Positions 1-64,000 of a DNA stretch of 64,000 bases are shown here, piece by piece (within the stretch, counting starts at the first letter, position 1; each line of letters starts with the position of its first letter). Where the stretch lies: NCBI RefSeq assembly GCF_028583425.1, contig NC_072795.1, positions 68,214,001 through 68,278,000 on the forward strand. Reading direction: 5' to 3'. Below the pieces are notes generated by a model. That model did not search any database. It was not told the DNA's origin and saw only the letters and a list, made by a program, of their open reading frames with translations. The translations under genes and the position numbers were made by a program. Source of the DNA: Eublepharis macularius (taxonomy: Eukaryota; Chordata; Lepidosauria; Squamata; Eublepharidae).

Positions 1-531
1 GATAAAGCTTCTGATTCAATTGTAAATGCAGTACAGTGCAACCTTGTTTATCCCTAAGTTTTATCCTTAGGTCATCTCTCAGAAATTCAGAAATTTGGGT
101 AAAATGAACTATTTTTTGTACAAAGTCCTTGTACCTTGTAACATATGAGCTAAGACCTAGGTAAATATGAATAATCAGGACATTAGAGATAACTGAGGTT
201 TCAGTTTGCAGAAAAGGGTCGAATGGTATTCTGTGTAATTAGTACTCCAAAATCTGAAGTCTTGTCCCAGAGAGGTGTTTTTTAAATGGGTATGTACATC
301 AGTGGTTCAAACTCTGTTAAGAAGAAGACTATATGAACTGTAGTAGTGTGCAGTAGGGATCCTTCCCACCCTTTAATTCATTTTTGGCAACGTCAAGCTT
401 AGATTCACTTTTGATCTCTGAACCCACAATAATGATTAGCTTTTGATGGACCTAGCCTTTAGCAAATTTACTTAATCTTGGTTTGATGATCATCGTCATA
501 ATAATAATTTCTTCTTCTGTGGTGTTTACAG
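1..531 (+). other. INA: 3' part of the last INA intron
   Basis: Non-coding, AT-rich sequence ending in a pyrimidine-rich tract and a tttacag acceptor just before the INA tail exon. I see no other gene or recognisable repeat in it. Confidence 0.75.
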
Positions 532-847
532 GAAGCTGTTGGAAGGCGAGGAGACACGTTTTAGCACCTCAAGCATCAGCATCTCATCTCTAAACCCCAC
601 TTCCAATCCAAGTTATTCCTTTCAGCCCCGGCTCTTCAGTTCCTCTATGATCAGCAGCTCCAAAATGTCCCCCACTCTTTCTTTTAAGAAAGAGGAGAAA
701 GAAGAGGCTACTAAGTTGGCCTCAAAAATCTCATCAAGTCAGGTAGGAGAAGCTTTTGCTGAAATGATTGAGGAGACCCTAACATCCACTAAGAAAACAG
801 AGCGAACAAACCTGGAGGAGGGGAGCATTGCAATCCAAAAAATGTAA
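532..847 (+). CDS. INA: Alpha-internexin, last coding exon
   Basis: Alpha-internexin is a class IV neuronal intermediate filament protein that co-assembles with neurofilament subunits in axons. The exon follows a tttacag acceptor. Its first base completes a split Arg codon and is followed by [13 protein letters not shown], the end of coil 2 with the filament-family signature ([10 protein letters not shown]-type). The remaining ~90 residues are the INA-type tail: Ser-rich, then [14 protein letters not shown], then [19 protein letters not shown], ending QKM before a TAA stop. This matches my recollection of the human INA tail (VGESFEEILEETVISTKKTE-like) much better than NEFL or NEFM. Only this exon is visible; the rod-coding exons lie left of the window. 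The 5' boundary is set by the splice site, not by an ATG. PCGF6 lies downstream in convergent orientation. Confidence 0.95.
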
Positions 848-1570
848 CACACTTAGTCTCAAGTACGATTAGACTTTAAGGGGGAATAATATAGCTTAAA
901 CTTTTTAAAATTGCCTATACGTGAATTAAGGTGCTTACCAGCTCACAAACACATAGCATTCATGTTTCACGTCACTAGACTAGTTCAGGAGCAAAGAAAC
1001 AAAGGAATGGGTCAAAGACAAGTTGGGAATACTGTGGTAAAGCTAACTAGCCAATGACATAGCAATTTAGTAGCCAGATTTCTAAACTAAAGGGAAGTTC
1101 CAAAGGGACAGCTAAGAAGGAAAGATAAAACCTACATATATTTGAATCCTGCTGTCTCTCAAATATGCTTGCATATTTTTACTTAACTCTGAATCTGGTA
1201 CCCAGGGCTAAAATGAACAGTGACAACAATCGTAGATCTCCATTCATTTGTAAAAGGTGAAATCGTATGTCCGTGCTGCAAGCTTAAATCAAAGAAGAGA
1301 CAATCTAACCTATCTACAGTCTAGCTTCATTAAACAAAACTAGGCTTTTTGAACTATTATTGGTGCTGTAAAAGAAAAAAAAAGCCAGCTTTTTTACATC
1401 TGCTAGTAATAGCACAGGGAGCCCCATTTGAATTAGTAAAATCAAATGGGGCTTGAAGAGTTAAATCACTTCTTCCTTCCCCAGATTGCCCCAGTCTGAA
1501 TCATGGCTGTATGCACATAGAGTTTTGCTTTTTACAGACCCATAGGGATCCATGGTCATCTTTGCATGGA
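848..1570 (+). other. INA: Probable INA 3' UTR and flank
   Basis: AT-rich sequence directly after the INA stop with no coding signal. The transcript end cannot be fixed: the AATAAA strings near 1724 and 2380 lie in or near repeats, so I do not assign a poly(A) site. Confidence 0.4.
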
Positions 1571-1574
1571 TAAT

Positions 1575-1609
<35 letters not shown>

Positions 1610-1622
1610 ACACACCCTATTA
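1571..1622. repeat. Palindromic (TG)n/(CA)n microsatellite
   Basis: A TG run is bracketed by inverted arms: taatagggtgtgtgt at 1571-1585 and its complement acacacaccctatta at 1608-1622. The whole block could form a hairpin. Confidence 0.85.
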
Positions 1623-1647
1623 ACATGTGTATTGAAATGTCTTTGAA

Positions 1648-1735
1648 ATTGACTGTACTGACCCATACTGTAATCTGCCTTGAGTCTCAGTGAGAAAAAG
1701 TGGACTATGAATTATGTAGATAAATAAATATCTGG
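1648..1735 (+). repeat. 3' tail of an L2-type LINE or dependent SINE
   Basis: Contains ctgtaatctgccttgagtct and ends in aataaata repeats. It is the reverse complement of the 3' tails of the L2-type LINEs at 54.4 kb and 61.6 kb. Confidence 0.7.
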
Positions 1736-1799
1736 CTTTGACTCCTAGTCTCAGCTGAAGTATGGACACAGCTGCTTAGGGTTAGGACATAAAATAGCC

Positions 1800-2140
1800 C
1801 CAAATTATGCCTCGTATATATGAGAAGCAGATTAATCCTGAACCTCTGAAGGCAGGAAACTCATGCACATGGCTGTTTCACTCCATTTCCAGTCCTCTGC
1901 CTTGCTGTGTGTTCTGTATTCATTTACAACAAAGCACAATGTATCTAGTAATGTTTGCTAGCAGCTACTGCCTTAAAAAGGGGGAGCTTATTAGGAAGAT
2001 GAATACTATGCCCCACGATAAGCAAGTAAAGGATAAGTTAGCCACACTGGTGTTCAACAGGCTGTAATGTTGTGTGATGACTAGCACATTGTGAAGACTC
2101 ATATATTTATATTTTGGGGTTACTCACAACCATTAGAAAC
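1800..2140. other. Intergenic, nothing recognised
   Basis: An 86-codon open frame lies here but has no family resemblance. I see no repeat boundary. Confidence 0.4.
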
Positions 2141-2154
2141 AAGCTGAGCATGGT

Positions 2155-2332
2155 CATAGATCCAGAGGCGTTAGCCGTGTTAGTCTGTAGTAACAAAATA
2201 GTAAAGAGTCCAGTAGCGCCTTTAAGACTAACCAACTTTATTGTAGCATAAGCTTTTGAGAACCACAGCTCTCTTTGTCAAATGCATCTGATGAAGTTGG
2301 TTAGTTTTAAAGGTGCTACTGGACTCTTTACT
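2155..2332. mobile_element. Foldback insertion 1 of the GGACTC-tail family, 14-bp TSD
   Basis: Flanked by aagctgagcatggt at 2141-2154 and 2333-2346, a perfect 14-bp target duplication. The left part is an antisense copy of a retroelement 3' end, whose complement reads ctctggatctatg at the terminus. The right part is a sense copy ending ggactctttact. The two arms are inverted relative to each other, and the right arm lacks the terminal 45 bases of the left. The left arm holds a hairpin (agagagctgtggttctc on the complement) resembling stem II of a hammerhead ribozyme. Confidence 0.8.
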
Positions 2333-3960
2333 AAGCTGAGCATGGTGTATTCTTCCTCTTTTAAAAAGTCTATACGGCAAATAAATGAGGGTCTAATCTT
2401 CTATTAGGTGCATGTCCAGTCATTTCTGTGATCATAGTGGGCCTCTGTTCAGTTTCACTTTGTGCCATACTAGTAGCCAACAGTTTAAAAATGGCCATTG
2501 CTTAGAATCAATAGTGCCAGGTACTGAAAAAATAATTAAAGGAAACACATGTGCTGTAACTAGTTTCTGCATTTTTTGGCCTTGTATCACAATAAGGCTA
2601 AAAGAAAAGATGACCAGCTCTCTTTAGTTCATTAGTAGCACAGAGTTCTAATGTTGCAAAAGTTGGGATACCTATAGCTTCCTTTAGCCACAGTCTAAAG
2701 CTACAGATAGCCTTGCCTTTGATTCACCATTAGAAAAGGATTGTAGATTTATGCCAGCTGTCTATGTGCTGTACTGAGACATATTGTGTTAATAAACACA
2801 CCTATTAAGGAATTTTCCTTAATATATTTTCTTAAATTTACTCACTGCCACATGGTAACCATACAAATGAGTTGTAGCAGTTCTAATTTCTCTCTAAATA
2901 GGTTAGGAGCACATTTATTTGGCCTTGCTGGCCAAGAAAAAAAAACACTTTGGTTTAGTAAATAAGCAACAACGAGTGTCATAGACTATGGAATTCTGAC
3001 CTTTACAACACTTTGGCAAACTGAACTCACTTTTTTGCCACAAACATCACAAAACTGTAATTACAGGGAGGGAAAGATTCACACCATTTCCCCCAAAAGA
3101 AAGCAAGAACTCTGATAAAGTTGAATCACATCTTCCATCTACGTCAGCTGTCAGTATACATCTCCAGTCTACCACTCAAATATGTGCCAAGTTTTATATA
3201 GCATTTACTATTGTAGATTTTCTTTCAATGCCTTAAGATTGCCAGCATTTGTATGTTGTGATGTATTTGCATTGATGCAACCTACCATGACAAAGTTTGA
3301 TAACACAAAACTATCTCGTTCTATCAGTCTCACTGCAATAGTTCCTTGAACTAAGAAGTACTTGCTCACATTCTTTCCTCCTCTTCTGTAAGGCACAAAT
3401 AAATGAAAAGATGCCATTAATTTAATCAGTCTGCTTATCGTTTGTGACATTTTGACTCCAAGCTTTCATCATTCTTAAAATGAATTTTATGCCATTCAGG
3501 CAAATCAGCGTTCACACATCAGACTTGACTAGGACCAATCACTATGGCTGCCAAAAGATCAAAGTAGCAAAGACTGAGGTGTTCATAAAGACTGTGTATG
3601 AGAAACTTATGTTTACCCACCCAACTGCACATTTGTAATAAATGAAGCCTGTTAGGGAAAAAGTACAAGTGTGTTGAATGTTTAGGTGGAAAATATGGGG
3701 TTTAAACAACGTTCTGGCAGGGACTGAATTGATATATAGAGCAGGGGTCCCAAAAGTTGCCTCTTCTCTGGTTCTGTCAGCTGCAGATACCTCCCCTTCT
3801 TATGAAACAAAATAAGAGTCTTATTGGTTGCTCCATCCCCTCCCCACCATGATTATTTCAGTTCTGTTTATACTAGAGCTATTATATCACCTCTAACAAC
3901 ATGAATGAAAATCTATTGTGATTTTTTTCCCCATTTAAGCACCACTTCCTGTACTACCAG
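2333..3960. other. Intergenic, nothing recognised
   Basis: AT-rich unique-looking sequence. Short open frames (for example 3208-3450, minus) show no recognisable domain. Confidence 0.4.
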
Positions 3961-3964
3961 CTTC

Positions 3965-4060
3965 TTTAAATAACAAGATTTGAGTCTGAATGGTCTCTAA
4001 GGTGCAACTGGACTTGAATCTTGCTCTTGTACTGCAGGCCAAAATGGCTACCCACCTGAA
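3965..4060 (+). repeat. Solo 3' end of the GGACTC-tail family
   Basis: Contains ggtctctaaggtgcaactgg, then cttgctcttgtactgcaggc and atggctacccacctgaa. This is the sense 3' end of the same family as the foldbacks at 2.2, 31.4 and 45.4 kb. Confidence 0.65.
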
Positions 4061-4269
4061 ACGATCTTCTTTAGATAGACCATTATTACCTAACAATTCA
4101 GGAAAACTCTAATTAAGGGTTGGCTGGCTTGTTGTAAATACCTGCTGCTTCAGATATGAATGTGATCTATATGGCAACTGATCAAGCCTTCAGTGGATAA
4201 CATATTCATGCTGACAACGTAACTGGATACTTGTTCTTGACACTTGCATTTACTGTAGCAATGGCCTTT

Positions 4270-5240
4270 ATATTTTTCTAGGGTTGTTTACTTATTTTAT
4301 CGTCTGCCTTTCTCACTGAGACTCTAGGCAGATTACATGGTATAAATCACTGCAATCGATAGGATAAGTAATGTAACTGGAATAAGATTACAGAAATCCA
4401 AGACAAGAGTGTGAAATATTAGATAAACCAGCGTTCCCCAGTGTGGCACCTGTGGGCACCCTGGTTTCTGGGAAATGAGTGGGGCCATGTTGGACATTTG
4501 ACCAGCAAGGCTTCTGATTGGCAACTGGAGATCCAATTGGCTGGGCAGATTAAAATAAGTAGTTTCAGTGGCAGCTACCAATATGGTTTTATTTTTTCTC
4601 ATTCTTCTTCCCTAGTGTATTTTTAAAATTATCCCTCTTCTCTTCTGCCCTTGGGCTTCCTGTGTTTACATGACTTTGCCTCCTGTGGCAGCCATTTTCT
4701 GGTTGTGCCCACTATCCTGTGTGAGAATTCCAAAGGTATTCACAGGCTGGGGACCCCTGTGTTAAACAATGCAGAAAATGGTATTACATTGGTAGAAAAC
4801 AATGCACTGCAAACAGGATAATACAGCAAACAGGTAACACACATACACAGGCCCATTCCCTTTAGAGAAGTATTTTCCTGAATCATTCCATTAAAATATA
4901 GCCCTATTGCCTTAAAAAAGATACCCTCCTGAATAATTCTGTTAACATAAGTTTGTGGAATGCCATAAGCTAAGGAGCTTTCCTGACATCAGGCAAGTCG
5001 TTTCACAAGGTGGGAGCTGCTAAGAAGAATGCACATGTGTAGGCAGTTGTCGATTCTGCATATTTACAGGATGGTGCCAGAAAGTCCTGCTCAGATGAGC
5101 GAAGCTGTCATGGCTCACTGCAGGAGGAGATGCAAATTTCTCTGCTTTTTCTACATATATTAATACTTTTATATGAAAATTAAATCCATATAATCCTAAC
5201 ATCCTGGCCAAAGTAGACCCTGTCATTCACCACTCCCATA
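4270..5240 (-). mobile_element. Old L2-type LINE fragment, split by a hAT element
   Basis: The left part (4285-4428) matches the 3' untranslated tail of the younger copies at 54.4 and 61.6 kb (ctcactgagactctaggcag). The part after 4767 matches their C-terminal coding end (ctcagatgagcgaagctg at about 5091). It is heavily diverged and much older than those copies. Confidence 0.65.
4429..4759. mobile_element. Non-autonomous hAT-type transposon inside the L2 copy
   Basis: Begins cagcgttccccagtgtg and ends cacaggctggggacccctg, matching the CAGNGNTCCCCA type of hAT terminal inverted repeat. The 8-bp flanks agataaac (4421-4428) and tgttaaac (4760-4767) agree at 6 of 8 positions, as expected for an old 8-bp target duplication. 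It has no transposase. Confidence 0.7.
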
Positions 5241-5970
5241 CTGAGCCTGTATAATCTGAGCCAAACTTTGCTGATGTATACAGCATGTGAATTAATTTTA
5301 GAAGTGTTCTTACATGAAAAGGCACATTGCTAGTGAAGCCAAGACAAAAAGAGAGAGAGACCATTCCTATCTAAGATCATTGCTACTCTGGGCTTGGGGG
5401 AGAATTCCTTCCAAGAATGAGCAAATCCCATACCATTCTTGTCACCAGGCTGCCAAGATGCTATCTTCCCATTCTTACAGAACAGTTTATGCAAAAACAA
5501 GATCCTATTGTTACCCAAACAGGAGGTCTCCTTAATTAGTTGGGGGAATTACCATTGAAGGAAAGAAGAGGTAACTAGGTATCTCCACCTATGTACACCA
5601 GGATTGTTCCCTTAGAGAACGCTCAAATAAACAGGCAGATGTTCTATAGGGTTTTTTATTAAAAGAGAAATAAAAAGCAAGCATACAGAAAGCACACGCA
5701 GCATACACACAGAGCTAACTAAGAAGGCAGAGAGGAAAATGGGGGAGAGTAATTTGGGATAGGGTGATAATTACCAGTCCTGAAGGAGAGATCTATGGGA
5801 GCAGAAGCAAAATGACCAGAGTTCATGGGGAGAAGGAATCAGATATATCTGAGGGTGCATGTATGGGTCCAGAACACACACACACAGCACATGGCTGGGG
5901 AGTCTAATTATAGGGCAAAACATGCCTGGGAGCAAAACTGATGTCTTGCATCAAAAGCAATACCTTAATG
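5240..5970. other. Intergenic, unclassified
   Basis: No gene. The purine-rich stretch 5640-5880 with short CA runs could be a repeat remnant, but I cannot place it in a family. Confidence 0.3.
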
Positions 5971-5977
5971 CAGTAGA

Positions 5978-6068
5978 AAAGAGCTAGAGTCCAGTAGCAC
6001 CTATATGACTAATGAAATTTGTAGTAGGGTATGAGCTTTCATGGCTTGTCTGGAGGTGGAACAATAAA
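5978..6068 (-). repeat. GGACTC-tail family 3' end, antisense
   Basis: Contains agagtccagtagcacctata and tgagctttcatggcttgtc, the complement of the 3' region seen at 3965-4060 and 45409-45546. Confidence 0.65.
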
Positions 6069-6069
6069 T

Positions 6070-7955
6070 TCGGGAAAGTGTGACATGATTATCGGGGATG
6101 GGATATAGGTAAAAATATTGCTTGATGAACTGGTAAGTATTGGATGGGAAGGCTATCAGGTTCACTGAATAGCCTGATTAGGTTAGATAAGTGAGGGGAA
6201 GCATGGAAGGGCATTGATGAGATTTAGGCTGGGGCTGCCAGTCATTCCCCTATGACTCATGGTATGGTAACTTTCCAGTCTCCAGGCCAGCTGGCATCCA
6301 CTATGCCTGGGGCCAGGCAGTGCCTAGGACTTCTGGCAAGTGTGTTTATGATACTTCATATCCATAAACTTCCCTTTTAGTGTGAGGGAGTGATCTGACT
6401 GCTAACACTATAGTCCCACTGATATTTTCCATCTCCTGTAAAATTTCATGCAAATGGAGATATAGTTATCTAAGAAATCTATGTGTTCATTATAATAATG
6501 TAATCAGTATATAAACACCCATTGTTAGTGCTTTCCCAGGATGTGCTCCCCTATAGCTGGGAGTTGCAGGTGAATAATGCAATCATACAGACAGGGCTGA
6601 TTCTGTGGAAAAGACATGTGATCAGCCTTCTTTCTGCAAGGAGAGGAAAGAGCTAACAATTCAGTAGAAAGACCTATACAATGATGCAGTTGCATCATTC
6701 ACACATTGACTACAGCTACATGGTGGTACATGGCAGAAATGTGGCTCCTATGCAGTTGGTGCCTGCATCTGATCGGCATGACTTGGGATCCACTGTACTT
6801 CTTGCTATTATTGCTGACAGAAAAAGTATGAAATTTGTTCACTGGGCAAAAGGCAATTGATTGACCTTGTAAGTTACCAATGCCATAAAATGTTATTTTA
6901 TTCAGTTAAAATATTGATTATTGTACCCTTTGACCCCCCCCTCCCCGCCCCAGTCTGCAAGGCGGCTGGATTGCTAATCTTTATTATATACTATCATTAT
7001 ATCTTATAATTGGCTGGCACGAATGTAGATAAAAACAGCAAAAACAGGTCACCCAAAGGCAAGGTAGTGCTCTGTACATACTCATGAGTTTTCCTGAGAA
7101 TGTAGAAAGATAAGGACTCTGTACATAAACCAAAAGAAAAAGGAACAAAGCTTCAAGACACAGCCAGATGAGAATGAAATATACTCCATTAGAGACAATA
7201 TTAGAAGAACAAGGATGTGTAAAGGAAAATGAGATGGAGAGAAAATTAGCTTTCTTGAGTCCCTGAGAGCTTAAGAGAATCCTGGAGGAGCAAGACTTGG
7301 GGAATAGAATTTCTTAACTGGCCTCCCCTCCTTCTTTGTGGCCACCTAACTTGTATTTATCAAACCACTGAGGTACATGTTACCTCTTGTAAATAAAGGA
7401 AACAAGGATGATATTTCATCATTAGCCAAAAGTATATTTTAAGGTGTATGACTAATTTGAAGGTATATTATTTAATATGAGTGTCTCTCACCCTCACCAA
7501 GGCTATGCTGCCCCCTTTCTGCCATGTCCTTCCTGTAGCAGAGGACCTAAAAGACCTCATATCAGAGTGGGGATGGGGTTGCACCACCCGATTCCTGCTC
7601 CTTTCTGTACCCTCAGGTCTCATATGCAGCCTGATCAGAGATATTCCATCTTCCCTAACCTGCTGCAGATTGTCCTGAAACAGGCCTGCCTTCCAAACCC
7701 TTCTCAGGGCTGGCTCCTTCCCTTGATCTTTTCACATAATCAGGAAACATCTGGGAACTCTGTCTCACCTGCAGAAACCTCCTGGGTTGCTACCTTCATC
7801 CTGGCGGGGCTTGACAATGTGATAGGCTCCACTTGGCCACCAAACTCCATAACCCAGAATGCAGCCCCTCCCTAACTGTTTCAGATGTGCCCTAGCTAGG
7901 CTGGTGTGGCTGCCAGTTGCATACAGCTTGCCTTAGCCAAGGCAAATAGTATCTG
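6070..7955. other. Intergenic, nothing recognised
   Basis: Includes a C-rich tract near 6931-6952 and a moderately GC-rich block 7470-7880 with overlapping open frames in two registers. Neither frame shows a known domain or splice context. Confidence 0.35.
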
Positions 7956-7959
7956 CAAG

Positions 7960-8155
7960 TCCAAGGTGGGTCTCATTGTTGGACATACTTAATATTAAAC
8001 TAGGGAGACCTACATTGAAATCCCCACTAAGCCAGGAAATTCACTGGATGACCTTGGGCTAGTTGCTTTCACCCTAACCTATCTCACATGTCTGTTGGAG
8101 GAAAAAACCATGTACACCATCTCAAGCGCCTTGAAAAAAAGGATAAAAATAGAAT
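7960..8155 (+). repeat. Degraded tRNA-derived SINE
   Basis: Contains gaaatccccactaagccagg followed by gatgaccttgggctagttg and cctaacctatctcacatg, the central body of the squamate SINE seen more clearly at 24.35 kb. The tRNA head is eroded. Confidence 0.6.
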
Positions 8156-8159
8156 TTTC

Positions 8160-8905
8160 CAACATTTCCCAGCAGTATCCAAAATATTACATGTAATGGA
8201 TAAATGTCAAGAAACAATGATGTACAATTTTAAATGTTAACACAGAGATACCAGTTTGTTTCTGATTTGATATTAAGTTGTCTACACTCAACAATAAGCC
8301 TGTGTTTGAAATGCCAGGATCCAAGCTGAACTAGGGTTGTGCGATGCTGGTTACCCAGCTGTTTAACAGTTAAAGAGATTTTTTAATTGGCACATATTAG
8401 TACTGAGTTAGAAATAAAACAGTTTATTATTTTGAAACAAAGAAAGGCTACTTAAACTCTTTTGTTGTTACTCTTCAAATGATTATTGCACCTTAATGAG
8501 GGCTGTGTACCATAAAACATGGTATCTGTGCTTTTCTGCTTTATGTAGATAATACAATAGTAGCCAATATATAATAATTCCTCCAGAGTTTCATTCAAGC
8601 CAAGGCTCAACACATGAGAAATAAATGGGGCTGGACAATAAAGCTATTTTGCTGAAGCAAGGATATGCTACAATTAGTATTGGCTGTCTAGTAACAATGA
8701 AAGCATTGACTTTTCTGGAAGCTGCATATAAGGCTGCAGAGAGAAGCTTGTTTAAGCAAATATAATACATAGAAAAGAGCATAGAAAATCATTGAGCTGT
8801 GCTATTAGCTGGCCATCAGAGCTTTCATTTAAAGTATTGGAACATGCCCTGCCTTGTTTCGTATTATTCTGCCTCAGCCTGTAACTAAACTGTATGTCTC
8901 TCAAA
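8160..8905. other. Intergenic, nothing recognised
   Basis: AT-rich sequence up to the left end of the DIRS element. No domain or repeat is visible. Confidence 0.4.
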
Positions 8906-8937
8906 CTATTGTTCATTGAGTTCTTCTGTGCAGACAC

Positions 8938-9090
8938 ACATTGGGACTGCGCATGCTCAGGCTTGCCAATGGAGAAACTTTTTTAGCTTCTTTAGAGCTC
9001 CATTAGGGGCAGCTTCTCGCTGGTCATGTAGATTAACCATTTTTCCTGCCCAAAACGGGCACATGACCTAGGAGGAACAACCCGCTCTCC
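8938..9090 (+). repeat. DIRS copy 1, left inverted terminal repeat
   Basis: Starts cacattgggactgcgcatgc. It is complementary to 13063-13213, which contains gcgcatgcacagtcccaatg. Confidence 0.9.
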
Positions 9091-9170
9091 CTCATTTCTC
9101 CTGAGCTGCTGCGAACCCAAACTAGTTACCACCAGAGAGTTCACAGCGGAGCAGGAGGGAAGGATGTGTA

Positions 9171-9259
9171 TCTGCACAGAAGAACTCAATGAACAATAGT
9201 TACCGGTATGTACAATCCTGTTTTCATCTTTGTTCTTCTGTGCATCACCACATTGGGAG
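9171..9259. repeat. DIRS copy 1 internal complementary region
   Basis: The first half (gcacagaagaactcaatgaa) complements the extreme left end at 8906-8934. The second half (catctttgttcttctgtgc) complements the extreme right end at about 13217-13234. In DIRS elements this region is thought to template circularisation. Confidence 0.85.
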
Positions 9260-9627
9260 ATTACCAAGCTGCACACAATAAGAAGGCAGGGTGAATCTCT
9301 CCAACTCAATTTTATTTGTTTACAACATAAGAGCAACACTGAATTTTATTTTCAGTACTCAGAATATGAATAAACAGCTCAATATCTCAAGTTATTTAAC
9401 ATTAGCATTAAGTAAGGAACTACTAAACGTGTACGACTAGAACAGTACTCTCATTTGTAAACCAGAAGTATACATAAAATATACAATGGCAACAGTGAAA
9501 AGTTTTGTGTTCCTTTATGTACCATCACTTTGTCAAGTTAAGGCAATTAGAATGATCAAACTGTTTAACTCCTTAAGTCTCGATGATTCATCTTCCATAA
9601 TCTACACATACAGATACAGAAACATAG

Positions 9628-10215
9628 TCATTGGACAAACAAAGAGTGTAACACTGCCCTTGCAACTGCAGCATCACATGTGATGTCTGCACTCATTGCA
9701 TAATGTTTAGCAAAGGTATCCAAGGAGGACCAAGTTGCAGCTTTACAGATGTGAGCTAGTGGTACTCCCCTCAAAAAAGAAGATGAAGAAACCTGTACTC
9801 TAGAGTGGGCTCTGATTCGTAATGAGCATTCTACAGCCGCTTGCTGGTAAGCCCTCTGGATTGCTGACGCAATCCACCTTGATATAGTTTGTGCTGAAGC
9901 CCTTTTCCCTTTGTTGGGTCCCCTAAAGCATACAATGAGGTTTGTTTCTAATCCCTTTGTTCTGTCCAAATAAAAGGATATTGCCCTTTTCAAATCCAAG
10001 GAGAGTAAAGCTCTCTCTGCTCCAGACTGAAGAAAGGGGTAGAACACAGGGATAATGATATCCTGAGAAACATGAAATGGTGACACCCCCTTAGGTAGGA
10101 ATTGCAGAGTAGGCCTAAGTGCCACCCTTTTAGAATGGATTCTCAGGAAGAGAGTATCAGCCCTGAGTGCAGAGATTTCACTCACAGGACCTCCTAGTGG
10201 AAGGTCTCCTGGCAT
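9628..10215 (-). pseudogene. DIRS copy 1 tyrosine recombinase region
   Basis: About 195 residues resembling the C-terminal half of DIRS tyrosine recombinases, including the RAHSRVQVSSSSFLRGV and ICKAATWSSLDTFAKHY blocks that precede the catalytic tyrosine. Part of the fossil element. Confidence 0.8.
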
Positions 10216-10804
10216 TCAGGATTACAAATTGGACCTCTTGTGAACAATCTAAGGATTGGGGCGTATACGCCAGGCTGTGAGATGCAGTTTCCCTGAGTCA
10301 TGGTGGATGATGTCAGAATGTCTGGGGCCACAGGCAGTGTAATATATGTCTATTTGGACAGATCTAGTAACTTTGGCAACCATATTTGTTTTGACCAAAA
10401 TGGGGTTATTAGTATGCAGTCTGTGTTGTCCTGTTGAATTTTGCACAACACCTTTGAAATTGGGGATTGGCAGGAAGAGGTAGTACACCCAACTTGTCCA
10501 AGTGTATTGAATGCGTTTTCCAGAGAGAGAGGATCACTCTCTGACAGGGAGCAAAACAAGGGTGCTTTTGTATTGGATGCAGTTGCAAAGATCTACCTCT
10601 GGTATCTTTCACTGAGCAAACACAGGCTTGAGGTAGTAGTCATTTAGAGATTGGTGTTCAGTTGTCTGCTTAGCACATCCGCTTTGGCATTGACAGTTCC
10701 AGCAATGTGAATGGCATGTATGGAAACTCTGTTAGCAATAGCCCAGTTCCAGATGGCTGTGGCTTCTGTGCAGTGGGTCAGCGAAGCAGTCCCGCCCTGC
10801 TTGT

Positions 10805-11585
10805 TTAGATAATATATTGCTGTGGAGTTGCCCGTTTGTATCTGTACTTCCCTGCCATAAAGGAGAGCTGCAAAAGAGCCAAGAGGATGACTCTAAGTTC
10901 TAAGACAATGTGTAGAGATTGTTCTTTAACTGTCCACTGGTCTTGTACAGACAAGGAACCACAGTGAGCACCCCATCTATAAGTGGAAGCATCAGTTGTT
11001 ACGACTCTTTCGCACTGTTTGGATCCAAAGGGGACACCCCTAAACAGGTTAGCCTCCACTGACCACCAATTTAGAGATCTAACCACTCATCTTGGTATGG
11101 AAAATTTATGACTAGGAGAATGTGCTCTCACATCAAACCTCCTGATATTCAAACGAGTGAAAGGTACTACCGCCATCATGACCAACATATGACCTAGTAA
11201 TTTCTGAATTCTCCACACTGATTGAAACTGTTTTTTAAAAAAACATGGCCATAAGGGATCAAATAACCCTTGCTCTTTCAGGCGGTAATGCAACCCTAGC
11301 ATCTGTGGCATCTAGTATGGCACCAATGTAGGCTACAGTTCTACACGGTTCCAGTTTAGATTTGGCAAAGGTAATCATCAGGCCTAGACTTAGGCATGTG
11401 TTCACCAATAATGCGGTATCTTGCAGTAACTTCTCGCTTGATAGAACTGTAATCAGCCCATCATCGAAGTATGGAAAAATGGAACAGCCCTGCGCTCTAA
11501 GATGAGCCACCACAGGTGCCATATATTTGGTGAATATTTTAGGGGCAGTAGGTAACCCAAATGGTAAGACAGCATATTGGAACAC
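10805..11585 (-). pseudogene. DIRS copy 1 reverse transcriptase and RNase H region
   Basis: Contains FQYAVLPFGLPTAPKIF, then FPYFDDGLI (the catalytic aspartates), and further on TTDASTYRWGAHCG, the first acidic motif of RNase H. Part of the fossil element. Confidence 0.8.
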
Positions 11586-13062
11586 CCTGTTATGATATTT
11601 GAATCAGAGATATTTTCTATGGTCCCTTCTTATTGCAACATGAAAGTATGCATCCTTAAGATCCAGCACTGCAAACCAATTACCATTGTTCAACAAGGGA
11701 AGTATAGCAGAAAGGGTTACCATTTTAAATTTGGGCACTTTAAGAAACCAATTAGAAACTCTGAGATCCAAAATGGGTAGCAGACCCCCATCTTTAAGTG
11801 CAAGGAAAAACCTTGAGAAAAATCCGTGGATTTTTACTAGAAGTTATTTAATTTCAGCCTCGAGTTCCTGCAAAGTAATGTTCACAGCCAAGGAAGGCGG
11901 GATGCAATCAGGTGTCGCCACAAACTCCAACCTGTAGCCATACTTAACAATGACTACGTTCCAAGAGTCAGCTGTTATTGACTCTGACTGAGAATAATAG
12001 GGGGACAGTCTCTCAGTGAAACATGGGTTCAGGTAGGGCGTGGCTGAAACCTGTCAGAACTGCTTTGAGGGCTCTTGACTATCCTTCCGCTGAGGTGGCT
12101 GTTGTGAAGGCTTCTGTTTATACTGCCCCATTCTCCTGGGCTGTTGAGACAACTGATAAGAGTGATGGAACTGGCCTTGTGGTTGCTGGTACTGCCTACA
12201 TGGCCTATCATACCACTGGTAGGTGTATTGGTGCCTAGGAAAGTAGCTGGGTTTGTATGCTGGTTCAGAATCAGGGAACACTCTCTGGGAGTTGTACCTT
12301 GGATCCAACCTAACAACTCCAGACACCAGAGTGGACTCGACATGGACTCGAATCCGTGTTCAGTCATCCAAAGACTGGAGTTGGTTCTTTAGATGGACTC
12401 CGATGTTCACAACCATTCCTGGCTCCGACTAGGCTTAGCGGGTGGGTCCAAGGACGGTCCTGGTTCCAGAAAAGTATGCAGAGCCGAAAACTTCAATGCG
12501 GTCAGATCCAACCTCAGAGTCAATCTTATTGAAGTCATGGATCCCACTCTGGAGCGCTGATCCGAAGTGGCTGCAGGCTTGTCGGCTTTCTTAGGAGAAA
12601 CAGCTGAATGCCCCTGGGAGCTCGATTTCTTTCCTGATGCCGAATCAGCTCCGAAAACTCTCCCACAAAGCAGCCGTCAGCCTTTGGGCTCTCTTATTTC
12701 TGGCCTTAGGGGTAAATTGTTGGTAGAAGGTACATGAACCAACTTTATGCTCCTCAACAAGACACAGAAGACAAAGATCATGCAGGTCAGTTCTGGTCAT
12801 TTTAGTATTGCACTGGGTACACTGTTTGAAAAGCGATTTCTCCGACATCTTTAAGAACTCACCACTACCATGCTCGGCTGACTCAGCTCGAGAATTGCAG
12901 TACAAGTCGCCAAAGTAGAATCAGAAGGCCAGTAACAAAGTTCAAAGTCCAGTCCAGAAATTAAATCACCGAAGTAATCTGTCAGAGAAAGATCCAAGAG
13001 AAGTAAAAACGAGCTCTGAAGCAAAGTTCCTCTATTCGCGGCGGCTGAGAGAACTGAGGGAG

Positions 13063-13213
13063 AGTGGGTTACTCCTCTAGGTCACATACCCGTTTTAGGT
13101 GGGAAAAATGGTTAATCTACATGACTGGGAAGAAGCAGCCCCCAATGGAGCTCTAAAGAAGATAAAAAAGTTTCTCCATCGGCAGGCCTGCGCATGCACA
13201 GTCCCAATGTGAG
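13063..13213 (-). repeat. DIRS copy 1, right inverted terminal repeat
   Basis: The complement of 8938-9090. It includes ggttaatctacatgac and caatggagctctaaagaag. Confidence 0.9.
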
Positions 13214-13239
13214 GGTGCACAGAACAAAGATGAACCTTT

Positions 13240-13937
13240 TGTTTCACTTAGACCTGGCAATCTTTATTACCATTGATACTGGTTATCTGGAAACACCATC
13301 CTTCTGTCCACCCTCCCACACACCAGCCCTGCAGCAGCAGACACCATCTTCAGGCCTTGCAGCGCAGCCTCTGGCAGTACCTCAGCTGCAGGAGCCTCTA
13401 CAGGCCACCAGGCCTCACTCACCCTTAGGCCAACAGCAGCCGACGCAGAGGCAGAATGCTGGGGAACAGCCTGCAGCCACTCAGCAAACTCACCCTTCTC
13501 CTGCAGTTGCCCAGACAGCTCCACCTCAGCCAGGCCCACAGGAGATTGCTAGCAGCACAAGCCAGGCAGGCTCAGTCCCCAAGCTGCCAAGGGAGCCACT
13601 GGGGAGGGCCCAGAAGCAGCAGGGGTGAGCCAGGCAGAGAGCAGACCAAATGCCCTGCCCTAGGCTGGGATGAAGTGGGTGGGGCCAGGAGACTGCAGAG
13701 TCTATCAGCACTCCTAGCAGATAGGCTGGGTGGAGATTGGGAGCAGAGCCAAGGAGATGGGGCAAGGGGAGTCCTTTAAATTCAGGTTCCTATGAAGGCC
13801 AAGGAGGATTTGCAGGGAGAGGCAGCTGGAGCGTGCTGTCACTCCCAGGGTAGGAGAAGGAACAAGGTGGTGCAACCCCCTTACTTGCCCATCTGAGGCT
13901 GCACGACACCCGCCTGGAGAGCTGGCAGGATGGCAGG
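13240..13937. repeat. Unclassified GC-rich block, invaded by Penelope copy 1
   Basis: A CAG/CCT-rich stretch much richer in GC than its surroundings, with a Gln/Pro-rich open frame (13194-13628) that looks compositional. It abuts the DIRS on the left. On the right the 15-mer ctatctggtgggggc recurs after the Penelope element at 21225-21239, so the block probably continues at 21240 and predates that insertion. I cannot name its family; a gag-like or leader fragment of a retroelement is possible. Confidence 0.4.
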
Positions 13938-13956
13938 CTATCTGGTGGGGGCCAAA

Positions 13957-14895
13957 CTCCAAAACAATGCATTCCGGACTAGAATAGATTTCTTTAAACT
14001 GTTTCGTATGATAAAATTAAAGAAGTTTTTTGGTACCACGGAGGGTCCTGCTAGGGAAAATTATGGCATTAAATCAAGAACAACTTTTACTCCCAACATT
14101 AATGATGGTCTTATTCAGACCTTTGAAAAGGTGGTCTTACGTGATGTAACTAAATTGGAACAGACAGAATGTAAGTCATGGCAGAATATAACAACGCAAG
14201 AACGGGCTGTGCTTAAAGGTTTACGTGAAGATAATTCTATTGTGATTAAACCAGCTGATAAGGGGGGAGGAATTGTTGTATTAAACGCCCTGGATTACGT
14301 AATGGAAGTTAGAAGACAGCTGGCGGACAGGGCATCCTACAAACCCATAGACCAAAATCCATTGAAAGAAATCTGTCGGGTGATTAGAATTGTTGTGGAT
14401 GAGGCTTTGGGCTCAAATGACATCTCACGACAACTTCATCAGAGCCTAATAAATACAGAGCCTCGCACACCAGTTTTCTACTGCTTGCCGAAAATACACA
14501 AAGGCATTTTTCCTCCCCCCGGCAGGCCAATCGTTTCAGGGACCAATTCGGTCCTGGAACCGTTGGCAAGGCTGTTGGACCATGTTTTACAACCTTTTGT
14601 GATTAATCTTCCTGCTTACATCAAGGACACGACCACCTTTATTAAGTTCATTGAAGAGTTACACATTCCTGCGGATGCCTACCTACTAACACTGGATGTA
14701 CAGTCACTATATACATCCATCCCACACCATGAGGCGAGGAGGGTAGTAGAGAATAGTTTAAGATTGAGAACATCTGACACCCCACCCACTCCTTTCCTGT
14801 TGGATTTATTGGACATCATATTAGAAAGGAATTATTTCCGTTTTCAAGAGCAATTTTACTATCAGGTTAAAGGAGTGGCGATGGGGTGCCACTGA
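13957..14895 (+). pseudogene. Penelope copy 1 reverse transcriptase part
   Basis: The frame includes VIKPADKGGGIVVLN, FYCLPKIHKG, GRPIVSGTNSVLEPLARLLD, LLTLDVQSLYTSIPH and YQVKGVAMG. These are the ordered fingers-palm motifs of Penelope-like reverse transcriptases, which are related to telomerase. The YADD-containing palm segment expected after MG is not present before the next open frame, so an internal segment is absent. Confidence 0.85.
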
Positions 14896-15734
14896 AACGT
14901 GCTATTCCCTACGGTCAGTTTTTACGCCTCAAACGTAATTCTTCTCAGGATGAAGAGTGTAGAAGGGAAGCCAAGAGGTTGAGTGATGCTTTTATCACTC
15001 GAGGCTACCCAAATAAGGTAGTCAGACAGGCTTTATGTAGAGCCAATGGAGTCACGCGAGAGTCACTTTTACAAACAGACAAGGAGAGAGGGGTCGAAGG
15101 AGCAGGGGTCACATGGGCTTTGGATCATTTGCAACATTCAAGAGGAATTGTTAGTGTGATCAGAAAGAATTGGCACCTTTTAAAGGAAATACCGGGGTGT
15201 GAGACCCCTTTAAAAGTAGGGTACAGACGCACGAGCAATTTGAGGGATATTCTTGTCCACTCCAATTATGGAGGAAATGAAAGACAGCGTGATTTACCTA
15301 GAGGACACTTTGCGTGCGGTCATTGTAGTGTTTGTGATTTGTGTGTACCCGTGTCTGCGATCATGCATCCAATCACCAAACGACCACTATACTCAAACGA
15401 TTATTCTACTTGCTCTTCTGTCAATGTCGTTTATATTATTAAGTGCACCTGTGACTTACTTTACGTAGGGAGCACTACTCGACCGGTTCGCACACGGATA
15501 CAGGAGCATTTGTCCAGAATTCGAACTAGAAATATGGCAGCTGCGCTAGTTGAACATTTTTGCACTTGCCATGCCGGAGAAAGGGAATTGGTCTACTCAG
15601 TGTTAGAGGTCAAGAAATCCAAACTTTGTAATAAGACGGATCTGTTGAGGACAGAAGCCCGTTGGATTTACAGAATGAACAGCTTATTCCCGGGCGGTCT
15701 TAACAGCGACATTAATTGGGCTGTTTTCCTTTAA
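14886..15734 (+). pseudogene. Penelope copy 1 linker and GIY-YIG endonuclease
   Basis: Starts in the region after the palm (RREAKRLSDAFITRGYP). It contains a Cys-rich finger (CGHCSVCDLC) and the GIY-YIG nuclease core VVYIIKCTCDLLYVGSTTRP...RIQEH, with E in the late TEARWIYRMNSL motif. The nuclease would nick target DNA to prime reverse transcription. Confidence 0.88.
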
Positions 15735-16286
15735 GGCGGAATGAAATGACCAGTGTCAATTAAAAATTACAGTATTTAAGCATGAGGCTTTCCAGCAGCG
15801 AGTACCCGCGCTGATATTATTTGCAGTCAGCTGTTATAACGGTCCTAAGAAAGATTTATGGCATTCCATTATGGTGTATGATATGTGAGTATATTTTTCA
15901 TAAATTTGGCTTGTAATACATTTAGGTGTATGGGGAAGTGGCTGTGTGATGTTTTTGTATTTTCAGTATATGACCTGGCCTTGTTGATAATTGGCTATGA
16001 AGAACAAGTGCCGAAACGAGCAGAGGTGATAGCTGGCAGGCTCGTTGCCAATCTCCTGGCCAGTCTTCTGGTTAAGAACATAAGAACATAAGCAAAGCCA
16101 TGTTGGATCAGGCCAGTGGCCCATCCAGTCCAACATTCTGTCACACACAGTGGCTAGAAATCCAGTGCCATCTAAAGGACTGTCAGTGAGGCCAGGACAC
16201 CAGAAGCCCTCCCACTGCCTTCCTTCCAGCACCAAGACAACAGAGCACCACCTCCCCACAAAGAGAATACCATCTATCTCCTGTGG

Positions 16287-18107
16287 CTAATAGCCACTGA
16301 TGGACCTCTGCTCCATATATTTGTCCAGTCCCCTCTTGAAGCTGGCAATGCTTGTAGCTGCCACCACCTCCTGTGGCAACGAATTCCATGTGTTTATCAC
16401 CCTTTGTGTAAAGTAGTATTTTCTTCTATCTGTTCTAACCCGACTGCTCAATAATTTCATAGAGTGCCCACGAGTTCTTGTATTGTGAGAAAGGGAGAAA
16501 AACACATCTTTCTCTACCTTCTCTAACCCGTGCATTATCTTGTAAACCTCTATCATGTCTCCCCTCAGTCGTCTTTTCTCCAGGCTAAAGAGCCCCAAGC
16601 GCCTCAATCTTTCCTCATAGGGAAAGTGTTCCAACCCTTTAATCATTTTAGTTGCCCTTCTCTGTACTTTTTCCAGTGCTATGATATCTTTTTTAAGGTG
16701 TGGCGACCAGAACTGTACACAGTACTCCAAATGAGGCCTCACCATCGATTTATACAGAGGCATTATGATACCGGCTGATTTGTTTTCAATCCCTTTCCTA
16801 ATAACCCCTAGCATAGCATTAGCTTTTTTTATGGCAGTCGCACACTGTGCTGACGTTTTTAGTGAGTTATCTATCATGACTCCAAGATCTCTCTCTTGGT
16901 CAGTCTCCGCCAGTTCAGACCCCATCAACTTGTATTTATATTTTGGATTTTTGGTTCCAATGTGCATTACTTTGCACTTGGCTACATTGAACCTCATTTG
17001 CCACATGGATGCCCACTCTTCTAGCCTCGACAGATCCCTTTGGAGTGCCTCACAATCCTCTCTGGCTTTCACCACCCTGAACAATTTCGTGTCATCTGCA
17101 AATTTAGCCACTTCACTGCTTAATCCCAATTCCAAATCATTAATAAACAAGTTAAAAAGCATTGGACCCAATACCGACCCCTGTGGCACCCCACTGCTCA
17201 CCACCCTCCACTGTGAGAAGTGCCCGTTTATACTCACTCTCTGTTTCCTATTAATTAGCCAGTTTTCGATCCACAAGAGGACTTGGCCCTTTATCCCATA
17301 GCTACTGAGCTTACTTAGGAGCCTTTGATGAGGAACTTTGTCAAAAGCTTTCTGGAAGTCAAGATAAACAATATCTATCGGGTCTCCCTTGTCCACTTGT
17401 TTGTTCACTCCCTCAAAGAACTCTAACAGATTGGTGAGACAAGATCTTCCCTTACAGAACCCATGCTGAGTTTTCCTCATCAGCTTTTGGTCATCAATGT
17501 GCCCACTAATTTTATTTTTGATAATAGTTTCCACCAACTTACCCGGTATTGACGTCAGGCTGACTGGCCTGTAATTTCCCGGATCTCCCCTGGAACCTTT
17601 TTTAAAGATGGGGACAACATTAGCTACCTTCCAGTCCTCAGGAACAGATGCAGAGTTTAATGACAGATTACATATTTTTGTGAGGAGATCTACAAGTTCA
17701 CACTTGAGTTCTTTCAGAACTCTTGGATGTATGCCATCTGGGCCCGGTGATTTATCAGTTTTTAAATTATCTAGCAGTCGCATAACCTCCTCTCTCGTCA
17801 CCTCAATGTGACTCAGGTCTTTCAAAACCCCTCCCAAAGTCAGTGCTTCCGGAGTGGGCATGCACTTCTTATCTTCCACAGTGAAGACAGAAGCAAAGAA
17901 CGCATTCAGCTTCTCGGCCATTTCCCTATCACCCTTTAGTAATCCTTTTACGCCTTGGTCATCCAAGGGCCCCACTGCCTCCCTAGCTGGTTTCCTACTT
18001 CTAATATATTTAAAGAATTGTTTATTGTTTTTCTTTATGTTCTTTGCAATATGCTCCTCATATTCCCTTTTTGCCTGTCTGATCACAGACTTGCACTTTT
18101 TTGCCAC
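16287..18107 (-). CDS. CR1 ORF2, reverse transcriptase part
   Basis: 606 codons. Key motifs are TDKSPGPDGIHPRVLKEL, ANVVPIFKKGSRGDPGNYRP, IVYLDFQKAFDKVPH, SSGVPQGSVLGPMLF and the catalytic KFADDTKLF, followed by a thumb and a C-terminal region ending RSISGY. This makes cDNA by target-primed reverse transcription. It joins the endonuclease part by a one-base shift at a run of A; the upstream frame reads LWQK then leaves frame. Full ORF2 would be about 980 residues, normal for CR1. Confidence 0.95.
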   Translation of the reverse strand: MAKKCKSVIRQAKREYEEHIAKNIKKNNKQFFKYIRSRKPAREAVGPLDDQGVKGLLKGDREMAEKLNAFFASVFTVEDKKCMPTPEALTLGGVLKDLSHIEVTREEVMRLLDNLKTDKSPGPDGIHPRVLKELKCELVDLLTKICNLSLNSASVPEDWKVANVVPIFKKGSRGDPGNYRPVSLTSIPGKLVETIIKNKISGHIDDQKLMRKTQHGFCKGRSCLTNLLEFFEGVNKQVDKGDPIDIVYLDFQKAFDKVPHQRLLSKLSSYGIKGQVLLWIENWLINRKQRVSINGHFSQWRVVSSGVPQGSVLGPMLFNLFINDLELGLSSEVAKFADDTKLFRVVKAREDCEALQRDLSRLEEWASMWQMRFNVAKCKVMHIGTKNPKYKYKLMGSELAETDQERDLGVMIDNSLKTSAQCATAIKKANAMLGVIRKGIENKSAGIIMPLYKSMVRPHLEYCVQFWSPHLKKDIIALEKVQRRATKMIKGLEHFPYEERLRRLGLFSLEKRRLRGDMIEVYKIMHGLEKVEKDVFFSLSHNTRTRGHSMKLLSSRVRTDRRKYYFTQRVINTWNSLPQEVVAATSIASFKRGLDKYMEQRSISGY

Positions 18108-19234
18108 AGCTTATGCTCCTTTTTATCAACCTCAATCCGACTAGTTTTCCACTGTCTAAAAGAATCCTTTTTACCTTTTACAGCTTCTATTACATTGCTT
18201 GTTAACCATGCTGGCCTTTTCCTAAACCTATTTGTGCCTTTCCTAACCAGCGGTATATATTTAATTTGAGCTTCCAGGATTGTAGTTTTAAATAGTCTCC
18301 AAGATTCCCCAAGTGTTTTGACCTTTTTTACTTTCCCTTTCAGTTTCTTCTTCACGTACCCCCTCATCTCAGAAAAGTTACCCCTTTTGAAGTTAAACAT
18401 GGCTGTGTTGGTCTTATTAGGCAATTTCCTATTTATACATATGTTGTACTCAATAACATTATGGTCACTGTTCCCAAGTGGTGCAATCACATTTACATCT
18501 CTCACCAGGTCTTCAGCATTACTGAGGACCAAATCCAGGATCACCTCTCCCCTAGTAGGTTCTGTAACCATCTGTTCCATAGCACAGTCATTGAGACAGT
18601 CTAGAAACTCACTTTCTCTCCCCCGATTTGAACACCCATTGGCCCAGTCAATGTGTGGGTAGTTAAAATCACCCATTACAACACAGTTTTTTTGTTTAGC
18701 AGCAATCTTTAATCCTGTCATCATTTTATAATCCTCCTCTATTTTCTGATCTGGAGGGCGATAACAAACTCCCACAGTTAAGTTTCCATTTGGGCCCGTA
18801 ATTTCAACCCATAGCATTTCGAGAAGCGAATCTTATTCAGTTACCTTCTCAATCTTACTGGAATGTATACCTTCTCTGACATATAGAGCCACCCCACCAC
18901 CAACCCTTCCCTCCCTATCCTTCCGATATAATTTATATCCAGGAATCACCGTGTCCCACTGATTTTCCTCATCCCACCAAGTTTCTGATATGCCCACAAT
19001 GTCTATGGATTCGCCCAACACTAAACATTCCAGCTCCCCAATTTTACCTTGGACACTTCTAGCATTTGTATATAAACACCTGTAACTTCCCCGGCACACT
19101 TTGCCTCGAGACGTAGTTAGGTCATCTGCACTGTTTGTCTCCCTCTCAGTTGACAACTCTAATCTATCTCCCTGTAGAAGTGTTATACCTAGCCCTTCAT
19201 CTCTCTGAGATGAACCATCCTGAACCAGAGACAC
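18083..19234 (-). CDS. CR1 ORF2, apurinic-type endonuclease part
   Basis: Residues CLYTNARSVQGKIGELE and VGISETWWDE form the N-terminal catalytic block, VGVCYRPPD and CVVMGDFNYPHIDW the central one, and LGNSDHNVIEY the SDH catalytic motif. One in-frame TAA at about 18833-18835 splits it into two open stretches in the same register. The nuclease nicks target DNA. Confidence 0.93.
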
Positions 19235-19263
19235 TTTATCTCTTGTCGGCTTTCCCCTAGCAT

Positions 19264-20172
19264 TTAGTTTAAAAACTGCTCTGCCACCTTTTTGATTTTA
19301 AGTGCCAGCAGCTGGGTTCCTTCTCGGGACAAGTGGAGACCGTCTCTCTTGTACAGCTCCCGCTTGTCCCAAAAAGAATCCCAGTGCCTAACAAACTTGA
19401 ACCCTTCCTCCCTACACCATCGTCTCATCCACGCATTGAGACTCCTGATCTGCGTTTGTCTCTCTGGCCCTGCGCGTGGAACAGGTAGCACTTCTGAGAA
19501 GGCTACCTTGGAGGTCCTGGCCTTGAGTCTCCTGCCTAACAGCCTAAATTTTTGTTCCAAGACCTCACGACTGCATTTCCCAACATCGTTGGTTCCAACA
19601 TGGACCACGACCGCTGACTCCTCCCCAGCACTATCTACCAGCCTATCTATAACACGCGTAATGTCCGCTACCTTCGCACCAGGCAGGCAAGTCACCATAC
19701 GGTCAGAACGCGGTTGTGCCACCCAGCTATCTACTTGTCTAAGGATCGAATCACCAACTACCAAGAGCCTCCCTCCCGCCCCACCCAGGGATGGTTCCTT
19801 GATGCGAAAGGAAACCTGCTCACCAACTGAAGAAGAGGTCCCTTCTGAGGGCATGTTCCCCTTATCCTCAGTACGGTGCCCTGATTCCACAAGATCCTCA
19901 TTCTCCTTGACAACAAGAACGCTGCCATTTTTAGAGTGGGACACATCTATCCTGTCCCTGAGAATCTTGTCCTCGTGCCTATCTAACTGTCTCCGCTTCT
20001 CCAGGTCAGCCACCTTGGCCTCAAGGGTACGTACTCGTTCCCTGAGAACCAGGAGCTCCTTGCAGCGAGCACACATCCAGGACTTCTGACCAGAAGGCAG
20101 ATAGTCATACATGTGACACTCAGTGCAATACACTGGAAAGCCCCCAACCCCCTGCTGGCATTCTGACTTCAT
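19264..20172 (-). CDS. CR1 ORF1, zinc finger plus esterase
   Basis: 302 codons, uninterrupted. It has an N-terminal Cys finger (CTECHMYDY...WMCARC), then a leucine-rich coiled coil (LRERVRTLEAKVADLEK), then an SGNH-type esterase domain with GDSILRQV, the HVGTNDVGK block and DGLHLS as Ser, Asn and Asp/His motifs. CR1 ORF1 proteins bind RNA, and the esterase may help membrane association. It lies 29 bases upstream of ORF2. Confidence 0.92.
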   Translation of the reverse strand: MKSECQQGVGGFPVYCTECHMYDYLPSGQKSWMCARCKELLVLRERVRTLEAKVADLEKRRQLDRHEDKILRDRIDVSHSKNGSVLVVKENEDLVESGHRTEDKGNMPSEGTSSSVGEQVSFRIKEPSLGGAGGRLLVVGDSILRQVDSWVAQPRSDRMVTCLPGAKVADITRVIDRLVDSAGEESAVVVHVGTNDVGKCSREVLEQKFRLLGRRLKARTSKVAFSEVLPVPRAGPERQTQIRSLNAWMRRWCREEGFKFVRHWDSFWDKRELYKRDGLHLSREGTQLLALKIKKVAEQFLN

Positions 20173-20289
20173 TATTCTGTTTTAGGAATAACACACTAAG
20201 AGGAAAGAAAACGGCTATGATCCCCCGGCTAAGAGCCACAGGCCAAGAGCCCTTTAGCTCTCGCCCTTCGGCTCGCGCCAAGGGCTTGC

Positions 20290-20572
20290 GCCCCTGCCCA
20301 GCAGTTCCCTTTTCAATGCAAAAGGTCACTTCCTGCTAAGCACAGGAGGTGAGCACAAAGGGGGTGTGTGGCTTGTACTCCAGCAACCCCCAGCAGCCTT
20401 ACAAACACACTCACCCTCAAACACAATCAAGCCCAAACACACTCAGCCTCAAAACTACACTCAAATCAACACAAAACTACACACAAAAAGCCCCAAAGCT
20501 AGAGAGGACCACCCTTAGCTTCTCAGCTTAACCCACCACAGCCAAGAAAGGCAAAAAGCCCTTACCTCCTCT
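20290..20572 (-). promoter_or_regulatory. CR1 5' tandem unit 1 (ORF-proximal)
   Basis: Nearly identical to 20623-20904 with a spacing of ~333 bp. Both contain ttttcaatgcaaaaggtcac and end cttacctcctct. Tandem 5' units act as promoters in several LINE families, but no such activity can be seen here. Confidence 0.75.
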
Positions 20573-20622
20573 AGCAGCTGCAGACCATGTGCTCCTGAGC
20601 CCAGGTGACTCTGCTCTGCCCT

Positions 20623-20904
20623 GCCCCTGCCCAGCAGTTGCCTTTTCAATGCAAAAGGTCACTTCCTGCTAAGCACAGGAGGTGAGCACAAAGGGGTGTG
20701 TGGCTTGTACTCCAGCAACCCCCAGCAGCCTTGCAAACACACTCACCCTCAAACACAATCAAGCCCAAACACACTCAGCCTCAAAACTACACTCAAATCA
20801 ACACAAAACTACACACAAAAAGCCCCAAAGCTAGAGAGGACCACCCTTAGCTTCTCAGCTTAACCCACCACAGCCAAGAAAGGCAAAAAGCCCTTACCTC
20901 CTCT
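20623..20904 (-). promoter_or_regulatory. CR1 5' tandem unit 2 (distal)
   Basis: The second copy of the 5' unit. Its outer edge meets the target duplication tctggtt, so the element starts within this unit. Confidence 0.75.
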
Positions 20905-21239
20905 GGTTGCACATTCAGGCCACAATTTGGACTGTAAAATGAGTTCGGATTGAACTTGGGATTTATTGAAGGTTTGCCCACCAGGATCGGACTTTATATT
21001 GTGACAGAACGAATGGACGATTACTGTGACGATTGATGAGATTGTATATATATATATTTAATGTCATTCACTGTATGAGATGAGATTGTTTTGATATATT
21101 TATTGTCATTCACTGTAATTCATTGTATATACATCTTTGATTGCACTTATATAGAACTGTATGTAAATTCTACACCGCGTAGTGTTCTTTTTGGGGTTCT
21201 GAGGCTTATGCCTCTGGTCGTTGCCTATCTGGTGGGGGC

Positions 21240-22400
21240 ACCAGTGAGGGAAGAGCCTCACACTGGTATCCTTCTGGATCTCTTCTTACATGGTAGAGGT
21301 ATTGTGCTCTGATTTGTTCATTCCTGGTGGGCATATTCGACTGTGGTGCTGGAGGACTTGGCTTTACACCACAGTCTCTTAGCTACGGGATTCTATAGAA
21401 AAAGGCTAAAAGAGACTGGAGATTTAGAGTGAGATGACATTAATATGTGAAAGATCCTCCAACTCTGCTTCTCCTTTTCACCCAGTTATGTGATGTGAGC
21501 TTCAGATTCAATCGTGGGTACAATGGAGTGCAGAAGGCTTTTGCTGCAATGCAATCTTATTCATGTTTATTCCAAAGTACGTTTAATTGAGTTTAACGGT
21601 ATTTATTCCCTAAGAAGAGGATTTAGGATCACAGCAAAAATAATGCATCTGTGAAAACAACAAAATATATCCACCCCAGCAATCTAACTGATGCATTAGA
21701 AGCTCTGAAAACACCTTACATCATGACATCTCTGAACTGAAGCAGCCCCTGTGGGACTTTTATCCCACAGAGTGACAAAGTTACTTATTCATTTTGTATT
21801 ATTATTGACGAGGCTGGTTTTGTACAAATGAAAACTTCATTAATAAATCTGTCTTTTCCATGTGTTGCTTTCGCTCATTTATACCATTCTTGAGGAATAT
21901 CCAGTCATATCTTAGGCTGATGCTTTGCAATAAGTAGTTCAGATGACTTGCTTTTCTTAGGGATTTTTTTTTAAAAATAAGGCATTTTCTTATTTCACAA
22001 TAAATCTATACAGGAAAAATGCCACCTATGCCTTGCAATATTACCCCCAACTATAAAATCGTAATAATTAGCCAAGTAAAGATTAAGGTAAAAAGAAAAA
22101 AAAGTGGCAAAATTACATTACTGAGTCATTCTGCAGATGTTTAAAGATTTATACCTCTGCAGCATCTCACTGGCTGCCTTTGTAAAAGGAAGCCATAGTA
22201 ATACAGGGTTGAGTACTCCAAAGATGCAAAGAAGTCAAAGCTTTTCTGCATATACAATCACACCATAAATGTTCATCATAGAAAGCAAGGAGATCTATTT
22301 CTTATCTTTGTCCAGCAATCCTTTCACATCTTCATAATATGATTGAACTTTTTTTCAGAAATATGCTCCTCAAATAATAATAATATTTTTTTTGCTTGTC
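21240..22400. other. Intergenic
   Basis: Begins with accagtgagggaagagcctc, probably the continuation of the GC-rich block at 13.2-13.9 kb, then turns AT-rich. No gene is seen. Confidence 0.35.
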
Positions 22401-22563
22401 TCACTATCAACTTATATTGTTATGCTAGAGTTTGTGCTCCTTTTAATTATCCTTATTTGGGCATGACTTCCAGCTTTTTTAAGGGAATCATCTTCACTGT
22501 TAAATGTTATATAATATTCAAATTCAACACAAATGAAACATGTTCAAAATTACATTCTTTGTT

Positions 22564-24000
22564 TTTATTACTGCTTTTATATACATCTTCAAAACAGACT
22601 GGGTATTTTGACTATAAAATAAGCATTTAGAAATACCTCCCCACTACAAAATTTATTGTAGTAAAAGTGAATCTGTAAAAGCATTTTCCTAAACACAAAA
22701 ATTTTGATTCAAAAGCACTTTAAAAATCTAGAGTCTTTATGCACATGGAGTAGTAATCGTGTTGTAACAGAAAACTGAAGCTGAAAAATGAATGATGGGC
22801 AAACTGGCACCTTTTGTATCAGTAAAGCACATATTCTATTCATTCTGTCTCCAGTAGTCTCAGGTGCTTGTATTTAATCTGTGGTGATATAAAAAACCAT
22901 TTACAATAACGTTCTTTGAAATCTTTCAGCTTTCTCTTGTGGGTGTGTTATAGGAATATATAAAATCAAATGTTTTGTTGCCATTCAAGGCTCCTTTGTC
23001 CTTGACACCATAACAGCATGCTGTCTGAAGTTCTTACTTTCAGAAAGAGTCATAATAACCCAGTCGTGTGCCATCAACTGAATTTCCAAAAGGACAGCTG
23101 AAGGAAGCTGAGGAATAAATGCCAGAAAAGGATGGAACACCTGGAGTAAGATGACATGATGACAGAGACTGTGAAGGGGCAGGACAAGTATGATTGTGGC
23201 TAGAAGCCAGGAGTAAAAGAGGATTTGCTGAGAAATAGGAACAAATTGAGCAAGGTTCCTACATGAAGAAATCCTTATGGACCATACTAGAACAAAGGCT
23301 GCGTGCTGACTTCAGTAGGAATAGAATAAGAGCTTAAATGATTTCCAAAATGGACCTCACAGCCAGCTCTACATAAAAATTCATACTGGCAAAGGACTTA
23401 CTGCCTAATTAGCTGGTATCTAAATTCATTTTGTTCTACTGGTTTGATGTTGCACAGCTTAATGCTATTTCTAATGAAAAATGCAAGGTATACTGCTTAA
23501 AATGAATTAAAAGTGGCTGTTCCCCCTTTCTTTTATAGATTCATCTGAAAGGTTTCTCATACTATTTCTATACAAATCAACCAGTGCACAATTTGTTACC
23601 AAGAAGAATGTATATGAGACATTGAATATCAACCCTGAGAACACCGCTGCACTTGTGTATTTAAGGTCTTTCAGGTACAAGCTTCTCTGAAATCCTGGGA
23701 ATGAATTGACCTTATTTAGGCCATAAAACAACAATTAAAATGAATGGATGTGCTCATTTCACAATGGGTGTGCTCTTCCTGAGCTAGCTGGGTGCTGATG
23801 GCAGAAAGCACTGCAGTCACTTTCAGCACTTTCTGGTACAGCATTTGTTTTCCATGCTGATTTAAGTCATAAACTCACATAAGTTAATTCGCATAGAGCA
23901 AAAAGTGATGCATTTTTCTGATAGGATGGCCTTCTTTGGTGTGCTTCAGGACAGATGATGATCTGCTTCTTTAGAGCCCTTCTGAGATTTACACCATCTT
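22564..24000 (-). other. PCGF6: Probable PCGF6 3' UTR
   Basis: The non-coding stretch after the PCGF6 stop. Candidate poly(A) signals on the minus strand are ATTAAA (22872-22877 as tttaat) and AATAAA (22564-22569 as tttatt). The true end is not determinable from sequence alone. Confidence 0.4.
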
Positions 24001-24057
24001 TTAAAGTGCAGAATCTCTGCTAAGAATCAGACCGTAGTGCAGCACAAGCAAGCCATC
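24001..24057 (-). CDS. PCGF6: PCGF6 coding exon 10 (last)
   Basis: Acceptor ttttctag, then [18 protein letters not shown] and a TAA stop. [10 protein letters not shown] is the last strand of the RAWUL domain. Confidence 0.93.
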   Translation of the reverse strand, partial: DGLLVLHYGLILSRDSAL

Positions 24058-27000
24058 CTAGAAAATGGAAAAGAAATCACATTCATACCGGATACAATGT
24101 AATCAATACATGGAAAATCTAGCCACAGCTAAATTTCTTTGGACCATGTAATGAAGTAGAATATTGCCCCTTTTCATAAAAAGCCCTGTACATATGACCC
24201 CTTGCATACTGACTGAACACATGGAGAGAAAGAGCAGGCATGAGTGTGCTGTTCCCACCCTTGCCTCCGTATGACTGCCAGCTTGTGACCAAGGTACCTA
24301 CACATGGAAGAAGTGTCTGTGCACAAGCTTCCTACAATTAGCAATGTTTAGAAGACAAGTTTGGTGTAGTGGTTAAGAGTGGCGGGACTCTAATCTGGAG
24401 AACCAGGTTTGATTCCCCACTCCTCCGCTTGAAGCCATCTGGGTAACCTTGGGTCAGTCACAGCACTTCCAGAGCTCTTTCAGCCCCACTCACCTCACAG
24501 GGTGTTTTGTTGTGGGGATAATAATGACATACTTTGTAAACTGCTCTGAGTGGGCATTAAGTTGTCCTGAAGGGCAGTATATAAATCAAATATTATTATT
24601 ATTATTAGAATGCAGCATCCCTGATCATGTAAAGGTAAATGGAGACTAAAAACAAAAATGCGTAATCTGCTGTTGGGCTGAGAAATCAAGTGTCTGAAAT
24701 ACTCCATCATGTGGAAATATTCATACCATGCTATCATTATAGGAGCAAGGTTCTAGTCCAGCTTTTGCCCCAAATCTTGCTTTCAAACAGGGAAGGAGAT
24801 TTTTAGGGTGAGAAAACAATGGATCCTTTTACCTGCAGCTTGATCTGGCACAGCCTATTAGCAGGTATGCTATCAAAAGCCCCACATGATGTATTTTGTC
24901 CCTTCTGCCTGAGCAGAAGTCATTTTCTGTTACGTGAGCATATTAAAGATTTCTCAATGTGTAATTCCATGTCTCAAAAAAAAAGTTCTGCTTTGTTTTG
25001 TTCTTAAAATTGTGGAACCTCCAAACTCAGAGGCAGTAAACTCCTAAATACCACTGACAGGATAAAAGGCAACACCAGGGAGTGGGTCTTGGCCTCTGTA
25101 TCCTGTTTGTTGGCCCTCTAGGGCAATTTGCTGCCTACTGTGTGAAACAGAATGCTGAACTAGATGAAACGCTGGTCTGATCCAGCAGGGTTCTTTTTAT
25201 GTCATTACGACTGAAAAAGACCAGTTTCAGTTAAAGCAATTCTATATTAAAATAATGTAAGCCTGGATTTCAACTGTCTGTTTATAGCTTTTTTTGCAGA
25301 TCTATCTACAAAAAACATTTTACATGAAATAAAATCCCAATCTGGATTTATTACCACTTTTTTCTATGTACTAAACCTGGGGATAACCAATACTCATTTG
25401 TATAGACTAGCATGTTCAAATACTTAGCATTTCGGTGTGGACAACTAAATACTAATAATTCTAGTATGTTTTGCAGTCTTTTTTAGATACTACTCTGAGA
25501 TGTAAAAATATGATGAAAATATAAGAGACCAAAAAGCTGGCATTCTCATGAATTTGGAACACAGACAAAACAAATACAGATTTATGTTTAGAACACCAGT
25601 GCAAGGCTCTTAGTAGTTGTTTCCATGCTATAAAGTGGCGGACTGAAATATTAACATTAAATTTAATTAGTTTTTTAATTGGTAGTAGCTATTCCAGCTT
25701 GATTCAAATTGGAAAGCTCTAAGGACGACACTTGCAAAAACAAGAGAACATACAGAAGTATTGTCACTGTGAAACTTCACTAGCGGCATACAGGATTTAA
25801 TTATGTAAGGCAACCAGCAACTAATGTATAAAAGCATTATGAGCAGATTTTTTTTTTTTTAAGAAAAGATACTTTCTGTAAATGCCTCAATATCCTTCAG
25901 CACCTTGGCATCAACTTACCTGTACTGCACTCTCTCCTAGAGCTCGTCGGATTTCCCTTAAAGTCTGGTAGTGTTCCAGCAGATGATCTCCACATATTAT
26001 ATCCACCTAGAAATAAACAAAACAAAGGGGGGAGGGATCAAAATATCTATATACAACAAGCTAGGCTGCAAAATTCTTCCTTAATTACTAAGATTAAGGA
26101 GAGTATACAAACACATTTCATCCTCCCCACCCTTGCGTAAATTCCAGAGTTGTTCCCCAGGATCTCAAAAAACTATTTAAAGACTGCTAAATTAAAAAGG
26201 TATTTTGATGATTTTGCAAGGCACTACTTCAAAAGAGAACTTATGGCCAATTATTTTAAAAAAAGGAGGAACTGCTTGTTATTCACAGCAATGAATATAG
26301 CAAGCATGCTCCAGAGCAGAATAAATCAATTTGAAAAGGCTTCCTCCATATTCCATAATATTTATTATTTGTTTTAATGGTAGATCCCCTTTTCTAGCTT
26401 ATTAGCCTTGATGACAAACATATGCTTATATATGAGTACGTGTGCAGAGATAAGCTTTGGTAAAAACTGATGTTTATACTTGCCAGTGTATAGGAAGACA
26501 AATACTTTGTAAAATTCAAATACGTTGTTCAAAGCAAATATACTTTCAGCACTGGTGAGGTTAAAATTGTTAACATGGGCAGCTGTCTCAGTCCAAGCAA
26601 CATCTTAATTAAATAATACAAGGGCTATTGCTCTGGAGTGCCAATTCTCTGTGGGACACCCTGTTCATCCTATTTGCAATCTGTGTATCATCTGACACTA
26701 ACGAACCCCAAAGGTAATGATTATAACTGTTTGGAAGCATCTTTAGAACCTACATAGGGCCATACACACCCTTCATGCCAAGTACTTCATGTAATTATTC
26801 CTAAAATTACATAAGCCATCAGTATTATTAGAAAATTTATTTCATGTGATGCAGCTGAAAAAACCAGGATCACCAACTCACGCCCTTTGCTGCAACAAAG
26901 CTACCCTAGGCCTGTGGCTCTGAAAGTTTAGTATCAAGATAAATACTATGAACTCTACTATCTATCAGGGAACCTCTTCCATACTGAACCACTTGTTGGG

Positions 27001-30000
27001 GAACCCTCTGTGACACAAAACCCTTGTGCACTGCAGAGGATTTTGCGTGGGTATGATGTTCTCAAATCGTTCAGGGAGTCAGTGAGAACTTTTGGGCTTA
27101 CTTGCCACCCAAAGAATACATGCCCTAGAATACACCTCCTAACATTTCCCTGTAGTTTCAGGAGATTGCTGGCAGTAGCTGATGCTGTCTTTCAGACAGA
27201 CTGTTTGCAGGTACTGATGATTATGCCACTGAATTCTTGACAATCACTTCTTCAGAACCCAGTTTGAAAACAGCCAACTGTTTCCTAGGATCAGTACCTG
27301 ATGACATTCTAATTTGGATAAGGTTTTTCTCTGATAACTGGGATACAGGTAAGACCAGAGTTTTTGAAATATGACCATGCCTTTTCTTTGCTCATTGTAC
27401 AATTTCTTCTGAAGAACTATAAGGAGGCAAAAATCTGAACTCATTCAGAGAGCATTCAGACACAAAACACCTCAACGACAGCCCTCAACATATCATGTCT
27501 CATCCACCAGTGGGCCACTGTGAATCACAGGTTAAAAATAGTATTCACATACGACCACTATATGACTGTGACATGAAACATGTAAAGGATCTAAGGAAAA
27601 GCTCTACAATCACTACTTAAAGACTGAACATGTTATGACATACTGTACATCTGTTTGTAAGAAAAAGCCAACATGGATTCACTTTTCAAATGAAACCAGA
27701 GGCTAGTATCTGGATAAATGCGCAGTTTCAACCACATATTCAGCTGTATATGTGTTGAATGTAAAACAGGGTTGCACTTACCTGTAACTGTTGTTCATTG
27801 AGGTTTTCTGTGCATGCACACATGGGACAGCACATGAACAAGCCTGCCAGTCAGTCCATTTCTGTCAAACTCAGAGGGCCACCCTGGGAACAACCAACCG
27901 GCTAGCCGAAAGCAGCCCCTTCCTGGAGCTAAGGAATATCCACAAAACTATTTGCTTAATTTATATAGTTAATTTATACTTGAATAAAGTGCCAAAGTGC
28001 AAAAAGTGCTCCACTACTATTCAATATTTCCTATAACAATCCAATTAACCATACACAATATCCATCTATTCTCCACTTATAAATACATCAATAAATATTA
28101 CATACATGTGAATTACAAAAATACATATATTTCCATTTCATTCTATTAAATACTACAACAATTCAACTGGTGGAGAAATACACAGTCTGTACAGGAAAAA
28201 TCTTGAAAAAATAACGACTGGTAAGTCCTCGTACTGGAATGATGTATATTCTGCTGTAGTGGCTTCTCATTCAATTCGAGCATCCATTAATATGTCCATA
28301 TGTTTCTATATTAGGGTTCATCAGCTCATACGCCCGAGAAGATAAGTGCAATCCAGGGCAAAAATGCAAATGATGCTGGGTTTTGCCAGCGTATCACCAA
28401 TCCCATTTCGTATATCACTTCTTCATAGGCTTCAATTTTAATGAACAACAGAGACAAAAACATTCAATAGCTCACCACCATGTTGGTATATGATGATGGT
28501 CCGATGCCACAGATAGTTTTTGCGGTCTGACGCAAATAGTTTTGTGGATATTCCTTAGCTCCGGGAAGGGGTTGCTTTTGGCTAGCCAGTCAGTCCATTT
28601 CTGCAGCTTTAAATTGTATCAGGGGCACCTGTCCCCTCCCAGAGCACATGCACAGTTGTTTCCTGCCAAAATAACAGGAGAGGTGGCACCCCTAGCCCTC
28701 AGTTTCTCTTGAGCCACTGGACTCTCCAAGTAAGTAGTAAAGAGCACACAGCTGGGCAGGTGGGAGGGTATGTATGCCTGAACAGAAGACCTCAATGAAC
28801 AGTAGTTACAGGTAAGTGCAACTCTGTTTTCATTGTTGGCCTTTTGTACAGTCCTACATGGGAGATTAACGAGCCATTTACCCAAGAAGGAGGAATGAGC
28901 TCTTCCCTGAAACAGTGTTTGTAGGACTGCCCGACCCACTGCTGCTTTCTTCCTGTTATGTACGTCCAGGATATAATGTCTGATGAAGGTATCAGCAGAT
29001 GTCCATGTTGCAGCTCTGCAGATGTCTTGAAGAGGGACAACTTTGATGAGCTCTGCTGAAGATGTCTGTGACCTGGTAGAATGAGCAGGGATCTTCAGGG
29101 GGCAAGGTACATTAGTCTGTTCATAGCATATTTTGACAGCTTGGACTACCCACCTGACGATGGTTGGTGAAGTGGCCTTTTTTTGGCCCTGCATAACAGA
29201 CAAACAACTGAACATCTGATCTGAATGATGCTGTGTGGTCCAGACATAAGAGTATTGCTTTCCTTACATCTAATGTGCGTGGGGATTTTTTCCATTGGAA
29301 GCCTGAGAAGGGAAGAACACAGGAAGTATTAATTCCTGTGATGTATGGAACAGGAATGTATGGTATGATCTTAATGAAAAGTGAATCTATACATAATGCT
29401 GCTAATTCACTCACTGTTGTAACAGAGGTAACGGCCACAAGAAATGCTGCTTTCATGGATAGGTGGCTAGAGCCTTAATTGTTTGGTCATTCGTTTTGCC
29501 AGGACTAGCTGCAATGACCACTGAGGTCCAATCTGAGACACTGGTGGGAACATATTGTGCAGTCTTTTAAGGAACAGTTTAGATGTATAGTTTAAAAAAA
29601 ACTGTTTTCCTATCTACGGGGAAATGGAATGCATGCACACGTGCACACACACCAATCATGAGGAAGTCTGATACTATGGGTAGCTATTGATAATTGTCTC
29701 TGGTAATCAGTAAGAGCTGGTGGAACGAAGGCTGATGAGGCCAAAACAGTGCTATCACAATACCACTTGTTCTTTCTGCATCTTGACTGTGTGGGCTAAT
29801 AGTGGTATGGGTGGAAAGGCAAAGAATAGGTACCCTGACCAGGTCATTTGAAAGGCATCTCGCATAGATTTTGGATCCATTCTCCCTCTGGAGCAGAATG
29901 ATGGGACCTTTTTATTTCCCTTGTTGCAAACTAATCTATGTCCAGGAAGCCTCATTGTTGGAAGATCAGTTGTACGCCCAATTCCTTCAGTGACCACTCA

Positions 30001-33000
30001 TGAGCGGAAGAACCTAACCTGCTCAGTCTGTCTGCAATCATGTTGGATGCACCCAGGATGTGGATGGCCTGAAGAGATACATTGTGATGTGCAGCCCAGT
30101 TCCAGATCAGCATGGACTCCATACAAAGTGTTTTTGAGGTCATGCCTCCCTGTTTGTTTATGTAGAACATGGCTGGGCAATTGAAATATTTGCACATTCT
30201 TGTTGACTACAAAATCTGCAAAGGAGATAAGTGCATAACATATTGCCCTTAGTTCTAATATGCTGATATACAATCTCCTCGCGGTCTGCTGGTCCTTTCA
30301 CTTTTGTGGTAGACACTCGTCAGTTTTTGTGGGGAGCAAAGTCTAACCTTAAAAAGGTAAGTCCTCCATCCTCTTTCTTGATTCAACAGGTAGGGCAGCG
30401 GACTGGAGCCCTGCATGCCTCCTAATCACTATAGCCAGTGCTGGTGCCCTGGTGGACAAGTTGGTCATGTTCCTTCTAGCATTAATTTGCTGTTTGGGGA
30501 GCCTAATCATCTTCTCTTGAATCACCTTGACTAAAGTTCTGTCCGTCTGTGAGCTGGTCATTGTTTATAGCCATCTTGTTCCACAAAAATATCTGTTAAC
30601 CCCCAATAATAGCTGCATAATTTGCAATCTTTTATGTTAAGGGCTGAGGATGCATAGATCTTCTGTCCCAGGCCATCGAGCTTTTCCCCTTCTTTATTGG
30701 CAGGTGCAGAGTGAGAGCCCTTGCCTATGCCTCAACTGCATCTCCTCAGTGACCAGTGATGATGGGGAAGGGTGTATGAATACGAAAGCACACATGTCCT
30801 CCTCAGTCTTTTAAAGCCCTTCAGCTTTCTTCGATCTAGGAGGAATTGAAGCTGGCCTCTCACATAAGGTGGACGTTAATTCCACGAACCCTTTGATCAC
30901 AGGGAAAGTGATATTGGCTGTTCGCCGAATACAAATGCTGTAATATTTTGTCCTTGGGTTTAGGCTCAGTAGAGGATACATTAATATTTAATGACTTAGC
31001 CATTCTGAGCATCTACTCAGTATAGAGGTGAAAGTCATCAGTGGGCAAAACTGGTTCTTTGTCTCCTAGAGTTTTGTCTGATGATGGGTCAGATGGGAGG
31101 CTTGGGCTTCGTTCAGGAGGGTACAGCTCTGGGTCTGATTCAGACAGTTGAAAGACCATTGATGACTTTGGAATAGAATGCTGCCATCGGTGCATTCTGG
31201 GCTATGTAAAAGACATGGATCCAATTGATTCTGCTCGCTAAGCCTTTCCTGCTTGATAAGCCTCTACTCAGTTGATCCTGGAAGGTGAAGGTGCACCATG
31301 ATGACACCAAGATGAGCATCTGTGTATACAACAGCTCTTGATGCGACATCCATATGTGCCCTTGATGTGTCAATTCTAAAGGTGCCCAGGGTAGCTAACT
31401 TTTCTCCTCGTGTCATAGATCCAGAGTTGTTAGCTCTGTTAGTCTGTAGTTGCAAAATAGTAAAGAGTCCAGTAGCACCTTTCAGACTAAACAACTTTAT
31501 TATAGCATAAGCTTTTGAGAACTACAGCTCTCTTTATCAGATGCAACGGACAAAGAGAACTGTGGTTCTCGAAAGCTTATGCTACAATAAAGTTAGTCTT
31601 AAAGGTACTACTGGACTCTTTACTTCTTCCTTTGAAAAGCAAACTGATAGGGATGTATTGTCGAAGGCTTTCACGGCCGGAGAACGATGGTTGTTGTGGG
31701 TTTTCAGGGCTGTATTGCCGTGGTCTTGGCATTGTAGTTCCTGACGTTTCGCCAGCAGCTGTGGCTGGCATCTTCAGAGGTGTAGCACCAAAAGACAGAG
31801 ATCTCTCAGTGTCACAGTGTGGAAAGGATGTTGGCAGGTCATTTATATCTACTCAGGAGGGGTGGGGTTGAGCTGAGTCATCCTGTAAGAGTTTCCCAGG
31901 GTGTGGAATGCTAATGGCGGGAGGCTTCACTGTATCCTGAGGAGGTTCTTTTGCATATGGATTGGTGCTTGATGTGCTAATCTTCTCTGCAGGGCTATTG
32001 TCGGGTATAGAGTGTTTTGTTAGCCTGGTGTTTTTCAGAACTGGAAACCATGCTCTGTTCATTCTTAAGGTTTCTTCTTTCCTGTTGAAGTTTTGCTTAT
32101 GCTTGTGAATTTCAATGGCTTCCCTGTGCAGTCTGACAAAATAGTTGGAAGTGTTGTCCAGTATTTTGGTGTCCTGGAATAAGATACTGTGCCCTGTTTG
32201 AGTTAGGCTATGTTCAGCCACTGCTGATTTTTCAGGTTGTCCAAGTCTGCAGTGTCTTTCATGTTCTTTTATTCTTGTCTGGATGCTACGCTTTGTGGTC
32301 CCGATGTAAACTTGTCCACAGCTGCAGGGTATACGGTATACTCCTGCAGAGGTGAAGGGGTCTCTACTGTCTTTTGCTGATCGTAGCATCTGTTGTATTT
32401 TTCGGGTGGGTCTGAATACTGCTTGAAGGTTATGCTTTTTCATAAGCTTTCCCATCTGATCAGTAATTCCTTTGATATATAGCAAAAACATTTTCCTGTA
32501 GGAGACTGTTTTTCCTTGGCTGTTCGATTCATCCTGGGTTTGATTGCTCTTCGGATTTCATTTCTGGAGTAGCCATTTGCCTGAAGTGCGTGGTTTAGAT
32601 GATTAATTTCCTCACTGAGAAAGTGCGGCTCACATATCCGTCTTGCACGATCCACTAATGTTTTCATTATGCCTCTTTTCTGTCGGGGGTGGTGATTGGA
32701 GTTTTTGTGTAAGTACCGATCAGTGTGAGTTGGTTTCCTGTAGACATTGTGACCTAACTGAAAGTTTGCTTTGCGGATGACCAAGGTATCCAGAAATGGG
32801 AGTTTTCCCTCGATTTCTTTCTCCATTGTGAATTGTATGTTCAGGTGGATGTTGTTGAGATGATTCAAAAGCCCCATCAATTCTTCCTCCCCATGGCTCC
32901 AAATGAAAAATGTATCATTCACAAACCGGAACCATACACTAGGTTTGTGGGGTGCTGATTCTAGAGCTGTTTTTTTTCAAAATGTTCCATGTAGAAGTTT

Positions 33001-36000
33001 GCTATAACTGGGCTGAGAGGGCTCCCCATGGCCACCCCATCCATCTGTTCATAGAATTCGTTATCCCATTGGAAGTAACTGGTTGTCAGACAATGATGGA
33101 ATAAGGCTGTTACATCCTCTGGGAAAATCTGATTAATAAGTGCAATAGTGTCTTTTACTGGAACCTTGATAAACAGGGATACAACATCAAAACTGACAAG
33201 TATGTCTTGTGGATTGAGTTTCAGAGAACTGATTTTGCTGATGAAATCTGCTGAATCTTTGATGTAAGACGAGGTTTTCCCGATGTAGTCCTGCAGGAGA
33301 TCGGCCAGATGTCTAGCTAATTCATATGTCGGTGAACCAATGGCACTCACAATGGGTCGGAGTGGGACTGAATCCTTATGTATTTTACGGAGTCCATATA
33401 GTCTAGGTGGCTGTGCTTCTGTCTTGCATAGTTTTCTGTGCGTGTCGGGATGTAGTGAGGAATTCTTGATCAGTGCATTTGTTAGCCTGGTGATTTTGCA
33501 GGTGGGATCTCGTTTTAGTGTTTTGTAGGTGGAGGGGTCCAGGAGTTCCTTAATCTTCTTTTTGTATTCCTCTGTTTTCATGATCACTGTAGCATTGCCT
33601 TTATCAGCTGGTAGAATGATGATGTCTGGATCTGCATTGAGGGTCCTGATGGCATTTCTCTCCTTGCGTGTTATATTGCTGGTGGGAAGCTTTTGGTGAT
33701 ACACCTCTGAAGATGCCAGCCACAGCTGCTGGCGAAGCGTCAGGAACTACAATGCCAAGACCACGGCAATACAGCCTGGAAAACCCACAACAACCAAACT
33801 GACAGGGACTTTGAGTAGAGTGAGGGAGTATGAGGGGTTTCAATGACCTCTATCTCATCTGCCTCCAAATCTATAATCAGCCTCTTGAGGGCTAGGGCGC
33901 CATCTCTCCCCAAAAGCGGGTTGTTTCAGTGGGCAACAGCCATGCATGTATTCTGAGAGGGGACAGGCGCCCCCTATATAATTTAAAGCTACAAAAATCA
34001 ACTGACTAGCAGGCCTGCGTGTATTCAGTCCCATGTGGGACTGCACAGAAGACCGACAATGAACAAAGAATTACTCAGAGTGTTAGATTAGAACCTGAGA
34101 GACACATGTTCAAATCTCTTCTCTCCCATGGAAGCTCACTGTGTGACCTTGGGCCTAACATACCTCACAGGATTGTTGTGAAGACAAAATGGGGGAGAGG
34201 AGAATAAGCCGCTTTGGGTCCCTACTGGAGAGAAAGGCAGGGTATAAATGAAGTAAGTAAGTAAATAAAAAGTCCCCATTCAAACCTGGTAAGGCTGGCA
34301 TGGCACTAGAGACAATTCTGAGGAGAGCAGCTCACGTTAGGATCCTGCTCTCCCAGGAGTGTCTGGTGCAATTCCATGCTGGGTCATGCCACAGTAATAT
34401 AATCTCTCCTGGGTGAGACAAATTCATTTGCAGCCAGAGTCGTTCTCCTAATCAGAACAGAAATGATCATTCAAGGAAATTGTGAAGCATGCTATGGTCG
34501 AAGTTGCATCTGTTGAGAAGGGGATCCGAGTTCTCTTGAGTCAAGTAGAAGTGTAAGTAAAAGCCCACAGGCTTTCCTACAAATTTCCAGAAAAGGTTAG
34601 GCTCAGGAGGCCAATAAGCTTGCATTTCCTAGAGGAGGCATCCAGTCTGTAGCCCTAGGGGAGACATGCCTGAAGACTTATTGGTTTCCCAATATGCAGT
34701 TTTTAATCTACAGTACTTGAGACAGCTTCAGTTGAAACTTTCTTAACCTGGGTCTTCTGGGGAGGATGAAATTGATTTTTCAGCCAATTCAGAAACAAGG
34801 TCTACAAACTAGCTTCTTTCTGCCAATGAAGCTCTAAGGGTAGGATTTGAAGCCTGAATGTTATGTTTTAAGGTAATCTGAACTTAAAGATCAATATAAT
34901 CTTATCACTCTATCATCAGAGAGGTGGTGGAGATGAGGGAAGGCAATTTCCTAAGACAATACCAAATGTACCTTGGAAATGTAACCTCATAGATCCTTCT
35001 TACATGGAATAGGATAATTCAAAGGTGGATTTGTTCACTTATACATCTAGCAGGCTCTTCTGTTTAACAACTAGGAGCAGGATTACTTCTTGCTTGAACC
35101 CAGAAGATACATATGATCTACCTAACCTGAGCAAGCAACTGGCTTGCTTAATATTAGAAACAAAAAAGCACACACAAGGGTGGGGAAATCCTATCCATGC
35201 TCACCTCCCTCTGCCACCAACAGGACCCCGTTTCCTCTTTTCTTTTTTGCCTATTTTTCCACCACCTTCCCAATAGGTCAGTGCACGCCCCCCCATTGTA
35301 CAATTATCCACCTGCATGATATTTCTTCCCTCCCAGTAGGCTCCATATTGCCCCCCCCCCTTTTGAGTGGCATTTACACCAAGATGTCAGCTGTCCCTGT
35401 CCAGCTTGTTACTTCATATGTGTGGGGCAGCGGGGTGTATGTGTGTGTTACTGTTTTTTCTAAAAAAAGAAACCCAACTTTTCATATTTTTTGTGTGTGC
35501 AAAAATATTTTCTTCTGAGGTAGAAAAATATCTAGGGTATATCTGGAAAAAATTTTTGGCACAGCCTGCCTCCTACTGATCACAGTGGATCATTATCCAC
35601 AGAGAATTGGGAAAATTGCTGATATGTGTATAAAACCTAGTGAAGGTAAGATACAGCAAAATGTGACCAAGTGAAATTTCTTAATTTCAGTCCATACACA
35701 ATTTACATGAATGTTGTGTATATTTCTACTTATGTCTTAACAATTCCTTTCTTTATTAAAATAATTTTGCTAAACCACAATACCAGATTTTAATGATTTA
35801 AAATGGCAAATGAATATCTAATTGAAACAATAAAAGGCAAACCACACATTTTACTTGCATTTCAAAATTACTATCTAGCCCATTTCCAATCTCTCCGGAG
35901 TCATCATTAAACACATTATTATTTTCCTTACAAATCACATTTTTCTGGTATTAGTGTTAAAAATATCATGAGGAATTAAACAAGATGGAGAATTGGTGTG

Positions 36001-39000
36001 ACTAACCAACCTGAAAAGGAATAGGAAAGTGGAATATCAGCACAGGAAATAATGCTCATATTCCACTTTGTGAATACTGCAGACAAAGCATAACCAATTT
36101 GCTCTAAACAGATCCAATAACAATTCATGGTGGTTTTGAAATCATTCAGGTAACTTCATACAAATATCCTCATGTGAACTCTACTGATGCAGCTCTAGAA
36201 GATACTGTTTCTGTGGCTTTAAATTAATTATTGCAAAGCTGCTTTCTCTTTCACCTCTTCAAAGTGCTTGGAATGTCAAATGTCTCATTCTACTGCATCA
36301 CTGCCAATGCATAAAGCTTCAGTACTAACTGCTAAGGCAAGATTTGGATGATACAAATGTAATCCAATGTGACACAAGAAAATAAAACAATGCAATTTTT
36401 TCTCAATAGCTCCTTTTAACAACACCTGTACTTTAGTGATTGTATCTATTAAACACTGTGACATTAAGACATACATGACAGACTGGATGCTGTGCTGCAG
36501 CCCTAAGGTCATGGGGCAACCATGTGGCTGGGTCATGCGGGGGTTGCATGGTCCCCTCACAAGGCAGCCATATAGCTAGAAGAACAGGGGCAGGCTGTGT
36601 GTTCCCAGTTGACTGGAGACTGCTGAGGAGCAAACATCCCTTGCTGAACCTCTGCTCCTGCCTATAACAAGGCAATAAAGGGCAGTTGGTCAGCAATGTG
36701 GGGCCAGTAACCGCCAGCACTGCAGACAATGAGGGGACAAGGAACTGGCTGCAGTGAGGGAGAGGCTTGTCCCAGATGGTGCTCCAGCCCTTAGACCACT
36801 GGTTATCTCACCCTGTGGGTACAAGAGTGGAAAGGCGGGGCTGGAGTGGGGCCAGGGGACTAAAAAGAGGGCTCTGACACAGGGAGAATAAACAGGAGCG
36901 TTGAGTCTGTGTGCACGAGAGAGAGAAGGACACAGCCCTTGAGGAAGCAATAAGGGCTTGCAGGTTGATGTAACCCAACCCCCACTCTTCCAAGTCTGAG
37001 GCTTTTGCGGGGAGCCCTCAGCAGAGGGGGGTGGGGGCGGGACAATAGACAGGCATGCATTGCACCTCAAGCCAAGGGCAGCTCACAAGCATGTGAAATT
37101 ATGGCTTTTATTTGAATGAAGGAAGAAGGGGAGAATCATACAATGGATTACTCGGAAGGGCTTTTGCTAAAAGCATTACCCAGAACACATTGAGACAACA
37201 ATTGAAAGGTACTTGGGGTTTTCATGTGGGAGACCTGTGAGGAGCCAATTCAAAAGTTAAGACCAAAAAGCTACATGAGCTAATCACCCAATTTAATGAA
37301 CAGAACCTTTCTTACTTTACACAATGTTATTATTATGCCTTTATCATATACTAGAAACTCTATTTGCCCTAAGCATGCTGAGATTGCCAGCTGCAGCCCA
37401 TGGTGCTTCGGATTATTTCTTCAAAGCCCATCTTCATTTACAGTGCATGTTTTCAGAAATATGCAGCTGACAAGAGAACACTTCTTTAAGCTGTATTAGC
37501 ACATCTAAAAGCAGCTTCAAGGAAAATGCTACTTCCAATCACCAATAACTTTTCTCACTAATTTTTGCTACAAAAGTTTAGTTTAGTTTATTCGGTGTTT
37601 AACCCGCCCTCCCCACAAGTGGGCTCAGGACGGGGTACAACAGTCATAAAATACAATAAAATACATAAAATACATAGCAAATTATACAATAAAATTCAGC
37701 AATTAAAAAAACCTGATATAGTTGGCTACACAATACACAAGAAAGGTGCTTTGGGCTACTGCGGCAGTAAACATTGTTCAATCCTAACTATCTTTTTAAA
37801 CAAATGATTCTTTCATATGCTATTACACTAATTTAACAAGCCAACCCAACAACTCAAGGCTAATTTAAAAATCTGTAAACAAGGGCCACATAAGAACTGA
37901 GTGTGGTGGGAAAACATGACTTACTCTACTTTTTTAAGAACAAACTCACATACACCTATCATGTGGATACCATCCTATCCTGTTTTGTGTATCACAATAC
38001 CACACTGGAGACAATTTGTATTCAAACACTTTGAGGATAATTTTAAATATAAAAGAATAGAAAATAATTATGAACTTTTCTTATCAGACTAAAGCTGTAA
38101 AGCAAAACTCCACAGAAATAAGATAAAGCAAGTTCATAGTATCTTTGACAAGTAGCTACTGAAGTTAAATATTCCAAATACTCCAACTGAAGTAAAACAA
38201 ATTGTTTAAAATCCAGCATCTGTAAAATCACAGTTAACAGAAAAACAAAGTTCCAATTATATATAATTAAGATTCATGCTGGAGTTATAAATCAATGATG
38301 CAGGCACAAAAATAATTATCACCTCAGATACCAAGACAGAGAGTTTAAATTATCAATAAAAGCAAGAGACATATTGTCAGCTTATAGTAATTAAGTAAAG
38401 TAAAGGCTAGGACCATGTCCCTGCAAAGAATACCCTTAGCTCCAACCCTAATTAACCCTGGACTCCTTAAGGACATGCCTGTATGGGAAATGAATGCAAG
38501 GCCATTTTTTATTTCAAGGTCAGATTGTGGCACAATAGTTTTTAAAGTGAACTGCAGGCTTTCCACTGATGACAATTCACCCTGCTTCCTGATTTATCAG
38601 AGAAAGAAGCAGGCGTGAACAGACATCATGCAGCACAATAAGAAGTCCAAATCATCGTTAGGCCTCTCAATTTTGTTTTTTTGCTTTAGTCTAGTTTATT
38701 CCGCAGTCTCTGACAAGTGTCTTGTTACACATTTATATAAAATGTAGCAAGTCTGACTTTTCCAAATTACATAGAGCCTTCTGAAAAGTACTTCATGAAA
38801 AATGTAATATTAATCACTGTGCTTATATACAGCACTTCTTGACTGATTAATGCCCCACTCAGAGCAATGAACAAAGTCTGTGTTAATATAACCCTCACAA
38901 TACAGCTAGGGAGCTGGGGCTGAGTGGAGTGGCTTACCCAACATCACCTGCTGAGCTCATAGCATTAGTGGAATTCAAACCAGTAGAATGCTGATTTGCA

Positions 39001-42000
39001 GCCCATCCACTTAACTACTGTGCTACAACCTTATTCACCTGCACGCTATAGTTGATGTGCAGGTGGAAAGATAAGAGCATCATTCCACTGTATGGTGCAA
39101 GTACCACATCATACCTGACAGCCAGGATCAAGATCCATCTTTCTTCGGAGAAATTTCTCAACATGTCCAATTGTTGCTTCTCCTGAAACCCGTACAAACT
39201 TCTTTTCCAGAGGCTATAGAAAGAAGGCAGCAGATTTTAAACTGTTAGGTTACTTAATGCAAAGGATATTTTTAAACAGTATTTTTTTGGACTATATCCC
39301 ACTTTTATTTTTTTTTTAAAAACTCACCAGTATGACCCCTGAGGATTAAAACAAGTCAACATATCTATAGTGTCATTAAGTCCTCATGTCTGCCACAATA
39401 AGATCGGCTTAAGTGGTTCACAGGCTGCATAGGCCAGTTATTCCCGCCCCCTACTACTATGGTCCCTCTGAACATATGATCAGAAATTATGGCAATGGGA
39501 AATACCTCCCTCAAACACTGAACGTAGATGGCTACATCCACCAATGCTACTATTTCCAGTAGTTGCTTTGTACAGTCCTACAAATATTGTGTGCTGTCTG
39601 GTTGTGCTTCTATTTTTTTTCAGTTGACTAAAGCAGACAAAAACTTAGGATTCAAAAAGGGGATTTAAAAAAATTAGTAAATTCAGACTATGCTTTAAAT
39701 CAATAAAATAAATTACTATTTTCCAAGTCATAACAAATTATTTTATACAACTTACAAATGAAAAGGAGATGTAACTACTGAAAACAGAACCACAGTACTT
39801 ACTTTTGAGCCTTAGCCTTACAGTTTTCTTTTAAAAAAATGGTTTTCTAGATACATTTCTTTATGAATTAATTTTTAATATTTGAGATTATAGTATAAAG
39901 GAGTTTTATATATGAATAATTAAATTTCACACACATTTGGAAAAAACAAATTTCTTACTTTTTAATTTTTAAAATTTGTTTGGTGACTATGAAGGCTTTA
40001 ATTGTACATTGAGACCCAATCTCTTAAAGCAAAAAAAAAAAAGTGTTGGGGCCTTTGAATTACTTTCTCTGCATAAGATTCTTTGAGCAGTTCAGAAATG
40101 CTGAAAATTTGTTTTGCATACATTGAGATTGCATTATCATAATTCAAAATTTGTATTATGTTAACTGGTGTATGAAGTGCTGACAACTACATGAAAATAA
40201 GGCTGATTCCACACACGTTGGATAATGCACTTTCAATGCACTTTATCAATAGTTTGAGGTGGATTTTTTGTTCCACACATGAAAAAATCTGTTTCAAATT
40301 ATCTATAAACAGGATTGGAAGTGCATTATCCAACGTGTGCGGAATCACTCTATGCATACATTGAGATTGCATGATCATAATTCAAAATTTGTATTATGTT
40401 AACTGGTGTATGAAGTGCTGACAACTACATGAAAATAAGGCTGATTCCGCACACGTTGGATAATGCACTTTATCAATAGTTTGAGGTGGATTTTTTGTTC
40501 CGCACACGAAAAAATCTGTTTCAAATGATCTATAAACAGGATTGGAAGTGCATTATCCAACGTGTACGGAATCACTCTAAGTAATCTAGTCTCCTCCTGA
40601 AGCCCAGATCCTGATCAAGTGTAACCAATTCTCCTCGTCCTGCCAAGTGTCTACTCTCCACAGAGTGTTCACTAATGTTTTAAAGACGAAAAAAATACTT
40701 CAAGAACATGGGAAACTCTTTCTTGAAATTATGAAGGTGACAATGCTATGATAAGGGCAGTGACACCAATAAAATACGTGCACAAAAATATGCCCAGTTG
40801 TGCTGTAGCAGCATACACAATGCATATGAATTACCATCATATATCATTGTGCAATTCTACATTTTCTTTTAAGAAAGCCTTTCTTAGTGATGGCAGGGCT
40901 AGGATAAGTGAAGATGCTGGAATGAGGCAGGTGTCTCATTACAGCCTCTTCACTCATCCCAGCCCTGCCACCACTATGAAAGCACCTGCTTCATTCCCAC
41001 TGAGGGTTGGGGGGAAATCAAGAGCTTTTACTAGAACTCTAAAATATATTTCATTAGTTATTTAAGGCTTGCAGGCTGCTCAGAAAACAAAAGACAAATG
41101 TGTAGAATGCCACAGCAGTATAGAACTTATGTGAGGCCTCTTATTCGGCAGCAATATTGCTCTACGGATATCCTTCAGTAATTAGTTTGAGTGTTACAGT
41201 TTTCTCCACTGCATTCTTAAACAGACTTACACTGTTCTAAATTGACTGAAATTACTAGACTTAAAAAATGTAACTTTGCTTAGAATTGCACTTGTAAACA
41301 CAAAGATGTTCTTCCCATCTAGAAAAGAAGCATATGGCTGGAGTGAAGATTACAGGATGCAGGGACAGAAAAAAAGGCAAGACTATTTGAACTAATGAAA
41401 CAACAGTTCTCTTTTGATATCAACATTATACAACTCCAAGACTTCAGGTATTTCTGAAAGCCCACATACTACGAGTCTCTCTACATGAGACATCTGACAC
41501 ATGAAGAACACATGTCAGGAGATAAAATGTTAGCCAGGAAGAGTAATTTAAAAAGACAGAGCTGGTAGCAGGGCAAAGGCTTTGCTATATACTGGAGCTG
41601 TGTGAAGGGGCCGTGAAATGCCAGAAGGGAAGCCCATTATAACCTCTCCAGGTCCAAGTCCAGCTCTGGAAGGCAGCTCCAGCCCATTTCCATTCCTTGC
41701 TGCCCTCTAGTTGCGATCCCACAGTTTTAGACTGGAGAGATGAAATTGACAGAGCATTCAGGGAGACGAAGATGCAATTAACAAACCCTCTGAGGAGCAA
41801 TCTCCACCAGTTGTCTTTTTAAACTAAGCTTCCCAGCTAACAGTGTGTCTCCCTACACCTGATGAACACTCGTCGAGGCGTCTTGTGTAGAGACGCTATA
41901 TAGGCAGAATTAAAAACTAAAAGAAACCCTATTCCTTTCTTTTTAAAAAACTAAACAATTGCATACAATGCCAGAAAATTTAATGGGGATAATACAGATT

Positions 42001-45000
42001 AAATGCTGGGGACACTTAATAAAATGTAATACTTTGCCAGACAGAATGCAGTGCTCTGTCACTGAGAGTTGAATATCTACCATCCAGTCTTAAATGTGCC
42101 ATTCTTGAGCAAGGTGATTAAAAGAGTGGTGGCTTAGATCTGTTCCAATCTGGTTCCAGGGATGGTTGTGAGAATAAAATGGCCTTGGTTACTCTGGTGG
42201 ATGAGCTGTGCCGAGAAATGGACAGGGGGAGTGCGACCCTGTTAATTCTCCTTTTACTGAATTTTGTTACCATTGATCCTTCTGGACTGCCTTTCAAGGT
42301 TGGGAATGCAGTAGTTTTGGTCCTACCTCAAAGGCACATTTCAGAGTGTGATTGGTGCTGGAGGACTGCTGCTCTGCCTCTTGGCCCCTGGGGTCTTATA
42401 CTTTTCAAAATCTATATAAAGCCACTGAAAGACGTCAACAAGAGATTTGGACTGAGTTGCCAACAATATAAGGATGATTCTCAGCTCTATTTTGCGCTTC
42501 CTGCAGATCCCAGGGAGGCTGTGGAAACTGTGAACAGGTGCGTGTAGGCAGTTTTAGGATGGATGAGGCCTAACAAACTGAAATTTAGTCCACCCAAAAC
42601 AGGGGTGCTACTGGTAGTGGGGGGGGGTTGACCCAGGAATTGGAATACCTTCTGTTCTAGATGGGTTGCACTCCTCCAAACAGGTTCATAGCTTGTGGTG
42701 CTACTGGACCTGGGCCTCATAGATGGCGGTAGTGGCAACTGGTATCTTTCACCAGCTTTAGCTAGTGAGACAGCTGCAGCCCTTCCTGGGTGGGAAAGAT
42801 TTTGCCACTGCAGTGCATATCTTCATAACATCTCAATTAGATTATTGCAATGCGTCCAATATGCGCCCTTGGAAACTGTCCGGATGCTACAATTGGTACA
42901 GAATGCTGCGGCCAGAAATTTGACTAGAGTGGGTCGTAGGGACCATCCCTCTCCCGTCTTGTTCCATCTGCACTGACTCCCAATTTGCTTCTGGGCCCAA
43001 TTCAAGGTACTGGACCTAAATGGCTTTGAGCCAGCATATCTTAAGGACAGTTTTCTCCCATATGAAGCTAGCCATCAACTCCAGTCATTTTTGGAGGCCT
43101 TGCTTCAGGTGTTCTGCAAAGGCTGTATTTCTACTAACTTGTTAGAATGAAAGCTCAGCTAATGTAGTGAGACACTACAATTTACAACTGCATTAAGTAT
43201 CTGGAATACAGCTCAGGGTCTCTAAGAATTCAGCTAAATAATGAAATAAGACTGTCAGCACAACCCCAATTACAGTTTAGCAGAAAACAGAGAAAAGAGC
43301 ATGCCAAGTAAAACTTCCCACTAACACTACAGTCAGCACATAAAAATAGTTCTATTATCTCAATGTGTAGGAGATTGCTTTTTAGTATTTTTTTGTATCT
43401 TAAGGACCGCCATCTTTATTCATACAGCTGTTGTGCTATGTATGTATGATGCAAGCAACATGCAACTTATTTTTAATGGAAAATGCAGCAACAGGATGCT
43501 GCAGTCTTGAGAAGAGAACTCATGAGATTTGTATCCTGCTTGTGGCTTTTACCCACAGAGGGGAAAAATACAAGATTCCATATATTTTCTCATCAGGAAG
43601 AAAAGCAACTCAGGGAACAATTTTGAATGGACAAGTGGCAGGAAGAGAGAAGGCCAAACTGCCTCTCCACCAAACTGTACTATGCCAGATGACAGCCTTC
43701 CATGGTAGTTTTATATTAAAAACATAAACAACCCCAATACTGGTGAAAAGTTACATAACATCATATTATATTTAGGGCTGCCCTGAGATGTATTTCAGTT
43801 ATGAAAGAGAAATTAAGCTACTTTAAGAAAACTCTAATCATATGTTTAGAAGTATGCAAATATACATTCGTACTAACTGCTTTACAAATATCAGATCATC
43901 TTCAGTCAAATCAAATTTTGGATCATGCCTCTGAGCTTTTCAGTAACAGTTTAATCCTTGAACAAATTCGATATAGGAAATACTAGTCGCTCATTTCTTA
44001 GAAGAACTAAAACTTCCGTGATATTTTATGATCCCAAACTAAAAAATGGCATCTCTACCTTTATAAATGCACTGTTCTGTTCTACAAGAAAGTATTCAGA
44101 AACATGGACCTGGATCCAAAGGTCATTTTCCATCAACAAATAACACTTTTGCCAGAGGAATGTAACTTTCCCATCTACCTCCTCCCACTGCCACCAAATG
44201 AGTTCCTTGAAATGGACCTTGTGTGAAGGCAAAGTGAGGAGGAGGAAACTGACAAAAATACTCCATTCACTCTGCTGGTGGAAGAACAACATTTGGATTT
44301 ACCCCAATGCATATTCAAGACAATAACTTGTTTTCAAAGTGCTAAGATTTTAATTATGCATGTAATTAAAAGTGAAATATAGGTAGATAAACTTTAGTAA
44401 CATTCACACCTTAAAATTCCCTGAGAGATCATTAGCTCTGAAAGAAAAAAAGAATTAACACAATCAATACCTCTTCAACTACATGTGTTTGCATGCTTAA
44501 ACTGGTAAATAAACACAATGCAATTATATATAGCTTTCATATAGATTTTTTCACCAGCCCCTCAGATTGTTACTGGGAGCAAACAGGCAGCTGGTGCAGT
44601 TGCAAGAGTACAGTTTTTATATGCTGTATATCCAGCTCCTAGAAGCAAACAGCAGTGCTCGTTACCAATTAGCACTGATGGATGGAAATCTTCAAAGACC
44701 ACCCCCAAACAAACTGCGGTAGTCGATCCAAGAAGTTATCAAGGCAAAGATTATAAGAATTTTACTGATCATTTAGGAAGGTATAGAATCAATGAATTAG
44801 TTGGGGAAAAATGACTTTGTTGGAAGTGTTTCCCCCTAGCAACAACAGTGAAACCCTTCATCTCCTAGGGAAAGCGGGTCACTAATCATCACCACCTCCA
44901 TATCATTTACATAAAGTATCATTTTATTAATCTTCACCCAGCCTGTTATAGCATTCACGTACTCGTTCACAGCCATAACAGCTGTTCTTCTTCAGTTGAA

Positions 45001-48000
45001 AATGACAAATATAATGGGTCTTATTAGCATACGGATGACACCAATCTCACACTTGGAATGATCTCATCCAGCAGTTTCATGTTAATTTTAAATTAGTGAC
45101 AGAAGATATGCAAAACAGACTTGAGATAAATTGGGAGAGTCTATTTTATACACTTTTGTCTATAAATGGCAAATTATTTTAGTGGTTTATTATTTTATTC
45201 AGAGCAATAGTTAGCAGAGCTACACCATGCTAAATCCACTGAAGTCAATGGGCTTTAAAATGTATAACTTTGCTTAGGATTACAATATAAATGTATTCCG
45301 ATACATGAGGGGAAACTTTTAATTACAAAAAAAGGCTGCTTTTATACTGTTATAGGAACAAATTCCTCCATTACAGTGCTAATATAACTTGATCTTAGTT
45401 TAGGCTGTGCAGGTCTGTAGTAGAACAGCGAGACTTGAGACCAGTAGCACTGAAGAGACCAATCAGAAATACAAGGTATGAGCTTCGACTCTCAAAAGCT
45501 CATACCCTGGAAATCTAGTTGGTCTCTAAGGCGCTACTGGACCCGAATCTTAGTTCAGACTGTAACACTAAATATTAGGTAAATTAGTCTGTTTGACTTC
45601 AGCAGAACTATATATGCATTAGAGCCTTGAATTCTGTAATCAACAGTCAAAATATTTTTTAAAAATTTATTTATTATCTGTTTTATCCCAGAAACAGGAA
45701 AACACGTTCTTCCAGATAATTTTATCTTTCAAAATGCCTAAAGTTTAGTGCTTTATTTACATGCATGTCTGAATGATGAACAGAAGATCTGGGAAAGCAT
45801 GTTATTTGAAACAAAGTGACCACAGTTTCTCATTTAGGCGTCTCCAATTTCTTTCTACTATTGCAGGAAGAATTTAACCATTGCTAAATTTCGTCTGAGT
45901 AATGTAGAATCAGATAAATTCAAAATTCCATTTTCTTTTTTATATTCAATGGACATTATTTACACAAGTGCTTGTATAAAAGATGCACAAGTTCATAATA
46001 CGCTGCGCAAATGCCACTCTTTTGTAAGCATATCAAACCTTTTTATGGTCTAGTCGTTTTTGTTTAACTGGGCTGGATCCCATGGATCTGTTCCACTCAG
46101 GGTGGTGTTTTCCTCTGGCAAAAAGAGCTCTCCATGATACAAGAGGGTCTTTCATTGGTAGAAGAAGATCTGCTGGCAAGCAGGCTCCTTGCACAGAAGA
46201 AAATCACTGCTCTTGACAAAACAAATCCATCCCATTATTCTACAGTCAACTCACTATTCTTCTGGACAGCAAATCAGACTGTTAAGTGTCAGTATACCAT
46301 TTGACACTTAAGAAAAAAAGTCTCTAAAACCTTAATTGGATTAAAATGTTGAAGAACAGGCTGGTTTGTTTTTTATACGAACTCCTACAGAATCTCATGT
46401 AAAACCATGGAGCTGCTCAGTTCTGAATTTGTTAGATTGTAATTTATTTAAGAAGCAGTAAATTTCAGCTCAATGACTAACTTAAAATCAAATTATTTTT
46501 AAAACAATACTGAAGATACAGAATCATAATTAAAGAAAATAAACTGAACAGAATACAAATCATTCCAAAATTAATCTTAAATTTAGCCCTAAGCAAAATC
46601 TTCTATAGCACAGACAGTTTCTCTTAAAAACCTCTAAGCACATTTTCTCTCACAAGTGACTTGTTTTTTTATTTTCTAACACCAGGTTTGTGAAATTTTA
46701 AATCATCAACATTTTCATGGATGCTCTGTATCAATAAACAGTTGTCACCTTTCCAGCTTCTTCTTCACAGCTAACCTAATGATGCCCCAAGCAAGAATGA
46801 TGACATAATTAATACATTTTTAGAATGTTGCATAAAAACAGCATTTGTTATTTGAAAGGTGCACTGTATAAGTTTACAATATATCAGAGTGTCTTGCTAT
46901 ACTATCACCCCAATAAACTGTCCTGATAATCAGTAATTGCCACCTGGTTCATTTCCTCTGCTTAAATTAACAGGACAAGGCTGAACCATTGCTCATGTTA
47001 CTCTTTTTCTACATAAAGATAACCTCTATAAAGGCTAGCAAACATTTGTTGTAAAGAGTGTCAACATAACTTTTTCATGACATAAGAACACTGTCCATGA
47101 GCAGGGCATACAAATATCGGCTTCCAATTCAAAAGATGTGCTGTGTTTTAAGCTCAAATAAAACTATTGATAACTATGGTCTGAGTCCATCAAATCATTT
47201 CAATAGAATGATCTCTGCCCACAGAATGCAACTTCCTTCCTTCTCCCTCTCCTGCTACAGCTTGAAATGCTTCTGAAAAGCTGTCCTTGGGGAACAGGGA
47301 TCTCCAGGGATGGCAATGGGGGCATTTCAGGATGCAGCATGTGTTGGGGGGGGGATATGCTACAATACAGCATGCACACACACAAACACACACAGCAAAG
47401 TTACAGGCAACCTTCATGTTTCTATAAATTTGCAAAGGCTGCCTGTCAAAAAATATTTGGAAATCTGCAGCCTGCAAAGGGGTTATTAAGAAAGTTTATG
47501 AGTTAAATTGCTTTTCAATTTATTTGTTAAAGAGAGCTACTGAAGGACAAGTCAGGAAAAGATATTAGTGTTGGAACAATGTGCATCTTGCAAGTACTGG
47601 ATAATTGATATTTAAGTTCTAAAATACACTGGCAATACATAGCTAAAATATACAACTTTTGTCCCCTAAATAGAGGACTGACAACATTGCAACTTCAATC
47701 CCCTACCTGGTAACTTGTATCAAGATCAAGAAACAAGTAAAAACTGTAGTATAAATAACAGGGAATGAACATTTTGACAGGATGTGTGTAGAAGTCAAAC
47801 TAAACATTTATATATTTGACATCTGGACCTCATATTTTATGAGAACTAGACAGACTCCAGGCTACAGCAAGATTCTACTTAGGGAGTATGTAGGCTGGCA
47901 TAATGGATAAAGTGGTGGAACTGTCCTGGGAATATCTAGGCTCAAATCTCCACTTGGTTAAAAAGTTTACTGGGCTTTTGGTAAATCATTGTATCTCAAC

Positions 48001-51000
48001 CTAATGTACTACACAGATTTACCATAAAATATGATAATCTAATGCACACCATTTTAACCTCCTTGAAGGAAATGTGGGATATTAATGCAAATAATATTTT
48101 AAACTGTGTTCCGCATTTAACAATGTAAAAACAATTCTATTATTACAATCCCACAAAGACCCTTATTGTTATGGAGCTGACCATCTCCAGAAAATAGAAA
48201 GAAAAAGAGCAACTCCAGTTGTTGCAAACTGGTACTTTTAGAATCCACTGGTTAATGAAATAGTATGGGTTCTCTCATTTTCCAGCAAGACTCCTTATGC
48301 ATGCTCTTTGTAAGAAAAGTTAGATGTAATGCTGTAGTGCATAATAAAGCAAGTTGGAATCTGACTTCCTAAGAATTCATTATTGTTTAAAGAAAGAAAA
48401 GAGACTTTCCAAATAAGCAAACCATTGTTTGGTCACAATTCCAATACTGCAGAATCTCTGCAGTCACAAGGCATGGGAACAGAGAAAGGTATGGTTTCCA
48501 GTTATTGGGGTGTGCACAGCTCTGATAAGGCTGGTGCCCTACTACAAGTGTATATGTCCTTGGAACTTCCAATTGCCATGGCTCACAAATAATAAATTTT
48601 TGTTTCACTCACCCAATAAATTCCAGGAGCAGCGACATGTCAAGTTCTGGGGGGATACGGAACACTGAGCCTACTACTTTGCGGGGTCTTCCCCTGGCAA
48701 CAGCAACTGGCTGTGGCATAGCTAAGAAACAAAAAGAGGGGAAAAATAGAAAGCAAAGATTCTATGTATGAAAACATAAAATAAGTTACATAGCACCATA
48801 ACATAATTCAGGAATGCATAACCCGAGTCACTTTTTAAAGAGGGATGCACTGCTATACTAATGGTAGGAAAGTACTGTTTGTTACAAATTTAACTCAATT
48901 CTCCCTCCCCTTCATTCTTCCCTCTCCACAGCTGCTCATTAACTTTCCAGGGCAAGTGTCCAGGGTCCCTAACAGCTCCCTCGCCTTATAAAGAAGAGAG
49001 TCAGAGTATCTCAGTGTGATAAGAAACCACCTGCCCTCAATGTCTTCCATATCACTCTGGGTTTTTGAACATACGGACTCCTGCTCCTAAGGTCAGAGCA
49101 AGAGCTAAAAGGCCACGATAAGCACCATATACTAGGGGAAAACATCTTCACCCAGCATCTAAAACTCAAAGATTAGGAACAGAGTTCCAAAAAAGGTCCC
49201 ACTATGGGAAAAGCCCTGTATCTTATGGATCTATAGTTGACATATCAAATTTCAGTTACGGGGAAAATGAAAGCAAAGTGAAAAAAGATGCTGGGAGTTC
49301 TCTAAACAGAGTTCCTAGCATGTTTTAAAAATGTGATTACTGGGAACATGTGATTACCAGGCATCCTGACTGTAATGGCACTGCATGAATGGTTTTTAGA
49401 AGATTTCTCCCCTGCAATGTTTCCCCTACCTGAAAGGGTATTCAGAAACAACTACTTGCCTCAGTGGGGAAACTTACAGTATGTGTTGCTACACAGCTGC
49501 TCCCCAGGAGGACCATTTCAGGTCAGGAAAATGGCACTTCACACACATAAGAAGTGCATTTTAAAGAGCCTGGAGTGACAGTTATGGAAATCTCACCGTC
49601 TTGTCTAGTTTGACCTTAAGCAGGGGTGGTTTAGAGGAATTAACCAATACAGCCCTGATCCTGAAGACCTTATCCTCATGACTGAGGCCTTTCTGTTCTA
49701 AAGTGTTTCTATTTTAAAAAGCTCTCATGCTGCTTCAATATGGACTATCAGTTACATTAAATGACTGGATGGAGTTGCTCTAGGAAGTAAAATTAGCTGC
49801 TTTTATTACATATAAACAAAGTCACCAACCAAGACATTTCTCGTATCAGCAATGCTACCTATATATTTCTTTTCTGGACCACAATTCTCATAAAATACTT
49901 TGCACTTTTATAGCACCTTTAATCAAATAATCTTTAAGTTAGTTAACTAAGATTAATAGTGTTCTTGTATGGCAGAGGAATATATTTTTAACCTGAGAAA
50001 CTGTTCAAAAAGATATATTGTCGAAGGCTTAATTCAAAAAAGTTTAATTGGTTGAAGTATTACAGTCAGCTCTATCAATCATCTATTATTCCTCTAACTT
50101 TCACACAAACTACAATATCTAACAGGGACACAAACTACTATTATGCACTGTTCACAAACATATCTGTGGTATCCAACTAAACACAGCCAGTAGTTAGAAT
50201 GTTGAGCTATGTGATCCACTGGTCTGAAACAGCATGGCAATTTGTTTTTAAAGTGTTGCTACTTACCAGGTTTGGGTATTTCTAGACCTCTCTCCCTGTA
50301 GAAATCATGCATTTGCTTTTTCTCCCCTAAAATAAACAAAGTTTGGTTTTGTTCAGTGTAGCAAATACAATATATACGCACATTTAGTAATTTAAAATTT
50401 GAAATCCATACTGGGTTGGATTCAAAGTATAAAAAGTGGGCTCTTGAAACTCTGCACTCAAGGGTCAAGGGACCCCCAAGGAACAGCAGTGAATGCAAAG
50501 TGGGAATCTGCAATTGGGGGAAGGTGGAAATCAGTGAAAACCCGTTCCACTGACATTAAGACTCTTTCCAATGGTGGGAAAAGAGGTCTTGAATTATTCA
50601 TGTTCACTTGCATTTATCAATCACCACTGCCACTGGTGTTTCTCATAGATTTAAGAGAATACTTCAGCTTTATAAGTGTTCAACCACACAACAGTTCAGC
50701 ACTAAACTTGCAATTCACCACTTTGTGCTCTAATATTCTGTCTGGTTTAATCCCACTGGCTTTGATTAAAGTATTCAAACTGTAATTGTGAGCACACTGT
50801 TGTGCAAATGATAGCAATAGAATCTGTTAAATGAATTCAATAAAAACTTGATGGGACAAAATAATAATATAATAACATAATAATAACATTTGATTTATAT
50901 ACCACCCTTCAGGTCAACTTAATGCCTACTCAGATTTCTCCAGAAACTTCCCACAAATTTTCAAGCTTCTCTTTACAACCATAAGGTCAACAAAACTGTT

Positions 51001-54000
51001 TTTTAAAATATGAAATTCAAGATTCTCAAATTGTTGTACTTCATACCATATCACAGAGTTTGTGCTTCTAGAGCAATCTCTCAAAAGAAAATATATATTG
51101 TCTAATCTCAAGAAATGGCAATTAACAGTATTACTGAACACAAGAAGTACCTGTATTATACCTCATGTATTCTCTAGTTAAGCATATCTTTAGTCTAATA
51201 GCAAGAAGCTCAAAGAAGAAAACTTACTTTCCTCCAAGTTGACAACTAATTTATATACTATGTCTTGCAATTGTCGATCCAGTCTATAGTAGGGAAAAAA
51301 TAATTATTGAATGCAGGACTCACGCTGCCGCATTAAATTGGTGAAGTATGGATACAAAATACAAGGCATTAGACATTATTTTCAAACATAACAAATTACC
51401 TAAGTTATCCTGTTCTATCCAACTAGAATATATAAGCCAACTTCTGGAAAGAATGGAGGTACTAGCTAACAGATCATAACTGCAAAACCAACTTCATTAT
51501 CAAGTCTTTAACAACAGTTGATTGATATTAGAGGGAAAAACATGCTAAGGATAACTCTCAAATGGGGGAATTTCAAGGACCATGGAGTAAATCTCTTCCT
51601 GAATCTACCACACATCTTTGTTCTATTATGACAAAGGGAACTGATCATATTTGTGTGGGCTACTAGATTTGTTTTGTGGGAAGAGATGTTTCCTCCCATT
51701 TGGATGGCTTGTTTGAAACTAGCACAAGGGCATTTTAAAAAAAAATCATTGTTCCTTTAGAGGCGAACTAAATAGTAAACCACAACTCAAATACCTTACC
51801 TTATATTATAAAGAGGCTGTGTCTGATGCACTACAATGTTGCATTTTGGACATCTATTACTGTAATAAAAATGTCTTACTATGCAGCTCTTACAGACTGT
51901 TAAAAAAAAGAACAAAGCAGTAGTTACATGTCTATTATGAATTATAACAAAAACACCACAAAGTGTAATATAGGCAGCCTAGAATGCAAAGCAAAACAGA
52001 AAAGTGAAAACTAACGCTGGGTTCAGAGTTATAGTCAATTCTAAAACTATATTCATGATAAAGACAATTCTTATCGACAGTATTCCACAGCCTGCAAGCA
52101 ATGTATTACTCAAAAGCAGCAGCACATCGGATGCCGCATCAGGTTCTGATGCCTTTAAAGACAAACTGCATTCATATGTTTTATTTCTTGAGCCATTAGT
52201 TCTATCTCCTTTTCCACAGTAAATTATTTCTTAGAGACGACAAAGAGAAAAATTTAAGATTGCTCAAATATTTATATTCATGTATTGCTACAATATGGAA
52301 TCTGTATCCTTTAAGTGTTCATTTAATATAGGGTGGACCAAAGAGAATTCAGCTCACAGCTACACACACCAAGGCTGCAGTTCTAAGCATACTTACCAAG
52401 AAGATCCAGTGGAATTTAAATTCATTGTTTGGACAAGGCTGCTGAAAGTTCCAGTAATGTCATTCTGTGGTAGATTTCAGGGACTCCAGGGTTTGAATCT
52501 GGAACTTCATAACTATCGGCTGAAATCCAGCCTAGTGAGCGACCTGCAGGATTTACAGCACAATCCTATGCATGTCTACTTAGAACTAAGTCCTACTTTT
52601 TTCAATAGTGCTTAATCCCAGATCATAAGTTTGCATACTTAGAGATCTCTTCAGGCACAGAAAATAATAATAATGTACAATTAGTAAGAAGTATGAAAGC
52701 TCTGTACTGACCAAACCTAATATAAAGAGGTATTCAGGTCCATAGAGCAGTGTCTACAGCACTTCAGGGTGCAGTCCCCTCCCCCTGGATCAGGGACCAC
52801 ATTCTCAACATGGCCCAGACAATGGGACTGACAGTGTCTGCTGGGGAAGGGGTGCTACTCCCAGAGATTGCAAAGAGAGGCAAAAGAGTGCACCTTCCAT
52901 TAGCTGGATGTACTTTCTCCAAGCCTAGCCAAAAAGAGCAGACTCCTTCCCAGAACTGGGTAGTAGAAGGGAGAAAACTGATGTGCGGTACAGACGAGAG
53001 CACAAGAAAGGGAACACCTGCAGGGACTACAGGCAGGAGGCAAGGGAAAAGCAAACAACTTCACCTCTTACTCACCAGGTGGCCCACAGGAAACACTGTA
53101 AGCGTCAGCAGCCCCAAGTGCCAAGCCTTGCAAAGGCTACCATAGTGGCCATTGCATGATAGCACTGAGCTGAGGAGATACGAGCTCAGCTCATTAACGG
53201 GGGGAGGAACTGCAGAAGCTGACAATCACTGCTTTTTTCAGGTCTGCACTGTGAATTGTGATGGTTAGAGGAAGAGGAGGACCAGATGGTGCTCAAGAGA
53301 AGGGAGGGGAAAGACAGAGACTGGTAGAAAGAGGATACCTATACAGGATGGCTGGCTCATCTCTTGGGTGTGCGTGTTAATTCTTGCCCATCTGCTTGTA
53401 AGTACTGACTTCTCTTGTGGGAGGGTGTCTTACATTCTAAGTCATTTTCCTTTTGAGTAAATACAGTAGATTGTCTTGATGCTGATCAAGCTATTAAAGT
53501 GATCATGATATACTCAAAATTTAATTTTTCCATGACTATGAAATTGTTTCTTTTGAACAAGAAAGCAATCCTATACTTACAGGTATGAAGACACTCTGTG
53601 ATAGTTGTTGCATCTATGAAATACCCCTTGCAGATGGAACACATTATATATGGTGTCAGCTCAGAGAGGTTAATCATACGCTGCAAGTGAACAAGATGTT
53701 TGTTTTAGAATTTTAAAAAGATCTGCTAGCTATTTACACAAAATATGTTTAGAAATGCTTAAACATTGCAGTTATACATAGGTCCTCTTTCCCTTTAAGA
53801 ATCTTTAGTTACAAGAACAGAACTTTTAAAAAAAACTATAAATGTAAGCACAAAGCACTGCTGTCTCTATCTTCCTTACAGGAGTATATATGCACAGTTT
53901 GCAGGGAAATAGTCTCCAGATGCAACATTTATGCATTACAGGAAGTACTGCTCTAGAAATGGCACATCTCTAGTTTACAAGGCATTATCAATAGAGGCAC

Positions 54001-56742
54001 CCTGTACATTTGAAGCATAGTCACAGAGTCCATACCACTTGCTCCACTTACAATGGCTTCCAATTTGTTTCTGGGCCCAATTCAAGATGCTACTATAGCC
54101 CTTTAAAGCCATATATGCCTTGGGGCCAGAAAGAACCTACCTCATCACTACGGTCATCTTCGGAGGCCCTGTCTCTGCCATCTGAGGTTAGCTGAGTGTC
54201 AATCCTGAAATGGGCTTTTCAGTCATTGCATTGAAATTATGGAATTCTCTGTTAATGGAGATTTATTTGTTCCCTTCTATCAGTGTAATCTGCCAGTAGG
54301 CGAAGACTTTCCAGTTCTGTTTGACTCTCCTTCCCATGTAAGTGCCTGTGTTTTTAAAGAATTGTTTTATATGTGGTTTATTATTATTGTTATTAATGTC
54401 ATTTATAGTCCCCTTGTCTCACTGAGACTCAAGGCAGATTACATACTGTGAGATCAGTACAATCAGTAGCAAGGACAAGGGTAGGCATTTCCATACAGTG
54501 TCAAGGACATTTCCATAAACAATGTCATAGAGTAGATGAATACAAGTTTATAGAGACATAGCATTAGCAAGGATCCAATACAGGGTTGAAGGATTGCTGA
54601 AACAGAACATAATCAGTTCTAGGATTGACATTAGACAACATGAAGCACAAGCAGTATATACAAGTTCCTATTCAAATGAACAGATAATATGTAAGGCAAC
54701 ATAATGGTGGAGCACATGGTTCCCAACTCATTGGCGAAACATCCGAGACCTCCTCCCTACAATACCGCCCTCCTATTAGTGAAACATCCAAGACCCCCTC
54801 CCTACAATACCACCCTCCTATCTGAGTAAAAAGGCCTTTTTGAATAATTCAGTTTTGCATTGTTTGCGGAAAGCCAAGAGCATGGGAGCTCTCCTGACCT
54901 CCTCAGGCAGGTTCCATAGGGTAGGGGCCACCACAGAGAAGGCCTGTGTATGGGCTGCAGTTGATTTTGCCCATGTGCAGGCTGGCACCTGCCAGAGACT
55001 CTGTTCAGATGAGCGAAGCTGCTGTGGAGGGACATAGGGAGGGAGGTGGTCCTGTAGGGATGTCGGACCAAGGCCATGAAGAGCTTTGTATGTAATAACC
55101 AGTACCTTGAATTGAGTACGGTAGCTGATAGGTAGCCAATGGAGTGACTGTAGGATGGGAGTGATGTTCATGCTCCTGCTCGCTCCTGATAACAGTCGAG
55201 CTGCAGCATTTTGCACCAATTGGAGCCTCCTAGTTAACTTAGATGGGAGATCACTATATAGTGCATTACAATAGTCAAGTTTTGATGTTATCATAGCATG
55301 GATCCAGATGGCCAAGTTGGCTGTGTCAAGATAAGAAACCATCTTCCAGGCTAGAGCGAGATTGTAGAAAGCATTTTTTGCAGCTGCCTTAACTTGTTTT
55401 TCTAGTAGTAGCATTGGATCCAGCATAACCCCTAGGCTCTTAACCGAGTCAGCTAGGGTCAAACAAACTCCATCAAAAGTTGGGAGTACAATGTTTTTTA
55501 GGATATCTGACTTCCCAACAAGCATCACTTCCGTCTTGTCTTGGTTTAATTTCAATTTGTTATTTTTCAGCCATTTCACCACGGCTGTCAGGCAGCAATC
55601 TAAGATTTCTACTGCATCCTGTGGGGACCTGGATAGCGAGATATAGAGTTGGGTGTCGTCCGCATATTGATGACACCCAATTCCATAGCTGTGAATGAGT
55701 TCTCCTAAAGGTTTTAAGTAGAGGTTGAATAACATGGGAGATAGGATTGCGCCCTGCGGAACCCCACAAGATAGTTCCCATTCTGGAGATAGCTGATCCC
55801 CGACGGCAACCCTTTGAGTTCGTTCATGAGAAATGATTTAAACCAGTCCAGGGCACATCTTTTGATGCCCACTTGTTTCTAGGTGTCTCAACAAGATGGC
55901 ATGGTCTACTGTGTCAAAAGCTGCAGACAGATCCAGGAGGAGCAATAAGGAGGCATGGCCTTGGTCTATATTCAGACAGATTATCCACTAACGCTACTAA
56001 TGCTGTCTCTGTCCCATGAATAAATCCAGACTGGAAAGGGTCTCTAGAGTGCTAGAGTTTTCCAGGAAGACCTGGAGTTGGTCAGCTCCTGCTCTCTCAA
56101 TCACGTTGCCCAGAAAGGGCAGATTAGAGACTGGGCGATAATTGGTCATATCAGTTTACACACACACACTTTAAATTTTGTTACGATGTTTTGACTTGAG
56201 TGTTCACTGCCTTGAAGATCTCGAGTTGGGGGGGAAAGACGGCATAAAAAAGCGACAGCAACTTGCCCATGGGGATTCATTTCTAAGTAGGGAGTCAAAC
56301 TTGTGTTCTCTGACCTATACCCAAGCCCAACTTTCTAGATGCTACCCGACAGTGGCTATATTTAGCGCAAGGCATGTCAGGCAGGACTACTTCACGGAGC
56401 GCCCTCACATCCCCGAGCCTTCCTCCAGACACCCTGTACGGAAAGCGGTGGGCTGTGTGTTACCTCATTTTCATCGTCCGAGTCCATTGCTCCCTCCTCC
56501 ATCCCAAATCTTCTAAAGGGGTCCCGAGACTCCCTTTCTAGAGCCTCTTCTTCTATCTCTTCTTCCTCCTCCTCCTCCTCCTCCTCCATCTCTTCATTTC
56601 CGTCTCCACTGGATTCCGAGCGGCTTCCACTCGCGAAGCGGGCGCCCGCCCCGGAGCAACCTGGCGCTTCCGGGAGCTCTTCTTCGTTTTCTTCTTCCTC
56701 CTCCTGCAGACCCTCCCGCGTGAATCCCTCACCCATTTCCAT
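24001..56742 (-). CDS. PCGF6: PCGF6, Polycomb group RING finger 6 (whole gene, 10 coding exons)
   Basis: PCGF6 (MBLR) is the RING subunit that pairs with RING1A/B in the nuclear non-canonical PRC1.6 complex, which ubiquitinates H2A and silences germline genes. Ten exons with GT-AG borders, lengths 279, 100, 97, 56, 60, 109, 28, 99, 87 and 57 bases, sum to 972: 323 codons plus stop, with phases agreeing at every junction. Layout: acidic Glu-rich N-terminus (residues 1-93), C3HC4 RING with C107, C110, C123, H125, C128, C131, C142 and C145, a linker, and a C-terminal ubiquitin-like RAWUL domain (about 230-318). Exon 7 is a 28-base microexon. The C-terminus ends ILSRDSAL, unlike the SPLKIT I recall in human. 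Human PCGF6 is 350 residues; the shortfall is in the N-terminus. INA and TAF5 flank it as in mammals. Confidence 0.96.
24350..24608 (+). repeat. tRNA-derived squamate SINE
   Basis: A-box-like tggtgtagtggttaagagtg and B-box-like ggtttgattccccactcc, then the body with cttgggtcagtcacagcac and ctcacctcacagggtgtt, a tail ending gggcagtatataaatcaaat, and a (TAT)n run. Confidence 0.9.
25025..25205 (+). repeat. CR1-type 3' end
   Basis: Ends ctggtctgatccagcagggt followed by tctttttatgtc, the reptile CR1 3' signature. 5'-truncated. Confidence 0.8.
25920..26006 (-). CDS. PCGF6: PCGF6 coding exon 9
   Basis: 87 bases, in phase. Encodes [19 protein letters not shown] then [15 protein letters not shown] core. 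Acceptor tttctag, donor gtaagt. Confidence 0.95.
26007..27765 (-). other. PCGF6: PCGF6 intron 8, part before the DIRS element
   Basis: AT-rich. Short open frames have no recognisable domain, and I see no repeat. Confidence 0.6.
27865..28585 (-). mobile_element. 721-bp foldback element with 56-bp inverted arms, 18-bp TSD
   Basis: Lies in the left repeat of DIRS copy 2 between two copies of ccagtcagtccatttctg (27847-27864 and 28586-28603). Inverted arms 27900-27955 and 28532-28587 differ at about three positions; each starts ggctagcc and ends aaaactatttgc. The left arm starts exactly 35 bases inside the element end. Read on the minus strand the interior has tatgaagaagtgatatacga, resembling the tail of Penelope copy 1. 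No coding region. I infer a non-autonomous Penelope relative. Confidence 0.7.
28770..28868. repeat. DIRS copy 2 internal complementary region
   Basis: Contains cagaagacctcaatgaacag and, after a short spacer, cattgttggccttttgtaca. These complement the left and right outer ends of the element. Confidence 0.75.
28900..29215 (-). pseudogene. DIRS copy 2 tyrosine recombinase region
   Basis: Contains [16 protein letters not shown] and [18 protein letters not shown], paralogous to the recombinase in copy 1. Part of the fossil element. Confidence 0.75.
29950..30273 (-). pseudogene. DIRS copy 2 RNase H region
   Basis: Contains [21 protein letters not shown] and [15 protein letters not shown], the order found in DIRS RNase H domains. 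Part of the fossil element. Confidence 0.7.
31414..31624. mobile_element. Foldback insertion 2 of the GGACTC-tail family
   Basis: Starts catagatccagag and ends ctggactctttact, like the copy at 2155-2332. The inverted arms meet around 31540. The right arm lacks the terminal 45 bases of the left, the same offset as insertion 1. The complement of the left arm reads ctgataaagagagctgtag, close to a hammerhead core. No convincing target duplication is seen. Confidence 0.72.
31740..31780 (-). ncRNA. Hammerhead-ribozyme-like motif, Penelope copy 2 3' end
   Basis: On the minus strand: CCT, then CTGAAGA, a stem II hairpin tgccagccacagctgctggc, then GAAAC-GTC, then AGG pairing with CCT. This fits CUGANGA / GAAA with a tiny stem III, as reported for Penelope-like elements. 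Cleavage would fall after the GTC. Confidence 0.6.
31853..32491 (-). pseudogene. Penelope copy 2 GIY-YIG endonuclease part
   Basis: The [20 protein letters not shown] core with [12 protein letters not shown] downstream, a clear GIY-YIG fold with a Cys pair before the YIG half. The C-terminal tail is Pro/Lys-rich. Confidence 0.88.
32440..32922 (-). pseudogene. Penelope copy 2 reverse transcriptase palm-thumb part
   Basis: Carries [11 protein letters not shown], equivalent to the catalytic YVDDTF box of Penelope enzymes, then [19 protein letters not shown] and [11 protein letters not shown]. Confidence 0.85.
32961..33704 (-). pseudogene. Penelope copy 2 reverse transcriptase fingers-palm part
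   Basis: Motifs in order: [81 protein letters not shown]. Typical of Penelope-like reverse transcriptases. Confidence 0.88.
33702..33745 (+). ncRNA. Hammerhead-like motif, inverted 5' arm of Penelope copy 2
   Basis: CTGAAGA at 33707-33713, the same stem II hairpin, then GAAGC-GTC where the other end has GAAAC-GTC, and the closing CCT/AGG pair. It is the inverted twin of 31740-31780. Confidence 0.5.
34078..34268 (+). repeat. tRNA-derived SINE, diverged
   Basis: Contains gacacatgttcaaatctctt (B-box-like), gtgtgaccttgggcctaac and aagccgctttgggtccctac, ending in taagtaagtaaa. It abuts the right end of DIRS copy 2. Confidence 0.78.
34270..37570 (-). other. PCGF6: PCGF6 intron 8, central part
   Basis: Mostly AT-rich with no coding signal, apart from the GC-rich block listed separately at 36480-37080. 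Poly-C tracts lie near 35290 and 35352. Confidence 0.55.
36480..37080. repeat. Unclassified GC-rich repeat-like block
   Basis: A sharp GC-rich island in an AT-rich intron with overlapping open frames in several registers but no protein domain. It holds ggactaaaaagagggctctg and, ~30 bases on, an aataaa, which would suit an old solo LTR. I find no matching flanks, so the family is unknown. Confidence 0.3.
37575..37720 (-). repeat. SINE or LINE 3' tail, antisense
   Basis: Contains taacccgccctccccacaag and tgggctcaggacggggt, the complement of a common squamate tail (gggagggcgggttaaa). Confidence 0.6.
38822..39040 (-). repeat. tRNA-derived SINE, antisense
   Basis: The complement reads gtagcacagtagttaagtgg, then gtttgaattccactaatgc, then gttgggtaagccactccact: tRNA-like head and body. 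It lies 75 bases from PCGF6 exon 8. Confidence 0.75.
39115..39213 (-). CDS. PCGF6: PCGF6 coding exon 8
   Basis: 99 bases encoding [20 protein letters not shown] then [13 protein letters not shown], the first half of the RAWUL domain. Acceptor ctatag, donor gtatga. Confidence 0.96.
40204..40347. mobile_element. MITE copy 1
   Basis: Terminal inverted repeat of ~28 bases: tgattccacacacgttggat on the left and its near-complement atccaacgtgtgcggaatca on the right. No coding capacity. The superfamily cannot be fixed without the target-site length. Confidence 0.8.
40442..40574. mobile_element. MITE copy 2 (duplicated with its flank)
   Basis: Same ends as copy 1 (tgattccgcacacgttggat). Because the outside sequence is duplicated too, it arose by segmental duplication rather than a second transposition. 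Confidence 0.8.
41853..41890 (+). ncRNA. Isolated hammerhead-like remnant
   Basis: Six bases ctacac, then CTGATGA (41859-41865), a short actcgtcgag hairpin, then GTC (41880-41882) and ttgtgtag. The ctacac and gtgtag strands pair perfectly as stem I. The GAAA box is degenerate (gaggc), so it is unlikely to cleave. No protein-coding partner lies nearby. Confidence 0.45.
42060..43150 (+). mobile_element. Old L2/L3-type LINE fragment
   Basis: A decayed reverse transcriptase region: [20 protein letters not shown], then [20 protein letters not shown] (a degraded YADD box), then [20 protein letters not shown]. Sense strand is opposite to PCGF6. Confidence 0.8.
44410..44437 (-). CDS. PCGF6: PCGF6 coding exon 7, 28-base microexon
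   Basis: Acceptor tttcag, then a gctaatgatctctcaggg core, ending ttttaag before donor gtgtga. One base completes Gly and the rest encodes ANDLSGNFK, aligning with ANEGTGHFK recalled in human PCGF6. Its length and phase are exactly what exons 6 and 8 require. Confidence 0.9.
45228..45295. repeat. Palindromic AGTCAATGGGC-family remnant
   Basis: ccactgaagtcaatgggctt followed by aactttgcttaggattaca. Related copies are near 41265, 52375, 52555, 57565 and 59075. Confidence 0.6.
45409..45546. mobile_element. Foldback insertion 3 of the GGACTC-tail family, 17-bp TSD
   Basis: Flanks atcttagtttaggctgt (45392-45408) and atcttagttcagactgt (45547-45563) agree at 15 of 17. The left arm is antisense (ccagtagcactgaagagacc) and the right arm sense (ttggtctctaaggcgctact). 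The right arm lacks the last ~26 bases of the family end. Confidence 0.75.
47890..48095 (+). repeat. Old tRNA-derived SINE
   Basis: gctggcataatggataaagt (A-box-like), ctcaaatctccacttggtta (B-box-like), then a body and a cttgaaggaaatgtgggata tail. Confidence 0.65.
48613..48721 (-). CDS. PCGF6: PCGF6 coding exon 6
   Basis: 109 bases. Encodes [18 protein letters not shown], then [17 protein letters not shown]. The [16 protein letters not shown] block links to the RAWUL domain and is near-identical to the human sequence I recall. Donor gtgagt. Confidence 0.96.
48722..50266 (-). other. PCGF6: PCGF6 intron 5
   Basis: No gene. Contains a 20-base Penelope end (50013-50032) with its own target duplication. 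Confidence 0.8.
50013..50032 (-). mobile_element. 20-base Penelope 3' end insertion
   Basis: atatattgtcgaaggctt matches the extreme 3' end of Penelope copy 2 (31654-31672). Flanks ttcaaaaag (50004-50012) and ttcaaaaaag (50033-50042) form the target duplication, so this is an extremely 5'-truncated copy. Confidence 0.65.
50267..50326 (-). CDS. PCGF6: PCGF6 coding exon 5
   Basis: 60 bases, [19 protein letters not shown] with split codons at both ends. Acceptor ttttag, donor gtaagt. Confidence 0.95.
50862..50935 (-). repeat. SINE 3' tail, antisense
   Basis: taccacccttcaggtcaact and aatgcctactcaga are the complement of the SINE tail at 24540-24600, with an ATA-rich end. Confidence 0.65.
51228..51283 (-). 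CDS. PCGF6: PCGF6 coding exon 4
   Basis: 56 bases, encoding [18 protein letters not shown], the helix after the RING. Acceptor ctatag, donor gtaagt. Confidence 0.95.
51800..51896 (-). CDS. PCGF6: PCGF6 coding exon 3
   Basis: 97 bases: [18 protein letters not shown] then [13 protein letters not shown]. It supplies the second half of the RING zinc ligands. Acceptor taacag, donor gtaagg. Confidence 0.96.
52375..52620. repeat. Two degraded copies of the palindromic AATCCTAAG family
   Basis: cagttctaagcatacttacc at about 52379 and cacaatcctatgcatgtcta at about 52559 with tagaactaagtcctac. Both are arms of a widespread squamate palindromic repeat. Confidence 0.5.
52740..53480. other. GC-richer intronic block, unclassified
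   Basis: Inside PCGF6 intron 2. A 131-codon open frame (52750-53145) and its antisense frame show no domain. Probably an unclassified repeat. Confidence 0.3.
53581..53680 (-). CDS. PCGF6: PCGF6 coding exon 2
   Basis: 100 bases: [20 protein letters not shown], then [13 protein letters not shown] plus a split Phe. It supplies the first four RING ligands. Acceptor ttgcag, donor gtaagt. Confidence 0.96.
54010..54380 (+). mobile_element. Old L2/L3-type LINE 3' fragment
   Basis: tggcttccaatttgtttctg and ggcccaattcaagatgct parallel 42970-43010 of the other old copy. It ends where LINE copy A begins, so copy A inserted next to or into it. Confidence 0.65.
54385..56160 (-). mobile_element. L2-type LINE copy A, 5'-truncated
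   Basis: A 305-codon open stretch (54818-55735) encodes the reverse transcriptase palm and thumb: [16 protein letters not shown], then [19 protein letters not shown] and [13 protein letters not shown]. Upstream coding to 56158 is shifted in places. The 3' tail (54385-54817) has the gactcaaggcagattacata signature. Closely similar to copy B. Confidence 0.88.
56464..56742 (-). CDS. PCGF6: PCGF6 coding exon 1
   Basis: 279 bases, 93 codons. The ATG at 56740-56742 (MEMGEGF) is preferred; a longer open frame reaches 56823 but crosses the promoter-like NRF1 site. The exon has a long Glu run from GGA/GAG repeats and ends MDSDDENE before donor gtaaca. The acidic tract matches the acidic N-terminus of mammalian PCGF6. 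Confidence 0.88.
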
Positions 56743-56791
56743 GCCTCCTGAAAGCTTCCCTCTAACAACGTAAACTTGATCACGGATACGA

Positions 56792-56803
56792 TGCGCATGC
56801 GCA
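56792..56803. promoter_or_regulatory. NRF1 binding site in the PCGF6 promoter
   Basis: A perfect palindromic TGCGCATGCGCA, the NRF1 consensus, 50 bases upstream of the PCGF6 ATG in a CpG-rich stretch. Confidence 0.8.
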
Positions 56804-56916
56804 AAGCCTGTTGCCGCGCGCAAGCTCCTAATATACCTTCCTTAAAAAAAAAATCTATTCTCTCTAAGTATTCTGGGAAAATGAGTTTTTTGGGTTATGG
56901 GACAATGTGAGCATTA

Positions 56917-56941
56917 CTAACACGGCTAACTCCTCTGGATC
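56917..56941 (+). mobile_element. 25-base 3' end insertion of the GGACTC-tail family
   Basis: ctaacacggctaactcctct plus ggatc, bracketed by tgtgagcatta at 56906-56916 and 56942-56952. The perfect 11-bp duplication shows a real, extremely truncated insertion and fixes the family terminus. Confidence 0.75.
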
Positions 56942-57559
56942 TGTGAGCATTATTGTTCGCGCAATGACCAATTCAGCTCTTTCATTCTGGGTAGAAGTGC
57001 TTAAAGCCGATTTTCGATTTCTGGCATAAATACACACTATTTATTTAAATATACTTGCATTTAACATTGCTGAGTACCTCATAATGGCTTTAATCTACGT
57101 ACAGTTTAAAGATAATTAGCCTGCATGCAACCAGTATAATCTGTTCGTGATAAGAGCCAATAAAGTGTCCTGATTGAGACTCAACTAAAGATCAATAAAA
57201 ATCTGAACAATCTATTAAACAAAAGATGTATGTATTTTCATGCTCATATGGCCATTTTTTTCTATAGGAAAAACGACTGATGGCTGACTTGACCTTCTGG
57301 CAACAACCAATAATTGAAATATTTTTGCCATTTTAATTTTATAAGACAGAATTGACGCCCAGTAGTAATTGTAGTTTTGATCACAAAGTACATTATATGA
57401 AGTATGTGAAATGTTTAGATTTACAATCTTATCATATTAATGTTTACTCGAAAGCATTTCAGTGGGATTTACAAAGTTGTATATGCACACCAAAAAGTCT
57501 TTGGAGACTAACTGTTCTATATAACTGAGCGAGATTTCTAAATGTAAGTGGGATCAGTC

Positions 57560-57690
57560 CTATGCACACATGCCTGGGAGTAAGTCTCATTGAACTTAAT
57601 GAGACGCAAAAGTAAACTTACCTAGGTTACAGCTGTTGCTTGAAAACAGTTCTACTGACTTCAATGGCAACTGTGTCCAGTACAGGACTG
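57560..57690. repeat. Palindromic AGTCTCATTGAA-family remnant
   Basis: gcctgggagtaagtctcatt and tgaacttaatgagacgcaaa form two arms around a short centre, followed by aaacttacctaggttacagc. Confidence 0.55.
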
Positions 57691-58178
57691 TGAATGATCC
57701 TTTCTAGTTTTGAACAGAGGAACATACTTTCTCGAGTACATGCTTAGGGCAAAGCTGTGACCAGGCTGCCAGCTGGTACAGGAAAACGCAGTTTCAAATT
57801 TCAAGAATTCTTCATCAATAACACTTAAGAATTCTGTATCACGACAACGAGTGTAGTAAAATCTATCAATTCAAACTGGTACAATATGTGCATTGAGCTC
57901 TGCCTAAACCAGCAACCTAATCACATTTATTTATTCGAAAGCTGGAGCCATTGAAATCAATTTAGTTCTATGCATTGCGTTGAGGTTCAGGAGAACAAAG
58001 CCTGATTTCACATGAACTAGAACGTACGGTCCTAAACATAAGCCTAATCATATATAAAAGGGTTTAAACTTATTCTGACATCACGGACTTTATAAACCTG
58101 TCCAATACGTATTCATCGAACACAACACTGCAACGCTATCCTGCATACAGGACAATCATTCTGTATTTCCGCAACAAT

Positions 58179-58188
58179 AACCGGAAAT
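58179..58188 (+). promoter_or_regulatory. ETS-type site upstream of TAF5
   Basis: aaccggaaat matches the ETS/GABP core, ~120 bases before the TAF5 ATG. The start context gtatggcggc also resembles a YY1 site. Predictions only. Confidence 0.5.
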
Positions 58189-58307
58189 GCCATAAAGCAG
58201 AAGCCGGACTGTCGTTAAGTGTTCGTGGCTTCACTTTGGGGACTGTGCCCTGACTGTCGTAAACCCGCGGGCTGCCTGAGTGAGAGGCGAGGCCGCTGAA
58301 GTCCAGT

Positions 58308-58845
58308 ATGGCGGCTCTGCCTGAGGAGCCAGCCGAGGCGGTAACGGTGAAGCCAGACCCTGACGGCGGAGCTCCACCGCCTCCGCCCCAATCCCAGTCC
58401 CCAGCAAATGCCGCCCCTGCTCCTCCTCCCCCCTCAGCCACCGCGGCTCCCCTCACGGATGGGGAGGCTGGCGCGGGCGCCCCTGACTCGAAGCCCCCGG
58501 TGGTCCCCAATGCTGTACCGGCCGCCTCCCAGCAGCCCACCGACCGGCAGATGCTGCTGGCGGTGCTGCAGTTCCTGCGGCGCAGCAACCTCCGCGAGTC
58601 CGAGGAGATTCTCCGCCGGGAATGCCGGCTGCTCGCTGAAGAGCTCGCGGCGGATCCCAGTCCCTCGGCGCTCGGAGGACAGGCAGCCCATGGCGGGGAA
58701 GGGCAGGAGCCCAGCCTCGGGATCTCGGTCCCCGGAGCTGGGGAGGTGCTGCTCAGCTCCGTCACCTTTGGACAGTCCGGGGGTACCGTCGCCCCTGCAG
58801 CTGTTACGGCTCCTCCTGCTGCGCCCTTGGGACCCTCCGGGAAAG
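58308..58845 (+). CDS. TAF5: TAF5 coding exon 1
   Basis: TAF5 is a scaffold subunit of TFIID; it dimerises through its N-terminal domain and contacts histone-fold TAFs through C-terminal WD40 repeats (outside the window). The ATG lies in a CpG island and begins MAALPEEPAEAV, like the human MAALAEE start. Residues 20-75 are low-complexity Pro/Ala/Gly. A LisH motif follows at about residues 80-112 (DRQMLLAVLQFLRRSNLRES, ILRRE). The exon ends GPSGK plus one base of a Val codon at donor gtgaga (58846). PCGF6 is divergent upstream. Confidence 0.95.
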
Positions 58846-59077
58846 GTGAGAAGGCGTGCGGGCCGTCCCTAAGAGGGATCGTTCAGCCAGCTTTGCATCT
58901 AGGTATTTTTGACAGTAGTTATGATAGATGAGGTAAAAGCCAATATTCATTGCATGCTTAACGGAAATAGCAAATGGTATGTTGCAGTCACAGAGATCTG
59001 GATTTGCAATGGACTTGTCCCGTAGTTTAAACTTTCACATGGTCTTGGCAGTAGTACATGTAAAAAGGATCTACAAG

Positions 59078-59150
59078 TCTTACAGTACAATCCTAAGAAG
59101 AGTTGCTCGAGTCTAAGCCCATTGAAGTCAATAGACAGACTGGAGTAATT
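59078..59150. repeat. Palindromic AGTCTAAGCCCATTGA-family copy
   Basis: cagtacaatcctaagaagag, then gagtctaagcccattgaagt and caatagacagactgg. The best preserved of the copies in this window. Confidence 0.65.
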
Positions 59151-59224
59151 GTGCTCAGCACTATTAGTAAACCGTTTGCTGAACATGAGTCAGCCATGTG
59201 ATGTGGCAGATAAAAAGGCAAATG

Positions 59225-59955
59225 TGATTTTGAGCTGCATCAATAGAAGTTTACTGTCATGTTAAATAACAGTATTGCTTTAGTCTGCTCTGGTTTGACC
59301 TCATTTGGAGTACGGTTTGGGACACTCTAGTTTAATAAGGATGCTGTCAAGCTGGTACATGTCCAAAGAAGTGCTACAAAAATGATAAGGGATCTGGGGA
59401 CCAAATTTTATGAGGAAAGTTTGAAGGAGTTGGGGATGTTTAGCCTGGAAAGGAAATGACTGAGAGGTGATATGATAGCCATCTTCAAGTATAAGAATGG
59501 CTTTCATGTAGCAGATGGAGCAGAGTTGTTTTCTGTCATCCCAGAAGATCAGACTAGAGCCAGCAGGTGAAAATTAAACCAAAAGAGTTTTCGGCTAAAC
59601 TCTTCCTGACAGTTTGAGCAGTTCCTCAATAGAACAAGCTTCCTAAGGACATGGTGATTTTAAAGCAGAGGCTAGATGGCCTTCTGTCAGTAATGCTGAA
59701 CTTAGGCAGACTGTGGGAGGGAGGGCAGGAAGGGATGAGCTGGTGTTCAGCTTTTGTAGCCCTTTCTTATGAACCCAGGGTAATGCAAGATCGCCACTTC
59801 GGGATCAGAAAGGAATTTTCCTCCAGGGTTTTTGCCTTCCTCTGGGCATTGAGCAAGGGTCCTTGGGGGATAGCTGTGAATTTTGTGCATTGTGTAGGGG
59901 GATGGATTAGATGATCTTTGTGGTACCTCCCAGCTCTACAGTTCTATTATTCTAA
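59225..59955 (+). mobile_element. CR1 LINE 3' portion, decayed
   Basis: Translates in pieces to the CR1 C-terminus (aggtgatatgatagccatct corresponds to RGDMIEVYK-type sequence) and ends gatggattagatgatctttg, then cagctctacagttctatta, the CR1 3' signature. Confidence 0.8.
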
Positions 59956-60026
59956 TTTATAGTGTCTTGTATTTCATCCCGCTTTCATTTAGATTGCCTC
60001 CCAAAGTAGCTTGCAACATTAAAATG

Positions 60027-60232
60027 AGCTGTGGCTCAAAGGTAGAGTATAGATTTTTCATGCAGAATATCAGGTCCAATCCCTGGTATCTCGAGTTAAA
60101 ACTTATGGGTTGGGAAGGACCTTTCTCTGCATGATGACTTGAAAGAGCTGCTGATGGATGGAGTAGCTAATATTAATGTAGATGGACTGGTGGTTTGAGG
60201 CTGTATAGTAGCTTTCAATGTTCATGTGTTCA
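60027..60232 (+). repeat. tRNA-derived SINE, second type
   Basis: tgtggctcaaaggtagagta (A box) and caggtccaatccctggtatc (B box), then tctctgcatgatgacttg and a tail ending caatgttcatgtgttc. Confidence 0.8.
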
Positions 60233-60369
60233 GATTGAAATATATGCTTAAAAACATTTAAATGCAACGTGTACAAGTAAACCCTTTAAAGAAGGAGTCA
60301 TAGAAATTTGGGTTTTCTTAATTGCTAGAATTTTATGTCATGAGTGGGTTAATGGCCATTGGGCTGTAT

Positions 60370-60510
60370 TGTGAGGTATATGACTAATGTTGTTATCTTA
60401 CTGTTTTTATTTTTTGGTTGATTTAGTTGCTTTTACTGTTACCTGCTTTGGGTTCCAGTTGTCCAGGGAAAAGGTGGGCCTATATTTTAAATAAATAAAT
60501 AAATAAATAC
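60370..60510 (+). repeat. SINE/LINE-like tail with AAAT repeats
   Basis: tgctttgggttccagttgtc, then aaaaggtgggcctatatt and a run of aaataaat. Confidence 0.6.
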
Positions 60511-60566
60511 AAAACAATTAAGAGGAATACTATTACATCAGTTTCCAAACATCTGTCTGAACTAAG

Positions 60567-60905
60567 CAGGGCTTTTTTCAGCTGGAACGCTGGAATGGGG
60601 TTCCAGAACCTCTTGAAAATGGTCACATGGCTGGAGCAGCATGGAGGGCAATCTAAACTCCCTTCTGTCTGGAGATCAGGGGGTGGGGCCACCAGCCATG
60701 TGACCATTTTCGCTGAGGGCGATTTAAACTTTTAAAAACTCCCCCTTGTTCCAGCTGACCCAAAGTGATGTCATTGGCCTTGGGAGCATCCGTGCACTTT
60801 GTGCGTGCTCATGTGGTACTGGGGGCACCACCTCCTGCCGAGAGTTACCCCCTGTGCCAGCAACCCACTGAGTTCCACCACCTCTTTTCCCAGAAAAAAG
60901 CCCTG
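60567..60905. mobile_element. Non-autonomous hAT transposon, perfect 8-bp TSD
   Basis: Flanked by gaactaag at 60559-60566 and 60906-60913. The ends are cagggcttttttcagctgg and cccagaaaaaagccctg, inverted repeats of hAT type. 339 bp, no transposase. The perfect duplication suggests a fairly recent insertion. Confidence 0.92.
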
Positions 60906-61185
60906 GAACTAAGCATTGTGAATCTCCCCTCCTCGATTATGATTTCTTAGTAGCTATTCTTAGCAATTAAGGGACCTGTAATACTTAATGAAGGATTGAA
61001 TATACCATTTTAAGGAATTTCAACTAGATAAACGGTATGAAACATTTCTTCCAGCATCATCACTATAATTTTAATGTGTTTTTGTTATGTATTCTCGCCA
61101 GTTCAGTCTCAACTTTGCCATAATTATATTTGGAACATGATAAGAAATGCTGTGTACAAAGGATATGGTGTAAAAGAAATTGGGC

Positions 61186-61186
<1 letters not shown>

Positions 61187-61217
<31 letters not shown>

Positions 61218-61218
61218 T
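61187..61218. repeat. (ATA)n microsatellite
   Basis: About ten tandem taa/ata units. Confidence 0.9.
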
Positions 61219-61342
61219 ACTGTCATCCTCTCAATCATCACATCAATGAATTTGAGTGGGACTGTGAAGCAAATGTGTTTAGAATTGAAGTATGATACAA
61301 AGTACAGGCATCGATTTACCCTGATACGTTGATGCTTTGCAG

Positions 61343-61577
61343 TTGGTGTCCTTATGGAAGATCAGCCAGATGTGAGTGCAGTGTTGTCTGCCTACAACCA
61401 GCAGGGAGACCCAGCGCTCTATGAAGACTATTACAGTGGACTGAAACACTTCATTGAATGTGCTCTGGACTGTCATCGAGCTGAGCTATCACAACTTTTT
61501 TATCCTCTCTTTGTGCACATGTATTTGGAGCTAGTCTACAATGGGCATGAAAATGAAGCAAAGTCCTTCTTTGAAAA
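61343..61577 (+). CDS. TAF5: TAF5 coding exon 2 (NTD2 domain)
   Basis: Acceptor tttgcag, then a split Val and GVLMEDQPDVSAVLSAYNQQ, LYEDYYSGLKHFIECALDC, RAELSQLFYPLFVHMYLELV, YNGHENEAKSFFE. This is the conserved TAF5 N-terminal helical domain (NTD2) that forms the dimerisation and TFIID core contact surface. The exon is 235 bases and leaves phase 2 at donor gtaatg (61578), so the last Lys codon is split. Frame and phase join exon 1 exactly. Remaining exons, including all WD40 repeats, lie right of the window. A LINE begins 11 bases after the donor. Confidence 0.97.
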
Positions 61578-64000
61578 GTAATGTAATTGTGTACATTTAT
61601 TTATTTATTTATGTCATTTATAGTCCACCTTTCTCATTGAGACTCAAGGCAGATTACATAGTGTGAGATTAGTACAATCAGTATTGAGGACATTTTCATA
61701 CAGTGTCAAGGATATTTCCATAAACAATGTCATAGGATTTTACAAAGACATAGCATTAGCAATGATCCAATACAGAGTTGAAGAATTTCTAAAACAGAAT
61801 ATAATCAGTTCTAGGACTGACATTAGATAACATGAAGCACAGGTACATAGGAGTACATATTCAAAGCAACAGATAATATGCAAGGCAACAGTGGTGAAGT
61901 CTATGGTCCCTAACTCATTAGTGAAGCATCTGAGACCCCCTCCCTACAATACTTCCCTCCTATCTGAGTTAAAAGCCTTTTTGAATAATTCAGTTTTGCA
62001 TTGTTTGTGGAAAGCCCGACCTCCTCAGGCAGGCCGTTCCACAGGGTAGGGACAACCACAGAGAAAGCCTGTGTGTGGGCCACTGTTGATTTCACCCACA
62101 TGCAGGCTGGCACCTGCAAGAGAGCCTGTTCAAATGAGCAAAGCTGCTTTGGAGGGACATAGGGAGGGAGGTGGTCCCATAGGTATGCTCGGCCAAGGCC
62201 ATGAAGTGCTGTGTAGGTAATAACCAATACCTTGAATTGAGCATGGTAACTGATAGGTAGCCAATGGAGTGACTGTAGGATGGGAGTGATGTTCATGCTC
62301 CTCGCTCCTGCTAACGGTTGAGCTGTAGCATTTTCCACCCATTGGAGCCTCCTAGTTAATTTAGATGGGAGACCAATGTATAGTGCATTACAATAGTCCA
62401 TTTTTGATGTTACCATAAAATGGATCCAGGTGGCCAGGTCAGCTGTGTTGAGGTAAGAAGCCATCTTCCAGGCTAGAGTGAGATTGTAGTAAGCATTTTT
62501 TGCAGCTGCCTTAACTTGTTTTTCTAGTAGTAGTGCTGGATCCAGTATAACCCCTAGGCTCTTAACCAAGTCTGCAAGGGTCAGACGAACTCCAACGAAA
62601 GTGAGAGTACAATGGCTTTCAAGATCTCTGACTTCCCAACAAGCATCACTTCAGTCCTGTCTCAGTTCAATTTCAATTTGTTATTTTTCAGCCATTTCAC
62701 CATGGCTGTCAGGCAGTGATCTAAGATTTCTACTGCATCCTATGGGAACCTGGATAGCGAGATATAGAGTTGGGTGTCCGCATATTGATGACATCCCACT
62801 CCATAGCTGTGAATGAGTTCTCCTAAAGGTTTTACGTAGAGGTTGACTAACACGGAAGATAAGATTGCACCCTGCGGAACCCCACAAGATAGTTCCCATT
62901 CTGGAGATACCTGATCTCCAATGGCAACCTTTTTGAGTCCGTTCCATGAGAAATGATTTAAACCTGTCCAGGGCACATCTTTTGATTCTAAGCCCACTTC
63001 TGTTTCTAAGCACCTCAATAGGATGGTGTGGTCTACTGTGTCAAAAGCTGCAGACAGATCCAGGAGGAGCAATAAGGAGGCATGGCCTTGGTCTATATTC
63101 AGACAGAGATTATCCACTAACGCTACTAGTGCTGTCTCTGTCCCATGAATGAATTCAGGCTGGAAAGGGTCTAGAGTGCTAGAGTTTTCCAGGAAGATCT
63201 GGAGTTGGTCAGCTACTGCTCTCTCAATCACTTTGCCCAGAAACGGCTGGTTAGAGACTGGGCGATAATTGGCCACATCAGTTTTGTCTTGGGATCGTTT
63301 TTTAATTAGTGGACAGATGACTGCCTGTTTGAGTGGCCGGGGAAAGGAGCCCTGAGTTAGTGATTGATTTACAATAGATCAATGTAATTCCATTTCTGTT
63401 TTTTCACTTTTAGATAGCAAAATCTACTGCAGATGTTCAGATTTAATTTAAAGCTATATAGTGTATATGTAGGGAGCAATGTATGTAGCATTTTTCCCTG
63501 TATGGATTTGTAAGGTTCTTTTTCAAGACAGGCATCAGGAACACAATATGCTTTCTGAACCTGTGTCTTAGGAAGGGAAGGAGAACCAGTAAGTACCCAG
63601 CCCATTAGGTTTTGGAGAGTGTGATAGATACCACATAACAAAATGAAGACATTCCCAGCTATTTTATAAATTACCATATTTATTTTTTAATAAAATATTT
63701 AAATATTATATTATTATAAAATATTTATATCATGCCTTTCCCCATAGTTCAAGCCAGCTTAAAAATCCAATTTTAAACACAAAATACAATAAAACCCCAA
63801 ATAACACCCTCCCCCAGTACTAATTAGTATTCTTTTCAAGCAAATAACTGTTGTTATACTTATTTGCTTTACTTGTGATCCTATATGTCTGAAATACAAG
63901 TTCTTACTTTGATCTGATAGTTCTGACAACACTTACCTGTATAAATTTCTCTCTACTTCTTAAACCTCTTTTTTTGGACTAAACCTATGGATAAAAGTGT
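61578..64000 (+). other. TAF5: TAF5 intron 2 (to window end)
   Basis: Contains the L2-type LINE copy B and, after 63390, AT-rich sequence with a short SINE-like tail near 63690-63780. I find no third TAF5 exon. Confidence 0.8.
61589..63380 (-). mobile_element. L2-type LINE copy B, 5'-truncated, 9-bp TSD
   Basis: aatgtaatt is duplicated at 61580-61588 and 63381-63389. It covers the reverse transcriptase from NYRPVSNQPFLGKVIERAV through [38 protein letters not shown] and [11 protein letters not shown] to the C-terminus (219-codon frame 61910-62569), then the 3' tail. It has several frame breaks; for example the YADD box has lost one Asp codon. Near-identical layout to copy A. Confidence 0.9.

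Follow-up and report, generated by a model that had tools for sequence, protein, structure and literature searches.

Penelope-like foldback insertions in Eublepharis macularius pair one outer with one inner end and may record cDNA priming on both target strands

Introduction

The closest described system is the green anole Poseidon Penelope-like element (PLE), PAc, whose purified protein cuts and extends both strands in vitro. Reverse transcription by this protein starts at two adjacent internal sites separated by a "tail", the published RT start lies at ORF 111-118, the choice of start site in the assay is alike on both strands, and a hammerhead core is present at the start of the ORF (PMC11167929). 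In the text consulted, this account is silent on inverted pLTRs, on joined two-ended products and on the use of one site per strand, and the 2024 study names the completion of PLE insertion as still to be worked out (PMC11167929).

A similar geometry is known from the Penelope of the bdelloid rotifer Adineta vaga. As in the gecko elements described below, its inverted pLTR is shorter than the full one (by 37 bp), a tail (31 bp) is present at one end only, a 9-10-bp target-site duplication (TSD) flanks the insertion and palindromes are found at head-to-head junctions (PMC3846280). Unlike here, self-priming was invoked, probably on an antisense template, and the consulted part of that study covers few copies with no arm-length test; this 2013 suggestion is the only proposal that we found for inverted terminal repeats with a one-sided tail (PMC3846280). 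LINE-1 twin and dual priming share with the gecko insertions that the second target strand primes cDNA too and that TSDs surround the inverted parts, the second-strand cDNA in dual priming coming from a second mRNA (PMC2837659). These are, however, variant or hypothetical routes in which the second start is not fixed, and twin priming yields an inversion with an internal deletion, not duplicated arms (PMC2837659), whereas two fixed starts are seen in most of the gecko PLE copies sampled. The rule of one outer and one inner end, and the argument for two cDNAs developed below, were not found in print; inverted pLTRs and tails were already known, as the initial annotation of this DNA had noted for Penelope-like elements.

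Foldback insertions in the window

The window is a stretch of 64,000 nucleotides from Eublepharis macularius (GCF_028583425.1, NC_072795.1, 68,214,001-68,278,000, forward strand), and coordinates are those of the window. O and I denote the outer and inner start sites. The foldbacks other than the coding element D are as follows:

2141..2154, plus strand: left TSD of A (14/14 match to the right TSD, P = 0.00065)
2155..2332, minus strand: foldback A, non-coding family A/C, O end left and I end right
2333..2346, plus strand: right TSD of A
27846..27864, plus strand: left TSD of B (19/19, P = 0.0003)
27865..28584, minus strand: foldback B, O-side arm 27897-27955, I-side arm 28532-28590
28585..28603, plus strand: right TSD of B
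31412..31624, minus strand: foldback C, non-coding family A/C, no TSD found
45392..45407, plus strand: left TSD of E (P = 0.0013)
45408..45546, minus strand: foldback E, O end left and I end right
45547..45562, plus strand: right TSD of E

The inverted 5′ arms reported in the initial annotation were recovered at all five places by self-comparison (E between 2e-11 and 5e-52 for the stretches under comparison), spanning 2199-2333 in A, 31459-31624 in C and 45441-45540 in E, and forming arm pairs in B (27897-27955/28532-28590; 59 bp, 93%) and D (31688-31794/33690-33796; 107 bp, 96%). The final bases of the I-side arm of B match its TSD as well. In A, B, D and E, significant TSDs lie outside both arms and bracket the whole foldback (P = 0.0003-0.0013 in comparison with 20,000 random pairs), and therefore each of these four represents one insertion; a TSD search at C (31414-31624) found none (P = 0.33).

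All five foldbacks are PLE ends. The distance between the end of the inverted arm and the end of the element, first read as 45, 35, 45, 35 and about 26, is 44-47 for the elements at 2155 (A) and 31414 (C) and 33-35 for those at 27865 (B) and 31654 (D), so that the first four values were about right. The fifth reflects a shorter outer end, not a different inner one, since the inner end of E is level, by eye, with that of its relatives. The families A/C, B and E/F (window copies of ~90-720 bp) combine tail, inverted arm and TSD at window copies A, B, E and F, but not at C. From this end geometry they are taken as non-autonomous or truncated PLE relatives; the non-coding families named earlier seem akin to the PLE and seem to share both of its end sites, rather than being unrelated elements.

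The coding element

Element D carries the 30-40-nt tail, the inverted pLTR and the TSD in one copy:

31640..31653, plus strand: left TSD of D (P = 0.0013)
31654..31687, minus strand: tail of D, between the O and I start sites
31688..31794, minus strand: O-side arm, element 3′ end in sense (self-comparison)
31737..31777, minus strand: hammerhead ribozyme core in the O-side arm (CTGAAGA, 6-bp stem II, GAAA)
31853..32557, minus strand: frame piece, GIY-YIG-like endonuclease region (weak T5orf172 match, E = 0.013)
32961..33746, minus strand: frame piece, reverse transcriptase (PF00078, E = 9.8e-7)
33690..33796, plus strand: I-side inverted arm, without tail (self-comparison)
33707..33747, plus strand: hammerhead ribozyme core in the I-side arm (GAAA changed to GAAG)
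33795..33808, plus strand: right TSD of D, with a two-base overlap with the arm end

The reading frame of D is split into pieces. Its reverse transcriptase piece scores 29.1 bits against PF00078, just below the curated cut-off of 29.6, and in the weakly matching piece GIY-YIG-like residues are visible by eye; T5orf172 is, we assume, akin to GIY-YIG. The Penelope identity given earlier to D holds. Its ends align with the ORF start of the anole Poseidon PLE: the outer end falls at approximately ORF 116-119 and the inner end at approximately 83, so that the two elements share both end sites (~83 and ~118 in ORF numbering). At the pLTR/ORF start, D has a hammerhead core that lacks helix III, the same core that minimal type I hammerhead ribozymes of PLEs have at the element end (PMC7761336, PMC6155905). 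Two such cores occur in the window against 0.4 expected in shuffled windows, and the core is present in 85 of 92 arms found in loci L009-L067. Rfam gave no match at gathering score anywhere in the window, hammerhead included; at E up to 10, the region 31400-33810 gave weak matches only, the best being microRNA families within the foldback. Neither the A/C tail nor the coding-family arm matched any viral contig in exact-pattern scans.

One outer and one inner end in genomic copies

The genomic sample consists of the 40 best-scoring candidates for each query, where the ranking reflects similarity to the window copies. Because the first, I-anchored query carried an AAACTG flank, the counts and flank motifs from that sample are biased, and AACT, which flanks I in most I-anchored copies, was rejected as evidence for a target motif. 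In this sample, coding-family foldbacks pair O with I in 33 of 34 cases; I/I is absent (0/34), and the single O/O copy, L040, has no TSD and sits in an inverted duplication, with each flank repeated in inverted form on the other side. TSDs with P<0.01 accompany 31 of the 34. The O-anchored sample (20 loci, five of which extend past the DNA examined) resolved 11 pairs, every one of them O/I and ten with a TSD at P<0.005. For the 41 TSD-supported coding-family foldbacks, the probability of this outcome under independent site choice is at most 1.1e-6. Their inner ends scatter from -3 to +2 around a single position and their outer ends from +30 to +34, where +34 is the end of the reference and the real outer end is possibly 1-3 bases further. 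These sharp peaks bear out the initial suggestion of a mechanism that fixes the breakpoint; the accompanying proposal to plot offsets over genomic copies gave, in our sample, the expected peak for the coding family and a looser distribution for the non-coding one (inner -5 to +12, outer +30 to +47).

The other families show the same pairing. Among 20 places hand-picked from a list that displayed partners, family A/C is O/I in 14 of 17, with two unclear copies and one deviant, L084 (TSD P = 0.005), whose second start lies 22 nt inside I; 12 of the 17 tested are both O/I and flanked by a TSD at P<0.05. Family B is O/I in all four pairs with a TSD (the window copy and three more), and the E-like sample is O/I by eye in 7/12, with no significant TSD in any. 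The TSDs span 8-15 bases in 37 of 39 copies measured, and 10-12 in 26, in a test that tolerated 8-10 element bases per edge; strictly outside the ends, 36/39 score at least 8, a count made without a null. One-sided insertions also occur, ending at O (L050, L052) or at I (L013, L027, L028; TSD-like repeats by string match, without a null). The ends are fixed internal sequences, and poly(A) tail priming of the LINE-1 kind is not seen.

Model of insertion and alternatives

We consider it highly probable that the foldbacks are single PLE insertions, formed by target-primed reverse transcription (TPRT) on both cut target strands from an O and an I start with subsequent joining of the cDNAs. The offset would then correspond to the spacing of two RT start sites, since the ends of D align with the anole PLE, where two starts are known. 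In this scenario, the PLE protein would cut the two target strands ~10-14 bases apart, and both new 3′ ends would prime cDNA synthesis on PLE RNA. One cDNA would begin at the outer site, the other 35-45 nt upstream, at the inner site. Both would be antisense, with lengths independent of each other, and they would join at their growing ends through microhomology, short palindromes or templated filler. The product would be an inverted repeat whose arms meet head to head, flanked by TSDs and carrying a single tail. The copies themselves show two fixed ends, one O and one I, as well as TSDs, independent arm lengths and junction fillers; two cDNAs of independent length within one TSD pair suggest priming on both target strands. 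Simultaneity, the allotment of one site per strand by the protein and a joining enzyme are further steps that we infer. Judged by sequence, gecko PLE foldbacks probably work like LINE-1 dual priming without being L1 members.

A strict rule of one O and one I needs a coupling unseen in vitro, because start-site use in the published assay is the same on both strands (PMC11167929). The deviant copy L084 and the one-sided insertions speak against the model as well. We regard as evenly balanced a stronger version, obligate asymmetric dual priming, in which a dimeric protein would give O to one strand and I to the other, both ends would be made by RT, the meeting of cDNAs would replace second-strand synthesis, the inverted pLTR with its optional tail would be the footprint, and one-sided copies would arise where one cDNA failed. 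The gecko copies thereby tie the inverted-repeat puzzle to the start sites described in vitro. If the rule is true, PLEs finish retrotransposition in their own way, with a head-to-head encounter of two cDNAs. The question is testable in the existing purified system and matters for two-ended RNA-templated insertion generally.

A first alternative is self-priming, in which a single cDNA, or else an antisense transcript, would fold onto itself and be copied into a second arm that stops short of the end. It was proposed for rotifer Penelope from palindromes at inverted junctions (PMC3846280), and such palindromes are present here too, as AGAGATCTCT at -119 in the coding family and as an ATGCAT-like centre in the non-coding family. 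However, the tail-less I arm is the longer by >20 nt in 13 of 43 coding-family foldbacks (for example, 1207 v 638 in L009 and 1712 v 613 in L022), 12 of them with TSDs (L062 has none), and the O arm is the longer in 5. In those 13, neither arm was copied from the other, because each holds sequence that the other lacks; self-priming is thus excluded for roughly one in three of the foldbacks measured. The arm lengths of the other 30/43 are compatible with it, but a stop at a published start site would lack explanation. We consider self-priming unlikely as the general route.

A template jump, in which TPRT from O on sense RNA continues onto an antisense transcript with its 5′ end at I, would likewise make the arm lengths independent and leave each copy with one tail, and rotifer pLTRs are reported to carry opposed promoter motifs (PMC3846280). 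It appears marginally less likely still, as it requires an antisense start at I in every family, I is already accounted for as an RT start site (PMC11167929), and one-sided I-ended insertions with TSD-like repeats exist (L028, L013, L027).

Mobilisation of pre-folded units, raised in the initial annotation, would have a foldback master transcribed and reinserted whole. The single common centre of the non-coding family (ATGCAT or a close variant in 16 aligned copies) would fit, although it could also arise if both cDNAs extended as far as a single RNA 5′ end. In the coding family, central junctions differ from copy to copy (43 measured), which speaks against such units there; in the non-coding family, 0/88 columns are arm-specific (O versus I), where a fixed master would tend to show them, which makes the idea less probable in that family, though not decisively. 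Overall we judge it improbable. Nested insertion, later rearrangement or an assembly foldback artefact fits L040 but has hardly any likelihood as a general account, given that TSDs bracket 41 coding-family foldbacks and that, unlike in a self-folded read, a mean difference of 1.6% separates the two arms in 33 foldbacks.

Arm variation and smaller pieces

This 1.6% within copies compares with 2.0% between copies (permutation P = 1e-4), and the corresponding non-coding values are 7.8% and 8.6% (P = 0.03), in samples for which the queries had themselves picked out several of the variants. The polymorphism fits the same or similar source RNA for both arms; as a test of one versus two template RNAs, it was dropped owing to those query-selected variants.

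Smaller PLE pieces in the window had been overlooked. An old fragment without TSD lies near 5969-6039, and two further insertions are flanked by TSDs:

3973..4060, plus strand: foldback F, E-like family (TSDs 3956-3972 and 4061-4077, P = 0.0024)
56917..56941, plus strand: insertion G, ~25 tail bases only (TSDs 56906-56916 and 56942-56952, P = 0.0024)

The inverted arm of F, read by eye, comprises ~13 bases and is without the tail.

Foldback insertions in the window

Five foldbacks, in which the 3′ region of an element recurs in inverted orientation at its other end, had been placed in the window by the initial annotation, and self-comparison of the window (place G000:C6:68214001-68278000 in the 2.24-Gb assembly) recovered the inverted arms of all five. 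These foldbacks and three further pieces are listed here (TSD, target-site duplication).

2155-2332, foldback A, non-coding family A/C
27865-28584, foldback B
31412-31624, foldback C, non-coding family A/C
31654-33795, minus strand, foldback D, coding, with broken reverse transcriptase and endonuclease-like pieces
45408-45546, foldback E
3973-4060, piece F, with TSD (P = 0.0024)
56917-56941, piece G, with TSD (P = 0.0024)
5969-6039, piece H, TSD sought and none found

TSDs lie outside both arms of A, B, D and E (P = 0.0003-0.0013 against 20,000 random pairs) and none was found outside the arms of C (P = 0.33, 20,000 random pairs), in a test that tolerates some element bases at the edges; A, B, D and E are accordingly read as one insertion each. 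Hammerhead cores are present in both arms of D, the tailed end of which aligns with the ORF start of the anole Poseidon Penelope-like element (PLE) printed in PMC11167929; in Poseidon ORF numbering, the alignment places the outer end near 118 and the inner arm end at 83. Below, O and I denote these outer and inner ends, and the tail is the sequence between them.

Piece G consists of approximately 25 bases of PLE tail only, with an 11-bp TSD, and is apparently a target-primed reverse transcription event that halted within the tail. Foldback B is enclosed by a second, outer inverted-repeat pair (27758-27823 and 28770-28834; 66 bp, 88%), and an older palindromic element may have been its insertion target. 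Long imperfect self-inverted stretches at 40134-40982 are perhaps simple-repeat DNA.

Most sampled coding-family foldbacks combine one outer and one inner end

All samples were ranked by similarity, the counts are lower bounds, and several assignments were made by eye where marked. With the coding-family arm as query, the best 40 of 299 candidates yielded 45 matches, and the I-anchored set covers all matched places (39 stretches and the window copy); the end of the query lay in the flank of the window copy, skewing the sample to I ends and AAACT flanks. Among its 34 head-to-head pairs, 33 are O/I, one is O/O and none is I/I, and 31 have a TSD at P < 0.01; the TSD test gave none at this level for L023, L043, which has an additional tandem O unit, and L040. 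The last is the sole O/O pair, and because one of its flanks repeats the other in inverted orientation, it is taken as an inverted duplication and not counted as an O/O insertion. At L040 806-4641, two long PLE copies with their outer ends outward lie within mirrored flanks, an arrangement attributable to either duplication or assembly foldback.

Eight loci fall outside the 34 pairs: insertions with an I end alone, flanked by short repeats that resemble TSDs by string match only (L013, L027 and L028); O/I copies by eye, left out of the count, with an O arm of 24 bases (L037) or an internal gap in the I arm (L046); and three given no end class (L016, L031 and L044).

A tail-including query gave 42 matches from the best 40 of 145 candidates, and 20 of the 39 places other than the window's own make up the O-anchored set. 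All 11 resolved pairs are O/I, ten with a TSD at P < 0.005 (the exception is L062). One-sided O insertions with a TSD occur in L050 and L052, whereas the single O ends of L063, L065 and the second insertion in L057 have no significant TSD; L051, L053, L056, L064 and L067 extend past the fetched DNA. For the 41 TSD-supported coding foldbacks, independent choice of site gives 1.1e-6 at the best-fitting probability, treating the two samples as purely I-anchored and purely O-anchored. Their I ends fall at -3 to +2 and their O ends at +30 to +34, +34 being where the reference stops.

Arm lengths and self-priming models

Arm lengths were compared in 43 coding-family foldbacks, a set that excludes L040 and L015 (the latter having a repeated centre). 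The two arms agree within 20 nt in 25; beyond that margin, the longer arm is I in 13 and O in 5. At the extremes, the arms measure 1207 (I) and 638 (O) in L009, 1712 (I) and 613 (O) in L022, and 106 (I) and 2001 (O) in D. A longer I arm carries body absent from the O arm, while the O arm carries the tail absent from the I arm. In these 13 copies, each arm thus has sequence missing in the other, and neither was copied from the other, which is the argument for two cDNAs. With the tail-less arm the longer, two models are excluded for the 13 foldbacks: cDNA snapback and, as PMC3846280 proposed for rotifer Penelope, self-priming on an antisense transcript.

Junctions and target cuts

Junctions in the 43 foldbacks show overlap (13), neither overlap nor filler (7) or filler of 1-53 nt (23), which by eye frequently repeats adjacent sequence. 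Mean overlap in the 20 filler-free junctions is 1.45, versus 0.65 for random blunt joins. A 10-bp palindrome at -119 lies close to many coding-family junctions, and the A/C centre is ATGCAT or a close variant in 16 aligned copies. The two growing cDNA ends would anneal and then be joined by end joining. Of 39 TSDs, counted as bases outside the aligned ends only and with L048 and L055 excluded, 37 span 8-15 bases and 26 span 10-12; this range is expected if both cuts come from one complex. The PLE protein would presumably assign one start site to each target strand.

Relation to published systems

Inverted pseudo-LTRs, one-sided tails, two reverse transcription start sites and both-strand extension are already in print. 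The first two appear in PMC3846280 and PMC8969392. For Poseidon, PMC11167929 reports that reverse transcription begins at 111-118 and also at an adjacent second site, identifies the tail as what separates these start sites, and shows both target strands cut and extended by the PLE protein. The one-O-one-I rule and the two-cDNA argument were not found in the openly licensed literature and may have been stated earlier elsewhere; the nearest mechanism found is LINE-1 dual priming, as described in PMC2837659.

Other families

All 14 family B candidates were scored (15 matches). Its four pairs are all O/I (TSD P = 0.0003, 0.0005, 0.003 and 0.001), and seven matches are unpaired, four of which (L104-L107) were examined and given no end class. 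For the E-like family, a tail-bearing query was used and 12 of 40 places were examined; by eye, seven are O/I, with no significant TSD in the test (P = 0.09-0.80), and five are one-sided.

The query for the non-coding family A/C, which held neither tail nor flank, gave 82 matches from the best 40 of 2922 candidates, from which 20 stretches, mostly top-ranked, were hand-picked. O/I ends were found in 14 of the 17 two-armed copies tested, 12 of them with a TSD at P < 0.05; L071 gave P = 0.086, and L068, O/I by eye, P = 0.80 in the scripted test. In L084, an O end is paired with a second start that lies 22 nt inside I (TSD P = 0.005); the remaining two, L080 and L085, were given no end class. L079, L081 and L086 are not foldbacks. 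The ends are looser than in the coding family (-5 to +12 for I and +30 to +47 for O).

In L068, the foldback is inserted beside an older PLE copy's tail, and its TSD measures approximately 15 bases by eye. In L079 1-352, three A/C units are arranged in partial tandem, separated by short inverted pieces, and G000:C10:20974021-20975286 is a tandem array of A/C units at 146 bp spacing, with nine matches in one orientation.
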